From NCBI RefSeq assembly GCF_022761015.1, contig NZ_JAKWJQ010000004.1:372001-436000 (forward strand): 64,000 nt of DNA, read 5' to 3'. Positions within the stretch are counted from its first letter, which is position 1. Each line of letters starts with the position of its first letter. The DNA is from Humibacter sp. RRB41. GTDB lineage: Bacteria > Actinomycetota > Actinomycetes > Actinomycetales > Microbacteriaceae. The notes under the pieces are model-generated. The model worked only from the letters and a program-made list of their open reading frames with translations. It did no database searches and was not told where the DNA came from. The translations under genes were made by a program, and so were the position numbers. Shown here one piece after another: positions 1 to 64,000 of the stretch.

Positions 1-1415
1 TCGTCGACGCGCTCGACCGTCGTCTCGTCGCGCAGTCGAGCGGTCTCGATCTCGTCGTCGATACCGCCCGCGACGGCGAACACCGTGCGGTCGGCGGCGG
101 ATCGCATCAGGTCGAGGGAGATCGTGTGAGCGACTCCTGTCGCGGAGACGACCACGTCGGCGTCGGCTGTCAGAGCGTCGGCTGTTCCCGTGCGATACCC
201 GGTGAATGCGGCTTCGAGCTCCGCGCGCGGATCCGTGTCGACCACCCGCACCTCGCTGCCGAGCGCGACCGCGAATTGCGCAACACCCTGACCCACCGGA
301 CCGAAGCCGATCACGGTCACGGTGGCACCGCTCAGTGATGAGACGAGCCCGCCACCCGTCCCGTGCCGCTGAGACCCGGCGGCCTCCAGCACGTCGGCGA
401 GGGCGAACACGCACGACTGACCTGTGCCGTAGCGGTTGTCGAAACGGGTCTTCGTGACGGCGTCGTTGACGGCGACGACGGGCATCCGTAGCCCGCGTCG
501 TCCGTCGTCGTCGTGTTCTTCCAGATCGCGCAGGGCGCGCACGCCGCTCGTCGTCTCCTCTGCGGCGCCGATCATCTGCTCGGCGAGGTGCGGGCGCAGT
601 TCCTGCGCGAGACGAATGACGTGGGCGCCGTCGTCGAGAAGCAGCTCGGGTTCCGTGTCGAGGAGTTGCAAGGCGAGTCGGCGATCGTTTTCGCTGTCGC
701 CTGACGAGTCGGCGAAGACCGGGATGCCGCGAGACCGAAGCTCGCCGGCGACGTCGTCGTCGGTTTCGTAACGGTGGGCGAAGACGACGACGTCGGCTCC
801 GGCGTCTCGAAGCAGAAGCGCCAGTACTGCGGTCTTCGGTTCCAGCACCATCGAGACGGCGATTCGTCGTCCGGCTATCCGGCCGCCGTTCTTCAGGTCC
901 GCCGCGAAGGATGCCGCGAGCGGCATATGAGCTCCGGCCCACTCGAGGCGTCCTGCGGCGTCCGGTAGTTCGGCACGCATGGGGAGTTCGGGCCAGGACG
1001 GCACGAGGTCGATTTCCTCAACCGAGAGGATGCCGTCACGCACGCCGTGTCGTGCATGTCCCGAGCCCGGTCGTGCGGGCGCAGTGCCCGGTCCCACAGG
1101 CCTTGGCATGCGCTCCGTCAGCGCCCGCGTTGTCGCGCCGTTCAGGTCGACGACCACGGTGGCGCCGGCGGAGACTGCTCTTTCGGAGGCGCTCGCCGAC
1201 CCCTCTCCTTCGCTCGCGACTGCTGTGACGAACGCGTAGTCGGGCGAGTCAGAAGATTCGCGGCCGCCGCATGCGAGCATGACGGTTCGTACGGCATCCG
1301 CTGAATCGTCGTCGCCGATCACGATGAACGTGCGGCCCGACAGCATCAGGTTGGTGGCGCGTGCGAACCGGCGCAGCGCCGTACGAGCGTCGTCGAGTGC
1401 GGTGATGGTGGGCAC
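1..1415 (-). CDS. S-adenosylhomocysteine hydrolase-like protein, 3' part cut by window edge
   Basis: The frame stays open through the window start, so the first 471 residues are visible and the C terminus is missing. A TGA lies two codons before the GTG at 1415, so no longer start is possible. Family hallmarks are LLDDGA (about residue 257), the AhcY-like NDAVTKTRFDN-YGTGQS (about 316), which keeps the NAD-site and catalytic Lys/Asp/Asn pattern, and a Rossmann motif VIGFGPVGQG (about 367). True AhcY converts S-adenosylhomocysteine to adenosine and homocysteine. This protein is diverged: the N-terminal third is unusual, the usual NPLSTQDD-like motif reads FAHRYETDDD, and the usual GxGxVG(K)G is altered. 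Membership of the family is clear; the exact substrate is inference. Confidence 0.7.
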   Translation of the reverse strand, partial: MPTITALDDARTALRRFARATNLMLSGRTFIVIGDDDSADAVRTVMLACGGRESSDSPDYAFVTAVASEGEGSASASERAVSAGATVVVDLNGATTRALTERMPRPVGPGTAPARPGSGHARHGVRDGILSVEEIDLVPSWPELPMRAELPDAAGRLEWAGAHMPLAASFAADLKNGGRIAGRRIAVSMVLEPKTAVLALLLRDAGADVVVFAHRYETDDDVAGELRSRGIPVFADSSGDSENDRRLALQLLDTEPELLLDDGAHVIRLAQELRPHLAEQMIGAAEETTSGVRALRDLEEHDDDGRRGLRMPVVAVNDAVTKTRFDNRYGTGQSCVFALADVLEAAGSQRHGTGGGLVSSLSGATVTVIGFGPVGQGVAQFAVALGSEVRVVDTDPRAELEAAFTGYRTGTADALTADADVVVSATGVAHTISLDLMRSAADRTVFAVAGGIDDEIETARLRDETTVERVD

Positions 1416-1476
1416 CGCTCAAGACTACGGAAGACGAGGAATGCCCAGTGTCATCCGGCCGCTCGGGGTTCGTGAG

Positions 1477-2424
1477 TCACCGGCGCTTGACGCTTCCGGT
1501 GAGTTCGGCGACGGCATCCAGTCGCGGTGGGCGCAGGAGTATCCACGCAACGGCGACGACGATGAGTGAGACGACGAAGACGCCGAAGCCGACCCAGCTC
1601 GTGTCGTCTCTCAGCCCGTACATGTGGTTGAGATTGCGTAGCGGTGCAGTGATGAGCACGAGCCCGACATGCACGATCGTGAACGCGACGAACCAGATCA
1701 TCACGGAGAAGTGCATGATGCGTGCCACCCCGAGCGGGAACGCCTTGTCGAGTGGGCGCCAGCGCACGGCGAGTCCGGGAGCGAGGCGGATGCCGGTGAG
1801 CACTGCAAGGGGCGCGGCGATGAACACGGTGATGAAGTAGGTGATGAGCTGCAGCGCGTTGTAGTTCATCCAGCCGTCTTCGTACGGCCAGTTCAGCGAG
1901 ACGTATTGCAGGCCTGCCGAGATCGCATTCGGGATGATGTCCCATCTCGTTGGGACGATCCGCACCCACTGTTCGGTGCTGAACAACAGAACAACATAGA
2001 CGAGGCCGTTCAGTACCCAGAGAGCATCGACGGTCAGATGCCACCACGATGTGAGTGTCACGCGAATCGGCGGGTTCTTCGTCTTGACGAGGTGATCGTT
2101 GTCTCGGATCCAGAACTCGCGTGGTCGGTGGCCGCTCTTTCTGGTGCGCCGTATCGACCAACCAGACAGCACGACGAACAGCAGGAACGTTGCGCTCAGA
2201 AAGTGGAGGATCGCCAGCCAGAGAGGAAAGCCGACGGGTGCCCATGACGGCAGTTCGCTCGTGCCCGGGTAGCTGTGCACGAAGTCCGCGAACATCGGAA
2301 GCGTCAGCAGCCATCGCACGAGCAGAACGATCAGGGCAGCGACCACGATCGAAGCCGGAATGATCCAGGCAAGCGGACGCCATCTGCCGGTCGGTCTCGC
2401 GGGCGTCGGGTCCTGCGTTGTCAT
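1477..2424 (-). CDS. membrane cytochrome b/b6 domain protein (b561 or hydrogenase cytochrome-b type)
   Basis: An integral membrane protein of about 315 residues with five or six hydrophobic helices. Histidines sit inside helices in LAILHFLSATF, SWWHLTVDALW, ARIMHFSVMIW and AFTIVHVGLVL, the arrangement of b-heme ligands in the cytochrome b561 / Ni-Fe hydrogenase b-type family. It would pass electrons between the quinone pool and a partner oxidoreductase. No molybdopterin or hydrogenase partner lies next to it here, so its partner is unknown. The ATG at 2424 (MTTQDP) is preferred; an in-frame ATG at 2460 would add 12 residues without hydrophobic character. It follows the AhcY-like gene by 61 bp in the opposite order of transcription, so co-transcription is possible. 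Confidence 0.75.
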   Translation of the reverse strand: MTTQDPTPARPTGRWRPLAWIIPASIVVAALIVLLVRWLLTLPMFADFVHSYPGTSELPSWAPVGFPLWLAILHFLSATFLLFVVLSGWSIRRTRKSGHRPREFWIRDNDHLVKTKNPPIRVTLTSWWHLTVDALWVLNGLVYVVLLFSTEQWVRIVPTRWDIIPNAISAGLQYVSLNWPYEDGWMNYNALQLITYFITVFIAAPLAVLTGIRLAPGLAVRWRPLDKAFPLGVARIMHFSVMIWFVAFTIVHVGLVLITAPLRNLNHMYGLRDDTSWVGFGVFVVSLIVVAVAWILLRPPRLDAVAELTGSVKRR

Positions 2425-2474
2425 CGCGTTCACGGTATCGCACCGCTGGCCTACGGACATGTGCAGAGCTCGTT

Positions 2475-2566
2475 AGGCGAGACGAGACGCGAAAGGCGAG
2501 AGGCGAAAGGCGAGCGGGGAGAGGCGAGCGGGGAGAGGCGAGAGGCGAAAGGCGAGCGGGGAGAGA
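2475..2566. repeat. purine-rich minisatellite array between two genes
   Basis: Imperfect tandem copies built from GGCGAGAG, GGCGAAAG and GGCGAGCGGGGAGA blocks. A longer unit starting AGGCGAGAGGCGAAAGG occurs at 2494 and again at 2536, 42 bp apart. All purines lie on the plus strand. A second small duplication, GGTCGATGGACGAGCG, is repeated at 2614 and 2631. The array fills the gap between the cytochrome b gene start and the DUF222 gene end and has no coding signal. Confidence 0.85.
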
Positions 2567-2679
2567 CGATGGTCCCGCTGCCGCCGGCGTCATATGAGAT
2601 GTGGGGGTCCATCGGTCGATGGACGAGCGCGGTCGATGGACGAGCGTGGTCGGTCTTCGGCGAGCGTCGCCATCCGCCG

Positions 2680-4239
2680 TCAGCCGGTGGCCGCGTGTCT
2701 CGCCGGCCAGGCTTCCGATTTCGAGCGCAACGGTATGACCGGTGGCATCGGCCTGCCGACAACGATCGGTGGATGGAGAAAGTAGTTCGTCCCCGTTCGG
2801 CTGATGCGCCAACCGTAGTTGTGCAGGTTGAGATGGTGGAACGCGCAGAGGAGCACACCGTCTGCGACGTCGGTTCTGCCGCCTTTGGCGACCGGGTTGA
2901 TGTGGTGGGCCTCGGTTTGCCACGCGGGCTTATCGCAGCGCGGCCACAGGCATCCGCCATCGCGCGCCCTGAGCACTACTCGCTGTGCCGAGTTGAAGAG
3001 GCGACGGGAGTGGCCGAGGTTCAATGCTCGGCCGTCTCTGTCGACCGTGATCGGGACCATGCCGCACTCGCACTCGCGCGCGCGAACGAAAGAAGCCGGG
3101 ACGGCTGAGTCGGCGCCCTCGAGGTGGCCGCACGAGGCATGGTCGAGGCTCTCGAAGCCTGACGATTCAGCATCGACCACGGTGATGACGCGAACGGCGG
3201 GGCGATCCGTGCGGAACACGGTGGAGTCATCGCAGGTCGCCCCGGCTCTGAGCACGTCGATCACCGTGTCGAAGGCGAGCTGTTCGCCGGTTCTCGGGTC
3301 GGCGGTCATTTCTTTCGACCAGGAGATGTCGTCTGGACGGGTGAAGCGTGGTCCGCCTCGTCGAGGACTCATCGCGAGGTCGATGAGCTGGGTGACGAAC
3401 ACGCCCGACTCGTCGTCGCACACCGCATGCACGTTGAGCGCGCCGTCACGGTCGTGCCACGTCTTGAGCGAGCGCTTTTCATATCGCTGCGTGAAACGTT
3501 CTTCGATTCCTTCGACATCGATGCGATCACGGGTGCGTCGTGCCTCGCGCGCGACTTCGTCGAGGGTGGTGCCCTCGCTCGTCGCGATCGCAACCAGATG
3601 CTCAGCCGCGTTCCTTCGCTCGTGGTCGGGACACGAGTCGGTGACCTGCGTCAACGTGCGAATGATCACCTGACCGGTCTCGGCCGAGCACGTGCCGTTG
3701 GCAATCGCGGTCGTCACGGCGTGCTGCCACGGTAGGACAGCCGACGGCCCGGGCGATGATGATTCACGCGGGTCCTCAGGAGCATCCGTTCCGCCTTCTG
3801 CTGTCGAGGGACGACGAGTCTCCACAAGGCGTTCGGCGGCGACGGTCTCTCCCATCAATTCGCCGATCTTCACCTGACGTGAGGCTTCGCCCTTCGACTC
3901 ACCCGTGAGGGACTGCACCAGCTGTGTGGCGCCGCGATGCCCGTTGCGTTGCGCGAGCCCCGAATGGCTCAGTGACCGTTCCGATCGCTTCGCGACCTCG
4001 CCTGCCGCGACGCTGATGACGACGTCGCTCATCCGGCGAAGGAATGCCGCGTCGCTGAGGAGTGACTCGAGCTCCGAGTCGATGAGGCCATGCACGTCGT
4101 CCAGGATCGAGGCTGCCGAGGAATCCGAGACCACGTCGAGCGGAGGGGGATTGGCGCTTCGCTGATCGCACACCGGATCGCCGAGGCGCGTGCAGACCTG
4201 CGCCGCCGCGTCCCGCAGTCGAGTGGTGTACAAACTCAT
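2680..4239 (-). CDS. DUF222 / 13E12-type HNH endonuclease domain protein
   Basis: 519 residues from an ATG. The long helical DUF222 region covers most of the protein, and a C-terminal HNH nuclease motif (about residues 438-470) contains the HH of EAHHINPVAKGG and the later LLCAFHHLNLH. Proteins of this kind are found in many copies in Actinobacteria, including the mycobacterial 13E12 repeat family. Nuclease activity is implied by the intact HNH residues, but the biological role is not established. The gene sits alone, with a tandem-repeat array on each side. A likely promoter with an inverted repeat lies about 115-140 bp upstream of the start. Confidence 0.9.
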   Translation of the reverse strand: MSLYTTRLRDAAAQVCTRLGDPVCDQRSANPPPLDVVSDSSAASILDDVHGLIDSELESLLSDAAFLRRMSDVVISVAAGEVAKRSERSLSHSGLAQRNGHRGATQLVQSLTGESKGEASRQVKIGELMGETVAAERLVETRRPSTAEGGTDAPEDPRESSSPGPSAVLPWQHAVTTAIANGTCSAETGQVIIRTLTQVTDSCPDHERRNAAEHLVAIATSEGTTLDEVAREARRTRDRIDVEGIEERFTQRYEKRSLKTWHDRDGALNVHAVCDDESGVFVTQLIDLAMSPRRGGPRFTRPDDISWSKEMTADPRTGEQLAFDTVIDVLRAGATCDDSTVFRTDRPAVRVITVVDAESSGFESLDHASCGHLEGADSAVPASFVRARECECGMVPITVDRDGRALNLGHSRRLFNSAQRVVLRARDGGCLWPRCDKPAWQTEAHHINPVAKGGRTDVADGVLLCAFHHLNLHNYGWRISRTGTNYFLHPPIVVGRPMPPVIPLRSKSEAWPARHAATG

Positions 4240-4353
4240 GCGACCAGTTTACGGCACGAGATTCGAAGAGACAATCGTATCTGAGTAACTGAAATGCCTC
4301 GTTAGCTGGGGACGGAGAGCTGGGTTGGATGGGTGCGAGGTGAAGAAGAATCG

Positions 4354-4381
4354 AATATAGTTTCGATACAGACAGTATCGA
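4354..4381 (-). promoter_or_regulatory. candidate promoter and operator of the DUF222 gene
   Basis: On the minus strand a TATATT -10-like box (4359 to 4354) follows directly on a perfect inverted repeat TCGATAC-AGACA-GTATCGA (4363-4381), which would lie in the -35/-10 spacer. This is the usual place for a repressor operator of TetR or similar type. Transcription would give a leader of a little over 100 nt before the ATG at 4239. No candidate regulator gene is adjacent. Confidence 0.4.
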
Positions 4382-4487
4382 TGCCATAGTCAACCGCCTT
4401 CAATCGCGACAGCTCAACCGCGACAGGAGGGAGCCACGCGTATGTCGACCATCTGCGCTCCGTATGCCCCGTGCCCCGGCGTCCGCT

Positions 4488-4592
4488 GCAACCTTGCGTC
4501 CGCTGCAACCTTGCGCTCGCTGCAACCTTGCGCCCGCAACCTTGCGCCCGCAACCTTGCGCCCGCCGGGACCTGAGCCCGCCGGGACCTGCG
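4488..4592. repeat. compound tandem repeat with self-complementary unit
   Basis: GCAACCTTGCG occurs five times (starts 4488, 4505, 4522, 4536, 4550; period 17, 17, 14, 14). Each copy contains GCAA-CC-TTGC, an inverted repeat. It runs into two copies of CCCGCCGGGACCTG (4561 and 4577), followed by degenerate CCTGACGCTG repeats up to the UvrA-like stop codon. The copies are adjacent without unique spacers, so this is not a CRISPR array. Confidence 0.85.
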
Positions 4593-4627
4593 CCCGCCCT
4601 GACACTGACGCTGCCCTGACGCTGCGC

Positions 4628-7015
<2,388 letters not shown>

Positions 7016-7121
7016 CGTGTCTCCCTCTCGCCTGAGGTCACGGCAACGGCTGCGACAACGGCGCACGGATGCCCGCACCTCGCCGCGTCGCGCGTCCCAG
7101 CGCTCGCCGGTGGCATCCAGG

Positions 7122-8735
7122 CTATCGGGGGACGTCGGTGCGAGGCGGTATCGCCGATGGCGAGGAACCCGTGACATCCTCCTCTTCCGGCACAGCCTGA
7201 TCCTCGAAGAAGAACCTGGAGATCGCGGCCCGCGCCCGATCGGATGCGTGCAGCCGGCCACGCTCATCCGGCCGCGCCAGGTACGGCTGCTGAACGGCGG
7301 GGGTGCGGAGCCTGCGGCGAGCGTGGTCGTCGACCCGCCGGTGCCCCTCGACGTACTCGCCACCGGGCATCCGCACGATGCGCCCCGTCTCGTAACCGTG
7401 CAGGAGGATGCCCTGGTCCCGCTTCTGCAGCCCGAGACAGACGCGACGCGCGATGAAGAAGGCGACGGGCGGCCCGACCACCACGGCCACCTGGTAGAAG
7501 GCGACGACCGATTCGACGGCCAGCCGGAAGTGGGTCGCGACAAGGTCCGCGCTCGCAGCTCCCCAGAGCGCGCCGAAGAACACGATCGAGGCGACTCCGA
7601 TCGCGGTCCTGGTCGCCGCGTACCTGGGGCGGACGAGCAGGTGGTGCTCGGAGGAATCGCCGGTGACCCATTCCTCGAAGAACGGATATCCCAGCACTCC
7701 CACGAGGAAGGCTCCGACCACGAAAAGAGGAACGAGGATCGCGAGACTCCACGTGTGGCCGAGCCAGACGAACTCCCAACCCGGCGGAACCAGACGCAGC
7801 GCGCCGTCGAGGAACCCGGTGTACCAGTCGGGTTGGCTTCCGGCGGATGCGTTTCCCGGCGAGGACGGCCCGTAGAGCCAGACCGGGTCGATCGTCACCA
7901 CGGCGGACAGCATCACAAGTGCCGCCGTCACGACGGCAAGGGTGCCGGCCGACCGCGCAGCGTGGTTCGGCCAGAGCGGCAACCCGACGATCACCCGTTC
8001 GGTGCGCCCTTCGCCGGCGAACTGCGCCGGCTTGTTCAGATAGGAGGTGCGGGCACGCAGCGCGAGCAGAACGATCAGCAGCACCGGAACGAGGGCGACG
8101 TGAACCGGGTAGAGGTGCTCGATGATGTCGCCGGGGAACTGTCCACCGAACAACAGGGTCGACAGCCACGTGCCTACCACAGGGATCGCCAGCACGATGC
8201 CCTCGACGATGCGCAGCCCGGTGCCCGACAGCATGTCGTCGGGCAGCGCGTACCCGCTCCATCCGCCGAGCAGCGCGATGATCAGGATGCCGAACAGCAG
8301 CACCCACGAGAACCGTCGCGGCCGACGGAACGCCCCGGTGAAGAACATCACGAGAAGCTGCAGCATGATCGCGGCAGGAAGCAGCAGCGCCGCCCAGTGG
8401 TGCGCCTGACGAAGCAGCAGGCCGCCGCGCACGTCGAACGAGACGTTCACGGTGGACTCGAGCGCCTTCGACATGGTCGCGCCCTGCAACGGCAGATAGG
8501 AGCCGCGATAGGTCACCTGCGTGCTCGAAGGCGCGTAGAAGAACATCAGGACGAATCCGGTCACGAACAGCACGATCACGCAGGCGAGCGCGACGACACC
8601 GAACAGGTTGGTCCAGTGCACGGGCGCCTTGCGACGTCTCAGCTCATCCCGCAGAGCGAGAGCCCTGCGCCCCGCGCCGGACCGGCGAGCGGCCGACGCG
8701 AGACGATCGGTGAGGGAACCGCGAACTGCACGCAT
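7122..8735 (-). CDS. qcrB: ubiquinol/menaquinol-cytochrome c reductase cytochrome b subunit, stand-alone copy
   Basis: 537 residues, the usual length for actinobacterial QcrB. The N-terminal half carries b-heme histidine pairs in RQAHHWAALLL (112-113) and EHLYPVHVALVP. Eight or more membrane helices are visible, and the acidic, charged C-terminal tail is typical of actinobacterial proteins. In the respiratory bc1 complex QcrB oxidises menaquinol with QcrA and QcrC. Neither qcrA, qcrC nor ctaE is beside it, so this is probably a second copy outside the main qcrCAB cluster, with an unknown partner. The ATG at 8735 has a strong GGAGG site, and that site is part of an 11-bp inverted repeat. Confidence 0.88.
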   Translation of the reverse strand: MRAVRGSLTDRLASAARRSGAGRRALALRDELRRRKAPVHWTNLFGVVALACVIVLFVTGFVLMFFYAPSSTQVTYRGSYLPLQGATMSKALESTVNVSFDVRGGLLLRQAHHWAALLLPAAIMLQLLVMFFTGAFRRPRRFSWVLLFGILIIALLGGWSGYALPDDMLSGTGLRIVEGIVLAIPVVGTWLSTLLFGGQFPGDIIEHLYPVHVALVPVLLIVLLALRARTSYLNKPAQFAGEGRTERVIVGLPLWPNHAARSAGTLAVVTAALVMLSAVVTIDPVWLYGPSSPGNASAGSQPDWYTGFLDGALRLVPPGWEFVWLGHTWSLAILVPLFVVGAFLVGVLGYPFFEEWVTGDSSEHHLLVRPRYAATRTAIGVASIVFFGALWGAASADLVATHFRLAVESVVAFYQVAVVVGPPVAFFIARRVCLGLQKRDQGILLHGYETGRIVRMPGGEYVEGHRRVDDHARRRLRTPAVQQPYLARPDERGRLHASDRARAAISRFFFEDQAVPEEEDVTGSSPSAIPPRTDVPR

Positions 8736-8740
8736 GACGT

Positions 8741-8776
8741 GCCTCCTGTCTCATTGATGAAGACAAGACAGGAGGC
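8741..8776 (-). promoter_or_regulatory. hairpin sequestering the qcrB ribosome-binding site
   Basis: A perfect 11-bp inverted repeat, GCCTCCTGTCT (8741-8751) and AGACAGGAGGC (8766-8776), with a 14-nt loop. In the qcrB mRNA the 3' arm contains the Shine-Dalgarno GGAGG, five nucleotides before the start codon, and the 5' arm is its exact complement. No U tract follows on the minus strand, so it is not a standard terminator for the upstream helR. Translation control or protein binding are the likely roles. Confidence 0.65.
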
Positions 8777-8850
8777 GTCTTTGTGACATTTCGCGCCGGG
8801 TGCGCGGTGGGCGGAGGTGTTCGGCGCGCGGCGGGCGGCGCTCCGGTCGC

Positions 8851-11049
8851 TCAGTCGCTCGTCAGAACGACGAGTCGCCCGGTCGCACGGGTCATCGCCA
8901 CGTAACGGTCCACAGCCCCTTCGATCCCTGTCCCGAACGATTGCGGGTCCACGAGCACCACGAGGTCGAACTCGAGCCCCTTGACGTACTCGGGTGCGAG
9001 CGACCGCACGCGCGGCGTCGGTGCGAAGTCGGGATCGCCGATGACGCACGCGATGCCCTCGTCGTGTTCCGTCAGCCAGGCATCCAGTGTCGCGTCCAGG
9101 TCGGAGACCGGGCCGCGCACCACCGGGAGTCCCGTGCTGCGAATGGAGATCGGCACGTTCGCGTCGGGGATGACGGCCCGGATGACCGGTGCGGCCTCGG
9201 TCATCACCTCTTCCGGCGTGCGGTAGTTGATGCTCAGCGTGGCCATCGTCACGTCTGTGAGGCCGATCCGCACGAGGCGCTCCTTCCACGTCTCGGTGAA
9301 CCCGTGCCGAGCCTGCGCCCGATCGCCGACGATCGTGAAGCTGCGGGACGGGCAGCGCAGCAGCAGCATCCGCCACTCGGCATCCGTGAGCTCCTGAGCC
9401 TCGTCGACGATGACGTGGGCGAACGGGCCGGCGAGGAGGTCGGAGTCGACGCGCGGCAGGGCCGCCTCGTCGACGAGCGTGTTCTGCGTGTCCTGCTCGC
9501 GGAGCATCCACATCAGCTTCATCTCGCTGTCGTCGTCTTCGATCAGGTGGTCGATGACCCGCGCCCGCTCCTCGTTCTCGGCAGCGAGCGTCGCTTCGCG
9601 GCGGCGGGCTCGCTGTGCAGCCTCGGGATCGCCGATCCGCTGGCGGGCGGCATCGAGGTAGGGCAGGTCCGAGACGGTCCACGCGCGGGCATCCTCACGC
9701 TGCAGCAGGCGGATGTCGTCGGCCGACAGCCAGGGCGCGCACAGCCGCAGGTAGGCGGGCACCGACCACAGATCGCCGACGACTCCTGCAGGGTCTAGCA
9801 GCGGCCACGCCCGAGCGAAGGTGCCGGCCAGCTCGTCGCTGCGAACCAGCTCCCTGCGGATCAGGTGGGGAGGGGCATCCTCGTCGTCGATCTGGTCGAT
9901 CAGGATCTCCAGCAGAGCCTCCCAGACCTGATCGCGTGCGTCGTTGTGGGCAAGAGACGCCTCAGCCGATTCGAACGCCTCTGCCCACTCTGCGGCACCG
10001 ACCTCGAGGTCACCCCACTCCGTCTCGATCTGAACGGCGGCGGTCGGCGGTTGCTCGTAATACGCGACAGCGGCGTCGATCGCGTCCACAAGGCGAGCGG
10101 ATGCCTTCAGCCGCGCCACGTCCGGCTTCCGTTCCTCCGACGCCGAAGCGCCCTCCGGAACGAGTCCGCGCAATGTGCAGATCTGCACGCTCTCCTCGCC
10201 GAGACCAGGGAGCACATCGTCGACGTAGGCGAGATAGGCGGGGTTCGGGCCGACGAAGAGCACCCCGCCCCCTCCGTGCGTGAGCCGGGGCTGCGAGTAG
10301 AGGAGGTAGGCCGCCCGGTAGAGGGCGACGACGGTCTTGCCGGTGCCCGGACCGCCGTCGACGACGAGCGCACCGCGGGCTCCGGCGCGGATGATGGCAT
10401 CCTGATCCGACTCGATCGTGCTGAGCACATCGCGCATGCGGGCGGAACGGCTGCTGCCGAGGCTCGCGATGAAGGCCGATTGGTCGTCCAGCGCCGCGCG
10501 GCTCTCGAGGCCTTGGGCCGTGAACGCCTCGTCCCAGTAGTCGGTGATGCGGCCGCGCGTCCATCGATATCTGCGGCGACTGACGAGTCCCATCGGGTTC
10601 GCGTGCGTCGCGGCGAAATAGGGCTCGGCGGCCGGCGCGCGCCAGTCGATCAGCAGCTGGCGTCCCTCGCTGTCGGCAAGGCCGAGACGGCCGATGTAGA
10701 CGGGCTCCCCGTCGCTCTGCCGGACGACGCGACCCAGTGTCAGATCGAGGCCGAAACGTCCCAGAAGCCGTAGCTGCGAGGTGAGGCGGTGGATCTCGAT
10801 GTCCCGGTCCATCGCCTCCTGACCGCCGCGTTCCGCCTGCAGACGGAGCACGGCGAGTCGTTCGGTGAGCTCGTCGATCTGCTGCCGAAGGCTGTCGCCG
10901 ATGGCGGCGAAGTGCCGTCGATCGCGGGCGATGAGTGCGGGGTCGGCTTTCGCCGCGAGTCGGTCGGGAAGGTCGAACGCGTCGGTCACGAGGGTCAAAC
11001 GGGCTCCGATGTCGAGAGGATGCCGCGGCAGGCGAGCGCGGCGAGGCAC
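8851..11049 (-). CDS. helR: RNA polymerase recycling helicase-like ATPase, HelR/HelD family
   Basis: 732 residues with superfamily 1 helicase motifs: Walker A GGPGTGKTVVALYRAAY (about 230), VDEAQELTDAEW (about 547), GDRAQARHGF, NYRTPEEVM, KGLEFDLVVL and a C-terminal YVAMTRATGRLVVL. The N-terminal part has a coiled-coil-like segment (about 20-70) as in HelD proteins, which reach into the RNA polymerase channels. HelR displaces rifamycins from RNA polymerase and gives tolerance; HelD recycles stalled polymerase. The GTG at 11049 has a GAGGGAGA site 6 nt upstream. A rifamycin-associated-element-like palindrome begins 17 bp before the start, which favours HelR over generic HelD. The qcrB gene lies 115 bp downstream. 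Confidence 0.85.
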   Translation of the reverse strand: MPRRARLPRHPLDIGARLTLVTDAFDLPDRLAAKADPALIARDRRHFAAIGDSLRQQIDELTERLAVLRLQAERGGQEAMDRDIEIHRLTSQLRLLGRFGLDLTLGRVVRQSDGEPVYIGRLGLADSEGRQLLIDWRAPAAEPYFAATHANPMGLVSRRRYRWTRGRITDYWDEAFTAQGLESRAALDDQSAFIASLGSSRSARMRDVLSTIESDQDAIIRAGARGALVVDGGPGTGKTVVALYRAAYLLYSQPRLTHGGGGVLFVGPNPAYLAYVDDVLPGLGEESVQICTLRGLVPEGASASEERKPDVARLKASARLVDAIDAAVAYYEQPPTAAVQIETEWGDLEVGAAEWAEAFESAEASLAHNDARDQVWEALLEILIDQIDDEDAPPHLIRRELVRSDELAGTFARAWPLLDPAGVVGDLWSVPAYLRLCAPWLSADDIRLLQREDARAWTVSDLPYLDAARQRIGDPEAAQRARRREATLAAENEERARVIDHLIEDDDSEMKLMWMLREQDTQNTLVDEAALPRVDSDLLAGPFAHVIVDEAQELTDAEWRMLLLRCPSRSFTIVGDRAQARHGFTETWKERLVRIGLTDVTMATLSINYRTPEEVMTEAAPVIRAVIPDANVPISIRSTGLPVVRGPVSDLDATLDAWLTEHDEGIACVIGDPDFAPTPRVRSLAPEYVKGLEFDLVVLVDPQSFGTGIEGAVDRYVAMTRATGRLVVLTSD

Positions 11050-11065
11050 GATTCTCCCTCGCAGA

Positions 11066-11087
11066 GGGGGTCTTGCGGCAAGCCCCC
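11066..11087 (-). promoter_or_regulatory. rifamycin-associated element (RAE)-like inverted repeat
   Basis: The 19-mer GGGTCTTGCGGCAAGCCCC (11068-11086) is centred on the palindromic core CTTGCGGCAAG and flanked by G and C runs. As I recall it, the RAE consensus is GGGGCTTGCGGCAAGGCCC; the core is identical and only the two bases flanking it differ. RAEs are found upstream of rifamycin-inactivating genes and of helR in actinobacteria. Position just upstream of a HelR-type gene fits this. Confidence 0.75.
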
Positions 11088-11129
11088 TGCGCCGACGTAC
11101 AGTTGAAGTGGCGGGGCGGAGCCCGAAGG

Positions 11130-11147
11130 TTCAGTCGTCCGACTGAA
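11130..11147. promoter_or_regulatory. inverted repeat in the helR / hydrolase divergent region
   Basis: TTCAGTCG-TC-CGACTGAA is a perfect 8-bp inverted repeat with a 2-nt centre. It lies 81 bp upstream of helR and 82 bp upstream of the hydrolase start, so it could serve as an operator for either gene or both. It is separate from the RAE-like site. Confidence 0.45.
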
Positions 11148-11228
11148 GTCACGCAACCTCTGCCATTCGTAGCGTGTAGAGCAGGACGACGAGCACGTCG
11201 TCACTTCCACAACTCGATTGGTTCCGTC

Positions 11229-12041
11229 ATGTCTGAGAAAACGCCCGTGGTGTTCATTCACGGCCTGTGGCTCGCCGCGTCGTCGTGGCAGCCGTGGCTG
11301 GAGTTGTTCGCCGAGAACGGCTACGACCCGATCGCTCCCACCTGGCCTGGCGAGTCGTCAGACGTCGCAGAGGCGAGGGCGAACCCGCAGGATGCCGCCG
11401 GTTACGGCATCAACGAGGTCGCCGCGCACTACGCGGAGATCATCAGGGCGCTGCCCGCCAAGCCGATCATCATCGGGCACTCGTTCGGCGGCATGATCGC
11501 CGAGAAGCTGCTCGGCGAAAACCTCGGCGTCGCGGGCATCGCCATCGACGCAGCGCAGATCAAGGGTGTGCTTCCGTTGCCGTTGTCGTCACTGAAGTCG
11601 ACGCTCCCGGTCTTCAAGAACTTCGCCAACGAGAAGCGCGCGGTGTCGCTGACCGCCGATCAGTTCAGGTACAGCTTCGGCAACGCGGTCTCGCGCGAGG
11701 AATCCGATGCGCTGTACGAGGCATGGAACATCCCGTCGCCGGGCAAGCCGCTCTTCGAAGCGGCGAGTGCGAACTTCTCGATCCACTCGCCTGCCAAGGT
11801 CGACACGGCGAATGAAAATCGCGGACCCCTGCTGCTCATCATGGGCGGCAAGGACCACACGGTTCCCGAGGCGATCACGAAGGCGACGCTCAAGCAGTAT
11901 CGGGGCTCGTCGGCGGTCACCGAGCTGGTTGAGTTCCCGGACCGCGGTCACTCCCTCACTGTCGATTCCGGTTGGCGCGAGGTCGCCGACAGCGTGCTCA
12001 GCTGGATCGACGCCCGGGTGACGAACGCGGCCGTCGCGTAG
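11229..12041 (+). CDS. alpha/beta-fold hydrolase
   Basis: 270 residues. The start of the fold is VVFIHGLWLAASSW, an oxyanion-hole HG motif. The nucleophile elbow GHSFGGM (serine about residue 85) follows, then an acidic residue near GGKDHTV and a late histidine in PDRGHSLT, giving a full Ser-Asp-His triad. The order resembles non-heme haloperoxidase and esterase-like hydrolases. Substrate is unknown. It is transcribed away from helR, with the RAE-like and another inverted repeat between them, so joint control is possible. The ATG at 11229 has no strong ribosome-binding site. Confidence 0.85.
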   Translation: MSEKTPVVFIHGLWLAASSWQPWLELFAENGYDPIAPTWPGESSDVAEARANPQDAAGYGINEVAAHYAEIIRALPAKPIIIGHSFGGMIAEKLLGENLGVAGIAIDAAQIKGVLPLPLSSLKSTLPVFKNFANEKRAVSLTADQFRYSFGNAVSREESDALYEAWNIPSPGKPLFEAASANFSIHSPAKVDTANENRGPLLLIMGGKDHTVPEAITKATLKQYRGSSAVTELVEFPDRGHSLTVDSGWREVADSVLSWIDARVTNAAVA

Positions 12042-12088
12042 CCTGCGCGCACGACTCGCAGTGCGTGCCGTGCAGGTCGTCTCGTCGA

Positions 12089-14773
12089 TCAGTTCGCCGC
12101 CAGCGCGGATGCCAGCTGCGCTCGGTTCGTGAGGCCCAACTTCGGGAAGATCCGGTAGAGGTGCGACCCGACCGTGCGATGAGAGAGGAAGAGTCGTTCG
12201 CCGATCTCCCGGTTCGACAGTCCCCGCGCCGCCAGCTCGGCGACCTGGAGCTCCTGGGGCGAGAGCGATTCCCACACGGATGGGCGCCGTTGCGCGGTCT
12301 CCTCGCCTGCGGCCCGCAGTTCTGTGCGAGCCCGCTCGGACCACGGCCGCATGGCAAGGGCATCCGCGAGTTCCTTTCCGGCGCGCAGCCGATCGCGGGC
12401 CTCGCCGATGCGCCGGCGACGCCGCAGCCATGAGCCGTACTCGAGAAGCATCCTCGCCCGATATGTCGGCCAGGCTCCGACATCTCCCGCGAGCGCCTGC
12501 TCGAAGGCATCCTCGGCCGCGACGTCCTCGGTCGCGAGGAACGGTCGCGCATAGACCTCGGCCATCGCCTGCCATGGCGAGGTCGGAGCCGACGCATCGC
12601 GAGAATAGAGATAGCGGATCTCGTCGATCCGCCCGAGGTGGCCGGCCGTCTCGGCCAGATCGCCGAGCATCCAGCCCGACTGAACGGGGTGATGCGACGG
12701 ATCGCTACGGTCGAACGGACGCCGGAACGCGGCGAACGCCTCCTCATAACGCGCATGGGCGAGGTGGTTGACCCCCTTGGTCAGCTGGATGCCCGTGAGA
12801 ACGTTGTGCGCACCCGTCATCACGGCACCGCGCTCCGACTCCTCGATGAGAGGAAGCGCCCTGGCCTCGTCTCCCCGTATCGCGTACACGAACGCCTCTC
12901 CAATGAGCGTTCCCGTGCCCCATCGCGGTATTCCGATCTCGGTCGCGAGACGAGAGCCCTCTGCCGACGAACGCAGGGCTTCCTGCCAGTTGGCGAGCGT
13001 GATCTCGTTCCAGGCATGAATCGGCTGCAGGAAGGCGATCGAACGCAACTGGCCGCGCGTGCGGTAGAGATCGAGGAGCCGCCGCTGCATCGTGGCGAGT
13101 GCGGGATCGGCATCGACGTTCGACCGTACGCGCATCAACAGCTCAGCGCTCTTCGTCATGTGCCCGGGGTCGACGGCGATGACCGCGGCAGTGATCCGCG
13201 CGAGATAGGGCGCCGGGTCTGTTGATGCGAGCACGACGAGACGTCGAGGGTCGTCGTCCCCGAGTCGCTCAGCGACGCGTCCGACGAACTCCGAGACCTC
13301 TCCGTTCCCGCCAGCGTCGAGATTCTCGCCGATGGTCAGAGCGAGATCGATCGCGAGGTCGACATCCCCTGCGGCCAGTACTCTGCGGCCGTGGTCGACG
13401 AGCGTCCTCAGAGCGGCGGATGTCTGCGCGTGCGGGGTGAGCTGGGCATTCAGCAAGGCGAGTCGGGCGGCATCCGTGACCGTGAGCGAGTCGGCGCGGA
13501 TGTCGACGATCGCTGCGCCGGCGACGTCGGGCCGCCCCAGTTCGACGGCGGCCTCGGCGGCGCGAAGCGTGCGGCGGGCGGTATCCGCCGACTTGGGACT
13601 CAACCTCGCGGCAACGGTCCATGCCCGATGGGCGACGGAGAGGTTGCCCTGGGCGGCGGCACGCGTTGCCGCGCCGTCCAGCCGGTCGGCCGCCACGGCA
13701 TCCGTGCCGGTCACAGAAGCAGCGCGATGCCAGATGCCGCGGTCGCTGTCCGGTCTCAGGGTCGAGGCCAGCGCAGTGTGAGCTGCACGGCGTTCAGCCC
13801 CGGTCGCTGCCGAGACGATCGCCGAGCGCACGAGCGGATGCCGAAAGGCGAAGCGGTCGCCTCGAACCGTCAAAGCGCGAGCGCCGACGGCATCGTCGAC
13901 TGCCGCATCGAATTCCGCGGGACCGACGCCGAACTCCGCCGAGGCGCTCTGCAGCTCGTCGAGGTCGTCGCCGTCGCTCAATGCGGCCACGAGCAGTACG
14001 CCTCTCGTGGTTCTGGATGCTCCCGACAGACGAGCGAGGAACGTCGCGTGCACCTTGTCGCCGATCGTCTCGGTCGACATGGTGGGGTCTGCGTCCGCCG
14101 ACAGCTCGAGAAGAGCAAGTGGATTGCCTGCGGCGAGGTCGAGCACGTGTGCCGATGCGACGGCGCCGAGCTCTGGCCGGAACGTGGAGAGCAGCTGCCG
14201 TGATTCTGCGGCGGCCAAGGGGACGAGCGGAATGGTGTCGAGATCGGCGTTCAGGATGGGGGAGGGGTGCCCGTCGCGCAGCGCGATGAGCAGCACCGAC
14301 GGGTCGGACGCGACCCGTCTCGCCAGGAAGCCGAGCACCCGCGCCGTCGAGCCGTCGATCCACTGGGCATCGTCGACGAAGGCGAAGAGTCCTCTCTCGG
14401 CGCTGATGTCGCCGAGCAGCTCGAGGACGGCCATGGCGACGGCGAAGACGTCGGGCGTGTCTCCCTCGAGCAGACCGAAGGCTCGTTGCAGAACGGCACG
14501 AGGCCGCTCGCGCAGGTGGTGCATCCGTTCAGCGAAGGGATGCAGAATCTCCTGCAGCGCGGCGTACGGCACTGCCGTCTCGGACTCCGTTCCTGTCACG
14601 GTGATCACCGCGACGCCGCGAGCGACCGCCCGGCGAACGGCCTCGGTGCCGAGCGACGTCTTGCCGATGCCCGCCTCGCCCCGCAGCACCAACGATCCGC
14701 CGGTCTCCGGCAGCCGCCTGATCAGCTCGTCTATCCTGTGAAGCTCGGCCTGGCGCCCGACGAGATCGCTCAT
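12089..14773 (-). CDS. LuxR-family transcriptional regulator with AAA ATPase domain (LAL type)
   Basis: About 894 residues. The N terminus LVGRQAEL and Walker A GEAGIGKTS (about 35-43) begin a STAND-type ATPase with Walker B FAFVDDAQW. A long helical middle of TPR-like character follows, and the C-terminal LuxR helix-turn-helix reads LSPQELQVAELAARGLSNREI (last 65 residues). LAL proteins are large ATP- and ligand-dependent activators, often of catabolic or secondary-metabolic genes. It faces a short-chain dehydrogenase gene, its most likely target. The ATG at 14773 (MSDLVGR) is preferred over a GTG six bases earlier. Confidence 0.9.
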   Translation of the reverse strand: MSDLVGRQAELHRIDELIRRLPETGGSLVLRGEAGIGKTSLGTEAVRRAVARGVAVITVTGTESETAVPYAALQEILHPFAERMHHLRERPRAVLQRAFGLLEGDTPDVFAVAMAVLELLGDISAERGLFAFVDDAQWIDGSTARVLGFLARRVASDPSVLLIALRDGHPSPILNADLDTIPLVPLAAAESRQLLSTFRPELGAVASAHVLDLAAGNPLALLELSADADPTMSTETIGDKVHATFLARLSGASRTTRGVLLVAALSDGDDLDELQSASAEFGVGPAEFDAAVDDAVGARALTVRGDRFAFRHPLVRSAIVSAATGAERRAAHTALASTLRPDSDRGIWHRAASVTGTDAVAADRLDGAATRAAAQGNLSVAHRAWTVAARLSPKSADTARRTLRAAEAAVELGRPDVAGAAIVDIRADSLTVTDAARLALLNAQLTPHAQTSAALRTLVDHGRRVLAAGDVDLAIDLALTIGENLDAGGNGEVSEFVGRVAERLGDDDPRRLVVLASTDPAPYLARITAAVIAVDPGHMTKSAELLMRVRSNVDADPALATMQRRLLDLYRTRGQLRSIAFLQPIHAWNEITLANWQEALRSSAEGSRLATEIGIPRWGTGTLIGEAFVYAIRGDEARALPLIEESERGAVMTGAHNVLTGIQLTKGVNHLAHARYEEAFAAFRRPFDRSDPSHHPVQSGWMLGDLAETAGHLGRIDEIRYLYSRDASAPTSPWQAMAEVYARPFLATEDVAAEDAFEQALAGDVGAWPTYRARMLLEYGSWLRRRRRIGEARDRLRAGKELADALAMRPWSERARTELRAAGEETAQRRPSVWESLSPQELQVAELAARGLSNREIGERLFLSHRTVGSHLYRIFPKLGLTNRAQLASALAAN

Positions 14774-14868
14774 CCGCACACGCTCGCGTCGGCACGTCGT
14801 CGAGCCTGCCGGCCACGGTCGTACCGCGGCCGCCGGGTTCTCTTCTCAGGTGCAATGGGCACTGGGAA

Positions 14869-14883
14869 GTGAGAAACGCTCAC
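14869..14883. promoter_or_regulatory. small inverted repeat in the LuxR / SDR divergent promoter region
   Basis: GTGAG-AAACG-CTCAC lies midway in the 204-bp gap between the LAL regulator and the dehydrogenase. It is the only clear symmetric site there. A TATCGT -10-like box at 14965-14970 is 7 nt before the dehydrogenase ATG, which suggests a leaderless transcript. That the repeat binds the LAL regulator is inference. Confidence 0.3.
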
Positions 14884-14977
14884 TCTCAGTGATGGTACCC
14901 AATCGCCCGCAAGGTGGCGTGACGAAACAGTCGATCGACACTAGGCACATCGTTCTCGCTTCCGTATCGTCGCCGGC

Positions 14978-15751
14978 ATGGATCTCGAATTGTCCGGCCG
15001 CACGGCGGTCGTCACAGGCGCCGGCCGCGGTATAGGGCTGGCCGTCACGAAGGCTCTTCTCGCCGAGGGCGCTCGCGTCGTCGGTGTCTCCCGCACGCCG
15101 ACCGGAGACACGGATGCCTTGGGCTCGAACCCCGGCTATCTCTTCGTCGCTGCGGACCTCTCCTCGATCGAGGGTGTCGCATCCCTCGGCGAGGCGATCA
15201 CCGGGCCCGTGGACGTGCTCGTGAACAACGTCGGCAGTGCCCCGCCGCGCCCTGGTGGCTTCGGCACGATCACCGAGGAGGAATGGCAGCAGACCCTCGC
15301 GCTGAATCTGCTCGCCGCCGTGCGGGTCACGAGACTCCTGCTCGATCGGATTCCGTCCGGGGGCGCGATCGTCAATATCGTCAGTGAGAACGCCATCCTC
15401 GCCGATCCGCTCGTGCTCGACTACAGCGCGGCGAAGGCGGGGCTGCTGAGCGTGACCAAGTCGCTGTCGAAGCAACTCGGGCCCAAGGGCATTCGCGTCA
15501 ACTCGATCAGCCCCGGTCCGGTGGCGACCGATCTCTGGCTCGGCAAGGGAGGTGTCGCCCAGACGGTGTCGGCGGCCAACGGCTCGAGCGCGGACGACGT
15601 GCGCAAGGGAGCCGAACAGCAGATGGTGACAGGACGGTTCACAAGGCCCGAGGAGGTCGCGGATCTCGTCGCGATGCTGGCCAGCCCGAGACTCGGCAAC
15701 GTCACCGGGGCCGATTTCGTGATCGACGGTGGCATGCGCGAGACGATGTGA
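14978..15751 (+). CDS. short-chain dehydrogenase/reductase (SDR) family oxidoreductase
   Basis: 257 residues of classical SDR build. The cofactor motif is TGAGRGIG (about 14-21), followed by NNVGSAPP for the NNAG motif, a catalytic serine region NIVSENA, and the YxxxK motif LDYSAAKAG. The C-terminal ISPGPVATDLW and DFVIDGGMRE are the usual loop and tail. It would reduce or oxidise an alcohol/carbonyl with NAD(P)H; the substrate is unknown. Residues SEN where many SDRs have SSxxA/G are a slight variation. It diverges from a LAL regulator, which probably controls it. No Shine-Dalgarno is apparent before the ATG. Confidence 0.9.
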   Translation: MDLELSGRTAVVTGAGRGIGLAVTKALLAEGARVVGVSRTPTGDTDALGSNPGYLFVAADLSSIEGVASLGEAITGPVDVLVNNVGSAPPRPGGFGTITEEEWQQTLALNLLAAVRVTRLLLDRIPSGGAIVNIVSENAILADPLVLDYSAAKAGLLSVTKSLSKQLGPKGIRVNSISPGPVATDLWLGKGGVAQTVSAANGSSADDVRKGAEQQMVTGRFTRPEEVADLVAMLASPRLGNVTGADFVIDGGMRETM

Positions 15752-15790
15752 CTGCGGCGCGCTTTACCCGTTACGCACGCACTGCGACCA

Positions 15791-16741
15791 TCATGCGGTG
15801 TCGTCGTGCACGATGAGCACCGTCTTGCCGGGCAGCCGTCCAGCGGCGGAGCCCGACTCGTAAGCGGCCTTGCCATCCCGTAGCGCGAAGGTGGCGGCGA
15901 TCGGCACACTCAGTTCGCCGTCGCGTACGAGTGCGGCCAGCTCGTCCAGCTCCGCCCGATCCGCCGACACCACGAAGAACGACCCCTCGATCCGAAAGCG
16001 GTCGAGGAGGGCACGATCGAGCGGTCCGTTCAAGCCGATGAGCACGCCGCCGTCGCGAACGGCCGCGTAGGTGTCCTCGTCGGGAACGCCGGCCGCGCAG
16101 TACAGCGCGATGTCGAATCCGCCTTCGGGCGCGGTGATGCGGTCGACGGTGAAGTCGAGCACCTCGTCGGCGCCGAGCAACCGAAGCAGGTCGAAATCTC
16201 GAGCACGCGCGACAGCGGTGACGCGCGCTCCGCGAAGGTGGGCGAGCTGCACGGCGAAGATTCCGACCGCACCGGCCGCCCCCTGAATCAGCACGCGCGA
16301 ACCATGCGCGATGCGGCCGTGGTCGACGAGCGCCTGCAGCGCCGTGAGCGCGGCGAGCGGAAGCGCCGCGGCGTGAACGGGATCGACCTCGGGAGGTCGC
16401 GGAGCCACCCAGTCCTGTGGCAGCGCGACGAACTCGGCAGCTGCGCCGTCGCGGTCGAACGGCACGAGGCCGAGCACTTCGTCGCCCGGTGAGACGGCGT
16501 CGACGTCGTCGCCCGTCGCCACCACGATGCCCGCCACCTCGTGGGCGGGAATGGTCGGGAGGCGCGACACCCCGTCGCGCTCCCACGTCTCGGTCCACGA
16601 CAGTTCTGTGAACGTGATTCCAGCGGTGCTCACCCGCACCAGCACGTCGGTGGCCCCCAAAATCGGCATCGGTGCGCTGTCGTACTTCAGCACCTCCGGA
16701 CCGCCGCGCTGATGGGCGCGCAACGCGTGCATCGTCTCCAT
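15791..16741 (-). CDS. NADP-dependent oxidoreductase, quinone oxidoreductase / zinc-type MDR family
   Basis: 316 residues of the medium-chain dehydrogenase superfamily. The N-terminal GroES-like part includes RVSTAGITFTELSW and the PAHEVAGIVVATG segment. The Rossmann part has GAAGAVGIFAVQLAHLRGARV. Zinc-site cysteines are absent, so this is the zinc-free quinone/enone reductase type, acting on small carbonyl compounds with NADPH. The ATG at 16741 is fixed by an AGGAGG site 8 nt upstream. It converges on the SDR gene with a 39-bp gap and follows the FAD oxidoreductase on the same strand after 105 bp. Confidence 0.88.
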   Translation of the reverse strand: METMHALRAHQRGGPEVLKYDSAPMPILGATDVLVRVSTAGITFTELSWTETWERDGVSRLPTIPAHEVAGIVVATGDDVDAVSPGDEVLGLVPFDRDGAAAEFVALPQDWVAPRPPEVDPVHAAALPLAALTALQALVDHGRIAHGSRVLIQGAAGAVGIFAVQLAHLRGARVTAVARARDFDLLRLLGADEVLDFTVDRITAPEGGFDIALYCAAGVPDEDTYAAVRDGGVLIGLNGPLDRALLDRFRIEGSFFVVSADRAELDELAALVRDGELSVPIAATFALRDGKAAYESGSAAGRLPGKTVLIVHDDTA

Positions 16742-16846
16742 TCGAATGCCTCCTGCGGGTTCGATGAGCCTTCACCAGCAGATTACGAGCGGCGCCCGCC
16801 GTCGTCATCCGTCATCCGACGCAAGACCGGCGCGCTACCGCCCGGA

Positions 16847-18229
16847 TCAGCGGATGCCGTGTCCGGCCGTGAACACCTGGAGGGGGTCGAGGCGCACCGC
16901 TTCGTCGGCGAGCCGCTCGCCGGCGTGGCCGTAGGCATCCGCGCCGCCGACCGGATGCTCGGTGAAGGTGAGCAGCAGGCTCCCTGGCAGCGACCACGGT
17001 GTGAGCGAACTGCGTAGGCCGGCAGCGGCCTCCGCGCCGTACGCCGCCGCCTCGGGCGTCGGTGCAACGGCGATCGCGAAGAGGGCGTATGCACCGTCGA
17101 CGCTCGAGATCGCTCCGCCGTCGGGGACCCGCTCGGCGAACGCGCCTCCCAGTTGCCGCAGTTCGGCGATCATGAGCCCGGAGTTCGTTCCAGGTCCGAC
17201 GCGCGCCAGGAACGCGTCGATCGCGCCGTCGGGCAACTCCCCGAGCATGCAGTGGTCGCTGACCGACGGCGTCGGGACGAGCGGGTCCATGTGCACACCG
17301 AGCAGCGCGGGAGCCGGAATTCGGCCGAACGTGTCCACCTCCGGCGCGAGTGCACGCAGCGGAGCGAGCAGGTCGGATGCCCTGTCATCCGTCTCGAGAA
17401 TCGCGCCGTCGACGACAACGATGTTGCGACCGGCGAGGAATGGCGGCAGTTCGGGCAGCGGCGGAAAGCTCATCACGCGGAACGAGGTCGTGACCGACTT
17501 CGGGGTGTTCTGCGTGAAGTCCCGCCAGGCGCGCATGACATCGGGTGCGCGGTCGAGGTCCCAGAGCAGCATGCCCGCGTACACGTCGGAATGCGGCAAC
17601 AGTTCGAGCTCGATCGCCGTCACGATGCCGAAGTTGCCGTTACCACCACGGATCGCCCAGAACAGGTCGGCGTTCTCGTGGCTGCTGACCCGCTGCACGA
17701 TACCGTCCGCGGTGACCAGCTCGACGGCTCGCACCCGGTTCACGGCGAGTCCGTACTCGCGTCCATAGAACGAGACGCCTCCAGAGAGCGTGAATCCGAC
17801 GACACCGACGTTGCCCGCGCTGCCATGCGGCGCCGCGAGACCGAAGAGGGCCGCCGCCGCGGCGACTTCGCTCCACACCGTTCCGCCGACCACTCGCCCG
17901 ATCTTCTCTTCGGGGTCGACCGTGACGCCGGTGAAACCCGAGAGCCGCACCAGCACGGTGCCGGAGAGATCGGATGCGGCCAGCAGCGCGCCCGCGTGGC
18001 CGGTGCTCATCGGCGCGATGCGCAATCCGGCGGAAACGGCCGTCCGAACGACAGCCTGCACCTCGGCGACGGACACCGGCACGACGACGGCGGCAGGCGC
18101 GAGCTGCGCCGACGTGTTCCACGGCGTCCGGGCCTCGTCGTAGCCGGGATCACCTGGCAGGAAGACGCGACCGGGCAGCAGGCCGCGCAGGGATTCAGCC
18201 TCAGCTGAGGCGGGGGTGACGTCGGTCAT
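16847..18229 (-). CDS. FAD-binding oxidoreductase, berberine-bridge / PCMH type
   Basis: 460 residues. The N-terminal FAD-binding PCMH fold shows VVVPVSVAEVQAVV, a histidine in STGHAGALL at the place where family members attach FAD, VGGTVWSEV and GSAGNVGVVGFTLSGG. A substrate domain and a C-terminal berberine-bridge-like tail (GADAYGHAGERLADEAVRLDPLQVF) complete it. These flavoenzymes oxidise sugars, alcohols or natural products with oxygen. The start has an AAGGAT ribosome-binding site 6 nt upstream. The second covalent attachment cysteine seen in BBE proteins is not evident, so flavin linkage may be single. Substrate is unknown. Confidence 0.88.
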   Translation of the reverse strand: MTDVTPASAEAESLRGLLPGRVFLPGDPGYDEARTPWNTSAQLAPAAVVVPVSVAEVQAVVRTAVSAGLRIAPMSTGHAGALLAASDLSGTVLVRLSGFTGVTVDPEEKIGRVVGGTVWSEVAAAAALFGLAAPHGSAGNVGVVGFTLSGGVSFYGREYGLAVNRVRAVELVTADGIVQRVSSHENADLFWAIRGGNGNFGIVTAIELELLPHSDVYAGMLLWDLDRAPDVMRAWRDFTQNTPKSVTTSFRVMSFPPLPELPPFLAGRNIVVVDGAILETDDRASDLLAPLRALAPEVDTFGRIPAPALLGVHMDPLVPTPSVSDHCMLGELPDGAIDAFLARVGPGTNSGLMIAELRQLGGAFAERVPDGGAISSVDGAYALFAIAVAPTPEAAAYGAEAAAGLRSSLTPWSLPGSLLLTFTEHPVGGADAYGHAGERLADEAVRLDPLQVFTAGHGIR

Positions 18230-18400
18230 GATGATCCTTGTCGTGCAGTTCTGATCGCTGGCGCTCGTCGGGTTCGGCGCGCGGCCGCTCGGGTCCGGCG
18301 GCTGGCCTCAAGACTCGGCGCATCGACGAGTGGCCGCCATCCCCAGAACCCGGGGTGGTTTCCGTCCCGCGCCTGCGGGAAGCCGCGAGCCTCCGCAGCC

Positions 18401-19075
18401 GTGACTAGGCTCCGGAAGAGCGGGCCGTGCACTGTCGCGGGTGCCGCTTATACGATCGGAGCACCCCTGCACGATTTCTGGAGCGTCCACCGCTGGCCCG
18501 TAGACGTGCTGCGCGCCCACTGGCACATCGTGTTCGACGACCAGCCGCTCGTGCGTGAATCAGCTCGAGCGCAGATCGATCGTCTCGGCGGAGTCGCCGA
18601 ACTCACCCCGACCCCGATCGAGTGGCTTCACCTCACGTTGCAGTCGATCGGTCCTGTGACGTCGGAACAGAAGACACAGCTGGTCACGGATGCCCATGCC
18701 GCGCTCGCGACGTTCCCGCCGTTCGAGATCGAGCTCGGCCCAGCACGAGTGGGCGAGAACACCGTGCAGTCGCCGGTCTCTTCCGCAGGTCGCATCGACG
18801 CGCTCCGCGGCATTCTTCGCGGACTGACGGAGCCCCTCACCGACGCGCGGCTCTCGACGCCCCTGCGGCCGCACGTCACGTACGCCTACAGTGCCGCAGA
18901 GTGGGATGCCGGCGCTCTCGCGCGTGATCTCGCGAACCTGCCTGCGGCGCCCGTGCCGGCATCCGTGACCCGCATCGAGCTCGTCGATCAGCGTCAGGTC
19001 TGGCGCGACCGGTACGACTGGACGGTCATCGGCGGTATCGAACTCGGGGGAGCGCTTCCGCAACCGGAGCGCTGA
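18401..19075 (+). CDS. 2'-5' RNA ligase / 2H phosphoesterase family protein
   Basis: Up to 224 residues. Two HxT-type motifs, EWLHLTL and RPHVTYAY, are spaced as in 2H phosphoesterases (ThpR/LigT-like cyclic phosphodiesterases), which act on 2',3'- or 1',2'-cyclic phosphates of RNA ends or ADP-ribose. Conserved sequence begins at HWHIVFDDQ; the upstream 38 residues look weak, so the true start may be a GTG near 18505 and not the GTG at 18401. The gene stands alone between oppositely directed genes. Its substrate is unknown. Confidence 0.75.
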   Translation: MTRLRKSGPCTVAGAAYTIGAPLHDFWSVHRWPVDVLRAHWHIVFDDQPLVRESARAQIDRLGGVAELTPTPIEWLHLTLQSIGPVTSEQKTQLVTDAHAALATFPPFEIELGPARVGENTVQSPVSSAGRIDALRGILRGLTEPLTDARLSTPLRPHVTYAYSAAEWDAGALARDLANLPAAPVPASVTRIELVDQRQVWRDRYDWTVIGGIELGGALPQPER

Positions 19076-19104
19076 CACCAGAACCTCATCGCGTCGATCG
19101 GCCG

Positions 19105-19599
19105 CTACCGCCCGTCCTTCTTGGCCTGACGCCGAGCGCCCATCGCACGGGTTCCCGCGTCGCGCTTGAGTCCGCCGGTGGTCTTCTGGTGGGACCGTTG
19201 GACCCCTGGACCGACGGACGACCGCCCTGACGGCGACGTCGTCGGCCCTGATCCGCGATCGCGCACCGCCGCCAGCCTCGTGGTTCGCAGGGCGACCGAG
19301 GCCTGCCTGGCTGCCGTGGCGAGTTGCCGGCTGACGCGCGCGAGGGCATCCTCGAACACTTCCGCCTTGTCACGGTCTCGTTGGTTGCGCGCATACGCCT
19401 GACCCCGCGCCGCGGTGTCGCTGATGCGCCCGACGGCGTTGCGGCGGTAGACGCCGACGTACTTGTTGCGTGCCCGACGAACACGGCCGTGCAGATCCAA
19501 GAGCTCGTCCTCGTCGAGTAAGCCCACTCGATCCTTCTCCGTCTCCGCAAGGAGCTGGAACTCGCTGTCACTCAACGACGAGATGATGCCTTTGCGCAT
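19105..19599 (-). CDS. conserved hypothetical protein, basic C-terminal tail
   Basis: 164 residues from an ATG. The N-terminal 100 residues are predicted helical and charged (SDSEFQLLAETEKDR, DEDELLDLHGRVRRARNKYV, RDRDKAEVFEDALARVSRQLATAARQ). The last 60 are glycine-, serine- and arginine-rich and look disordered and nucleic-acid-binding in character. No signal peptide or membrane segment is present. I do not recognise a named family. The coding frame is believable from third-position GC and a well-placed start, and the helical part has coiled-coil-like spacing. Confidence 0.6.
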   Translation of the reverse strand: MRKGIISSLSDSEFQLLAETEKDRVGLLDEDELLDLHGRVRRARNKYVGVYRRNAVGRISDTAARGQAYARNQRDRDKAEVFEDALARVSRQLATAARQASVALRTTRLAAVRDRGSGPTTSPSGRSSVGPGVQRSHQKTTGGLKRDAGTRAMGARRQAKKDGR

Positions 19600-19669
19600 G
19601 TCAGACCTTCCCCCAGGGCTGCGTCGACACGAGCCGACGAGACAATCCTCACACCGCAGGCTCCGGCTG

Positions 19670-20626
19670 TCACCGCGCGTCGGTCGCTGGTGCGATCGCT
19701 TCCAGCAGCCAATCGATCTCTTCGGTGAGCAGGTCGAGGCTGCTGCCGACCGGCAGATAGCCCAGGTCGGTGGCTGCGCCGGTGTCGAGAACTATCGGGT
19801 GTGCCGCGCGCCAGGGGTGGTGTCCACGTTGCGGGTCCGTCCGGTCGTCGATGAGCTCGAGCTCTCCGTTCCAACCGATGCGTTCTCCGATCGAGCGGAC
19901 GATCTGCTCGGCAGTGGGGGTGTCCGGATCCGCGCTGTTCAGGATGCGACGGCCGGGTTGCACGGCGATCGACTCGATGAGGGCGGCCGCGTTCGACGCA
20001 GCGGTCAGGTGGTCGATCGATGAGCCGTTGTCGGCGAGCTCGATCGGGCTCTCCCCGTTGGCCATTCGTTCGACGAACATCCGCGTGCGCGGGTTCCGGG
20101 CCCAACGGCCGTGCACCTTGGCCGGGCGGATCACGGTGACGGGCAGCCCGCTGTCGAGCGCCGCGTGTTCGACGGCGACCTTCGACGGCGCGTACCCGTC
20201 ACGGGTGAACGGGTCGACGTCGTCTCCGGCCGGCGGCAGAGTCGGATTGTCCTCGCGAATCGGCACAGCGAATCGCGGAGGCTCGTCGCCATTGATGTTC
20301 CGACCGGCGGAGTCGACGTAGACGGCTCTCCCCGAGATTACGACGGTATGTCCGACGGCGCTCAGCACGGGAAGCAGAGCATGTACGTCGGCTCCCTTGA
20401 ACGCCAGGACGTCGACCAGAAGTCCGGTGTCCGCGCCGACGAGTCGGCCGATGCCGTGGATATCGTGCCGGTCGACCCGATGAAAGCGAACGCCTGCGCG
20501 CTCCAGCTCGGCAGGCATACCCGACGGATCGCGCCCGGTCACGTCGACCGCCCATCCGGCGGCGGCGAGCGTCGCGGCTGTGGCACCGCCGAGGGCACCG
20601 GTGCCGCCCAAGATGACTGCGTGCAT
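19670..20626 (-). CDS. NAD(P)-dependent epimerase/dehydratase family protein
   Basis: About 318 residues of the extended SDR class. The N terminus MHAVILGGTGALGGATAATL carries GxxGxxG. The later HTVVISGRAVYVDSAG and GYAPSKVAVEHAAL contain an YxxxK-type motif (YAPSK), and VTVIRPAKVHG is typical of the sugar-nucleotide epimerase/reductase fold. It resembles proteins annotated as NAD-dependent epimerases or isoflavone-reductase-like; the substrate is unknown. The ATG at 20626 has GGGGAGA 7-8 nt upstream, so it is preferred over the in-frame ATG 15 bp earlier. It lies 70 bp past the helical hypothetical gene on the same strand. Confidence 0.82.
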   Translation of the reverse strand: MHAVILGGTGALGGATAATLAAAGWAVDVTGRDPSGMPAELERAGVRFHRVDRHDIHGIGRLVGADTGLLVDVLAFKGADVHALLPVLSAVGHTVVISGRAVYVDSAGRNINGDEPPRFAVPIREDNPTLPPAGDDVDPFTRDGYAPSKVAVEHAALDSGLPVTVIRPAKVHGRWARNPRTRMFVERMANGESPIELADNGSSIDHLTAASNAAALIESIAVQPGRRILNSADPDTPTAEQIVRSIGERIGWNGELELIDDRTDPQRGHHPWRAAHPIVLDTGAATDLGYLPVGSSLDLLTEEIDWLLEAIAPATDAR

Positions 20627-20697
20627 CCGCTGTCTCCCCATGAGATGACGGGCGACAACCAGTCAGAGAGCCCGGCACACCCTGTTGCGATGAAACG

Positions 20698-20727
20698 AAG
20701 AAGGCGCCCCTTGCGGGACGCCTTCTT
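20698..20727 (-). terminator. rho-independent terminator of tRNA-fMet
   Basis: Perfect 9-bp stem AAGAAGGCG / CGCCTTCTT around a GC-rich inner loop, directly 3' of the initiator tRNA on the minus strand. The stem's own TTCTT supplies the U-rich end. Confidence 0.85.
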
Positions 20728-20734
20728 CTCTTTG

Positions 20735-20808
20735 TTGCGGGGACAGGATTTGAACCTGCGACCTCTGGGTTATGAGCCCAGCGAGCTACCGAACTGCTCC
20801 ACCCCGCG
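20735..20808 (-). tRNA. initiator tRNA-fMet (CAT)
   Basis: Cloverleaf on the minus strand with anticodon CAT in the loop CTCATAA. Initiator marks are all present: the unpaired C1/A72 at the top of the acceptor stem (CGCGGGG against CCCCGCA) and three consecutive G-C pairs in the anticodon stem (GGG...CCC). The T arm reads GGTTCAAATCC. The 3' CCA is not encoded. A terminator follows at once. Confidence 0.95.
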
Positions 20809-20904
20809 GCACGTGATGAGCCTAACACGGGGGTATGGCACGGATGAAATCGAGGTGAACGCGGGTCAGCTCGCTCCCGTGACGCCCAGGCGGCAGCGGC
20901 GTCC

Positions 20905-20910
20905 TACGCT
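20905..20910 (+). promoter_or_regulatory. -10 box of the nitrilase-family gene
   Basis: TACGCT lies 6 nt before the ATG at 20917 with no Shine-Dalgarno in between, so transcription is expected to start at or next to the start codon (leaderless mRNA). A TGACGC at 20880 could be a weak -35. Confidence 0.5.
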
Positions 20911-20916
20911 TGATCC

Positions 20917-21747
20917 ATGCCTGCAGGTCCCAGCTCCGAGAGCGACGCCGTCGCGATCGCCGTCGCGCAGTTCGCGCCGGGCGAGGACACGACGGCGAAC
21001 CTCGAGTCGATACGCACCCTGGCGGCGGAGGCTGTCGCCCGCGGAGCACGGCTGGTCGTCCTCCCCGAGTACTCGTCGTACTTCGCCGATCCCGTCGACG
21101 CGCGTTTTCTCGACCACGCAGAGGCACTCGACGGAGCCTTCACTGCGACGCTCTCGGCGATCGCGGACGATCTGGGCGTCACGATCGTCGCCGGCCTCGC
21201 CGAGCGGTCGGACGATGCCGGCCACTTCTTCAACACGGTGGTCGCGGTCGGGCCGGGCACGGGCATCCTGGCCTCGTACCGCAAGCAGCATCTCTACGAC
21301 GCGTTCGGCGCCAGGGAGTCCGACGTGGTGCGGCCCGGCCCGTTGGATGCTCCGCAACTCTTCGACGTCGACGGCCTCGTCATCGGACTGCAGACCTGTT
21401 ACGACCTGCGGTTCCCCGAGGTGACGCGCGCGATCGTGGATGCCGGCGCCGAAGTCATCCTGGTTCCCAGCGAGTGGGTGCGCGGTCCCCTCAAGGAACA
21501 GCACTGGCGCACCCTCATCGCTGCGCGAGCGATCGAGAACACGGTGTTCGTCGCTGCCGCCGACCATGTCGGACCGATCGGGGTCGGCTCGAGCATCGTC
21601 GTCGACCCGATGGGCGTCACCCTGGCGGATGCAGGCGAGCAGCCGGGCGTCGCCGTCGCCTGGCTCTCCCGCGAGCGTCTTGCTCGAGTGCGGGCCATCA
21701 ATCCCGCGCTGTCCCTCCGCCGTTACGTCGTCGTCCCGCGAGACTGA
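20917..21747 (+). CDS. carbon-nitrogen hydrolase (nitrilase superfamily, omega-amidase-like)
   Basis: 276 residues. The catalytic Glu-Lys-Cys triad is intact: VVLPEYSS (Glu51), SYRKQHLYDAFG (Lys near 121) and LQTCYDLRFPE (Cys near 161), with the second glutamate region VPSEWVRGPLKEQHW and the late AADHVGPIGVGSSIVVDPMG. This fold cleaves amide bonds in small molecules; the YDxRFPE sequence is shared with omega-amidase (Nit2) and NitFhit-type enzymes. Actual substrate is unknown. The transcript is probably leaderless. It converges with the aminotransferase gene, leaving 66 bp between the stops. Confidence 0.9.
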   Translation: MPAGPSSESDAVAIAVAQFAPGEDTTANLESIRTLAAEAVARGARLVVLPEYSSYFADPVDARFLDHAEALDGAFTATLSAIADDLGVTIVAGLAERSDDAGHFFNTVVAVGPGTGILASYRKQHLYDAFGARESDVVRPGPLDAPQLFDVDGLVIGLQTCYDLRFPEVTRAIVDAGAEVILVPSEWVRGPLKEQHWRTLIAARAIENTVFVAAADHVGPIGVGSSIVVDPMGVTLADAGEQPGVAVAWLSRERLARVRAINPALSLRRYVVVPRD

Positions 21748-21813
21748 CCCCGTCACCACGGAGTCGGTGGGTTCGCCGTCGCGGGTCCTTGGGCTACCCG
21801 TTCAGGAGCCTTG

Positions 21814-23019
21814 TCAGGCGTGTCCGAGGCGCGAAAGCTGCTCCGCCGCCCGCTCCAGCACCTCCACGCGCTTGCAGAATGCGAAGCGCACGAGGGATGC
21901 CGCTTCCTCGCGCATCCGCGGTCCGCAGAACGCCGTGATGGGCACCGCGACGACGCCGGCCAGGTGGGGGAGTTCGCGGCAGAAGGCCACGGCATCCGTG
22001 TAGCCGAGGGAAGCGGCATCCGCCACCACGAAGTACGAACCGTGCGAGGCGAAAACATCGAATCCGGCCGCATCGAGACCGGCCGAGAGCAGATCGCGTT
22101 TCGCGGCGAGCGTGGTGGCAGCGTCGGTGAAGAAGGAGTCGGGCATCCGCAGTCCTGCAGCGATGGCCGGCTGGAACGGCGCACCGTTCACATACGTCAG
22201 GAACTGCTTCACCGCCGTGATCGCCTTGATCAGCTCGGGATGCGCTGTGACCCAGCCGATCTTCCATCCCGTCATGCTGAACGTCTTGCCGCCCGACGAG
22301 ATCGACACGGTGCGATCGGATGCCCCGGGCAGCGTCGCGATCGGAATGTGCGGCCGATCGAACGCGAGGTGCTCGTACACCTCGTCGGTCACGATGATCG
22401 CGTCATGCCGATTCGCGAGCTCGACGATGGTCTCGAGCGTCTGCCGGTCGAAGATGGCCCCGGTGGGATTGTGCGGATCGTTCACCAGAATGATCCGCGT
22501 ACGGTCCGTCACGGCGGCACGAAGCTCGTCGAGGTCGGGCGCGAAGCCCGGTGCCCGCAACGGCACCGTGCGATGGATGCCGCCCGCCAGCGCGATCGTC
22601 GCCCCGTACGCATCGTAGAACGGCTCGAACGTGACCACCTCGTCGCCGGTCTCGACGAGCGCGAGCAGGGTCGCGGCCAGTGCCTCGGTGGCGCCGGCCG
22701 TGACCAGTACCTCGCGATCCGTGTCGACAGCGAGGCCGTAGAAGCGCTGCTGGTGTTCGGCGATGGCCTCGCGCAGAACGGGCATGCCGATGCCGGGCGG
22801 GTACTGATTCACGCCGTCACGGATGCTCCGCACGGCAGCCTCCGCCACCTCGGCCGGCCCGTCCTCGTCGGGGAATCCCTGACCCAGGTTGATCGCTCCG
22901 GTTCGAGCCGCCAGGGCGCTCATCTCCGCGAAGATCGTGGCCGACACGGTGCCGTCGTCGCCGAGCAGACCTGCGCCGTGCGCGGCACGCTGCCAAGGGC
23001 CGGGGATCAACGTCGTCAT
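21814..23019 (-). CDS. pyridoxal-phosphate aminotransferase, class I/II (DapC / methionine-glutamine aminotransferase-like)
   Basis: 401 residues. The fold-type I pattern is complete: INLGQGFPDEDGP, NQYPPGIGMPVLREAI, DPHNPTGAIF, VTDEVYEHL, and the PLP lysine in SSGGKTFSMTGWKIGW (about 237), with the C-terminal arginine region SLVRFAFCKR. This subgroup includes N-succinyldiaminopimelate aminotransferase candidates in actinobacteria (mycobacterial Rv0858c/DapC) and keto-methylthiobutyrate aminotransferases; sequence alone cannot choose. The ATG at 23019 follows a GGAGGCG site. The gene is transcribed divergently from the lipoprotein gene, 91 bp away. Confidence 0.88.
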   Translation of the reverse strand: MTTLIPGPWQRAAHGAGLLGDDGTVSATIFAEMSALAARTGAINLGQGFPDEDGPAEVAEAAVRSIRDGVNQYPPGIGMPVLREAIAEHQQRFYGLAVDTDREVLVTAGATEALAATLLALVETGDEVVTFEPFYDAYGATIALAGGIHRTVPLRAPGFAPDLDELRAAVTDRTRIILVNDPHNPTGAIFDRQTLETIVELANRHDAIIVTDEVYEHLAFDRPHIPIATLPGASDRTVSISSGGKTFSMTGWKIGWVTAHPELIKAITAVKQFLTYVNGAPFQPAIAAGLRMPDSFFTDAATTLAAKRDLLSAGLDAAGFDVFASHGSYFVVADAASLGYTDAVAFCRELPHLAGVVAVPITAFCGPRMREEAASLVRFAFCKRVEVLERAAEQLSRLGHA

Positions 23020-23097
23020 TTCGCCTCCGTATTCTGCACACTCAAACTAATGCCGCCGCCCCTGTGGATAACGGATGCCCACCCCGCCCGTTTGTCC

Positions 23098-23103
23098 TAC
23101 CGT
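23098..23103 (+). promoter_or_regulatory. -10 box of the lipoprotein / PKD pair
   Basis: TACCGT lies 7 nt before the ATG at 23111 with no ribosome-binding site between, consistent with a leaderless transcript. Confidence 0.45.
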
Positions 23104-23110
23104 GGTGGCC

Positions 23111-23662
23111 ATGCCCCTGCGCAGACGGATGCCAGCAGTCGCCCTCGCCCTGCTCGTCGCCGTCGCGCTCGCCGCCTGCACCACGCCATCCCCGTCGCCG
23201 ACCCCTACGAAGAGGGCAGCGCACACGCCGCTGTTCGCCTCCGATGCCGAAGCACTGGACGCGGCGACGAAGGCCTACGCCGCGTACCTCAAAGTGTCGG
23301 ACCAGATCTCGCACGACGGCGGCAAGAACCCGGAGCGCATCAAGCCGTATGCCACAGGCGAAGCGCTGCAATTGGTGTTGAAGAGCGCTGCACAATTTGC
23401 AGCGGCCGGGGCGCACAGCGTGGGTAGCACCAAATACCGAAAGGTTCGATTACAAAATCCGGGTTCAGATGGACTTCATGTAGCGATTTATACGTGCGAA
23501 GACGTCTCAGAGGTCGACGTTGTCAATAGTGGTGGGGAGTCGCTAGTTGAAAGTGATAGAGCGACACTCTCCGCATTCGTGGTCACTCTTGAGTCGGCTG
23601 GCTCCTCGTCAGGGTTGATTGTGGAAGATCGGAAATCGTGGGAACTCGACGGCATTTGCTAG
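23111..23662 (+). CDS. small lipoprotein of unknown function
   Basis: 183 residues. The N terminus MPLRRRMPAVALALLVAVALAAC is a clear lipoprotein signal with cleavage before the cysteine of the lipobox ALAAC, followed by a Ser/Pro/Thr linker. The mature part starts AHTPLFASDAEALDAATKAYAAYL. No catalytic motif was recognised. From about 23380 to 23640 the DNA is visibly less GC-rich than its neighbours, with codons such as AAA, ATA and AAT that are rare elsewhere in the window. The stop overlaps the next gene by 25 bp, suggesting coupled translation with a secreted partner. Confidence 0.75.
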   Translation: MPLRRRMPAVALALLVAVALAACTTPSPSPTPTKRAAHTPLFASDAEALDAATKAYAAYLKVSDQISHDGGKNPERIKPYATGEALQLVLKSAAQFAAAGAHSVGSTKYRKVRLQNPGSDGLHVAIYTCEDVSEVDVVNSGGESLVESDRATLSAFVVTLESAGSSSGLIVEDRKSWELDGIC

Positions 23663-24438
23663 CCGGCAGCATCGTGCTGAGCGTCGCGATCTGCATGGCT
23701 GCGCCGGTACCAGTCAACGCAGATGACCGCGATTGCACTGCGTTCGAGCAGACTACTGGTGGGTGCTCCACCACCGGCACCAACGCCGGCGACCACGTCG
23801 ACGTCGGCGGCCACACCGGCTCCAACGGCACCGGCACAGACGCCACGACGGGCGACGACTCCGACGACTCATCCACGCCGACGACCCCGAAGGACCGCTG
23901 CTCGACAGCAGGCAACAGGTGTCTCGGTGCGTCGGGATACGCCGTCACGTATCCCGACGTCGGAATGTCCGACCTGGCCTCCTTCTACCCCGCGCGCCCA
24001 ACGGTCGCGGGGGAGCCGAACGGCTGGGCGGTGATCGGGCTCGACGCCAACTTCGTGGCGAGCGCGAAGGCGCACACGGCATCCGGTCCGCTGCTCGGAG
24101 TGCAGGCCGACGTGCGGTTCACGCCCGTGACGTTCCGCTGGGGCTATGGGGACGGCATCCGCTCGACAACGAGCACCGGCGGTCGCACCTGGAAGGCACT
24201 CGGAGTTCCGGAGTTCAGCCCCACCGCGACGAGCCACATCTATGCGAAGTCCGGAAGTTACACGCTCGATGTCGCGGTGATCTACACCGCGCAGTTCCGG
24301 GTCGGCGGCGGCGCGTGGCGCGATATCCCCGGCACGCTGAGCCTGTCTGCGCCGACGTCGACCATCGTCGCCGGCGACGCTGCGACCGTACTCGTGCAGC
24401 GAACATGCAAGAGCGATCCGCACGCTGTCGGATGCTGA
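23638..24438 (+). CDS. secreted protein with PKD-like domain
   Basis: 266 residues. A signal peptide (RRHLLAGSIVLSVAICMAAP) is followed by a Thr/Gly/Asp-rich low-complexity linker (about 45-85), then a region with FTPVTFRWGYGDG, FSPTATSHIYAKSGSYTLDVAVIY and a C-terminal Cys pair. W-x-[FY]-G-D-G plus HxYxxxGxYTV is the PKD-type Ig-like fold signature, so it is likely a surface or exported binding protein. It overlaps the lipoprotein gene by 25 bp in another frame; the two are probably translated together and act on the same outer surface. The binding target is unknown. Confidence 0.75.
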   Translation: MGTRRHLLAGSIVLSVAICMAAPVPVNADDRDCTAFEQTTGGCSTTGTNAGDHVDVGGHTGSNGTGTDATTGDDSDDSSTPTTPKDRCSTAGNRCLGASGYAVTYPDVGMSDLASFYPARPTVAGEPNGWAVIGLDANFVASAKAHTASGPLLGVQADVRFTPVTFRWGYGDGIRSTTSTGGRTWKALGVPEFSPTATSHIYAKSGSYTLDVAVIYTAQFRVGGGAWRDIPGTLSLSAPTSTIVAGDAATVLVQRTCKSDPHAVGC

Positions 24439-24631
24439 CAGATTGAGGCTGGAGTGAGAGCCTGAGAGCGGCCACGTCAGGGTTCTCGTAGCGTTCGGCC
24501 ACCAATGTCGGCGAGCCGATTCGCTCACCGTGTGAGACCCATGGGATTGTTCTAGTCGGTTCACAGATTGCCCATAAACCACACCCAGCATGAGAGCGGA
24601 TGCTTGGAGTGCTTGGAAGGAGCACGACACA

Positions 24632-26407
<1,776 letters not shown>

Positions 26408-26423
26408 TCTGAGTGCGTCGCAA

Positions 26424-26456
26424 CGAGAGCCGGGCGTCCATCGCGCCCGGCTCTCG
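26424..26456 (+). terminator. strong hairpin terminator after the HtrA gene
   Basis: Perfect 13-bp stem CGAGAGCCGGGCG / CGCCCGGCTCTCG with a 7-nt loop, 16 bp past the protease stop. No long T tract follows, as is common in GC-rich actinobacteria. Confidence 0.75.
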
Positions 26457-26472
26457 GCGACTCACGCGCTGA

Positions 26473-26478
26473 TAGGCT
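26473..26478 (+). promoter_or_regulatory. -10 box of the wall-polymer operon
   Basis: TAGGCT in GATAGGCTGAG, about 28 bp before the first glycosyltransferase start and just past the terminator of the previous gene. This is the common actinobacterial -10 form; the -35 is not clear. Confidence 0.45.
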
Positions 26479-26505
26479 GAGCCGACGATTCGACGAGCGG
26501 ATGTG

Positions 26506-27561
26506 ATGGCTGAACCCAGCAGCGCGGGCGCAGGAGCGCTTCCCGGTGTCTCGTACGTCATGCCCGTTCTGAACGAGGCCCCGTACGTGCGTGCCGCGGT
26601 CGAACGCCTTCTCGAACAGGATTACCGCGGGACATACGACATCACCCTCGCAGTGGGTCCCAGCACCGACGGAACAGAAGAGGTTCTGGCGCAGCTGGCC
26701 CGAGAGCATCCGAACGTGCGCGTGGTCGCGAACCCGGCGGCGTCGACGTCGGCCGGTCTGAACGCGGCGATCAGAGCATCCGCTCATCCCGTCGTGATCA
26801 GGGTGGATGCGCATTCGCTGCTTCCCTCCGACTACACGAGCATCGCCGTGGAGACGTTGCAGCGCACGGGCGCCGACAACGTCGGCGGACTGATGGACGC
26901 CCGCGGCACCACGCCGTTCGAGAAGGCCGTCGCGCGCGCCTACAAGTCGCGCATGGGGCTCGGCGGAACCCAGCACCACGTCGGCGGCAAAGAAGGACCG
27001 GCGCAGACCGCTTACCTCGGTTCCTTCCGCCGCGACAAGCTCGTCGCGGCCGGTCTTTTCGACGAGGGTGTGCGTCGGGGGCAGGACTGGGAGCTCAACC
27101 GGCGGTTGCGCGCAGCGGGTGGCACGGTGTGGTTCACTCCGCGACTGGTGGTCACCTACCAGCCGCGGTCGAGCATCCGTTCGCTCGTCAATCAGTTCTT
27201 CGCCACCGGAATGTGGCGCGGAGAACTGGTGCGGCGCTTCCCGTCCGCGAGTTCGCTGCGATATTTCGCGCCGCCCGTACTGGTCGTGCTGCTCGTCGCC
27301 GCCATCGTCATCGGACTGGTCGGGCTGGCCGGGCTCGTCGTCGGTGCCTCCATCGGATGGCTGACCTTGGCCTTCGCGCTTCCCGTTCTCTACCTGCTGT
27401 TCGTGGTTATCGCCTCGCTGGTGATCGCGTCCAGGGACGGGTTCGCCGCTATGCTGCGATTCATCGTCGTCGTGCCGACCATCCACATCAGTTGGGGTGT
27501 CGGATTCATCGGCGGCTTCTTCGAGTTGTCGCACGACCTGCACAGCCGATCTGGGAGGTAG
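26506..27561 (+). CDS. family 2 glycosyltransferase with C-terminal membrane segments
   Basis: About 351 residues. A GT-A domain of family 2 begins with VSYVMPVLNEAPYVRAAVERLL and shows VRVDAHSLLPSDY at the DxD-type metal site, a YLGSFRRDKL acceptor segment and RRGQDWELNRRLR, the ED/W-like motif. Three hydrophobic helices close the C terminus. The layout resembles ExoA/succinoglycan-type transferases. It opens a four-gene run with a CDP-alcohol phosphotransferase, another glycosyltransferase and a glycerophosphotransferase-like gene, so a role in a wall or surface polymer is inferred. GTG-ATG adjacency leaves two possible starts, 26503 or 26506. Confidence 0.88.
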   Translation: MAEPSSAGAGALPGVSYVMPVLNEAPYVRAAVERLLEQDYRGTYDITLAVGPSTDGTEEVLAQLAREHPNVRVVANPAASTSAGLNAAIRASAHPVVIRVDAHSLLPSDYTSIAVETLQRTGADNVGGLMDARGTTPFEKAVARAYKSRMGLGGTQHHVGGKEGPAQTAYLGSFRRDKLVAAGLFDEGVRRGQDWELNRRLRAAGGTVWFTPRLVVTYQPRSSIRSLVNQFFATGMWRGELVRRFPSASSLRYFAPPVLVVLLVAAIVIGLVGLAGLVVGASIGWLTLAFALPVLYLLFVVIASLVIASRDGFAAMLRFIVVVPTIHISWGVGFIGGFFELSHDLHSRSGR

Positions 27562-27562
27562 T

Positions 27563-28372
27563 GTGACGGCTCCGGATTCGTACAGCCGGCCTCAGTCGAT
27601 CGCCGAACTGCGCGAGGTGACTCAGCCGCCGGAGGTTCGTCAGCGCCGCAACGCCGAGCACTGGACGGCGCACCTCTACCTGCGCGACATCTCGCCGTAC
27701 CTCACCTGGGCGCTGCTCAAGACGCGCATCAGCGCCAACGGCGTGACGGGGTTCATGATCCTGTCCGGCTGGCTGACCGCCGCCGCGCTGCTCATCCCCG
27801 GCATCTGGGGCGCTGTGCTCGCCGTCGTCTTCGGACAGCTGCAGATGTTGTTCGACTGCTGCGATGGTGAAGTGGCTCGTTGGCGGCACAGCTCGTCTCC
27901 GGCGGGCCATTTTCTGGATGCCGTCGGCCATTATTCGACGGAGACGCTGATCGCGATCGTGCTCGGTCTCCGCGCTGCCGGTTGGCCGTTCGAGACGCCC
28001 GACGACTATCTCTGGACCACGCTCGGCTTCGCCCTCGCCCTCGTCCTCGTGCTGAACAAGGCGCTGAACGATCTCATGCGGGTCGCGCGTGCCTACGCCG
28101 GCCTGCCGCGCCTCGGAAACGAGGAGGCGCAGGCCGCACCGCAGCAGCGTCTCATCGCGCTCGCTCGACGAGCCGTGAAGTTCTTCCCGTTCCACCGGAT
28201 GTTCCACTCCGTCGAGCTCGCGCTGCTCACGTTCGTCGTCGCCGTGATCGCGATCTTCACCGGGTCGCCGATCACCGAGCGTATCTACTTGGTCGTGTTG
28301 CTCGCCTTCGCGATACTGGCTCTGATCGGGCACTTCCTTGCGATCATGAGTTCCAGGCGTTTACGAGCATGA
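27563..28372 (+). CDS. CDP-alcohol phosphatidyltransferase family membrane protein
   Basis: 269 residues, about six membrane helices. The family motif is present as DCCDGEVARWRHSSSPAG followed by HFLDAVGH. The canonical pattern is D-x2-D-G-x2-A-R-x8-G-x3-D-x3-D; here the last aspartate is histidine. This family joins CDP-activated alcohols (for example glycerol phosphate or inositol) to acceptors, usually with release of CMP. Start: a GTG at 27563, preceded by GGGAGG 4 nt away and 1 nt after the previous stop. The 3' end overlaps the next gene by 4 bp (ATGA). Within this operon it probably links a polyol-phosphate to a lipid or sugar carrier; this is inference. Confidence 0.85.
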   Translation: MTAPDSYSRPQSIAELREVTQPPEVRQRRNAEHWTAHLYLRDISPYLTWALLKTRISANGVTGFMILSGWLTAAALLIPGIWGAVLAVVFGQLQMLFDCCDGEVARWRHSSSPAGHFLDAVGHYSTETLIAIVLGLRAAGWPFETPDDYLWTTLGFALALVLVLNKALNDLMRVARAYAGLPRLGNEEAQAAPQQRLIALARRAVKFFPFHRMFHSVELALLTFVVAVIAIFTGSPITERIYLVVLLAFAILALIGHFLAIMSSRRLRA

Positions 28373-29247
28373 CCGAGCGAGTGGCCCCGGCTGTCGGCGT
28401 CGTGGTGCTCACGCAGGGAACGCGACCCGTGGAATTGGCGCGGGCACTGGCATCCGTGCTCGCCCAGCGTGACGTGGTCGTCGACATCGTCTGCGTCGGC
28501 AACGGTTGGCAGCCGACAGGACTTCCCGCGGGCGTGCAGGCACTCGGGCTGACGGAGAACATCGGCATTCCGGCTGGGCGCAATGCCGGCGTGACGAAGA
28601 CGGTGGGGGAGTATCTGTTCTTTCTCGACGACGACGAGTACGTCGAAAGCGAGACCTTTCTGATCGACGCGATCGCGCGTTTCGACGCGGATGCCTCGCT
28701 CGGTGTCCTCCAGCCGCGGGTGCGAACCATCGATGATTCGCCGGCTCCCAGGCGTTGGGTGCCCCGGTTGCGCAAAGGCGATCCCGCAACCCCTGGCGCG
28801 GTGTTCGCGCTCATCGAGGGCGCGATCCTGATCCCGCGTTCCGTGTTCGACGCGGCCGGCGGCTGGGCGGCGCCGTTCTTCTACGCGCACGAGGGCATCG
28901 AGCTCGCGTGGAGGGTCTGGGATCAGGGCAAGCGGGCATGGTACGCGGGCGATCTGGAGGCGAGGCATCCGAATGTGCCGACGACCAGGCACACCGACTT
29001 CTACTGGCGGAACGCCCGCAACCGGGTGTGGGTGGCACGGCGCAATCTTCCCGCCGTGCTGGTGCCGATCTATGTGGCAACCTGGACCGGCGTTCAGATG
29101 CTTCGCAGCGTGCGATCGCCGGGCACCCTGAAGCCCTGGTTCACAGGCTGGGCGGCCGGGTGGCGAGACGATCCCGGGGAGCGTCGCCCGATGCGCTGGC
29201 GCACGGTGTGGCGCATGGCCGCAGCTGGTCGTCCCCCCGTCGTCTGA
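28369..29247 (+). CDS. family 2 glycosyltransferase
   Basis: 292 residues. N-terminal VGVVVLTQGTRPVELARALASVL starts a GT-A fold; YLFFLDDDEYVESETF holds the DDD metal site, and GGWAAPFFYAHEGIELAWRVWDQG is the ED-like region. No membrane helix is present at the N terminus; a short hydrophobic stretch LVPIYVATWTGVQML is near the C terminus. ATG overlaps the stop of the phosphotransferase gene (ATGA), so the two are translationally coupled. Acting with its neighbours, it likely adds a sugar to a polymer repeat unit. Donor and acceptor are unknown. Confidence 0.85.
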   Translation: MTERVAPAVGVVVLTQGTRPVELARALASVLAQRDVVVDIVCVGNGWQPTGLPAGVQALGLTENIGIPAGRNAGVTKTVGEYLFFLDDDEYVESETFLIDAIARFDADASLGVLQPRVRTIDDSPAPRRWVPRLRKGDPATPGAVFALIEGAILIPRSVFDAAGGWAAPFFYAHEGIELAWRVWDQGKRAWYAGDLEARHPNVPTTRHTDFYWRNARNRVWVARRNLPAVLVPIYVATWTGVQMLRSVRSPGTLKPWFTGWAAGWRDDPGERRPMRWRTVWRMAAAGRPPVV

Positions 29248-29270
29248 CGCCGGCTCTAAGAATCACCCCA

Positions 29271-29276
29271 TATTCT
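29271..29276 (+). promoter_or_regulatory. -10 box of the glycerophosphotransferase-like gene
   Basis: TATTCT 7 nt before the ATG at 29284 with no ribosome-binding site between. It points to an internal, leaderless promoter inside the wall-polymer run. Confidence 0.45.
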
Positions 29277-29283
29277 GTTCGGC

Positions 29284-30579
29284 ATGGGTTTGGTACACGA
29301 CGCACGCGCCGGCGCGCGCCTGGTTCGCAACGCGTTCGTTCAGCGAAGGGCGCGTGCCACCCTCGCCGAGCGACTGGCTCAGGCCCCGGCGCTGGAGTCC
29401 GGAAAGTTCAAGATCGGCGTGTACTTCGCCGACAGCAAGGTGAACATGTACCAGATCCGTCAGTGGTACAAGCCGCTGGCCGAGCTCAGCAAGACATGGC
29501 CGGTGGTCATCCTCTCGCGCTCGCCCGTCGGGGCGTCAGCGCTGTTCGACGAGTCGCCGATTCCCGTGGCCTACGTGCGCACCGTCGTCGACCTCGAGGA
29601 CACGCTGGCGGAGCAGGACATCCGCATCGTCTTCTACGTGAACCAGAACACGCGCAACTTCCAGATGATGCGCTACGGCCGTCGCTGGCACGTGTTCATC
29701 AACCACGGCGAATCCGACAAGATGTACATGACCACCAACCAGTTCAAGGCGTATGACTACGCGTTGGTGGCAGGGGATGCCGCGATCACCCGCCTGCGCA
29801 AGGTGTTGTGGGACTACGACTTCGAGAAGCGCGCCATCAGGATCGGGCGGCCGCAGGCCGATCACTATTCGGGCGATCTTCCGTACACACCCGACGGCCG
29901 TACCGTCGTTCTCTACGCGCCCACCTGGGAGGGCGACCGCGCTGCAGCCGCCTACGGATCGATCGCCTCGCACGGCGTCGCGCTCGTGGATGCCCTCCTG
30001 GCCACGGGCCGCCATCGCGTGATCTACCGGCCGCATCCGCGCTCCGGCGTCGTCGACGAGGAATACGAAGAGGCCAATCGTCGTATCATCCGTGCGATCG
30101 AGGCGGCGAACCATGCGGATCCGACGGCGAAGCACGTCTTCGACGACGGCCCGGAGCTGGGGTGGCAGCTGTCAGCGGCCGACGTGGCCATCGTCGACAT
30201 CTCCGCAATGGTCTACGACCGTCTGGCGGCCGGCAAGCCGCTGCTGATCACGCATCCGGTGCACCCGGAGGCCGAGATCGACCGTGACGGATACCTCTCG
30301 GCGTGCGAGTGGCTCTACGACGTGGACGCACCGAACATCGTGCCGATCATCGACGAGCTCACTCACGACGACGCGGCCGCCGAGCGCCTGCGGTACTGGG
30401 TGCAGCGCTACTTCGGTGACACCACGCCTGGTGAGACCACGAAGCGGTTTCACGCCGCGGTGCAGCACCTGATGGACGAGTGGGACCGCTTCGCCAAGTT
30501 CCACGCGCAGGACGTCACCGTCCTCGAGCACGGCGACGGAACCGACGCGGAAGACTCCGACGCAATCCTCAGCGACTGA
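29284..30579 (+). CDS. CDP-glycerol glycerophosphotransferase family protein (TagB/TagF-like)
   Basis: 431 residues. The domain is of the CDP-glycerol poly(glycerophosphate) glycerophosphotransferase family: YAPTWEGDRAAAAYGS, VIYRPHPRSGVVDEEYE, FDDGPELGWQLSAADVAIVDISAMVYDRLAAGKPLL and HPVHPEAEIDRDGYL match the nucleotide-binding H-x-H-P and D-x-S blocks. TagF makes glycerol-phosphate chains of teichoic acid. The protein has an extra 150 residues of N-terminal sequence containing KVNMYQIRQWYKPLAELS; this is common in actinobacterial members. The chemistry is inferred from family membership and from the CDP-alcohol phosphotransferase neighbour. Confidence 0.88.
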   Translation: MGLVHDARAGARLVRNAFVQRRARATLAERLAQAPALESGKFKIGVYFADSKVNMYQIRQWYKPLAELSKTWPVVILSRSPVGASALFDESPIPVAYVRTVVDLEDTLAEQDIRIVFYVNQNTRNFQMMRYGRRWHVFINHGESDKMYMTTNQFKAYDYALVAGDAAITRLRKVLWDYDFEKRAIRIGRPQADHYSGDLPYTPDGRTVVLYAPTWEGDRAAAAYGSIASHGVALVDALLATGRHRVIYRPHPRSGVVDEEYEEANRRIIRAIEAANHADPTAKHVFDDGPELGWQLSAADVAIVDISAMVYDRLAAGKPLLITHPVHPEAEIDRDGYLSACEWLYDVDAPNIVPIIDELTHDDAAAERLRYWVQRYFGDTTPGETTKRFHAAVQHLMDEWDRFAKFHAQDVTVLEHGDGTDAEDSDAILSD

Positions 30580-30591
30580 CGGCCAGCGCCT

Positions 30592-31377
30592 TCACTCCTC
30601 GACCGCGACCGCCGACTCCGTCGCGACGAGCGACACCACCAACGACTCTGGGAACGCTTCGGGAGCGGCACCGAACACCGACCGCGCGGAGTGCACGACG
30701 CGTGACCCTGTGATGCGGTTGCCCGTACCGCCGACGACGGCGCCGACACCGAACGGCAGGGCCTTCGCGAGCACGCTCGCCGATCCGGATGTCGCCAACC
30801 GCTTCGCGAACGCACCCCGCAGTCTCTCGAGCAGTGGAGCGATCACGACTCGGGGAATGCTGCTGGAGACGACCTGCCGCCAGTACAGTTCGCGCGACAC
30901 CTCGGTCTCCGTCACCTCGAGACCCCACTGACGCACGAGCGTCGAACCTTCCTTGCCGAGCATGAGCGCCAGTACGAGGGCACGGCCCCGTTCGGGATCG
31001 CTGACCGGCAGCCCGTGCAGCTCGGCGATCGACTGCGCGTACAGGGCGGTCGCCTCGAGGAACGCTGCAGTCTCCACGGCGGACAGCGCGAGAGTCGTGA
31101 TCGTGCCAACGGCCGGAATCACCGCGGTGGCGCCGACCGCAGCACCGCTCGTGGTGACAGCGAGGAGGTACCTTCGACCGACGAGGTATGCGACCTCGTC
31201 GGGAGTGGCATCCGGATGCCTGCGTCGAATGCTCCGCAGGTGCGCCAGCACAACGGGCCGCTGCACCGAGAGGAATCGGTCGACTCCGCGATTGATGCGC
31301 GACGGGACCGCCACACCGCGGGCGGTGCTCGTTCCGGTGATCCCGAGAATGGGCTTGACCTTCTTCGCGCGCGCCAT
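30592..31377 (-). CDS. conserved hypothetical membrane-associated protein (possibly EcsC-like)
   Basis: 261 residues from the ATG at 31377 (MARAKKVKP). After a basic N terminus comes a hydrophobic Ala/Gly/Thr stretch TTSGAAVGATAVIPAVGTITTLALSAVETAAFLEA, then TALYAQSIAELHGLPVSDPERGR. The order of a glycine-rich hydrophobic patch followed by an (IA)xLYG-like, PERR-like segment recalls EcsC-family proteins, but I cannot be sure. A second glycine patch PFGVGAVVGGTGN lies near the C terminus. No catalytic motif is visible. It converges on the glycerophosphotransferase-like gene with a 12-bp gap. Confidence 0.65.
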   Translation of the reverse strand: MARAKKVKPILGITGTSTARGVAVPSRINRGVDRFLSVQRPVVLAHLRSIRRRHPDATPDEVAYLVGRRYLLAVTTSGAAVGATAVIPAVGTITTLALSAVETAAFLEATALYAQSIAELHGLPVSDPERGRALVLALMLGKEGSTLVRQWGLEVTETEVSRELYWRQVVSSSIPRVVIAPLLERLRGAFAKRLATSGSASVLAKALPFGVGAVVGGTGNRITGSRVVHSARSVFGAAPEAFPESLVVSLVATESAVAVEE

Positions 31378-31536
31378 GCATTCGAGTTTACGGATGCCTA
31401 TATTCCCCGCCGAGCACGGAGCAGCATTCCCCTCACCCCATTGAGCGACCAGTTCCCTCAGCACTGAGCGAGCACAGCGACTCGAAGTGGCCTCTGGCCG
31501 TGGCGCCACCTCGCGCTGACGACGCCCCGGTTCTCG

Positions 31537-31542
31537 TATGCT
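31537..31542 (+). promoter_or_regulatory. -10 box of the TPR-like gene
   Basis: TATGCT 6 nt before the GTG at 31549, without a ribosome-binding site; a leaderless arrangement. Confidence 0.45.
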
Positions 31543-31548
31543 TGCCGA

Positions 31549-32157
31549 GTGCCCCGCCTCATCACTCTGAAGGACTTCGACGACGCCCGCGATCGCGCTC
31601 ACCGCGGCGAAGACCAGGATCGTGCGATCGCCGAGACGTTACGCTCATGGGCTACCGATGCAGGGCTCTACGCGTTGGCAGAGGATGTCTCGCGAGCCGC
31701 TGTTCTCGTCGAGGCGGGCGAGAACTTCGGGTACGCCGGTGACCACGCGGAAGCCCTGCGCATGTTCGAAGCGGCCCGCGCCGATGGCGGTTCCATCTAC
31801 GTGGACATCCGAGCGCTGATGGTGCAGGCGCTCTACCAGGGCGGACAGAAGGATGCAGCGCTCGAACTGGCGAATGCACTCCGCAAGGAGAGCCCAGACC
31901 AGATCACGACGTTCCTGGTGCTCAGCAGCTTCTTCGAACTGGTCGACGAGTTCCAGGCCGCGCAACGCTGGTTCTCGATGGGCATCCGCGCGATGGACAG
32001 CGGCAACGTCCCCGGTTCGGAGCAGCAGTACGAGTCGATGTTGATCGGTCGGGCCCGCGTGCGCAATGAACTCGGCCTCGCACAGGACACGCTCGACGAT
32101 GCGGCGGCGATCATCATCGAGCGTTACGTCACGGAGCGCGAGCAAGCGGGGGAGTAG
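31549..32157 (+). CDS. tetratricopeptide-like repeat protein of unknown function
   Basis: 202 residues, GTG start. Helical pairs with TPR-type spacing can be seen: AEDVSRAAVLVEAGENFGYAGDHAEALRMFEAA, IRALMVQALYQGGQKDAALELANAL, and FLVLSSFFELVDEFQAAQRWFSMGI. The protein has no signal peptide or membrane segment and is acidic at the C terminus. TPR folds mediate protein binding; the partner is unknown. A promoter-like TATGCT lies 6 nt before the start. It sits between divergently arranged single genes. Confidence 0.75.
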   Translation: MPRLITLKDFDDARDRAHRGEDQDRAIAETLRSWATDAGLYALAEDVSRAAVLVEAGENFGYAGDHAEALRMFEAARADGGSIYVDIRALMVQALYQGGQKDAALELANALRKESPDQITTFLVLSSFFELVDEFQAAQRWFSMGIRAMDSGNVPGSEQQYESMLIGRARVRNELGLAQDTLDDAAAIIIERYVTEREQAGE

Positions 32158-32172
32158 GTCTCCCCCCGCGGT

Positions 32173-32439
32173 CTAGCTCTCCTCGTGTGGGAACACCTTG
32201 CGAGCGATCGCCTGCACATCTCGGTCGAGACCGTCGAAGCGGTTCTCCATGCGGTCTAGTCGACGATCGACCTCGGCGAATCGAACGTCGACCTTTTCGA
32301 AGCGCGCAGTCATCTCGTTCCGCAGCTCGCCTATCTGAGCAGAGATCGTCCGCATCATGAGCTGGGTCGTGACGGTGATCGTGCCGATGAACGAGGCGGC
32401 AAGGACGCCGATGACGGCCCACACCTGCGCTTCGGTCAC
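32173..32439 (-). CDS. small membrane-anchored coiled-coil protein
   Basis: 88 residues from the GTG at 32439 (MTEAQVWAVIG). One N-terminal membrane helix (VWAVIGVLAASFIGTITVTTQ) is followed by a heptad-rich coiled coil (MRTISAQIGELRNEMTARFEKVDVRFAEVDRRLDRMENRFDGLDRDVQ). Longer upstream in-frame sequence is antisense to the neighbouring regulator and is rejected. Proteins of this shape are often encoded beside small helix-turn-helix genes; function is not known. It is divergently transcribed from the XRE-type regulator, about 109 bp apart. Confidence 0.7.
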   Translation of the reverse strand: MTEAQVWAVIGVLAASFIGTITVTTQLMMRTISAQIGELRNEMTARFEKVDVRFAEVDRRLDRMENRFDGLDRDVQAIARKVFPHEES

Positions 32440-32489
32440 TGCGATCAAGGCGGGTGGAACTGCGCACAGAGCCGCGAAGGAATGGCTGA

Positions 32490-32501
32490 ACCCTACAGGG
32501 T
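32490..32501. promoter_or_regulatory. inverted repeat in the regulator / coiled-coil divergent region
   Basis: ACCCT-AC-AGGGT, perfect 5-bp arms. It is 48 bp before the regulator ATG (-10-like TAGACA at 32536-32541) and 51 bp before the coiled-coil gene. It could be the regulator's own operator; this is inference. Confidence 0.35.
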
Positions 32502-32548
32502 ACAAACGCTCTGGACCCGAACGCTGTCTCGTCCGTAGACAAGAAGCC

Positions 32549-32848
32549 ATGGTCGAGCCGTTCTCCCGCGCCGCCGGCGTGGTCGGCGAACGGCTTCGCG
32601 GCATCCGAACTGCGCTCGGTCTGAGCCAGGAGGAGGTCGCGCATCTCGCAGACATCCACCCGACCAACTACGGCAAGATCGAACGAGGTCGGGCGAATCC
32701 GAGCCTGAGCACGGTGATCCGCATCGCCACCGTTCTCGACACGGATGCCGGCGAGCTGATCACGGGGCTCACGATCGCCGATCTGCCCGGTCGCCACCGC
32801 CTGTACACCGCGAAGGACTTCATTCGCGAGCGCGAACGGATGCGCTGA
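32549..32848 (+). CDS. XRE-family helix-turn-helix transcriptional regulator
   Basis: 99 residues. The helix-turn-helix is clear: GERLRGIRTALGLSQEEVAHLADIHPTNYGKIERGRANPSLSTVIRIATVLD (about 13-64), with the LSQExxA and NPSLxTxxxIAxxL consensus. The C-terminal tail LPGRHRLYTAKDFIRERERMR may dimerise or contact DNA. It probably represses its own promoter and that of the divergent membrane coiled-coil gene. The ATG at 32549 is 7 nt after a TAGACA box, without a clear ribosome-binding site. Just past the stop, CGACT is repeated (32862-32881). Confidence 0.85.
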   Translation: MVEPFSRAAGVVGERLRGIRTALGLSQEEVAHLADIHPTNYGKIERGRANPSLSTVIRIATVLDTDAGELITGLTIADLPGRHRLYTAKDFIRERERMR

Positions 32849-32940
32849 GGCGCGAGACCCTTCGACTCGACTCGACTCGACTTCGCTTCGCTCAGCGACC
32901 TGTATTGGCTTCGCCTCGCTCGGGATCACCCCGCCCGGCA

Positions 32941-33246
32941 TCAAAAGCTCGCCCGCCAGAGATACTCGTCGCCGTTGGCCCGATGCCATCGCACCACCAG
33001 CACGGTCGCTCTGGCCAGATCGCTGCCGTGTATCGGAATCTCGGCCACCTCTCCCGGGCCGAGCGTGATCGGTGCCTGCACAGGCATGCTCCCCGCGCCG
33101 AGCAACGAGAATCGCACGCCGGTGACTGTCTCGAGACTTGCGTTGCGGAGTCTGTATCGCGGGGGAGTGGCACGGTCGAAGGCGAACGGAACGGGATATG
33201 CCAGCGGCCGGCCGGCCGCGGTCTCGTCGGGTCGAGTTGGAGTCAT
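32941..33246 (-). CDS. conserved hypothetical protein, beta-rich
   Basis: 101 residues from an ATG. The sequence reads PFAFDRATPPRYRLRNASLETVTGVRFSLLGAGSMP, then TLGPGEVAEIPIHGSDLARATVLVVRWHRANGDEYLW. The alternating pattern with LGPGExxxI suggests an Ig-like or DUF11-like beta sandwich of a kind found in small actinobacterial proteins. No signal peptide, membrane helix or metal site was seen. The function is unknown. It ends 92 bp from the XRE regulator's stop, convergently. Confidence 0.6.
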   Translation of the reverse strand: MTPTRPDETAAGRPLAYPVPFAFDRATPPRYRLRNASLETVTGVRFSLLGAGSMPVQAPITLGPGEVAEIPIHGSDLARATVLVVRWHRANGDEYLWRASF

Positions 33247-33336
33247 GCAGGCACGTTAGGTCGGGCATCCGACGCCCGCGTTCGAGCTGTGGAACGGCGA
33301 CAGACTACGACTCTTGGGGAGGGAGGGCCAGCGCAC

Positions 33337-33359
33337 GCCCGGGGCGGATCGCCCCGGGC
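33337..33359 (-). terminator. hairpin terminator after the TagGH-like operon
   Basis: Perfect 10-bp stem GCCCGGGGCG / CGCCCCGGGC with a GAT loop, in the gap beyond the ATPase gene. It has no T tract, as expected in this GC range. Its symmetry makes direction uncertain. Confidence 0.65.
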
Positions 33360-33365
33360 TGAATA

Positions 33366-33431
33366 TCGGAGATTCGCCGGATCGCGCGGCGCGTCGGACC
33401 AGATCAGCGGCGTGTCGCGCTGAATCTCCGA
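33366..33431. repeat. long-spaced inverted repeat in the intergenic region
   Basis: TCGGAGATTC (33366-33375) and GAATCTCCGA (33422-33431) are perfect 10-bp arms, each also preceded by GCTGAAT on the same strand. They may form a cruciform or bind a dimeric regulator. No other function can be seen. Confidence 0.5.
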
Positions 33432-33480
33432 AATCCAGCACGAGTCCCGTCCGGACGAAGGCAGCGTGACGGTATGTGCC

Positions 33481-33513
33481 GGAGCCGGAGCCGGAGCCGG
33501 AGCCGAAGCCGAA
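33481..33513. repeat. GGAGCC hexanucleotide repeat
   Basis: GGAGCC repeated four times followed by GAAGCC GAAG, ending next to the TagH-like stop codon. Such hexamer repeats are prone to length change; being outside the gene, a change would not shift its frame. Confidence 0.75.
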
Positions 33514-33516
33514 GAC

Positions 33517-34269
33517 CTACACCGTGTAGTCGCTGTTGTAACGCTCGAGCACGGTCGCGATGTCGGAATCCAGTGCAAGTGCACCGCCCTCGAGATAGAG
33601 CCCCCGCGTGCAGAACCGACGCAGATCCTTCTCGTTGTGCGACACGAAGAACAGCGTGCGGCCCTGGCTGAGCATGTCCTCGATGCGCTTGTAGCACTTC
33701 TCTCTGAATCCCTTGTCGCCGACCGCGAGCACCTCGTCGACGATGAGGATCGGCTCGTCGAGCTGCGTTATCACGGCGAACGCGATGCGCACTTTCATGC
33801 CGCTCGACAGATGTTTATAGGGGGTGTCGAGAAAGTTGCCGATGTCGGCGAAGCCGATGATGTCGTCGAAGCGCTCGTCGATCTGCCGGCGCGTCATGCC
33901 GTGAAGCCCCGCGGTGAGGTAGATGTTGTCGCGCACGCTGAGGTCGTCGACGAATCCACCGGTGATCTCGATCAGTGGCGCGGTGCCCGCCTTCACGTCC
34001 ACGGTGCCCTCGTCGGCGAGGATGACGCCTGCCACCAGCTTGAGCAGCGTCGATTTGCCCTGGCCGTTGCGCCCGACGACACCGATCGCCTCTCCGGCCT
34101 TCACCGTGAACGAGACGTGACGCAGGGCCCAGAACTCGTCAGGACGGGCACGCCGTGCGCGCGACGAGAACAGGTCCTTGAAGCTGCGTCGCGAACGGCG
34201 GTTGCGCTTGAAACGGATGCCGACATCCTGCACCTCGATCATCGCGGTCGTGGTCACTGTGTCGGTCAT
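33517..34269 (-). CDS. polysaccharide ABC transporter ATP-binding protein (TagH/Wzt-like)
   Basis: 250 residues. Walker A VVGRNGQGKSTLLKLV, the signature LSSGMKVRIAFAV, Walker B LIVDEVLAVGD and the switch VSHNEKDLRRFC form one complete ABC domain. The N terminus FKRNRRSRRSFKDLFSS and the GTAPLIEITGGFVDDLS segment are characteristic of ATPases that pair with teichoic-acid or O-antigen permeases. The C-terminal polymer-binding extension of some Wzt proteins is missing. Its ATG at 34269 shares one base with the stop of the permease gene, so the pair is coupled. Confidence 0.92.
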   Translation of the reverse strand: MTDTVTTTAMIEVQDVGIRFKRNRRSRRSFKDLFSSRARRARPDEFWALRHVSFTVKAGEAIGVVGRNGQGKSTLLKLVAGVILADEGTVDVKAGTAPLIEITGGFVDDLSVRDNIYLTAGLHGMTRRQIDERFDDIIGFADIGNFLDTPYKHLSSGMKVRIAFAVITQLDEPILIVDEVLAVGDKGFREKCYKRIEDMLSQGRTLFFVSHNEKDLRRFCTRGLYLEGGALALDSDIATVLERYNSDYTV

Positions 34270-35081
34270 CACATTTCCTTCAGCACGCTGCGAATGGTGC
34301 GTGAGTAGACCAGCCATCCGATCACGAGCAAGATCACGCTGCCCAGGGCGGAGATGAGCACCAGGTCCCAGTGCAGGTCGTCGGGGAAGAATCCCGCGCG
34401 GTACACACCGAACATCCCGACGAGCGGGTTGAGATCGATGAAATAGCGGAACAGGCTGCCCTTCGGGACCTCGCTCGCCGGGTAAAGCACGGCGGATGCG
34501 TAGAACAGCAACCGCAGAAGCAGCTTGACGGCGCGCTCGAGGTCTTTGAAGAACACCACGAGCGGCGCGACGAGGAGTCCGAGTCCGACAAGCAGCACGG
34601 CCTCGATCGCCAACCCGATCGGGTAAAACGCCAGCTGCCAGTGCACCTGCGCCCCCGAGAAGATGACGAACAGCGCCAGCACGGGAAGGGAAAGCGCGAA
34701 CTCGATGCCCTTGCTAAGCACGATGCGGTTGATCCAGATGGAGCGCGGGATGGCCGTCGAGCGGATGAGCTTGGCCTCGCGGCTGAAGGCCCGCGTGAAG
34801 TCCGACACGGCGCCGTTGAACCAGGTCCATGGCAACAGCCCGGAGAGCAGGAACACGATGTACGGGGATTCGTTCGCGCTGTTCCCGCGGTGGAAGACCA
34901 CGACGAACACGAGGTAGTAGATGCCAGCCATCAGAAGCGGGTCGAGGATCGACCACACGTAGCCGAGCACGTTCGTCGTGTATCGCACGTGCAGGTCGCG
35001 CTTGGTCAGCAACCACAGCGAATGCCGGTATCGAGCGAACGGCGTGCGCTCTGCGGGTCGCGCATCGGCGTAGGTGGTCAC
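34269..35081 (-). CDS. ABC-2 type polysaccharide export permease (TagG-like)
   Basis: 270 residues from the GTG at 35081 (MTTYADARPAE). Six membrane helices: YVWSILDPLLMAGIYYLVF, YIVFLLSGLLPWTWF, IEFALSLPVLALFVIF, AIEAVLLVGLGLLVAPLVVFF, LLLRLLFYASAVLYP and LVLISALGSVILLVIGWLVY. Residues RSTAIPRSIWINRIVLSKGI and LNPLVGMFGVYRAGFF are typical of the ABC2_membrane family with TagG and Wzm. With the overlapping ATPase it should flip an undecaprenyl-linked glycopolymer outward. It follows the nucleotidyltransferase gene by about 100 bp. Confidence 0.9.
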   Translation of the reverse strand: MTTYADARPAERTPFARYRHSLWLLTKRDLHVRYTTNVLGYVWSILDPLLMAGIYYLVFVVVFHRGNSANESPYIVFLLSGLLPWTWFNGAVSDFTRAFSREAKLIRSTAIPRSIWINRIVLSKGIEFALSLPVLALFVIFSGAQVHWQLAFYPIGLAIEAVLLVGLGLLVAPLVVFFKDLERAVKLLLRLLFYASAVLYPASEVPKGSLFRYFIDLNPLVGMFGVYRAGFFPDDLHWDLVLISALGSVILLVIGWLVYSRTIRSVLKEM

Positions 35082-35182
35082 CCGACGATCGTACCGGCGC
35101 CCCGGTGCAGGAACTCTGAGGCCCCAAACGCAGGATGCCGTCGACCTGACGGCCGACGGCATCCGTTACCGGGAGATGCGGA

Positions 35183-35881
35183 TCACACGAACAGGTTCGC
35201 GCGCTCCAGGTCTTCGGCGAAGTCGATCTCGACCGCATACAAGTCGGAGATGTCGACGGGCTCGACGAGCATGCCGTCGTTCTGGATGGCGAGCTCGACG
35301 CCGCGCTCGAAATAGTCCTGATCGTCCACGTGCTGCAGGTGATACAGCAGAGCTGCCTTGTCGCGGCTCGACACGTAGTTGATGCCGACGGCCTCGCCCA
35401 GGCCGCCCTTGACGGTCTTGGACAGCTTCTCGATGAAGCCCTCAGCGCCCGTGGTGTACTTGACCTCTTCGTCTGACACCTTCGACGTGTTCACCGTCAC
35501 GAACGACTGGTCGCGGGCGATCGCCTCGGCAGCGCGCACCAGCACGCCCGGATCGAAGACGACGTCGCCGTTCATCCACAGCACTCCGCCGTTGCCGCTC
35601 GACTTGAGCGCACGCATGAGGCTCTTCGAGGTGTTCGTCTGGTCGTACTGCTCGTTGTAGACGAAGGATGCGTCGGGGAAGGCCTCGACGATGTGCTCGA
35701 GCTTGTAGCCGACGACGATCGTGACCTTGACCTTGGGGCCGAAGGCTGCGTGGATGTTGTCGAACTGCTGCTGCATGATCGTGCGTCCGTCGCCCAACTC
35801 GGTCAGTGGCTTCGGCAGTGAGCGCCCGAGACGGCTACCCATGCCGGCGGCGAGAATCACTACCTGCGGTGCGGTGGTCAC
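35183..35881 (-). CDS. sugar-phosphate / phosphocholine-type nucleotidyltransferase (NTP transferase family)
   Basis: 232 residues. The N terminus VVILAAGMGSRLGRSLPKPLTELG holds the G-x-G-x-R-x9-PK nucleotide-binding motif of the NTP-transferase superfamily. MNGDVVFDP supplies the metal-binding aspartate. This group includes LicC-type cytidylyltransferases that make CDP-choline and related activated alcohols, and glucose-1-phosphate uridylyltransferases. The GTG start at 35881 is fixed by AGGAG 7 nt upstream. Beside a TagGH-like exporter it is a good source of the CDP-activated alcohol used by the plus-strand block at 26.5-30.6 kb, which is inference. Confidence 0.85.
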   Translation of the reverse strand: MTTAPQVVILAAGMGSRLGRSLPKPLTELGDGRTIMQQQFDNIHAAFGPKVKVTIVVGYKLEHIVEAFPDASFVYNEQYDQTNTSKSLMRALKSSGNGGVLWMNGDVVFDPGVLVRAAEAIARDQSFVTVNTSKVSDEEVKYTTGAEGFIEKLSKTVKGGLGEAVGINYVSSRDKAALLYHLQHVDDQDYFERGVELAIQNDGMLVEPVDISDLYAVEIDFAEDLERANLFV

Positions 35882-36227
35882 GTTTCGTCTCCTGTCATTC
35901 GTGCGCATAGTCGACCCCCCAATGAAGTTGAACTGTGTGACTGCGGATGACTGTCGTTCGGCGGCGTGGCGGTTCAAGTCGCCAGCGCCGACGGCTTCGT
36001 TCACCGAAATGTCACTGATGCGTGTGTACTGGGACACCGCGCTGTGCCGGGATCGAATTTACCGGAGGCTTGAGCCCCGAATGCGGGACGTTGCCGTTTC
36101 GTGATCGTTTTATGGGAGTGCTCTTAGAAACGGGGAAGGCAATCGAATAGACCGCCGTCTATCTCAGGGCTGTGCCGGGAGCGATTGGTAGGTTAGCGTA
36201 AGGATCTCGAGGGCTCCGAAGGGGGAG
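35882..36227. other. 346-bp divergent promoter region
   Basis: Lies between the nucleotidyltransferase (minus) and the ABC ATPase (plus). On the minus strand TATGCG (35909 to 35904) with a TTCAAC 17 nt before it may be a -10/-35 pair. On the plus strand TAGGTT (36189-36194) lies 33 bp before the GTG at 36228. No gene was seen in the middle, which is less GC-rich than its surroundings near 36100-36160. Confidence 0.5.
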
Positions 36228-38126
36228 GTGCCGCGCCAGCATCCGCTAGCGCGAACGCCGCATCCCGACGGTGCCGAAAGCGAGGCGGGCCGATCGCGAA
36301 CTTCAGCGATTCGGCTGTTCGAGGCGACCACGGTTTCGGGGGTATGGCGCGTGCAAGATGAGCCGCAGGGTTCCGCCACGGGGGGTGTCGAAACGTCGGC
36401 CGGCGGCGTGGACGCCGCCGACCGTGAGGCGGCACCGGCGGAGGCCACTCTCCCCGTCGTCCGAGTGCGAGTGGGCAAGGCGTCGGATGCCCGGCGCGGC
36501 TCTCGCCCACGAGCAACGGGTGCTGCGGCGTACACCTCGGTCGTACCCGAAACCGCGTCGGATGACGCGCACATCGCGGTCGCGACGGGTCCGCGCGGCT
36601 CGCGTGGGGCATCCCGAACGAGGGCGACCAAGGGCAGCGGCGTCGTCGATCGCGCAGATGCCATCGTGCAGGCCGAGGCTTCCACCGCCACCCTCCTCGC
36701 GCCCGAGGCAACCTCCGATGGCCCCGTGAGCGCTCCCGCCCCCGTGGCGAAGACGGCCGCTGCGCCGGTCGTCGAGGTTCCGGAACCGATCGTGGCGCCG
36801 GCCGATGAATCCCCAGCCGGCACGTCGCAGGACGAGGACACTGACGTGGACGTGGACACCGGGCCGATGCCCGCTCAGTCCTCTTCCGTCGATGAGAACA
36901 CCGGCTCGCGTCAGCGCATCACTCTGTTCGGACGGCGGAGACGCGCCGCAGCAGCTGCTGCCGCCGCGGCGGCAGCAGCTGAGCAGGAGAGCGGCGATGA
37001 GGGGTCGCGCCTTCTCGCCGATCTCGTGCGGGAGAGCGAGTCCTCCGGCGATGCTGTTGGGCATCGGCAGGTCGACTCCGCCGCCGCGCCTGCGCCAGCG
37101 GGCGCCACCGACGTCGGGGCGCCCGACTGGCTGATCGAGCAGGTTCTCGTCTCCGACGACCGCGACGAGGCGCTCGGTGGAGCATCCGTCGCGCCGTACG
37201 TCGAAGAGACCGTGGACCGCGCGAAGATCGCGCGTGAGCGTGCAGGGGCGACCGAGCTCGAGACGCAGGTGGACGAAGACGCCGAGTCGGCATCCCCTCA
37301 GAGAGCGAGACGTGCGGCGACCACGAGGGTCTTCCCGGCCGCACGTCCGGCGCCGGCCGCGACGGCTCCCGTCGTGCTCGCAGTGAACGGCTTGCACAAG
37401 CGCTACGGAGACGTGGTCGCCGTGGACGGCGTGAGCCTGAGCATCCGCGCCGGTTCGCTGTACGGCATCGTGGGGCCCAACGGTGCGGGTAAGACGACGA
37501 CGCTCTCGATCATCACCGGTCTGCTTCGCGCTGACTCGGGTTCCGTGTTCGTCAATGGCGTGGATGCTCGCAAGCATCCGCGCGATGCCAAGCGCGCGAT
37601 CGGCGTGCTGCCCGATCACCTGCGCACGTTCGACCGGCTCACCGGCGCCCAGCTGCTGTACTACGCGGGCACGCTGCGTGGGCTGGATGCCGCGACCACC
37701 CGCCAGCGCTCCGCCGATCTCGCGGCCGCGTTCGGCATCGAGGATGCCATGGGCCGCCTCGTCGCCGACTACTCGGCAGGCATGACCAAGAAGGTGTCGC
37801 TTGCGGCGGCGATGATCCACTCGCCGCGTCTGCTGGTGCTCGACGAGCCGTTCGAGGGCGTCGACCCGGTCTCGGCGGCGACGGTCACTGGCATCCTGCA
37901 GCGCTATGTGGATGCCGGTGGAACGGTGCTGCTCTCCAGTCACGGTATGGATCTGGTGCAGCGCATCTGCGACAGCGTCGCGATCATCATCGGCGGCGTG
38001 GTGCTGGATGCCGGCCCCGTCGATCAGGTGCGCGGTGAGAAGACGCTGGAAGACCACTTCGTGGAACTCGCGGGCGGGCGCAAGGCCGCGGAGGGACTGG
38101 AATGGTTGCACAGTTTCTCCGACTGA
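36228..38126 (+). CDS. ABC exporter ATP-binding protein with ~380-residue disordered N-terminal extension
   Basis: 632 residues from the GTG at 36228; a GTG at 36351 with GGGGG 8 nt upstream is a serious alternative. Residues 1-380 are Ala/Asp/Glu/Thr-rich, without predicted fold, and contain RRRR plus twelve alanines. The ABC domain is at the C terminus: Walker A GIVGPNGAGKTTTLSI, signature-region YSAGMTKKVSLAAAM, Walker B LLVLDEPFEGVD, and LLSSHGMDLVQRIC. It is of the ABC-2 exporter (daunorubicin/CcmA-like) class. The stop overlaps the permease gene by 25 bp. Typical ATPases of this class are 230-320 residues, so the long acidic tail is unusual; cytoplasmic regulatory binding is a guess. 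Confidence 0.88.
   Translation: MPRQHPLARTPHPDGAESEAGRSRTSAIRLFEATTVSGVWRVQDEPQGSATGGVETSAGGVDAADREAAPAEATLPVVRVRVGKASDARRGSRPRATGAAAYTSVVPETASDDAHIAVATGPRGSRGASRTRATKGSGVVDRADAIVQAEASTATLLAPEATSDGPVSAPAPVAKTAAAPVVEVPEPIVAPADESPAGTSQDEDTDVDVDTGPMPAQSSSVDENTGSRQRITLFGRRRRAAAAAAAAAAAAEQESGDEGSRLLADLVRESESSGDAVGHRQVDSAAAPAPAGATDVGAPDWLIEQVLVSDDRDEALGGASVAPYVEETVDRAKIARERAGATELETQVDEDAESASPQRARRAATTRVFPAARPAPAATAPVVLAVNGLHKRYGDVVAVDGVSLSIRAGSLYGIVGPNGAGKTTTLSIITGLLRADSGSVFVNGVDARKHPRDAKRAIGVLPDHLRTFDRLTGAQLLYYAGTLRGLDAATTRQRSADLAAAFGIEDAMGRLVADYSAGMTKKVSLAAAMIHSPRLLVLDEPFEGVDPVSAATVTGILQRYVDAGGTVLLSSHGMDLVQRICDSVAIIIGGVVLDAGPVDQVRGEKTLEDHFVELAGGRKAAEGLEWLHSFSD
36952..36981. repeat. 30-bp perfect palindrome inside the poly-alanine codons
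   Basis: CAGCTGCTGCCGCCG (36952-36966) is followed without spacer by its exact complement CGGCGGCAGCAGCTG (36967-36981). It encodes most of a run of twelve alanines that uses GCA, GCT, GCC and GCG in mirrored order. Such a palindrome can form a hairpin in DNA or mRNA. Confidence 0.9.
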
Positions 38127-39682
38127 GGCTCGCTTCGCTCGGTAGCGGATTCCGTCGAGGCGGGTGGCACGGGTTCGGTCTCGTCGTCGGGCTTCTCTAC
38201 ACGGTCGCGGTGGCGATCGTCGTGTGCTGGGTGCTCGCCTCCGCGCGCACAGCGAGCGACGGTGTTCTGGTGCGCGACATCCTCGTGCTCGCCGGTGCTG
38301 CCGTCGCGCTCGGATTCGTGATCGTGCCGCTGTTCGGCAGGCACGACGGCACATTCGATCCGCGTTCGTACGCGATGCTCGGCCTCCGTGACCGCCAGGT
38401 CGCGATCGGTCTCGGCGTGATTTCTCTGGTGTCCGTTCCCGCCCTCGTTCTGACCGTGTGCGCGTTGTTCACAGTGGTGACGTGGTCGGCGCATCCTGGG
38501 GCGGCGGTGCTGGCCTTCATCGCCGCGGTGGTGTGCGTTCCGACCTGGATGCTCGGTGCCAGACTCACTTCTTCGCTCGCGGCGTTCGCGCTGTCGACGA
38601 GGCGCGCGCGAGAGTTCAGCGCGACGATCGCGGTGCTGATTCTCGTGATGCTGTCGCCGTTCGTGTTCTTCCTCGCCACGCTCGATTGGGGCAAGGAAGG
38701 TCTCAAGGTCGTGCACACCGCAGCGGACTGGGTGAGCTGGACGCCGTTCGGCGCCGTGTGGGCGGTCGGAGGCGACGCCGCGTCGGGCAACTGGGGTGCG
38801 GCATCCGCGAAGCTGCTGATCGCGATCCTCACGCTCGCCGTGATCGCCGCTGCATGGTGGGGACTGACTGCGCACATGATGGTGACCCCCGAGCGGCACA
38901 TCTCGGTGCGCAACTACGTGGGGCTCGGATGGTTCGGCAGGCTTCCGGCTCGCCCTGCCGGCGCGATCGCGGCGCGGAGCCTCACGTACTGGGGCCGTGA
39001 CTCGCGGTACTGGGTGCAGCTTCTGCTCGTGCCGCTGTTCCCGTTGATCATGGTCGTCGCACTGCTCGTCTCCGGAGCGGTGAACGCGCACGATGTCGCG
39101 CTCATCCCCTTGCCCGTGCTCTGCCTCTTCGTGGGCTGGGTCGCGCACAACGACATCGCCTATGACGGCACGGCGATCTGGCTGCACATCGCGTCCGGCA
39201 CCGGCGGGCTCGCAGATCGGCTAGGGCGACTGGCGCCCGTCGTGCTGATCGCGATCCCTCTGGTGGCGGTCGGAACCATCCTGACCGCGCTCGCCTACGG
39301 CGACTGGGACGTGCTGCCCGCCGTCACCGGCGTGAGCGTGTGCGTCGTCCTCACCGGGCTCGGACTGTCGAGCGTGTCGTCTGCGCTGGCGCCTTACGGG
39401 GCACCCCGACCAGGCGACAGCGCGTTCGCGCATCCACAGCACACGGGTGGAGCCGCGACGTTCGCCCAGGTTGTCAGCCTTCTGCTCACGGTGGTGTTCG
39501 CCGGCATTCCCGCTGCGATGCTGGTGCTCGGCGTCTTTCAGAATCCGGTCTGGTTCGGCCGCTGTCTGTGGGCCGGCTTGGGCATCGGTGCTGTCGTGTT
39601 CGTGTTCGGCATCTGGCTCGGAGCGGTGGCATACAACCGACGCGGACCAGAGATCATGTCGTTCGCCCTGCGTAACGCCTGA
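38102..39682 (+). CDS. ABC-2 type exporter permease, large membrane protein
   Basis: 526 residues with about 12 hydrophobic helices, for instance GFGLVVGLLYTVAVAIVVCWVL, VAIGLGVISLVSVPALVLTV, YWVQLLLVPLFPLIMVVALLVSG and FAQVVSLLLTVVFAGIPAAMLVLGVF. The soluble TPERHISVRNYVGLGWFGRLPA loop is in the centre. It overlaps the ATPase gene by 25 bp and must be its partner. The substrate of this exporter is unknown; no regulator or biosynthetic gene is attached. It has no ribosome-binding site of its own and is likely translated by coupling. Confidence 0.85.
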   Translation: MVAQFLRLRLASLGSGFRRGGWHGFGLVVGLLYTVAVAIVVCWVLASARTASDGVLVRDILVLAGAAVALGFVIVPLFGRHDGTFDPRSYAMLGLRDRQVAIGLGVISLVSVPALVLTVCALFTVVTWSAHPGAAVLAFIAAVVCVPTWMLGARLTSSLAAFALSTRRAREFSATIAVLILVMLSPFVFFLATLDWGKEGLKVVHTAADWVSWTPFGAVWAVGGDAASGNWGAASAKLLIAILTLAVIAAAWWGLTAHMMVTPERHISVRNYVGLGWFGRLPARPAGAIAARSLTYWGRDSRYWVQLLLVPLFPLIMVVALLVSGAVNAHDVALIPLPVLCLFVGWVAHNDIAYDGTAIWLHIASGTGGLADRLGRLAPVVLIAIPLVAVGTILTALAYGDWDVLPAVTGVSVCVVLTGLGLSSVSSALAPYGAPRPGDSAFAHPQHTGGAATFAQVVSLLLTVVFAGIPAAMLVLGVFQNPVWFGRCLWAGLGIGAVVFVFGIWLGAVAYNRRGPEIMSFALRNA

Positions 39683-39741
39683 GGCGCTTTTCGCCGCTAC
39701 GCCGACGTCGAACGGCTCAGAGTCCGTCAGGGGTCGCGGGC

Positions 39742-39747
39742 TAAACT
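39742..39747 (+). promoter_or_regulatory. -10 box of the DUF3039 gene
   Basis: TAAACT 6 nt before the ATG at 39754, no Shine-Dalgarno; probably leaderless. Confidence 0.45.
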
Positions 39748-39753
39748 GGTGCG

Positions 39754-40047
39754 ATGGTCGACAACAGCATCGCGGAACCCGGTGGACCCGACGGCGCGCC
39801 CGAAGGTGGCGGAGTGGCGACGCTCGATCGCGAGCTCGAGGAACTCCTGCAGAACGAGCAGATGGAGCCCGGCGACCACGAGCGGTTCTCGCACTACGTG
39901 CGCAAGGAGCAGATCCTCGAGTCGGCGGTGACCGGCAAGCCGGTGATCGCGCTGTGCGGCAAGAAGTGGACGCCGAACCGTGACCCGCAGAAGTTCCCGG
40001 TCTGCCCGGAGTGCAAGAAGATCTACGAGGGCCTGAGCGAGGACTGA
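39754..40047 (+). CDS. DUF3039 domain protein, zinc-ribbon-like
   Basis: 97 residues. The acidic N terminus leads to the DUF3039 core HERFSHYVRKEQILESAVTGKPVIALCGKKWTPNRDPQKFPVCPECKKIYE, with cysteines in ALCGKKW and FPVCPECKK that can bind zinc. Small proteins of this family are widespread in Actinobacteria and have no established function; a nucleic-acid-binding role is guessed from the ribbon shape. The gene is followed by pncB on the opposite strand with a 76-bp gap. Confidence 0.88.
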   Translation: MVDNSIAEPGGPDGAPEGGGVATLDRELEELLQNEQMEPGDHERFSHYVRKEQILESAVTGKPVIALCGKKWTPNRDPQKFPVCPECKKIYEGLSED

Positions 40048-40123
40048 TCCTGTTGCGGGTCGCGCAGTAGTCCGGGCATATCGACTCGGCCTGGTCGGCG
40101 CGGGTCTGCGCCGGGCGATCAGT

Positions 40124-41428
40124 TCAGATGAACTCCGTCGGGATGGCGGGTTCGCCTCGCCCGAGACGGAGCGCGGACTCCGACAGCTCTCGACGCACGA
40201 CGGCGTGGTGTGCTCGCGCGGCTTCGACCCCGTCGGCTCCGAGGTATTCGGGTAACGCCGTGCCGTCCTGCACGAGCGGCACGTGAAGTGGCCTGCCCGA
40301 TGGCACGTCGCCGCCGTTCTGAACGATGTGCACCTCCTCGGCGACGGCGACGCCGTTCTCGTCGAGCACCCGCACCGGCACTTTCGTGCCGCCGACGGAT
40401 GCCTTGCCAGTCGATGTCTTCGCGACTGGGATCCACGCCCCGTCGTCGCCCTTGCGTGCGACGAGTTTGTAGACCATGCCGGCCGTCGGTGCTCCCGACC
40501 CCGTCACGAGCGACGTGCCGACACCGTAGGAGTCGACGGGGGACGCGCGCAGTGCCGCGATCGCGAACTCGTCCAGGTCGTTGGTGACCGTGATGCGCGT
40601 GCCCGTTGCGCCGAGGGAATCCAGCTGCGCGCGAACCGAGGCGACGAGAACGGGCAGATCTCCGGAATCGAGCCGCACGGCGCCGAGTCCTGTGCCTGCG
40701 ACCCGCACGGCGGTCTCGATGCCCTTCTTCACGTCGTAGGTGTCGACCAGCAGGGTGGTCTCCGGGCCGAGTGCGTGCACCTGGGCTGCGAAGGCATCCT
40801 CTTCGCTGTCGTGCAGCAGGGTGAAGGCGTGCGCTGCGGTGCCCATGGTCGGGATGCCCCAGCTGCGGCCCGCCTCGAGGTTGGACGTCGCGCTGAAGCC
40901 TGCGATGTAGGCGGCGCGTGCAGCGGCGACGGCTGCATCCTCCTCGGCGCGGCGGGACCCCATCTCAGCGAGCGGCCTTCCTGTAGCGGCGGAGACCATG
41001 CGAGCGGCTGCGCTCGCTATGGCGGAATCGTGGTTGAGCACGCTGAGCACCAGGGTCTCGAGGATGACGCCCTCGCCGAACGGGGCATCCACGATCAGCA
41101 CGGGGGAGCCGGGGAAGTACAACTCGCCCTCGCGATAGCCGCGGATCGTCCCGTTGAACCGATAGTCGGCGAGCCAATCGAGCGTCTCGTCGCGTACCAC
41201 GTGGTTGTCGCGCAACCACGTGAGTTCGGCATCCCCGAATCTGAACCTGCGGATGAGATCGAGCAGTCGCCCGGTGCCAGCGACGACACCGTAGCGACGG
41301 CCCCCTGGGAGAGAACGGGCGAACACCTCGAACACGCACTCGCGTTCGTGGGTGCCCGAGAGCATGGCGGCGTCGAGCATCGTGAGCTCGTAACGGTCAG
41401 TGAGAAGCGCGGTGGACGCCGAAGTCAT
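40124..41428 (-). CDS. pncB: nicotinate phosphoribosyltransferase
   Basis: 434 residues, the usual length. The N terminus [16 protein letters not shown] and motifs [64 protein letters not shown] and TNDLDEF are diagnostic of the NaPRTase family. It joins nicotinate to PRPP, hydrolysing ATP, to give nicotinate mononucleotide for NAD salvage in the cytosol. The ATG at 41428 has a GGTGGAGG site. A perfect 12-bp palindrome lies 20 bp upstream of the start, in the space shared with murI. Confidence 0.95.
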
Positions 41429-41448
41429 GCCTCCACCCTAAATTGGTC

Positions 41449-41460
41449 GTATGCGCATAC
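41449..41460. promoter_or_regulatory. 12-bp palindrome in the pncB / murI divergent region
   Basis: GTATGCGCATAC is perfectly self-complementary. It lies 20 bp before the pncB start and 73 bp before murI, close to the expected pncB promoter. A role as operator for a NAD-metabolism regulator is inference. Confidence 0.45.
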
Positions 41461-41533
41461 ACAGCCATCACAGAATCGGCGGCGTGACGGCGATTCGCTT
41501 GCGCGACCGCGCCCGGCGAGGACGGGCGCGATC

Positions 41534-42370
41534 ATGAACACAGCCGCGCCGATCGGGATCTTCGACTCCGGGGTCGGCGGGCTCACGGTGGCGAGAGCGG
41601 TGCGCGACCAACTGCCGGGGGAGTCGATCCTCTACGTCGGGGACACGGCGAACTCGCCGTACGGCCCCAAGCCGATCGCGCAGGTGCGTGCGCTCGCGCT
41701 CGAAGCGCTGGACTTCCTCGTCGAGCAGGGCGTGAAGATGCTGGTCATCGCGTGCAACACCGCGTCGTCTGCGATGCTGCGCGACGCGCGGGAGCGTTAT
41801 GACGTACCTGTGGTGGAAGTGATCCAGCCGGCGGTGCGTCGCGCCGTCGCCACCACGAGGACGGGACGTGTCGGTGTGATCGGCACACTCGGCACGGTCA
41901 ACTCGAGAGCGTACGAGGATGCCTTCGCGGCGGCACCCGACCTCCAACTGTTCACTCAAGCGTGCCCGAGATTCGTCGAGTTCGTCGAAGCCGGAGTGAC
42001 CAGCGGAACCGAGCTGCTTGATGTCGCTTCGGAGTACCTGCGCCCGCTTCAACAGTCGAGGATCGACACGCTCGTGCTGGGCTGCACGCACTACCCGTTC
42101 CTCAAGGGCGCGATCTCGTACGTCATGGGCGAGGGAGTCACGCTGGTCTCCAGCGACGTCGAGACGGCCAACGACGTGTACCGGGTGCTGGTGTCCAGGG
42201 GACTGGAGCGCACGGCGGCGGGGGAACCGAGCATCCGCTACGAGACGACGGGCGACGACACGGATGCGTTCGTACGGCTCGCGCACCGCATGATCGGCAC
42301 CGAGGTCGCCGCAGTCGACGTGGTGCGAACCGGCGCCATCGACCTGCGCGAGCTGCGGGGTCTGCGCTGA
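41534..42370 (+). CDS. murI: glutamate racemase
   Basis: 278 residues. The N terminus [17 protein letters not shown], the first catalytic cysteine in [10 protein letters not shown] (about 74), the second in [11 protein letters not shown] (about 183), and [12 protein letters not shown] and [10 protein letters not shown] are all conserved. It converts L-glutamate to D-glutamate, which MurD adds to the peptidoglycan stem peptide. The ATG at 41534 lacks a strong ribosome-binding site. It starts a run murI-rph-rdgB that is conserved in many Actinobacteria. Confidence 0.96.
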
Positions 42371-42402
42371 TCGGTGCTCGACGCGAGCCGAGCTCTGCTC
42401 GA

Positions 42403-42408
42403 TAGGCT
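42403..42408 (+). promoter_or_regulatory. -10 box of rph
   Basis: TAGGCT 6 nt before the GTG at 42415, in the 44-bp gap after murI. It gives rph and rdgB an own, probably leaderless, promoter. Confidence 0.5.
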
Positions 42409-42414
42409 GGAACA

Positions 42415-43170
42415 GTGACCGACATCATCCGCGCCGACGGCAGAACAACCGACCAGCTGAGACCCATCACCATCGAACGAGGATGGAGCGAGCAGGCCGA
42501 AGGCAGCGCCCTCATCTCGTTCGGCCGCACACGCGTCCTGTGCACCGCGTCGTTCACCAACGGGGTGCCACGCTGGCTTTCGGGCAAAGGCAAGGGCTGG
42601 GTCACCGCCGAGTACTCGATGCTGCCGCGCTCGACGAACGAGCGCACCGATCGCGAGTCGGTCAAGGGCCGTATCGGCGGCCGGACTCACGAGATCAGCA
42701 GGTTGATCGGTCGCAGCCTGCGCGCCGTCGTCGACATGAAGGCGCTCGGTGAGAACACGATCGTGCTCGACTGCGATGTGCTGCAGGCGGACGGGGGAAC
42801 ACGCACGGCCGCCATCACCGGTGCATACGTCGCGCTCGCCGACGCCCTCGCGTGGGGCAAGGAGCACAAGTTCATCGGGCAGCGAGCGACTCCGCTCGTC
42901 GACAGCGTGTCAGCGGTGTCGGTGGGAATCATCGACGGCGAGCCCATGCTCGATCTGGCATACGTCGAAGACGTGCGCGCCGAGACCGACATGAACGTGG
43001 TGCTCACCGGCCGTGGACTTTTCGTCGAGGTGCAAGGCACAGCAGAGGGTGCGCCGTTCGACAGGCGCGAACTCGGCTCGCTTCTGGACCTCGCGGAGGG
43101 CGGATGCCGCGATCTGGCGACGTTCCAGACGGCTGCGCTCGCTGACGACGACGAGCCTGCGGCGTCGTGA
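42415..43170 (+). CDS. rph: ribonuclease PH
   Basis: 251 residues. The phosphorolytic core includes [55 protein letters not shown], and a [21 protein letters not shown] segment. The enzyme trims the 3' end of tRNA precursors, using phosphate and releasing nucleoside diphosphates. Because the tRNAs here lack encoded CCA, trimming followed by CCA addition is required. The GTG at 42415 directly follows a TAGGCT box by 6 nt. Its stop overlaps the rdgB start by 4 bp (GTGA). Confidence 0.96.
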
Positions 43171-43793
43171 CCGCCTCGCACGCGCGCGTTCGCGTCGTGC
43201 TGGCCACCCACAACCGGCACAAGCTCGAAGAGTTCGCGGCGATCATCGCCCAGCGGATGCCGCAGGTCGACCTCATCGAGTACGACGGCCCAGAACCCGT
43301 CGAAGACGGAGTGACGTTCGAGGAGAACGCCCTGATCAAGGCGCGCGTCGCTTCTGCGCACACGGGGGTCGTGGCATTGGCCGATGATTCCGGCATCTGC
43401 GTCGACGTGCTGGGCGGTTCGCCCGGCGTGTTCTCCGCCCGCTGGAACGGCGGACACGGAGACGACGCGAGCAACCTGGCCCTCTTGCTCGCGCAGCTAG
43501 ACGACGTGCCGGACGAGCATCGCGGAGCGCACTACACGTGTGCCATCGCGTTGGTGCGCCCGGAGAACGGAAGACCCGGTGCCGAGCGAACCGTCGAGGG
43601 CGTGTGGGCCGGCTTCCTCGCACGTGAGCCGCGTGGATCGAACGGGTTCGGCTACGACCCCGCGTTCGTTCCCGAAGGTTCGACGCTGTCTGCCGCAGAG
43701 CTGACATCCGAGGTCAAGAACGCCGACAGTCACCGCGCGAGAGCGTTCCGTGCCATGATCCCTGCGCTGCAGGAACTGCTCGAAGGGGAGTAG
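43167..43793 (+). CDS. rdgB: XTP/dITP diphosphatase (Ham1 family)
   Basis: 208 residues. Hallmarks: [14 protein letters not shown] (substrate-binding SxNxxK motif), [54 protein letters not shown] and SHRARAF. The enzyme hydrolyses non-canonical purine triphosphates such as dITP and XTP to monophosphate and pyrophosphate, keeping them from DNA and RNA. The GTG start overlaps rph by 4 bp, so translation is coupled. Confidence 0.96.
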
Positions 43794-43871
43794 CCGCCGC
43801 CGAGGCGTTGCGGGATCGACCGCCACCTCGTCTGGCGCGCCGAGCGCGCAGCGGCCTACCGTTGAACCGTC

Positions 43872-44783
43872 ATGTCACACGATCACGATCACGCTGCGCA
43901 CGGTGCGAGCAGGCGGCGACTCATCGCCGTCATCGCGATCGTGGTCGTCGTCTTCGTGCTCGAGATCGCCGGATCGGCGCTCAGCGGATCGCTCGCCCTT
44001 CTCGCCGACGCCGGCCATCTGCTGAGCGATCTCGTCGGCCTCATCGTGGCGCTCGTCGCCGCCACCGTCGCAGCACGGCCCGCGACCGATCGACAGACTT
44101 TCGGATTCCAGCGCGTCGAGGTGTTCGGCGCGATGGTGAATTCACTCATCCTCATCGGGGTCGCTGTCTCGGTGGCAGTGGGCGCCATCGTGAGGCTGAG
44201 CGGTGGGCATCCGCATGTCGAAGGCGGCTGGATGCTCGCGGTCGCGTTAGTGGGACTGGCGGGCAACGTGGCTGGCCTGCTGATTCTGCGAGGGTCTTCG
44301 AAGGCATCCATCAACATGCGCGGCGCCTATCTCGAGGTGCTCGGCGACGCCCTCGGATCGCTGGCGGCGATCGTGGCTGCGGTGCTCATTCTGACAACGG
44401 GGTTCGCTCAAGCCGACGCCGTCGCCTCGCTGCTCATCGCCGTGCTGATCGTGCCGCGTGCCGTGTCGCTGCTGCGAGAGGTGGTGCGGGTGCTCAGCGA
44501 ATCGGCTCCGGTGTCGACCGATGTCGCGGAGATCAGGCAGCACATCCTCGGCACCGCGGGCGTCGTCGCTGTACACGACGTGCACGTGTGGGCGATCACA
44601 TCCGGTGCTCCGGTGTTCTCAGCGCACGTCGTCGTCTCGCCCGACGTGTTCTCGCAGGGGCGCGCGGGCGCATTGCTCGACGAGCTGGGCGGATGCCTGA
44701 ACCATCACTTCGACGTCGAGCACTCCACGTTCCAGCTCGAGCCGGCGGAGCACGCAGCGCACGAAGGCGACACGCACCGCTGA
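43872..44783 (+). CDS. cation diffusion facilitator (CzcD/ZitB-like zinc efflux protein)
   Basis: 303 residues. A His-rich N terminus (SHDHDHAAHG) precedes six membrane helices. Helix II carries the metal site ALLADAGHLLSDLVG (HxxxD) and helix V EVLGDALGS. The cytoplasmic C-terminal domain contains VHDVHVWAITSGAPVFSAHVV and a closing His-rich HAAHEGDTHR. The DxxxD/HxxxD sites fit Zn2+ (or Co/Cd) export in exchange for protons. A TACCGT at 43857 is a likely -10. No metalloregulator is adjacent. Confidence 0.93.
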   Translation: MSHDHDHAAHGASRRRLIAVIAIVVVVFVLEIAGSALSGSLALLADAGHLLSDLVGLIVALVAATVAARPATDRQTFGFQRVEVFGAMVNSLILIGVAVSVAVGAIVRLSGGHPHVEGGWMLAVALVGLAGNVAGLLILRGSSKASINMRGAYLEVLGDALGSLAAIVAAVLILTTGFAQADAVASLLIAVLIVPRAVSLLREVVRVLSESAPVSTDVAEIRQHILGTAGVVAVHDVHVWAITSGAPVFSAHVVVSPDVFSQGRAGALLDELGGCLNHHFDVEHSTFQLEPAEHAAHEGDTHR

Positions 44784-44804
44784 GTGCTGATCGCCCGAGT
44801 GCGG

Positions 44805-45590
44805 CTATTCGGCGCTGTGCTTCGGGCGGCCGATCACGTCGGGTTCGTCGGACGTGAGGTGGACGGTACTCGCCGTCTCCGTACCGTCGGCAGCCGTACC
44901 GTCGGCATCCACACCGTCGGAATCCGCGACGTTCGTCTGCGCCAGTCTGCGTGCCTTGCGGGCGCCGATGAAGTAGTGGATCGCGGCTGGAACGACTGTC
45001 ACGAGCACCGCGAGAATGAGGATGAGGTCGATGTAGTTCTCGACGAAGTTCGCCACCGGCCGAATGAACCCGATGAGGTAGGCGAAGAATGTCAGGCCAC
45101 CGCCCCACAGCACGGCTCCGATGGCGTTGTAGAGCGTGTACCGGCGATAACTCATGTGGCCCACGCCCGCAGCAACCGGCGCGAAGGTTCGCACCACAGG
45201 GACGAAACGGGCGAGGATGACCGCTAGCGGACCGAATCGCTCGAAGAACGCGTTGGTCCGTTTCACGTTCTCGATGCTGAAGAGGCCGGTCTCTTTGCGT
45301 TCGAAGATGCGGGGCCCCGCCTTGCTGCCGATCAGGTACCCGACTTCGCCGCCGAGGAAGGCCGCGATGGCGATGAACAGACACACCCACCAGATCTGCA
45401 GTCCGAAGACGAGGTCGGTCGCAGTGAGGATGCCGCTGATCACCAGAAGAGTGTCACCGGGAAAGATGAAGCCGACGAGCAGGCCGGTCTCGGCGAAGAT
45501 GATGGCGCACACCACCAGCAGAGACCACGGACCGACAGCGTTGATGATCACGCTGGGGTCGAGCCACGGAATGAGTGCGGTGTGGAACAC
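44805..45590 (-). CDS. DedA family membrane protein
   Basis: 261 residues from the GTG at 45590, fixed by an AGGAG site; an upstream ATG would add 33 residues without signal character. Diagnostic segments are FAETGLLVGFIFPGDTLLVISGIL, GEVGYLIGSKAGPRIF, FFERFGPLAVILARFVPVVRTFAPVAAGVGHMSYRRYTLYNAIGAVLW. DedA proteins take part in membrane homeostasis and undecaprenyl-phosphate flipping. The C-terminal tail has short tandem ACCGTCGG-type repeats giving DGxxADGTE. It converges on the cation exporter, 21 bp from its stop. Confidence 0.93.
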   Translation of the reverse strand: MFHTALIPWLDPSVIINAVGPWSLLVVCAIIFAETGLLVGFIFPGDTLLVISGILTATDLVFGLQIWWVCLFIAIAAFLGGEVGYLIGSKAGPRIFERKETGLFSIENVKRTNAFFERFGPLAVILARFVPVVRTFAPVAAGVGHMSYRRYTLYNAIGAVLWGGGLTFFAYLIGFIRPVANFVENYIDLILILAVLVTVVPAAIHYFIGARKARRLAQTNVADSDGVDADGTAADGTETASTVHLTSDEPDVIGRPKHSAE

Positions 45591-45814
45591 AAGTCTCCTG
45601 TCGTCGGCGTCCCGCTGGTGCGGCAGCCGGTCGTCGGCGGCGATAGCTGAGGAATGTGACGGCGAGCAATGCGTCGATGACGCGTTCACCGTGAGTCTAT
45701 CGAGGAAGGCTGGACGGATCCGGGCGTACGCCGTAAGGGCGAGGGGCAGCCGCGATGAGTCTTCTGACAGCCTGGGAAGGCTGGACCGGGTTGCTCACCC
45801 TGATCGCGATGACG

Positions 45815-45896
45815 TGCGGGAGAGGGGATTTGAACCCCCACGCTCGAAAGCACAGGAACCTAAATCCTGCGTGTCTGCCAGTTTCACCACTCCCGC
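45815..45896 (-). tRNA. tRNA-Leu (TAG)
   Basis: Class II cloverleaf of 82 nt on the minus strand. The anticodon loop is TTTAGGT on the stem CAGGA/TCCTG, giving anticodon TAG (codons CTA/CTG by wobble). The extra arm TGCTTTCGAGCG is a short variable stem, and the T arm reads GGGTTCAAATCCC. Acceptor GCGGGAG pairs with CTCCCGC. CCA is not encoded. No integrase or repeated 3' end marks an insertion site. Confidence 0.95.
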
Positions 45897-46089
45897 GAGG
45901 GCGGATTCAGCATAACCGGCGCCAGCTGGCTCTACCGATCGGGCGGGGCCGCGCGACGCGTGTATCGCGGCGGGGCCGCTCGACACGCTCCATCGCCTCG
46001 GAGATGAATGCAAGCATCCCATCTCTCTCGGCTCAGTCGCGTGTGGATAACTTCGGCGGGGTTGTGCGATGGCTCGGCATGATGTCGGC

Positions 46090-47313
46090 ATGACCGATCC
46101 CGTGCGCCTCATCGCCGACCGCGTGCGTGATCGGGTGCGGCGCGACGGAATCGACCTTGCCGACGACGGGCGACGCGCGGCCGCCTACGTGCACGATGAG
46201 GTGCGACGGTACAGCGAGCGTGCACTCGGAGGGTCGTTGCCGCTGGTGGATGACGAGCGGCTCGCGGAACGCGAGGTGGTCGCATCCCTCACCGGATTCG
46301 GTCCGTTGCAGCCGTACCTCGACGATCCCGAGGTCGAGGAGATTTGGCTGAACGCGCCCGACCACGTGTTCGTGGCTCGCGGAGGCCGCTCGGAACGCAT
46401 CGGCCTGGCACTCAGCGGGGCGCAGGTGCGCGACCTCGTCGAGCGGATGCTGCAGGCATCCGGTCGCCGAGTCGACGTGAGTTCTCCGTTCGTCGACGCG
46501 TCTCTTCCCGACGGGTCGCGGCTCCACGTGGTCATTCCCGATGTGACCCGCTCGCACTGGGCCGTGAATGTGCGCAAATTCTCTCGGCGCATCCGCGACC
46601 TCGGCAGGCTCGTGGCCGTCGGCTCGCTCACGCGGCAGGCGGCGGAATTTCTGAGCATGTGCGTGCGCGCCGACCAGAACATCCTGATCGCGGGTGCGAC
46701 TCAGAGCGGCAAGACCACGCTGCTCGGGGCGTTGTTGGCCGCGGCGCGACCGACGGAGCGCATCGTCACGGTGGAGGAGACGTTCGAGCTCGATCTGATG
46801 GCACAGGATGTCGTCGCGATGCAATGCAGGCAGCCCAGTCTCGAAGGCACCGGCGAGATCACCCTGCGCAGGCTCATCAAGGAGGCGCTGCGCATGCGGC
46901 CGGACCGCCTGGTCGTCGGCGAGGTCCGCGAGGCCGAGAGCCTCGACCTGCTGCTGGCACTCAATTCCGGCCTGCCTGGTGCGTGCTCGATCCACGCCAA
47001 CAGTGCGCGCGAGGCGCTGAGCAAGCTCTGCACGCTGCCGCTTCTCGCTGGACGCAACATCGACTCATCCTTCGTCGTGCCCACCGTCGCCACCTGCGTT
47101 GATCTGGTGGTGTTCTGCGTGATGGATCGCAACGGCGACCGTCGCGTCACCGAGATACTCGCCCCGACCGGCGTCGTCTCCTCCGGCGTGATCGAGGCGA
47201 GCCTGATCTTCGCTCTGCGGAACGGCGAACTCGCCGCAACGGGAGGATTCCCTGCGAAGCGGGCCAAATTCGACGCGGCGGGGCTCGATCCGGCAACGGT
47301 GCTGGCGCGATGA
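46090..47313 (+). CDS. tadA: Tad/Flp pilus assembly ATPase
   Basis: 407 residues. A secretion ATPase of the GspE/VirB11 type: LTGFGPLQPYLDDPEVEEIWLNAPDHVF, the N2 region VNVRKFSRR, Walker A IAGATQSGKTTLLGAL (about 201), VTVEETFEL, and MRPDRLVVGEVREAESLDLLLALNSGLPGACSIHANSAREAL with Walker B and His box. It powers pilin assembly. The protein is shorter than many TadA proteins and lacks a long N-terminal tail. ATG overlaps nothing upstream; its stop overlaps tadB (ATGA). Confidence 0.95.
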   Translation: MTDPVRLIADRVRDRVRRDGIDLADDGRRAAAYVHDEVRRYSERALGGSLPLVDDERLAEREVVASLTGFGPLQPYLDDPEVEEIWLNAPDHVFVARGGRSERIGLALSGAQVRDLVERMLQASGRRVDVSSPFVDASLPDGSRLHVVIPDVTRSHWAVNVRKFSRRIRDLGRLVAVGSLTRQAAEFLSMCVRADQNILIAGATQSGKTTLLGALLAAARPTERIVTVEETFELDLMAQDVVAMQCRQPSLEGTGEITLRRLIKEALRMRPDRLVVGEVREAESLDLLLALNSGLPGACSIHANSAREALSKLCTLPLLAGRNIDSSFVVPTVATCVDLVVFCVMDRNGDRRVTEILAPTGVVSSGVIEASLIFALRNGELAATGGFPAKRAKFDAAGLDPATVLAR

Positions 47314-48173
47314 CGGCCGCGATCATCCTGGGTGCGGCGCTCGGGCTCGGGCTCGTACTTGCAGGCTCGCCGTTCCTCTGGCCGAGACACGTTCGCGAAC
47401 GGCGTTCCGACCTCGCCGAGCCGTTGCGTCGCAGGCTCTCCCTGGCAGGCATGCCTGGGCTCTCTCCGCTGGCGTTCGTCGCCGTGAGTGTGCTGGTCGC
47501 GGCTGCGCTCTTCGTCATCGCGCAGGCGGTGTTCGGGCTGATCGCCCTGTCCGTTGCGCTCGCGGCGGTCGGCGGATGGCTTCCCTTCGGCATCGTCTCC
47601 TGGCGCGCGGCAGCGCGGAGGCGCGCCAATCGCACCATGTGGCCCGACGTGGTCGACCAGCTGGTGTCCGCCGTGCGGTCAGGACTCGCTCTGCCCGACG
47701 GCCTGGCCGCGCTCGCGACGACGGCGCCCGAGTCCAGTCGTTCCGCCTTCGCAGCGTTCGAGCGGGACTACAGGGCATCCGGCCTCTTCGGTCCAGCGGC
47801 GGACCGGTTGAAGGATGCCCTGGCCGATCCCGTGGCCGATCGCATCATCGAGACCCTCAAGATGGCGCGTGAGGTCGGTGGCGGTGAGCTCGTCAACGTG
47901 CTGAGAACGCTGGCCTCGTCGCTGCGCAACGATGCGGCCGTGCGGTCGGAGATCGAGGCGCGACAGTCGTGGACCGTGGCGGCGGCACGGCTCGGGGTCG
48001 CGGCGCCCTGGGTCGTGCTCGCGTTGCTGGCGACTCGGCCGGAGGCATCCGTCGCCTACAACAGCCCCGTGGGCGCGGTCGTCATCGTGGTCGGCCTCGT
48101 GGTCTCGTTGCTCGCGTACCGCATCATGCTGGCGGTCGGACGCCTTCCGCAGGAACGCCGGTGGTTCCGATGA
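47310..48173 (+). CDS. tadB: Tad pilus membrane platform protein TadB
   Basis: 287 residues of the GspF-type T2SSF domain. Helices near the N terminus (LGAALGLGLVLAG, AFVAVSVLVAAALFVIAQAVFGLIALSVALAAVGGWLPFGIV) are followed by the cytoplasmic region VVDQLVSAVRSGLALPDGLAALATTAPESSR and the conserved REVGGGELVNVLRTLASSLRNDA. Two helices close the C terminus. It anchors pilus assembly with TadA. The start overlaps tadA and its end overlaps tadC, each by 4 bp. Confidence 0.92.
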   Translation: MTAAIILGAALGLGLVLAGSPFLWPRHVRERRSDLAEPLRRRLSLAGMPGLSPLAFVAVSVLVAAALFVIAQAVFGLIALSVALAAVGGWLPFGIVSWRAAARRRANRTMWPDVVDQLVSAVRSGLALPDGLAALATTAPESSRSAFAAFERDYRASGLFGPAADRLKDALADPVADRIIETLKMAREVGGGELVNVLRTLASSLRNDAAVRSEIEARQSWTVAAARLGVAAPWVVLALLATRPEASVAYNSPVGAVVIVVGLVVSLLAYRIMLAVGRLPQERRWFR

Positions 48174-49102
48174 CGCCGACGATGGCATGGGGAGTGCTCT
48201 GCGGGCTCGGACTGGGCCTCGGCCTGTGGTCGCTGGCAGCGCTGCTGCCGCGCCTGACACGACCACGACTCGCCGACCGGGTGGCGCCCTACCTCGTCGA
48301 CGTGTCGGATGCCGCGTGGGAGCTCGTGCAACACACCAGGACGCGGCGCGTGCCGGTTGTCGGCGCGCTGCTCGACCCCGCGTTGCGCGCGTTGCGCGCA
48401 GGGACGGCACGGATGCTCGGCGGCACGGATGCCATCGCAGCCCGCCTTCGCCAGGGCGCGAGCCCCCTGAGCGTCGACGAGTTCCGTCTGCGTCAGGTGG
48501 CGTGGGCGCTCGGTGGCCTCGCGGCCGGTACTGCGGTGGTGATCGCGACGTCCGCGCAGCTCCCGCCCGTCGTCGCCGTCGCGGCTCCGATCGTGCTCGG
48601 TGCGTGTGGATTCGTGCTGCGGGATCAACTGCTGTCCCGCGCCATCACGAGGCGCTTGGCACGCATGGCGGAGGAACTCCCGACCGTCTTGGAATTGCTC
48701 ACGCTCTCGCTCAGCGCAGGGGAAGGCATCCACGATGCCCTGCGCCGCGTTGCGCGGTCGGGATCCGGCGAACTCGCCGCCGAGCTCGGACGGGTCGTGG
48801 CGGAGACCGGCATGGGCGTGCCTCTGGCGACGGCGCTCGGTGAGGCGAGCCGCGCCGTCCGGCTGCCTCAGTTCACTCGCTGCGTCGATGCCGTGGTCAC
48901 CGCCTTGCAGCGCGGAACGCCGGTGGTCGAGGTTCTGCGGGCGCAAGCCGACGACGCGCGCGAGACGGGCAAGCGAGACCTTCTCGAGCAGGCAGGCAAG
49001 AAGGAGATCGGCATGTTGGTCCCGCTCGTGTTCCTGATCCTCCCGGTGACCGTGCTCTTCGCGATCTTTCCCGGTGTTGTCGTTCTCGAGACCGGATTCT
49101 GA
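48170..49102 (+). CDS. tadC: Tad pilus membrane platform protein TadC
   Basis: 310 residues, a second GspF-type protein. The key motif is EELPTVLELLTLSLSAGEGIHDALRRVARSGSGELAAELGRVVAETGMG, with the platform AGKKEIGMLVPLVFLILPVTVLFAIFP at the C terminus. It pairs with TadB in the inner-membrane platform. Start at ATG 48170 inside the tadB stop (ATGA). Confidence 0.92.
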   Translation: MTPTMAWGVLCGLGLGLGLWSLAALLPRLTRPRLADRVAPYLVDVSDAAWELVQHTRTRRVPVVGALLDPALRALRAGTARMLGGTDAIAARLRQGASPLSVDEFRLRQVAWALGGLAAGTAVVIATSAQLPPVVAVAAPIVLGACGFVLRDQLLSRAITRRLARMAEELPTVLELLTLSLSAGEGIHDALRRVARSGSGELAAELGRVVAETGMGVPLATALGEASRAVRLPQFTRCVDAVVTALQRGTPVVEVLRAQADDARETGKRDLLEQAGKKEIGMLVPLVFLILPVTVLFAIFPGVVVLETGF

Positions 49103-49169
49103 GCATGGCAGGCAGAGCGATCCGGCGAGGCAGACGTTCGTTCGACCAGTTCGAGAGAGGAATCCTGAG

Positions 49170-49376
49170 ATGAGCGGTACGCGTTATGGCGGTGCGATGC
49201 GCCGGATCGGCGGGAAGGCGTTCACGTCGAGGGTGGGCGACGACCGGGGCGATGTTCCTGGATGGGTCCTGATCACGCTCATGACGGCAGGTCTGGTGAT
49301 CATCATCTGGGGCCTCGCCGGGCCTGCGTTGAGCGGAGTGTTCCAGCAGGCCATCGAACGCGTCACCTCGTTCTGA
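49170..49376 (+). CDS. small single-helix protein at the Flp-pilin position of the Tad operon
   Basis: 68 residues. The charged N terminus RVGDDRGDVPG precedes one membrane helix WVLITLMTAGLVIIIWGLAGPAL and a short amphipathic tail. The place, straight after tadC, and the size match the Flp pilin of other Tad loci, but the usual TAEYA-like cleavage sequence is missing. It may be the major pilin substitute or a pilin-like structural protein. The ATG has GAGAGG upstream. A prepilin peptidase is not in the window. Confidence 0.7.
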   Translation: MSGTRYGGAMRRIGGKAFTSRVGDDRGDVPGWVLITLMTAGLVIIIWGLAGPALSGVFQQAIERVTSF

Positions 49377-49377
49377 C

Positions 49378-49764
49378 ATGCGCGCCTGGCGCGACGAACG
49401 AGGTTCGGCACCCGCCGAGTTCGTGATGGTGAGCGCGCTGCTCACCGTGTTGACGCTCGCCGTCATTCAACTGGGCCTCTCGCTCTTCGTGCGCAACACG
49501 TTGATCGACGCCGCGGCCGAGGGAGCGCATGTCGCGGCGCTCGCCGACAACACACTCGCCGACGGGCGCGAGCGCACCCGCGAACTGATCGGCACCGCGA
49601 TCGGCGACGACTATGCAGGAGACGTCTCAGCCCGGTACGGCACATATCGAGGGATGCCGGCGGTGACGGTCACCGTGCGCGCCCCGTTGCCGCTGATCGG
49701 CCTGTTCGGACCGGAGCGCGGGGTAGAGGTGAGCGGGCATGCGCCGGTGGAAATCGCCGGTTGA
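49378..49764 (+). CDS. TadE-like pseudopilin
   Basis: 128 residues. The N terminus RGSAPAEFVMVSALLTVLTLAVIQLGLSLFVRNTLIDAAAEGAHVAALADN is the TadE pattern: a short leader, an acidic residue, a hydrophobic helix and R(N)xxxxAAxEGAR. The C-terminal VTVTVRAPLPLIGLFGP is the beta-rich part exported to the outside. It begins 1 nt after the small-protein gene and overlaps the next TadE-like gene by 26 bp. Confidence 0.88.
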   Translation: MRAWRDERGSAPAEFVMVSALLTVLTLAVIQLGLSLFVRNTLIDAAAEGAHVAALADNTLADGRERTRELIGTAIGDDYAGDVSARYGTYRGMPAVTVTVRAPLPLIGLFGPERGVEVSGHAPVEIAG

Positions 49765-50203
49765 ACGACTGCGCGCCGACGCGGGTTCCGCGGCGCTCGA
49801 GTTCATCACCGCCGGACTGATCCTGCTCGTGCCGACGGTCTATCTCGTGGTGGCGCTTGCGAGCATCCAGGGTGCGCAGCTCGCCGCAGCCGGGGCGGCA
49901 CGGCAAGCGGCCCGTGTCTACGTGCAGGCTGACAGCGACGCGGATGCTTCGGCAGAGGCATCCGCAGCCGTACGGTTCGCGCTCGCCGACTTCGGCCTGC
50001 CGCACGACGCCGCAACGGTTCACGTCACCTGTGCACCCCGCCAGGATGCCTGCCTCACCCGTCTCGGCACGGTCACCGTGACCGTCACCGTACGAGCCCC
50101 GCTCCCTCTTGTGCCCGATGTGCTCGACATGCAGAAGGACGCCTCGGTGCCCGTGCAGGCAGGGAGCACGCAGCGCGTCTCCCGTCTGTGGGGTGCGCGG
50201 TGA
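49739..50203 (+). CDS. second TadE/TadG-like pilus protein
   Basis: 154 residues. N-terminal region DAGSAALEFITAGLILLVPTVYLVVALASIQGAQLAAAGAARQAARVYVQ again has the G-x-AxxEF plus hydrophobic helix pattern. The exported part has VHVTCAPRQDACLTRLG with two cysteines and the repeat VTVTVTVRAPLPLVPDV, which resembles the end of the neighbouring TadE-like protein and suggests gene duplication. Translation is coupled on both sides: 26-bp overlap upstream and 4 bp downstream. Confidence 0.85.
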   Translation: MRRWKSPVERLRADAGSAALEFITAGLILLVPTVYLVVALASIQGAQLAAAGAARQAARVYVQADSDADASAEASAAVRFALADFGLPHDAATVHVTCAPRQDACLTRLGTVTVTVTVRAPLPLVPDVLDMQKDASVPVQAGSTQRVSRLWGAR

Positions 50204-50640
50204 AGGTAGTGCGGTGGCGCGCCGACGACGGCTCGATCCTGCCGCTCGTGATCTTCTACGGTGTGCTGTGCATCGTGCTCGTGCTGCTGGTGAGCTCGGC
50301 GACGTCGCTCTACCTCGAGCGCGAGCGGCTCTTCGCCTTGGCCGACGGGGCGGCCCTCGCCGGGGCCGAGGCCTACGACTTGCATGCAGTGGCCGTGGTG
50401 GACGGGCATCCGCGTCCCGTGCTGCACTCGACGGACGTGAGCGCGGCGGTTGGCGACTTTCTCGCGTCGTCGGTGGCCGACGGGTTCGACGGTCTGCGGG
50501 TGCAGCGGGCAGACACCACCGACGGACGCAGCGCGACCGTGACGATGTCGACTGTGTGGCACCCGCCGGTAGTGTCGATGTTCGTGCCGGCGGGCATCCG
50601 CATCGACGTCACGTCGAGTGCACGGAGCGTCTTCTGGTGA
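50200..50640 (+). CDS. TadG-like pilus assembly protein
   Basis: 146 residues from a GTG overlapping the previous stop (GTGA). The N terminus ADDGSILPLVIFYGVLCIVLVLLVSSATSLYLERERLFALADGAALAGAEAYD is the hydrophobic helix and DGAALAGA motif of TadG/Rhs-type putative Flp secretion proteins, and the exported part is beta-rich (MSTVWHPPVVSMFVPAGIRI). It is the last gene of the operon, and a beta-helix protein gene converges on it after 12 bp. Confidence 0.85.
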   Translation: MKVVRWRADDGSILPLVIFYGVLCIVLVLLVSSATSLYLERERLFALADGAALAGAEAYDLHAVAVVDGHPRPVLHSTDVSAAVGDFLASSVADGFDGLRVQRADTTDGRSATVTMSTVWHPPVVSMFVPAGIRIDVTSSARSVFW

Positions 50641-50652
50641 CGACCCCTCGGA

Positions 50653-51996
50653 TCAGTGCGCGTTCCTGCTGCGCCGGATCGCAAAGAGCACGCCTAGTGC
50701 GCAGGCGATCAGCAGAATCGTCACCCCGACCGTGACGAGCGCCGAACCGATGGCGGTCGGGATGCTCGGTCCTGGCCGTCCGTCGTCCACGTTCGTGCCG
50801 TCGGAACCACCGCCCGAGCCGCCCGACCCGGCAACAGCGGGCGAACTTGTCGCATTCTGGGCCGGAGGCGTCGACGACGGAGTTGCCGACGGCGTACTGC
50901 AGTTCTGGCGCTGAAAGGCCACGATGCGATCCGGATCGGTGACGAGCGCGCCGCCGCCGTCGTAGCCGTGGTCCGGGGCACGCGGGCCGCACCCGCCGAA
51001 GTCGTCGCCGAGTGCGGCGTCCACGGCTCCTTTCGATCCTGCCGACACCGTGATGGCCGACCTCGTGACGCCCGCGAAGGATGTGCCGATGACGGTGACG
51101 GGACCGCTCAGGCTGTTCGGGCCGATCGCCAGTCCCGTGGCGAAACCGGAGAGGTTCGAGTCCTCCACGTTGATCACGGACGAAGGCCCGGCCGCTCCGG
51201 TGACCTCGATCGCCGCGGCCGCGCCTCCGCCGCCTCCGGAGCGGTTCAGCGTGGCGATCTCGGCGCCGCGGCTCCCGGTGATGGTGACGGCCGGCCCCGT
51301 GCCGTTCGATGCGAGGGTTCCGTTCACGATGGCGTTCGTCACCGAACGCAGGGAAACGCCGGCACCGACGCCCGAGAAGGTGTTCGAATCGAGTGCCGGG
51401 GCGCTGGTCGAGTCGACCCGAACGCCGATGTCGTCGTCCTCGAACATGTTGCCCAGCATCGTCAACCCGTCGGCCTTCGTCGCCCAGACGCCAGCCGACG
51501 TGCGGTCGGGGGAGCGGCTGCCGAGCAGCGCGTCGCCCTGTAGATAGGCATCCTGGGCTCGGTCGAGTACGACTCCGTTGGCGCAGTCGAGCATCGACGA
51601 GTCGACGATGCGTACGTGGTCGGCCATCACATGGACGCCCAGTTGATCAGCGGAGCCCGCACGGCAGGTCGTCGTGACCGAATCGATCGTCACGCCGGCG
51701 GCTGTCACGATCACGGCCGCGCCGCCCGACGGCGCAGCGATGGTGCTCTGCGCCGACGACAGAGTGATCGGCTTGTCGACGTGCACGGGCCCCCGGTACG
51801 TACCCGGTCGCAGGAAGACCGTGTCGCCGTCCTTCGCCTGCGCGATCGCCCGGTCGATGTCTCCACCGGACGACACGGTCACCGTCGTGCTCGCGGCCGT
51901 TGCGGATTCGGGCGCAGCCAGCACCGACCAGCCGGTCGCGAGACCGGTCAGAGCGACGACCACAGCGCCGCCCGCGAACCACGTCGGTCGCATCAC
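50653..51996 (-). CDS. cell-surface right-handed beta-helix protein
   Basis: 447 residues. An N-terminal signal peptide (AGGAVVVALTGLATGWSVLAAPESATAA) is followed by repeating short strands in GGDIDRAIAQAKDGDTVFLRPGTYRGPVHVDKPITL, VTIDSVTTTC, VRIVDSSMLDC, GLTMLGNMFEDDDIGVRV and so on, the NosD/pectate-lyase-like parallel beta-helix. A Pro/Ser/Thr/Gly linker (about 370-415) leads to a C-terminal membrane helix ALVTVGVTILLIACALGVLFAI with RRSRN at the cytosolic end. It is thus anchored on the outer face. It may bind or cut wall polysaccharide; that is inference. Confidence 0.85.
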   Translation of the reverse strand: MMRPTWFAGGAVVVALTGLATGWSVLAAPESATAASTTVTVSSGGDIDRAIAQAKDGDTVFLRPGTYRGPVHVDKPITLSSAQSTIAAPSGGAAVIVTAAGVTIDSVTTTCRAGSADQLGVHVMADHVRIVDSSMLDCANGVVLDRAQDAYLQGDALLGSRSPDRTSAGVWATKADGLTMLGNMFEDDDIGVRVDSTSAPALDSNTFSGVGAGVSLRSVTNAIVNGTLASNGTGPAVTITGSRGAEIATLNRSGGGGGAAAAIEVTGAAGPSSVINVEDSNLSGFATGLAIGPNSLSGPVTVIGTSFAGVTRSAITVSAGSKGAVDAALGDDFGGCGPRAPDHGYDGGGALVTDPDRIVAFQRQNCSTPSATPSSTPPAQNATSSPAVAGSGGSGGGSDGTNVDDGRPGPSIPTAIGSALVTVGVTILLIACALGVLFAIRRSRNAH

Positions 51997-52071
51997 CGGG
52001 CGACCTCCTGCCCGAGTTACCCGCTTCCAGGATGCTCCGGCGACCCGGGATCGACAAGGTGACGACGAGCA

Positions 52072-52116
52072 ACACTCAGCTTGCCGACACTCAGCTTGCC
52101 GACACTCAGGTTGCGA
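52072..52116. repeat. three 15-bp tandem repeats at the MFS gene end
   Basis: ACACTCAGCTTGCCG at 52072 and 52087, with a variant ACACTCAGGTTGCGA at 52102. The third copy contains the MFS stop codon (minus strand), so loss or gain of a unit would move sequence next to the stop only. Confidence 0.85.
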
Positions 52117-53377
52117 TCGGGCGTGCCTTCCTCGGCACGTAACGCGGAACGTACCGGATGAGCATGCCGACTCCGATCAGCCCGAGCACGCCGATGCCGA
52201 TGCTGGCGGCTCCGAGCGAGAACAGCGCGGTCAGGCCGGAGACGAGCAGAGGCGCCCCGGCCTGTCCGGTGTCGCCCGTGAACCGCCACGCGCCGAGGAA
52301 CGGAGCGGGATCGGTGCGGGGTGCCAGGTCCGCGCCGAGAGTCATCAGGATGCCGCTGCCCACGCCGTTCGCGACGGCCATGGCGATCGCCACGACGGTG
52401 AACCATGTCTGGTTCACGACGAAGGCGAGCGCGATGTGCGTGATGCTCAGGCCGACCATCGACGGGAGGGCGGACCAGAGGCGGCCGTACCTGTCCATGA
52501 TCTGGCCTGAGGTGTAGAAGAGCGCGAAGTCCACCGCGCCTGCGATGCCGATGATGAGCGCGGTGTTCGCCGGCGCGATGCCGATCGCCACGGCGAACAG
52601 GGGAAGGATCACCGTGCGAGACGACCGCAGTGCCGCGATCAGTGCGGCGCTCGTGCCCATGCGCAGCAGCACGGCACGGTTGAGCCGGATGGTGCGGAAG
52701 AGGCCCTCGGTGCGCTCGCGCGCCTCCTCTCGGCCGGCATCCTCGACACCATCGCGGTGCGCCGTCTTCGTCGCGACGGGGGCACCGTTCGCGGCGACGG
52801 TCTGAGCGGGATCGGGCACGATCAGCAGCACGACCGTTGCGGCGATGCACATCGCGATGTGCACCCAGAAGACGGCGTGCGGGTCGCCGAACAGGGCGAT
52901 GACTCCGGCGCTGATGAACGGTCCGATGAACCACCCACCGCGGAAGACACCACCCAAAGTCGACAACGCGCGGGCACGATACTGCACGGGAACGTAGCCG
53001 GTCATGAACGCGTGACGGGCCAACGCGAAGACGCTCGTGGCAAGGCCGATCAGGAAGACGCCGATGGTCAGGGTGAGTTCGCCGGGAGACACCAGGCAGA
53101 CGACGAGGCCGACGATGCAGAGCATCGCGGAGCCGATCATCGACCTGCGCTCGCCGAACCGCGAGACGACCCACCCGCTCGGGATGTCGCCGAGCATCTC
53201 ACCGACCATGATCATGCCGCCGATGAATCCCGCCATCGCGAGACCGGCGCCCAGGTTGTGTGCCAGCACGGGGATGATCGGAATTACCGCGCCCTCGCCG
53301 ATGGAGAACAACGCTGTCGGTAGGAATGCGGCGAGTGCGACGTCACGGATGCTGAAGGTCGTGTCGCTCGAACTCAT
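52106..53377 (-). CDS. major facilitator superfamily transporter
   Basis: 423 residues from the ATG at 53377 with GGAGGG upstream; a longer frame is rejected. Twelve hydrophobic helices. The motif-A region DIPSGWVVSRFGERRSMIGSAML is between helices 2 and 3, and the matching GQIMDRYGRLW is in the second half. A cytoplasmic loop rich in Ala, Arg and Glu (about 200-225) divides the halves. It resembles drug-type MFS exporters. It is divergent from prfB, with 82 bp in between. The substrate is unknown. Confidence 0.9.
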   Translation of the reverse strand: MSSSDTTFSIRDVALAAFLPTALFSIGEGAVIPIIPVLAHNLGAGLAMAGFIGGMIMVGEMLGDIPSGWVVSRFGERRSMIGSAMLCIVGLVVCLVSPGELTLTIGVFLIGLATSVFALARHAFMTGYVPVQYRARALSTLGGVFRGGWFIGPFISAGVIALFGDPHAVFWVHIAMCIAATVVLLIVPDPAQTVAANGAPVATKTAHRDGVEDAGREEARERTEGLFRTIRLNRAVLLRMGTSAALIAALRSSRTVILPLFAVAIGIAPANTALIIGIAGAVDFALFYTSGQIMDRYGRLWSALPSMVGLSITHIALAFVVNQTWFTVVAIAMAVANGVGSGILMTLGADLAPRTDPAPFLGAWRFTGDTGQAGAPLLVSGLTALFSLGAASIGIGVLGLIGVGMLIRYVPRYVPRKARPIAT

Positions 53378-53444
53378 GTCGCCCTCCAGCCTAAGTGGTA
53401 TACCGCAGGGGTGACGCTCACGGCCGTCTCTGCTCAATCGCAAC

Positions 53445-53450
53445 TAGGCT
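53445..53450 (+). promoter_or_regulatory. -10 box of prfB
   Basis: TAGGCT ends 9 nt before the ATG at 53460. No ribosome-binding site is seen, which fits a leaderless or near-leaderless mRNA. Confidence 0.5.
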
Positions 53451-53459
53451 TGACCGGAC

Positions 53460-54566
53460 ATGATCGAACTCGACTTGAGCGCGCAGATCTCGGATGTGCG
53501 CGCGACTTTTGCAGACATCCGTTCCGTCGTCGACCCGGATCGCCTGCGCGCCGACATCGCGAGGCTGAGCGAGGAGGCCGGCGTCCCCGACCTCTGGGAT
53601 GACCCGGAAGCTGCGCAGAAGGTCACGAGCGCGCTCAGTCATCGTCAGTCCGAGCTCGCGAAGATCGAGGGCATCGAACAGCGGCTCGATGATCTCGAAG
53701 TGCTCGTCGGGCTGGCGAACTCCGAGGGAGACGACGAGTCGGCCGAAGAGGCCAAGAACGAGCTGCTGGAACTGCAGTCGACTGTCGGTGAGCTCGAGGT
53801 GCAGACGCTGCTCGACGGCGAGTACGACGAGCGTCCGGCCGTCGTCACCATCCGTGCAGGGGCCGGTGGCGTGGATGCCGCCGACTTCGCCGACATGCTC
53901 CTTCGCATGTATCTGCGGTGGGCGGAGCAGCACGGCTACCGGGTGCAGGTGATGGACACGAGCTACGCCGAAGAGGCGGGCATCAAGTCCGCGACGTTCG
54001 AGGTGGATGCCCCCTACGCGTTCGGCACCCTGTCGGTCGAGGCGGGAACGCATCGTCTTGTGCGCATGAGTCCGTTCAACTCGGCGGGCAAGCGGCAGAC
54101 CTCCTTCGCGGCGGTCGAGGTCATTCCACTGATGGAGGAGGCGCAGGAGGTCGAGATTCCGGAGTCCGACATCCGCGTCGACGTCTTCCGTTCCTCGGGC
54201 CCAGGAGGTCAATCCGTCAATACGACCGACTCGGCCGTGCGCATCACGCACTTGCCGACCGGAATCGTGGTCTCGATGCAGAACGAGAAATCGCAGATCC
54301 AGAACCGTGCGGCAGCGATGCGCGTTCTGCAGTCTCGCCTGCTTCTGGTGCAGCGCGAGGCCGAGGCGGCAGCGAAGAAGGAGCTCGCCGGCACCATCAC
54401 GGCCAGCTGGGGCGACCAGATGCGCTCCTACGTGCTCGCGCCGTACCAGATGGTGAAAGACCTGCGAACGGACCACGAGGTGAACAACCCGCAGGCGGTC
54501 TTCGACGGTGACCTCGACGGGTTCATCGCCGCGGGCATCCGTTGGCGCAAGCGCAAAGAGGACTGA
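53460..54566 (+). CDS. prfB: peptide chain release factor 2
   Basis: 368 residues. The tripeptide SPF at about 203 ([14 protein letters not shown]) recognises UGA/UAA, and the GGQ loop [16 protein letters not shown] at about 248 triggers peptide release. An N-terminal helical domain and the [14 protein letters not shown] region complete the class. There is one uninterrupted frame: the programmed +1 frameshift of many bacterial prfB genes is absent, as is usual in actinobacteria. The gene starts a conserved row prfB-ftsE-ftsX-smpB. Confidence 0.97.
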
Positions 54567-54628
54567 CGCTGCGCGGAGGTGAGTCGCTCGGTCGCATCCG
54601 GTGGTGGTGTGCTTAGTCTTGGCGAGTC

Positions 54629-55687
54629 ATGATTCGGTTCGACCACGTCAGCAAGAGCTACAAGGGCACCCCCCGACCTGCGCTCGACGACATCACCACA
54701 GAGGTTCTCCGTGGCGAGTTCGTCTTCGTGGTCGGTGCCTCCGGCTCCGGCAAGTCCACATTCCTGCGTCTCGTGTTGCGGGAGGAGAAGGCCACTCGCG
54801 GCAAACTGCACGTGCTCGGCCAAGACCTTTCGACGATCTCGAATCGCAAGGTCCCCTACTTTCGACGCAACGTCGGTGTGGTGTTCCAGGATTTCCGCCT
54901 GCTCACCAACAAGACCGTCTTCGACAACGTCGCCTTCACCCTCAAGGTGATCGGCAAGTCGAAGGGATTCATCCACGAGGCCGTGCCGGATGTCCTTGCC
55001 ATGGTCGGGCTGGACGGCAAGGCGCAGCGTTTTCCGCACGAGCTCTCGGGTGGCGAGCAGCAGCGCGTCGCGATCGCACGTGCGGTGGTGAACAAGCCGC
55101 AGATCCTGCTCGCGGACGAGCCGACGGGAAACCTCGACCCGGCGACCAGCGCAGGCATCATGGCGGTGCTCGAACGCATCAACGCGGGTGGAACGACAGT
55201 CTTGATGGCCACCCACGAGGCAGGCATCGTCGACCAGATGCAGAAGCGCGTGATCGAACTGGTCGACGGCACGCTGATTCGAGACGAGCGACACGGGGGC
55301 TACGGCGTGACCGCGGCGATGCCCGTCATCCGGCACGCTGAGCCGGTGCCGCCCGCCGAAGTCGAGTCGTCGGAGCCGACCGAGTCGATCATCGCTGCCC
55401 GTACCGCGTCTCAAGAGACCCGTGAAGTGCGGCACGCTCCTGCGAAGGAGGTCGCACCCACGATCCCCGAGGAGCCCGTGGTCGAGCGCGAGCCGGTTGC
55501 GGCGGCCGCGGTCGCGCGTGAGGCTTCGGTCGACGGCCATTTCGCCAACCCGCCGACGGCCCCGGTACGCAGGCCGGACTCGTCCGATGTCGCAGAGCTC
55601 ACTCTTGCGGAGCGCCTCGGATTGCGAGCGGCCGGCAAGCCAGATCATGACGACGATTCGAATCAGGATGTAGGACCCGTTTCATGA
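54629..55687 (+). CDS. ftsE: cell division ATP-binding protein FtsE with C-terminal extension
   Basis: 352 residues. Residues 1-230 are a typical FtsE: Walker [14 protein letters not shown] (about 37-45), the FQDFRLL Q-loop, [27 protein letters not shown] and [12 protein letters not shown]. FtsEX controls peptidoglycan hydrolases at the septum. The last 120 residues ([18 protein letters not shown] onwards) are disordered and acidic and are absent from the 229-residue mycobacterial protein. A TAGTCT is 9 nt before the ATG. The stop overlaps ftsX by 4 bp. Confidence 0.95.
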
Positions 55688-56601
55688 GATTCGCACTCGT
55701 CATGTCGGAGGCCGGTAGCGGCCTCAAGCGCAATCTCTCGATGGTCATCTCCGTGGTTCTCGTCACGTTCATCTCGCTCACCTTCGTGGGCACGGCCATT
55801 CTGATGCAGATGCAGATCGGTCAGATGAAGACCTATTGGTACGACCGGGCCCAGGTCGCGGTGTACATGTGCACCGCGACCGACACGACCCCTCCCACAT
55901 GTCAGGGGCAGGATGCCACGGCCGCGCAGATCGAAGCCGTCAAGACCAAGCTGTCGTCGCCGGCGCTCTCGCCCTTCATCGAGAAGTTCTACTTCGAGAA
56001 CCACAACCAGGCGTATGCCGACTTCAAGAAGCAGTTCAAGGGCAACCCGGTTGCCGACTACGTGACGCCAGAACTTCTGAATCAGACGTTCTGGATCAAG
56101 CTCAAGAACCAACAGCAGTCCGACGTGATCGCCCAGAGCCTGAGCGGCGTTGCCGGGGTGCAGTCCATCACGGACCAACGAAGTTATCTGGACCAGATCT
56201 TCCGCATCCTCAACGCTGCCAGTCTCACCGCCATCGCCATCGCCGCCGTGATGCTGGTGGCGGCCGCCCTGCTGATCGCCACCACCATCAGACTCTCCGC
56301 ATTCTCTCGAAGACGAGAGCTCGGCATCATGCGGCTGGTAGGGGCATCCAACGGCTTCATACAGACGCCCTTCGTGCTGGAGGGCGTGTTCGCAGCACTG
56401 ATCGGCTCTGTGTTGTCGGTCGGTGCCGTGTTCGCCATCGTTCAGTTCTTCGTGCGTGGATACCTCGCGCAGAAGATGCAGTTGACGTCGTTCGTCGGGC
56501 TGGACAGTGCCTGGATCGTGGCTCCGATCCTCATCGTCGTGGGCATCGGGCTCGCCGCGCTCGCGTCAAATGTGGCGATCTCCCGCTATCTGAAGGTCTG
56601 A
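55684..56601 (+). CDS. ftsX: cell division protein FtsX
   Basis: 305 residues. One N-terminal helix ([24 protein letters not shown]), an extracellular domain of about 130 residues with [18 protein letters not shown], and three C-terminal helices, including [24 protein letters not shown], the FtsX motif between helices 2 and 3. The outside domain would bind a peptidoglycan hydrolase such as RipC. ATG overlaps the ftsE stop (ATGA). Confidence 0.95.
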
Positions 56602-56733
56602 TCGGTCACTCCGGCCAACAGGTCACCGCCGAGCGCGAAGCCCTGCGGCCACGCTATGCTGGTGGGCTGTCGCATTCGGCCGGAAGGCGGCATCCGCGGC
56701 GAGAGATCGTTGCATCGAACGAGGAGAACTGCT

Positions 56734-57210
56734 GTGCCCAGGGAACGTGGTCAGAAGGTGGTGGCGACGAACCGCCGCGCCCGCCACGACTACCTGATCG
56801 AGGACACCTACGAGGCGGGTCTTGTGCTCACCGGCACCGAGGTGAAATCGCTGCGCGAGGGGCGGGCATCGCTGGTCGACGGGTACGCGTTCGTCGACGG
56901 GGGAGAGGCGTGGCTCGACGCCGTCTACATTCCGGAGTACCTCGACGGCACCTGGAACAACCATGCGCCGCGCCGCAAGCGCAAGCTGCTGCTGCACAAA
57001 CAGCAGATCGTGAAGATCGCGAACAAGGTCAAAGACGGCGGGTACACGCTGATCCCGCTGCAGCTCTACTTCGCCGACGGTCGCGCGAAAGTCGAGATCG
57101 CCGTGGCCAAGGGCAAGCGCGAGTACGACAAGCGGCAGACGCTTCGCGAGCGTCAGGACAAGCGCGAGGCCGACCGCGCCATGGCCTCCAAGAACCACCT
57201 CAGCGAATAG
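56734..57210 (+). CDS. smpB: SsrA-binding protein SmpB
   Basis: 158 residues from a GTG with GAGGAGA 6 nt upstream. Core motifs: [60 protein letters not shown], and the basic C-terminal tail [28 protein letters not shown] that enters the mRNA channel. It brings tmRNA to stalled ribosomes. The transcript probably starts near 56667, from TATGCT at 56655-56660, leaving a leader of about 67 nt. ssrA lies 1.0 kb downstream. Confidence 0.96.
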
Positions 57211-57264
57211 GTCCCGGATGTCGCGGCAGCGACGTCACGGCATCAGCGCTCCGAGGGGCCAAGG

Positions 57265-57807
57265 TCAGCGGCGGCGGGAGCCTAGCGATGAGGCCAGCGC
57301 CATGACCAGTCGTTCCTGCGTCTCGCCGAGCCACCAGTACCGGGCGCGGTCGATCGTGTACTCGTGGCCCGAATATCCTTCGTCCCCGTCGTGCTCGATG
57401 CCCAGCCGCTCGGCGAGCAAGAGCCGCAGATCGGTGAGATTGCGCATGAACACCTGCGAGGCCTCGGAGTCGAAAATGACAGTGCGCGCCTCGGATTGGC
57501 GCCAACGGCCGCTGGATGCCTCCAGCTCGGCGCCCGCGAACGCGCTCATGACCGCGCGTGCTGCCTCGCTCTTCACGGAGACCAGATCGACATCGGTGAG
57601 TGCGTGGAACTCTGCGCTCGCCTCCACATCGCCGGGATAGGCATCCGGAAACATCGGGCTCTTCTCGATGGCGCCATCGGCGATGGAACTCAGCCGATCG
57701 GCGAGAAGTCCGAGAAGGTCGGCCTCGAGCGTGGTCAGAGCGATGAACTCGTCGTCGAGCAGGGTGACGGCGAAGGCGCCGTCACGCATGCGGCGGATGC
57801 GCGTCAC
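57265..57807 (-). CDS. DUF2017 domain protein
   Basis: 180 residues, GTG start overlapping the clpS stop by 4 bp. Conserved family sequence: LDDEFIALTTLEADLLGLLADRL, PMFPDAYPGDVEASAEFHALTDVDLVSVKSEAARAVM and VFMRNLTDLRLLLAERLGI. DUF2017 genes almost always follow clpS in Actinobacteria, and both are translationally coupled here. The function is unknown; a link to the Clp adaptor system is guessed from context. Confidence 0.9.
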   Translation of the reverse strand: MTRIRRMRDGAFAVTLLDDEFIALTTLEADLLGLLADRLSSIADGAIEKSPMFPDAYPGDVEASAEFHALTDVDLVSVKSEAARAVMSAFAGAELEASSGRWRQSEARTVIFDSEASQVFMRNLTDLRLLLAERLGIEHDGDEGYSGHEYTIDRARYWWLGETQERLVMALASSLGSRRR

Positions 57808-58118
57808 GGCTCGACTCTGTCTACCGTGGCAGTGAGGCCGAATCCGTGCATCGCCGCCACGTGCGCTTCCATGGCCTCTCTGCTTCCCGTTGCCACGGTG
57901 GTGCGACCGTCGTTGTGCACCTGCAACATGAGTCGGGTGGCCTTCTCCTGACTGAACCCGAAGTAGCTGCGGAAGACGTACACCACGTACGACATCAGGT
58001 TGACCGGGTCGTTCCAGACCACGGCGCGCCACGGCGTGTCGAGGCTGTGTCGGGGCGTCAGGTCGAGCTCTTCTTCGGTGCGCTCGATCGTGCTCGGGGA
58101 GGGGACTGCGGATGCCAC
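57804..58118 (-). CDS. clpS: ATP-dependent Clp protease adaptor ClpS
   Basis: 104 residues from the GTG at 58118; a further ATG at 58136 has no ribosome-binding site. ClpS sequence: WRAVVWNDPVNLMSYVVYVFRSYFGFSQEKATRLMLQVHNDGRTTVATGSREAMEAHVAAMHGFGLTATVD. The NDPVNLM and HNDGR segments build the pocket that holds N-end-rule residues and hands substrates to ClpC/ClpA. Co-transcription with DUF2017 is certain from the overlap. It is divergent from ssrA. Confidence 0.95.
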   Translation of the reverse strand: MASAVPSPSTIERTEEELDLTPRHSLDTPWRAVVWNDPVNLMSYVVYVFRSYFGFSQEKATRLMLQVHNDGRTTVATGSREAMEAHVAAMHGFGLTATVDRVEP

Positions 58119-58237
58119 GCATCCAGACTCGCACATTCGGGCATGACATGTCGGCGGCTGGTGTTGTAGTCTGAGAGGCCGTCTTCGGACGGGTGCAGCT
58201 TCACAACTCAACAGCGTGTGACAGCGGCCTGCTTCAT

Positions 58238-58630
58238 GGGGATGATCGGTTTCGACATCGTCTGCGAGATTACGAGAAGCGGGTCGAGGATGCAGGGTTA
58301 TCTCGTTAACGATCTCTGCAAAAAACAAGTGCCAATTCCAACAGCACTGTCTCCGCTAAGGCCCAGGTCGCTCTCGCGGCCTAGTCGTACTTAGCGACAC
58401 AAGAGACCGTCAGCCCGGGAATGCTCTCTACCCGGATCCTGGCGTCAGCTAGAGAGATTGCTTCTACGTATCGTCATGGGGCGTAGAGGGACTTCAACCG
58501 TGACTGGGTTCGTCGGTTCAACTGCCAGCGGTAAGTTCCGGAACCGAGTAAAGCGACTTCACTGGATACGCCCGTAGAAGGCGTATGACCACAGCGATGG
58601 ACGGGGGTTCAATTCCCCCCATCTCCACCA
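58238..58630 (+). ncRNA. ssrA: transfer-messenger RNA (tmRNA)
   Basis: 393 nt. The 5' end GGGGATG-ATCGGTTTCGAC and the 3' GGGTTCAATTCC...CATCTCCACCA pair into the tRNA-like acceptor, with CCA encoded. The tag frame is GCC at 58331 to TAG at 58382, reading ANSNSTVSAKAQVALAA, with the ALAA end recognised by Clp proteases. Resume codon context AAACAAGT-GCC resembles mycobacterial AAATAAGC-GCC. A TAGTCT at 58165-58170 is a candidate -10, giving a precursor of about 60 nt more. It works with SmpB encoded upstream. Confidence 0.95.
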
Positions 58631-58662
58631 CCAATCGCAGTCCGCTGTCACACACTGCAGAG

Positions 58663-58694
58663 ACGAGAGGCGACCGGAGACGGCCGCCTCTCGT
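58663..58694 (+). terminator. terminator of ssrA, possibly bidirectional
   Basis: Perfect 10-bp stem ACGAGAGGCG / CGCCTCTCGT around a 12-nt loop, 33 bp past the tmRNA 3' end and 18 bp from the stop of the convergent kinase gene. It can serve both. Confidence 0.75.
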
Positions 58695-58711
58695 GCTGTT
58701 CGGGCTGTTTC

Positions 58712-59599
58712 TCAGCAGAAGAGGCTGATCAGGCGCCGGCATCTCACGGGATCTTCCGTGAGGCCGTTCTCGATTCCCCACGTGAGGTACGAGAACGAGC
58801 GCAGGACGACCCACGCCCTGGCCCGTTCTGTCGGCACCTGGGCGACGCGCACGAACCTGTCGAACGCCCGGATCACGTCGTCATCGCCCGGCAGCTCGTC
58901 GAGCCGGCTCCACAGCACGCGGCCGAGATCGTATTCGGGGTCGCCGCGAAGGAGCACGGGATCGACGACGATCCACGGCATCCGCGAGCCGGCGAGCACC
59001 TGCTCGAAGTGGAGGTCCCCGTCGACCGCGGTGTCTGCGATGGGGGCGCCCGCTCGTTGTGCGGCGAACTCGATCACACGTCGCAGCTCTCGGTCCGAGA
59101 CGGGACAGGCTTCGGTGTCCGCCGCGGTGCTGGTGGCCGCGATGAGAAGTTCAGCTGCGATGTCCTTCGTCGAGCGGATGTCGCTGGTTGCGGGAATCGC
59201 GAGCATGCGGGTCAGCTCGGCGAGTACTTCGATGGCCGGCAGGATCGGCTCTGCGCCGAGCGTGCGTGAGCCGTCGAGCCTCTCGAGGACCATGGCGCCG
59301 CGTTCCTCGTCGCCGTCGAACAGTCGCACCGTTCCGCGTCCGTCCCAGAAGCGCAAGGCGTGCGCTTCTGCAGCGACGTCGTCTCCGGGCGGCGTGAGCC
59401 GAAGCGCGAAGGCCTCTCGCTCGCGCAGCACAGGGACGACGAGTGCGTTGCTGCCGTGCATCGGTGATCCGTCGACCCTCATTCGCCACCGAGCGCACAC
59501 CTCATCGACGAGTTCAGGGAGACGGTCGAGCCATTCGCGGCCTGCCGCGTCGCGCCACCATCTGGGCATGCCGATAAAGGACGGCGGCACGGTGATCAT
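58712..59599 (-). CDS. aminoglycoside phosphotransferase (APH(6)/hur type)-like kinase
   Basis: 295 residues. The fold of small-molecule kinases is seen in SNALVVPVLREREAFALRLTPPGDDVAAEAHALRFWDGRGTVRLFDGD, then GAMVLERLDGSRTL. The catalytic loop reads DGDLHFEQVL where relatives have HGDLHxxNVL: the catalytic Asp is kept, but the preceding His is Asp and the metal-binding Asn is Gln. VVDPVLLRGDPEYDLGRVLW is the DPxxxxGDPxYDL motif of this family. Either activity is altered or it phosphorylates a different small molecule. Its role as resistance gene is unproven. The gene has no partner. Confidence 0.8.
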   Translation of the reverse strand: MITVPPSFIGMPRWWRDAAGREWLDRLPELVDEVCARWRMRVDGSPMHGSNALVVPVLREREAFALRLTPPGDDVAAEAHALRFWDGRGTVRLFDGDEERGAMVLERLDGSRTLGAEPILPAIEVLAELTRMLAIPATSDIRSTKDIAAELLIAATSTAADTEACPVSDRELRRVIEFAAQRAGAPIADTAVDGDLHFEQVLAGSRMPWIVVDPVLLRGDPEYDLGRVLWSRLDELPGDDDVIRAFDRFVRVAQVPTERARAWVVLRSFSYLTWGIENGLTEDPVRCRRLISLFC

Positions 59600-59741
59600 C
59601 AGACAAACGTAAGGGGCGTGCCCTGACTCGGGTGATCATGCACCGCGCCGTCGACGGCTGACCGCACATGCATCGCGGCATCGGGGCGAAGTCGGCTAGA
59701 ACAGAGGCGACGGAACATTCGTCCCGCCGGGGAGGAACTCG

Positions 59742-61190
59742 ATGCAGGATGCCGTGGTCGTCGGCTCAGGACCGAACGGTCTCGCTGCGGCGGTGACGCT
59801 CGCCAGAGCCGGTCTCGCCGTCACCGTGTTCGAGGGCGCCGACGGTGTCGGCGGTGGGACTGCTTCCGCCGAGCTCATCGAAACCGGTGTCATCAACGAC
59901 GTGTGCTCCGCGGTGCACCCGATGGCGCTCGCGAGCGAGTTCTTCCGGCGGTTCGAGCTCGAGCGACGCATCGAGCTGCTGGTCCCGGAGATCTCGTACG
60001 GCCATCCGCTCGACGGCGGCCGTGCCGCGATCGCCTACCGAGGCCTCGATCGCACGGCGAGCGAGCTCGGTGCGGACGGCGCGGCGTGGCGGCGGTTGTT
60101 CTCACCCTTCACCCGGGACGGTGGTCGGGCACTAGGCCAGTCCATCGGCGCATCGCTGGTGGGGATCCCACGGCATCCGCTCACGCTCCTGCGCTTCGGG
60201 CTCCGAGCGCTTCGACATGCCACAGCAGCAGGGAATGGCGCGTTCGAGGGTGAGGAGGCGAGGGCGCTGCTCACCGGCGTCTTCGCGCACACCATTCAGC
60301 GGATGCCCTCACTCGGCTCCTCAGCGGCCGGCCTCGCACTCGCAGCATTCGGACACGCCGGAGGGTGGCCGATTCCCCGCGGAGGCAGCGGGGCGATCGC
60401 CGGTGCCCTCGCGGGCGACCTGGTCGCTCACGGCGGCCGCATCGAGACCGGAACCTGGATCTCCAGTCTCGACGAGCTGCCGCCTGCGCGCATCACGGTG
60501 TTGGACATCACGCCGCGTGCGTTCGTCGAACTCGCGGGGGAGCGGATGCGTTCGGCAGCCCGCTACCGCCGATTCCGCTACGGAAATGCGGCCGCCAAGG
60601 TCGACATGGTGCTCTCCGAACCCGTGCCGTGGGCCAACACGCAGTTGCGCGAGGCTGTCACCGTGCACGTGGGGGGAACGCGCGCCGAGATGGTCGCGGC
60701 CGAGCGCGCGGTGGCATCGGGGAGCCACGCGGCGCAGCCGTACGTGCTCGTCTCCCAGCCGACGGTCCTCGATGAGACACGTGCCCCGGGGCGGCACGTG
60801 CTGTGGGCCTACACGCACGTGCCCGCCGGCTCGGGGGACGACCCGACGGAGTCCATCGTGTCGCGCATCGAACGATTCGCTCCCGGGTTCAGGGACACCA
60901 TCGTCGCGAGCGTGTCGCGGAGCGCCCAGCAGCTGGATTCCCACAATCCGAACGACGTCGCCGGCGATATCGCGTCGGGCGCGGTGAACGGCTGGCAGCT
61001 GATCGCGCGGCCGACGTTCGGCCCGCACCCGTGGGCCACGCCGTTGAAGGGTGTTTACCTGTGCTCGGCGTCGACAGTGCCGGGGCCCGGTGTTCACGGC
61101 CTCGGCGGGTGGAATGCCGCACGTCTCGCATTGCGCACCGAATTCGGTATGACGGAAGGACCGGACCTGTCGTATTCGGGCACGTACTGA
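59742..61190 (+). CDS. FAD-dependent oxidoreductase, phytoene desaturase-like
   Basis: 482 residues. The FAD site DAVVVGSGPNGLAAAVTLARAGLAVTVFEGADGVGGGTASAEL (N-terminal 45 residues) has both the GxGxxG and GG(R)xx motifs of the amine-oxidase/phytoene-desaturase class. The C-terminal FAD motif is VYLCSASTVPGPGVHGLGGWNAARLAL. Relatives desaturate or isomerise carotenoids, but many belong to unknown pathways. No crtB, crtE or other carotenoid gene is near, so the substrate is open. The ATG at 59742 follows a GGGGAGGA site. Confidence 0.88.
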   Translation: MQDAVVVGSGPNGLAAAVTLARAGLAVTVFEGADGVGGGTASAELIETGVINDVCSAVHPMALASEFFRRFELERRIELLVPEISYGHPLDGGRAAIAYRGLDRTASELGADGAAWRRLFSPFTRDGGRALGQSIGASLVGIPRHPLTLLRFGLRALRHATAAGNGAFEGEEARALLTGVFAHTIQRMPSLGSSAAGLALAAFGHAGGWPIPRGGSGAIAGALAGDLVAHGGRIETGTWISSLDELPPARITVLDITPRAFVELAGERMRSAARYRRFRYGNAAAKVDMVLSEPVPWANTQLREAVTVHVGGTRAEMVAAERAVASGSHAAQPYVLVSQPTVLDETRAPGRHVLWAYTHVPAGSGDDPTESIVSRIERFAPGFRDTIVASVSRSAQQLDSHNPNDVAGDIASGAVNGWQLIARPTFGPHPWATPLKGVYLCSASTVPGPGVHGLGGWNAARLALRTEFGMTEGPDLSYSGTY

Positions 61191-61208
61191 TCGGCACGCA
61201 CGCGCTGT

Positions 61209-61595
61209 TCAGTGCGCTTCGAGCGCCCTGGCGCAGTCGATGCACAACTCGGCATAGGGTCTGGCGCGCAGCCGGGCGACGCCGATCGGCTTGCCACAGT
61301 TCGAGCAGAGCCCGTACGTTCCCGCTTCGATGCGGGAGAGCGCGTGATCGATCTCCGTCAACTCCACGTCGAGATCGTCGTGCAGACCGGTCAGCTGCGA
61401 CCAGGTGGCTGCCATCGTCGGGCCCTCAGGGTCATGCTCGTCGTCGGCTTGGCCGCCGGATCTCGCCTCGCGAGCATCGCTTAGAGACTCGTCAAGCCGG
61501 CCTTGTCTGGCCAGCATCTCATCTCGGCGCGCGCCGAGCGCATCGTGGAACTCACTGCGCTGCGCGGCCGTCAGGCTTCTTCGCACGGATGGCAC
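61209..61595 (-). CDS. TraR/DksA family zinc-finger protein
   Basis: 128 residues from a GTG. A helical N-terminal part (LTAAQRSEFHDALGARRDEMLARQ) and a C-terminal C4 zinc finger with CSNCGKPIGVARLRARPYAELCIDCA. Members bind the RNA polymerase secondary channel or act as transcription factors. The start codon precedes 'PSVRRSLTAAQ' without a strong ribosome-binding site. Its 3' end is 18 bp from the stop of the FAD oxidoreductase, convergently. Confidence 0.88.
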   Translation of the reverse strand: MPSVRRSLTAAQRSEFHDALGARRDEMLARQGRLDESLSDAREARSGGQADDEHDPEGPTMAATWSQLTGLHDDLDVELTEIDHALSRIEAGTYGLCSNCGKPIGVARLRARPYAELCIDCARALEAH

Positions 61596-61610
61596 CCGCC
61601 GATAGTACGA

Positions 61611-62891
61611 CTACTCGAGCCCCGTCGCCGTGAGGCCGATCAGCGCGCCGTTGAGTGCCACGATCGCGACCACGGTGACGATTCCGGCGACGCGGAGCGG
61701 CATCCGGTTCACGAAGTCGCCCATCGTCCCGCGGCGAGAGGTGAGCCACACCAGCGGTATGACGGCGAACGGAATGCCAACGCTCAGCACGACCTGGCTG
61801 ATCACGAGAGCCCAGGTCGGGTCGATGCCGACTCCGAGCACGATGAGGGCGGGCACCAGTGTGATCGCCCTCCGCACGAGCAGCGGCACCCGCACGTGCA
61901 GAAGTCCCGACATGACCGCCGCGCCCGCATAGCATCCGACCGATGTCGAGGCGAGGCCGGATGCCAGCAGCCCGATTCCGAAGATCACCCCGATCGCGGG
62001 ACCGAGGGCTTGCGCGATCGCGGCATGCGCCCCCTCGATGCTGTCGGTGCCCGACACCCCTGGCAGACTGGCCGCGGCAAGCAGCAGCATCGCGATGTTG
62101 ACGGAACCGGCGACCGCGAGCGCGAAGACGACATCCCATTTGTTCGCCCTCAGCAGGTGGCGCACACGAGCTGGATCACCGGACGCCCCGTGCCGGTCGA
62201 GAGCCAACGACGAATGCAGATAGACGGCGTGCGGCATGACCGTCGCGCCGAGCATGCTCGCCGCCAGCAGCACCGAACGCGAGCCTTCGAAACGGGGCAC
62301 GAGACCGCCCGCCGCGGCACCCCAGTCCACAGGGCTGACCACGAGCGAAGCCACGAAGCCGATGGTGATCACACCCAACAGGCCCATCATCACGAACTCG
62401 AACGTGCGCTGCCCGCGCCTGGACTGCACGGCGAGGATGCCCATCGACACGATTCCCACGATGAGGCCGCCCAGCAACAGGGGCAGGCCGAACAGGATCT
62501 GCAGTGCGATGGCCCCGCCGATGACTTCGGCGAGGTCGGTCGCCGCGGAGATCACCTCGGCCTGCACCCAGTAGAGCACGCGACCCGTGCGCGGCATCCT
62601 GTCGCCGAGCAGTTCCGGCAGGCTCCGTCCTGTCACGAGCCCGAGCTTGGCCGACAGATACTGCACGATGACGGCCATCACGTTCGCGGCGACGAGGACC
62701 CAGACGAGCAGGTACTGGAACTGCGCGCCCGCGGTGAGATTGGCGGCGACGTTGCCGGGATCGACGTAGGCGATGGCGGCAACGAAGGCCGGCCCTACCA
62801 GCCAGAGCAGGCGGCGTTCGGCGGGCTTCGCGGGCTCACGGATGCCGGCGTCGGCTCCGGCCGCGGACTCCCGCGTCACGCTTTCAGGCAT
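61611..62891 (-). CDS. mntH: Nramp family Mn2+/Fe2+ transporter
   Basis: 426 residues, eleven membrane helices. The metal-binding motif is DPGN in AAIAYVDPGNVAANLTAG (about 43-46), and the second site MPH is in LGATVMPHAVYLHSSLAL (about 221). It takes up manganese (and iron) with protons. The ATG at 62891 is preceded by GAGGTGG. An inverted repeat that resembles a DtxR/MntR box lies 15 bp upstream, so control by manganese or iron is probable. It follows the DksA-like gene by 15 bp on the same strand, in the opposite order. Confidence 0.95.
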   Translation of the reverse strand: MPESVTRESAAGADAGIREPAKPAERRLLWLVGPAFVAAIAYVDPGNVAANLTAGAQFQYLLVWVLVAANVMAVIVQYLSAKLGLVTGRSLPELLGDRMPRTGRVLYWVQAEVISAATDLAEVIGGAIALQILFGLPLLLGGLIVGIVSMGILAVQSRRGQRTFEFVMMGLLGVITIGFVASLVVSPVDWGAAAGGLVPRFEGSRSVLLAASMLGATVMPHAVYLHSSLALDRHGASGDPARVRHLLRANKWDVVFALAVAGSVNIAMLLLAAASLPGVSGTDSIEGAHAAIAQALGPAIGVIFGIGLLASGLASTSVGCYAGAAVMSGLLHVRVPLLVRRAITLVPALIVLGVGIDPTWALVISQVVLSVGIPFAVIPLVWLTSRRGTMGDFVNRMPLRVAGIVTVVAIVALNGALIGLTATGLE

Positions 62892-62905
62892 CCGGCCACC
62901 TCAGA

Positions 62906-62923
62906 AGTTAGATCGGCCTAACT
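62906..62923 (-). promoter_or_regulatory. DtxR/MntR-like operator of mntH
   Basis: AGTTAG-ATCGGC-CTAACT, a perfect 6-bp inverted repeat with 6-nt centre, similar to the known DtxR-family boxes (TTAGGTTAGCCTAACC type). A further half-site, GGCTAAC, is at 62938-62944. The site sits between the probable promoter and the ribosome-binding site of mntH. Confidence 0.65.
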
Positions 62924-63042
62924 CAGCAGGTATATCAGGCTAACACCGGATGTGCGTCGCCCGTCGGCGGGCGACGTCGCACGGTGAAACGGGTGGGACG
63001 GAACCACCTCGGTTCCGTCCCACCCGTAGGGTGCCCGAACAG

Positions 63043-63420
63043 TCAGTAACGTCCGGTGAGCGCCTTGCTCTTGATCGCCTCGAATTCGCCCTGGGAGATG
63101 GCGCCGGATTCGAGCAGATCCTTGGCTCGTGCGATGTCGCTGGCCGGATTGGTCGACGGCCGAGGACGATACGAGTCGTCCTCCGGCACGACGCCGCGAC
63201 GTCGTTGCGTCCGTTCCGCCATCCCGCGCCCACGCACCACCACGTAGACCAGAGCAGTGAGGAAGGGCACGAAGAACAAGAAGATGATCCAGAGCGCCTT
63301 CCACCAGCCGTTCAGCTTCGTGTCCGAGAACAGATCGAACAGAATGTAGAAGACGGCGACGAGATAGGCGACGAAAAAGAGGATGTCCAGGAACATCCAG
63401 AAGAAACCCCAGAAATTCAC
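63043..63420 (-). CDS. PLDc_N / SHOCT membrane protein, copy 2 of a tandem pair
   Basis: 125 residues from an ATG. Two N-terminal membrane helices (FWMFLDILFFVAYLVAVFYILFDLF; WWKALWIIFLFFVPFLTALVYVVV) with the PLDc_N motif KLNGWWKALWIIF and RGRGMAER. A C-terminal SHOCT segment, SDIARAKDLLESGAISQGEFEAIKSKAL, is typical of short oligomerisation modules. It starts 14 bp after the end of a closely similar gene on the same strand. Function is not known. Confidence 0.8.
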   Translation of the reverse strand: MNFWGFFWMFLDILFFVAYLVAVFYILFDLFSDTKLNGWWKALWIIFLFFVPFLTALVYVVVRGRGMAERTQRRRGVVPEDDSYRPRPSTNPASDIARAKDLLESGAISQGEFEAIKSKALTGRY

Positions 63421-63434
63421 GTCAACGGCTCCCG

Positions 63435-63821
63435 TCAGGCCAGAATCTTGGCTTTGAGCGAGTTGTACTCGTCTTGGGTGATCGTGCCGGCATCGAGCAG
63501 CGCCTTCGCCTTGGCGATCTCATCAGCGGGAGACGCGCCGGCGACCTGCTTGATGTAGTCGTTCGTGGCCTGCTGCACCTGCTTCTGCTCCTTGGCACCG
63601 CGCTCGGCCATCCCGCGTCCGCGTGCGATCAGGTAGACGAGCACGGTGAGGAACGGAACGAAGATCAGGAAGATGATCCACAGAGCCTTCCACCAGCCGT
63701 TCAGCTTGTGGTCGCGGAACAGGTCGGCGACCACCGAGAACAGGGCGAAGAGGTACGCGACGAACGCGAAGCTCCAGAATATGACCCAGATGATGTTCCA
63801 GAAGTTGTCCCAGAAACTCAT
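63435..63821 (-). CDS. PLDc_N / SHOCT membrane protein, copy 1 of a tandem pair
   Basis: 128 residues from the ATG at 63821, which has an AAGGAGG site; an upstream in-frame start is rejected. Domain order is the same as in the next gene: two helices with DHKLNGWWKALWIIFLIFVPFLTVLVYLIARGRGMAER, and a SHOCT tail ADEIAKAKALLDAGTITQDEYNSLKAKIL, joined by a Gln/Lys-rich linker. The two copies share the helix 2 region almost unchanged and differ in the linker, pointing to an old duplication. Confidence 0.8.
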   Translation of the reverse strand: MSFWDNFWNIIWVIFWSFAFVAYLFALFSVVADLFRDHKLNGWWKALWIIFLIFVPFLTVLVYLIARGRGMAERGAKEQKQVQQATNDYIKQVAGASPADEIAKAKALLDAGTITQDEYNSLKAKILA

Positions 63822-64000
63822 GGCGGGTGGTCCTCCTTCGTACGCCGCAGACCGCGGCACTGCTTGGATCGCGAGGCTGCGATCTCACCAAACCTAAGGG
63901 CAGGAGGGGTGGTGGGCTACACCTAGTTCGGGTGAAGGATCCTCTGATTTCGCGTGCGTCGGGCTCTTCGACGCCGATAGGGTTGCCTTGTTCATGCGGC
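63822..64000. other. window-end upstream region
   Basis: Holds the promoter region of the PLDc_N pair. A GATAGGGT at about 63978 followed by ATG at 63994 could be the start of a plus-strand gene, but only two codons are visible, so no gene is claimed. Confidence 0.4.

Follow-up and report, generated by a model that had tools for sequence, protein, structure and literature searches.

An ECF41-type promoter motif overlapping the 5' arm of a hairpin on the Shine-Dalgarno region of a stand-alone QcrB-like gene in Humibacter

The window, by which we mean the whole 64,000-nucleotide stretch of Humibacter sp. RRB41 DNA analysed here, carries a QcrB-like cytochrome b gene preceded on the same strand by helR, and the gap between the two genes holds a perfect inverted repeat together with a promoter motif. 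The features are listed below, with the basis of each assignment in brackets.

4628-7030, minus strand: gene for a UvrA-like ABC protein, flanking the cytochrome b gene opposite helR
7122-8735, minus strand: stand-alone QcrB-like cytochrome b gene, 537 aa (open reading frame; PF13631/PF00033; NF050120 above cut-off; histidine positions)
8733-8735, minus strand: ATG start codon of the QcrB-like gene, with an in-frame TGA 18 nt upstream (open reading frame and sequence)
8742-8747, minus strand: Shine-Dalgarno sequence (SD) AGGAGG, 6 nt before the ATG (sequence)
8741-8751, minus strand: 3' arm of the hairpin, AGACAGGAGGC, covering the SD (inverted-repeat search and fold)
8752-8754, minus strand: predicted transcription start between the arms, 8-10 nt behind the -10 element, giving a leader of about 17-19 nt
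8762-8765, minus strand: ECF41-type -10 element TGTC (sequence and motif search)
8766-8776, minus strand: 5' arm of the hairpin, GCCTCCTGTCT (inverted-repeat search)
8766-8781, minus strand: 16-nt promoter spacer, with the 5' arm as its final 11 nt (8776-8766) (sequence)
8782-8788, minus strand: ECF41-type -35 element TGTCACA (sequence and motif search; consensus from PMC3426412)
8851-11049, minus strand: helR, the codirectional upstream gene (NF041254, 1201 bits, cut-off 750)

The product of the cytochrome b gene passes the NCBIfam model for actinobacterial QcrB (NF050120; 545.6 bits, cut-off 500), but not all four heme-ligand histidines are present. One pair is kept, and the other, the second histidine of each heme-ligand helix, is replaced by Gln and Arg. 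Among 58 orthologs the helix B position is Gln in 56 and His in 2; at the helix D position 55 carry Arg, 1 carries His and 2 carry other residues, and the remaining two histidines occur in all 58; in contrast, 12 canonical copies keep all four histidines, as does L011, the most distant "ortholog". The orthologs are the best-scoring copies together with L009-L011 and the canonical ones are lower-scoring copies, of which L002 was checked for an adjoining QcrA; L008 (same contig as L017) and the relative G116 (59% identity) were left out. The paralog clade comprises the window gene (7122-8735, minus strand), L001, L003, L009-L031 and L079-L111. By bc1 numbering, we take the lost pair to be the heme b_H ligands and the kept pair those of b_L, and loss of these presumed b_H ligands would exclude an ordinary Q cycle. 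A narrow literature search gave no QcrB paralog lacking heme b_H among the matches listed. By NCBIfam the window protein is still annotated as the cytochrome b subunit of bc1. An earlier note on this DNA had described a stand-alone QcrB whose partner genes are absent; this holds beside the gene, where QcrA and QcrC are not in the operon and the neighbours are helR and the UvrA-like gene, but elsewhere in the genome a second QcrB has QcrA beside it.

The arms of the inverted repeat (8741-8751/8766-8776) are 11 nt long, 100% complementary and separated by a 14-nt loop, so the perfect 11-bp hairpin claimed in the earlier note is confirmed, as are its hiding of the SD (AGGAGG at 8747-8742 lies inside the 3' arm) and its position in the 3' space of helR, directly behind the stop codon at 8851-8853 and on the same strand; the distance from SD to ATG, given there as five bases, is six. 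When wobble pairs are counted, the stem in minus-strand RNA has 14 pairs and an 8-nt loop. A 161-nt read-through RNA (8850-8690) was predicted to be more stable than each of 200 shuffles, while an RNA beginning at 8754 has no such stem (fold z +0.45). The note had also judged the repeat too exact for chance at this place. Perfect inverted repeats of at least 11 nt with loops of 3-40 nt number 7 in the window against a mean of 2.0 and a largest count of 4 in 30 dinucleotide shuffles, and because such repeats are over-represented here the mere existence of one is weak evidence; what exceeds chance is that it sits on the ribosome-binding site and recurs in relatives, and to that extent the judgement stood. 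The six further repeats of this kind, with loops of 4-21 nt, lie at 751-793, 23931-23958, 26426-26454, 35133-35164, 36954-36979 and 62995-63021. The hairpin was also considered as an intrinsic terminator of helR and rejected, as no terminator-like site was found in 8600-9100 and no T-run lies behind the stem.

In the part of Wecke et al. (2012, PMC3426412) used here, the ECF41 promoter consensus is given as TGTCACA-n16-CGTC, and 5' RACE in two species placed the start at a G with a leader of 22/23 nt. The window promoter reads TGTCACA-N16-TGTC, an exact agreement with the ECF41 form (TGTCACA, (C/T)GTC, spacer of 16 ± 1) with a spacer of 16, and on its motifs it is very probably of ECF41 type. 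Like the published promoters, it has the TGTCACA -35, the 16-nt spacer, a (C/T)GTC -10 and a short leader with an SD (PMC3426412). It differs from them in what it serves: the same part of that paper names COE genes as the only detectable ECF41 targets, plus the sigma gene if cotranscribed, whereas here the promoter stands before a QcrB-like gene, or before a pair of oxidoreductase and cytochrome b genes. The start at 8752-8754 is predicted from the ECF41 starts mapped in that study and from aligned ortholog leaders. As the 5' arm lies within the promoter spacer, RNA from the gene's own promoter should start between the arms and therefore lack the hairpin, which would then form only in RNA entering from upstream, such as helR read-through.

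The promoter motif accompanies the gene across genomes. TGTCAC(A/G)-N16-GTC recurs upstream of 25 orthologs, that of the window included, and a motif with exactly 16-nt spacing was found for 57 of the 58 orthologs against none of the 12 canonical qcrB loci. It lies at most 250 nt from the gene in 37 orthologs and about 510-1480 nt upstream in the other 20, where a partner gene starts in those loci that were examined. Other spacings between 8 and 25 occurred in 0-2 orthologs each, except for a spacing of 11 in 15 orthologs, which we read as the frequent CTGTC within the spacer. In the genome of the window, the strict motif has 8 sites against 1 for the reversed pattern, and over 18 genomes a slightly stricter motif gave 100 against 13 for the reversed control.

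Of the other seven sites in this genome, four are followed at 59-132 nt by matches to the SigX4 (ECF41-like) model, all of these matches under the family cut-off and the farthest (132 nt) partial. In 12 of 24 loci the cytochrome b gene has a member of the ECF41-sigma cluster no more than about 6 kb away (two of these members are partial open reading frames at the locus end), and the two cluster members that were checked both score above the TIGR02957 cut-off. No SigX4-like gene was seen beside the cytochrome b gene of the window, and in a tree of all but L049 of the genome's six such sigma proteins none grouped with the cytochrome-linked ones. The cytochrome b gene follows an NAD(P)/FAD oxidoreductase gene in 9 of 24 neighbourhoods; the oxidoreductase ortholog of the window's genome, about 128 kb away, has no ECF41 motif upstream. 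Among the matches listed by a narrow search on ECF41 and NADH dehydrogenase, no obvious link appeared, and an equally narrow one on ECF41 and cytochrome b listed a single paper. A recurrent cluster of an SDR-like protein, an ECF41 sigma factor, the oxidoreductase and cytochrome b is seen in L058, L059 and L060, where separate ECF41-type motifs precede the SDR-like gene and the oxidoreductase-cytochrome b pair.

Whether a spacer matches its own leader was assessed by comparing its duplex energy with its own SD region and with the SD regions of other members, with permutation. Over 34 de-duplicated orthologous promoters, own pairs gave -13.5 kcal/mol and pairs with other members' regions -10.8 kcal/mol, a difference (z -5.9) reached in 0 of 5000 permutations, whereas 54 de-duplicated other ECF41 promoters showed no own-pair excess (z -0.6, p 0.28). 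A qualifying start was present in 56 of the 57 orthologous promoters, and removal of near copies reduced these to 36, of which 34 were used; for the controls, which are motif sites in all loci of the analysis and include 40 regions picked from genome motif matches, the figures were 75, 55 and 54. In L022 and L084 the automatic choice of start codon took a later ATG. A position map peaked where the spacer and -10 meet positions -24 to -4 of the start codon (z -6.3), with overlapping spacer windows reaching -5.6, -35 windows -3.7 and all other cells between -2.6 and +2.2. The energy signal was present in each of three genome groups (p 0.02, 0.009 and 0.03), and the signal persisted with the sequence of the window left out. 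With near copies removed (n = 32), at least 7 perfect pairs occurred in 12 cases against 3.3 expected. Taken by genome group, the excess of such runs was significant in one genus only, with 10 of 16 members (p 0.0016), and gave p 0.18 and p 0.21 in the other two groups. In 4 of 34 cases no leader paired better with a spacer than its own (about 1 expected), and in 8 of 34 the own leader ranked within the best tenth (3.4 expected); strong hairpins are a minority of the family.

The paired letters themselves vary at the same place, as in CCTCCTGTCC/GGACAGGAGG (L087), CCCTGTCT/AGACAGGG (L080), CTGTCCGG/CCGGACAG (L013), CCCTGTCCGGTC/GACCGGATGGGG (L085, of which L118 is the larger copy) and AGATCT/AGATCT, and among the 12 strongest rows the arms are between 8 and 66 nt apart. 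The comparison of arms across relatives, which the earlier note had proposed as a check, did find covariation. On these comparisons the pairing covaries and is particular to the cytochrome b family, unlike the other ECF41 promoters examined in this analysis, where pairing between spacer and SD was not seen. Part of the complementarity stems from CTGTC in the spacer and AGGAGG in the leader, which have their own promoter and SD reasons. Even so, selection on spacer-SD pairing in this gene family appears likely.

In the window, helR ends 62 nt (stop codon to -35) before the promoter, and the SD was predicted to be unpaired with a probability of 0.44 in the own-promoter RNA against 0.0003 in the read-through RNA, the latter value being 0.25 with swapped spacers. 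Across the family, with upstream genes assigned by a crude GC3-based open reading frame rule, own-pair excess was z -4.9 under a codirectional upstream gene (n = 19; z -4.5 with n = 18, without the window sequence), z -1.3 under a divergent one (n = 13) and z -0.9 in codirectional controls (n = 17), although a direct test of excess energy gave no significant difference between codirectional and divergent members (p 0.125) and perfect runs of at least 7 occurred in 12 of 31 codirectional against 4 of 12 divergent members, in a count whose controls were drawn from the same loci. Predicted SD accessibility in the read-through RNA of the 19 codirectional members was 0.25 with the own spacer against 0.29 with swapped ones (p 0.23), and fell below 0.2 in 9 of 19 against 4 of 19. 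The drop in accessibility from short to long RNA was similar in the family (0.20, n = 42) and at other ECF41 promoters (0.16, n = 20), and was not larger in codirectional members (0.19, n = 25) than in the rest (0.23, n = 17) or in codirectional controls (0.27, n = 9). Family-wide masking of read-through, as measured by predicted SD accessibility, was therefore rejected for want of statistical support, and because these family tests were null our claim is limited to the covariation of the pairing and to the window.

The same null result suits the view that the complementarity is a coincidence, in which the spacer favours CTGTC(C/T) by the -10 and the leader favours (A/G)GACAGGAGG, the two match by accident and the hairpin is idle. 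CTGTCC or CTGTCT does precede the -10 in several other relatives' ECF41 promoters whose leaders do not match, and perfect 11-nt inverted repeats are common enough in the window. Yet the permutation retains both consensus elements and still gave the z of -5.9, the excess of perfect runs survived the removal of near copies, and other letters pair at the same place, CCCTGTCCGGTC/GACCGGATGGGG and AGATCT/AGATCT among them, all of which makes coincidence unlikely. A DNA operator, with a dimeric regulator binding the repeat across the -10 and the start site, would find the repeat in the classical operator place, straddling the -10 and the predicted start, and in the window, L021, L022 and L087 a gap of 14-15 nt separates its arms. 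We regard an operator as improbable, since the 3' arm tracks the SD and not a fixed distance and the arm sequences are too different for one protein; varied letters together with varied gaps better suit an RNA helix tied to the SD.

The earlier note had itself favoured translational control by an RNA switch or protein-bound hairpin, adding that a transcript starting downstream of the 5' arm would speak against it. For the gene's own mRNA this is not supported: the 5' arm falls within the spacer of an ECF41-type promoter, and the predicted start at 8752-8754 lies downstream of it. In a modified form, a regulated switch could act on the mRNA of a promoter further upstream, the ECF41 promoter then providing a second entry free of regulation, and the hairpin is indeed possible in any RNA starting upstream of 8776. 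A scan of 8600-9100 for sigma-70-like promoters found none, the arms lack the sequence conservation expected of a binding site, and Rfam at its gathering threshold matched one tmRNA and two tRNAs over the window and nothing at the hairpin; we give this form little credence, and a ligand- or protein-sensing switch is not supported. The lack of an Rfam match was also the reason for which a riboswitch or known cis-regulatory RNA was rejected at this site. Template switching at imperfect inverted repeats can produce near-perfect ones and might have perfected the arms without selection, and the 11 pairs of the window are the longest perfect run among the 57 promoters, but such an origin is highly improbable, as it should have hit the other ECF41 promoters too (z -0.6) and offers no reason of its own for a preference for the SD region.

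The reading that we prefer is a promoter embedded in a translation-blocking hairpin, in which the ECF41-type motif overlaps the 5' arm and the 3' arm covers the SD region. Transcripts from the ECF41 promoter would lack the 5' arm, leave the SD free and be translated, and helR read-through transcripts would carry both arms, fold and stay silent. Cytochrome b output would in this manner be tied to an ECF41 sigma factor and shielded from upstream transcription, and in some relatives the NAD(P)/FAD oxidoreductase and cytochrome b may be jointly under such control. We lean, by a small measure, towards this arrangement of a promoter inside an SD-masking hairpin, with silent read-through RNA and translatable ECF41-promoter RNA. 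That insulation from read-through is the function of the pairing we hold to be an evenly balanced proposition; an insulating function would probably apply to the window and a subset of the family. More tentative, and in our estimate just short of an even chance, is a family-wide, sigma-gated chromosomal device. An ECF41 promoter would have evolved within the 5' arm of the SD-masking hairpin, and a redox module centred on a QcrB paralog without the heme b_H site would be translated only from mRNA made with the stress sigma factor.

Comparable logic is found in mobile elements. In the transposase genes of IS10 and IS50 (Tn5), read-through RNA pairs across the initiation region and RNA from the own promoter cannot; the window gene, unlike these, does not belong to a mobile element, and its promoter is of another type. 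The closest parallel is phage T4, where read-through transcripts with a sequestered ribosome-binding site are described for gene e (lysozyme) and I-TevI (PMC3014915, in the part used here). As presented there, an alternative-sigma (T4 late) promoter lies in the DNA of the 5' part of the structure, and long transcripts hide the SD or AUG while short ones without the 5' part are well translated. The window shows the same arrangement, its promoter lying within the DNA for the 5' strand of the hairpin and the predicted start downstream. It departs from gene e in that the gene is a bacterial chromosomal one, the promoter of ECF41 type and the protein of respiratory type, and in that strong hairpins are confined to part of the family. 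A narrow search of the literature on read-through hairpins, covering titles and the beginnings of abstracts, gave no bacterial chromosomal case.

If the embedded promoter works as proposed, logic known from phage T4, and also from transposons, would protect an ordinary gene of a bacterium, and an apparent riboregulator hairpin may have a 5' arm that is never present in the gene's own mRNA. Such a device would be recognisable only from a joint reading of promoter and RNA structure. A conserved QcrB-like protein without the presumed heme b_H site would also enter the candidate ECF41 regulon, and both would become testable.

Two further arrangements of ECF41-type motifs were observed. In L022 (genome G303) the promoter is followed by a very short open reading frame that resembles the first residues of the oxidoreductase and lies just upstream of the cytochrome b gene, as would be left by a deletion of the partner gene that spared its start. 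In the genome of the window, L043/L044 and L046/L049 carry ECF41-type motifs as divergent pairs that overlap, the -35 of one motif lying inside the leader of the opposite gene.
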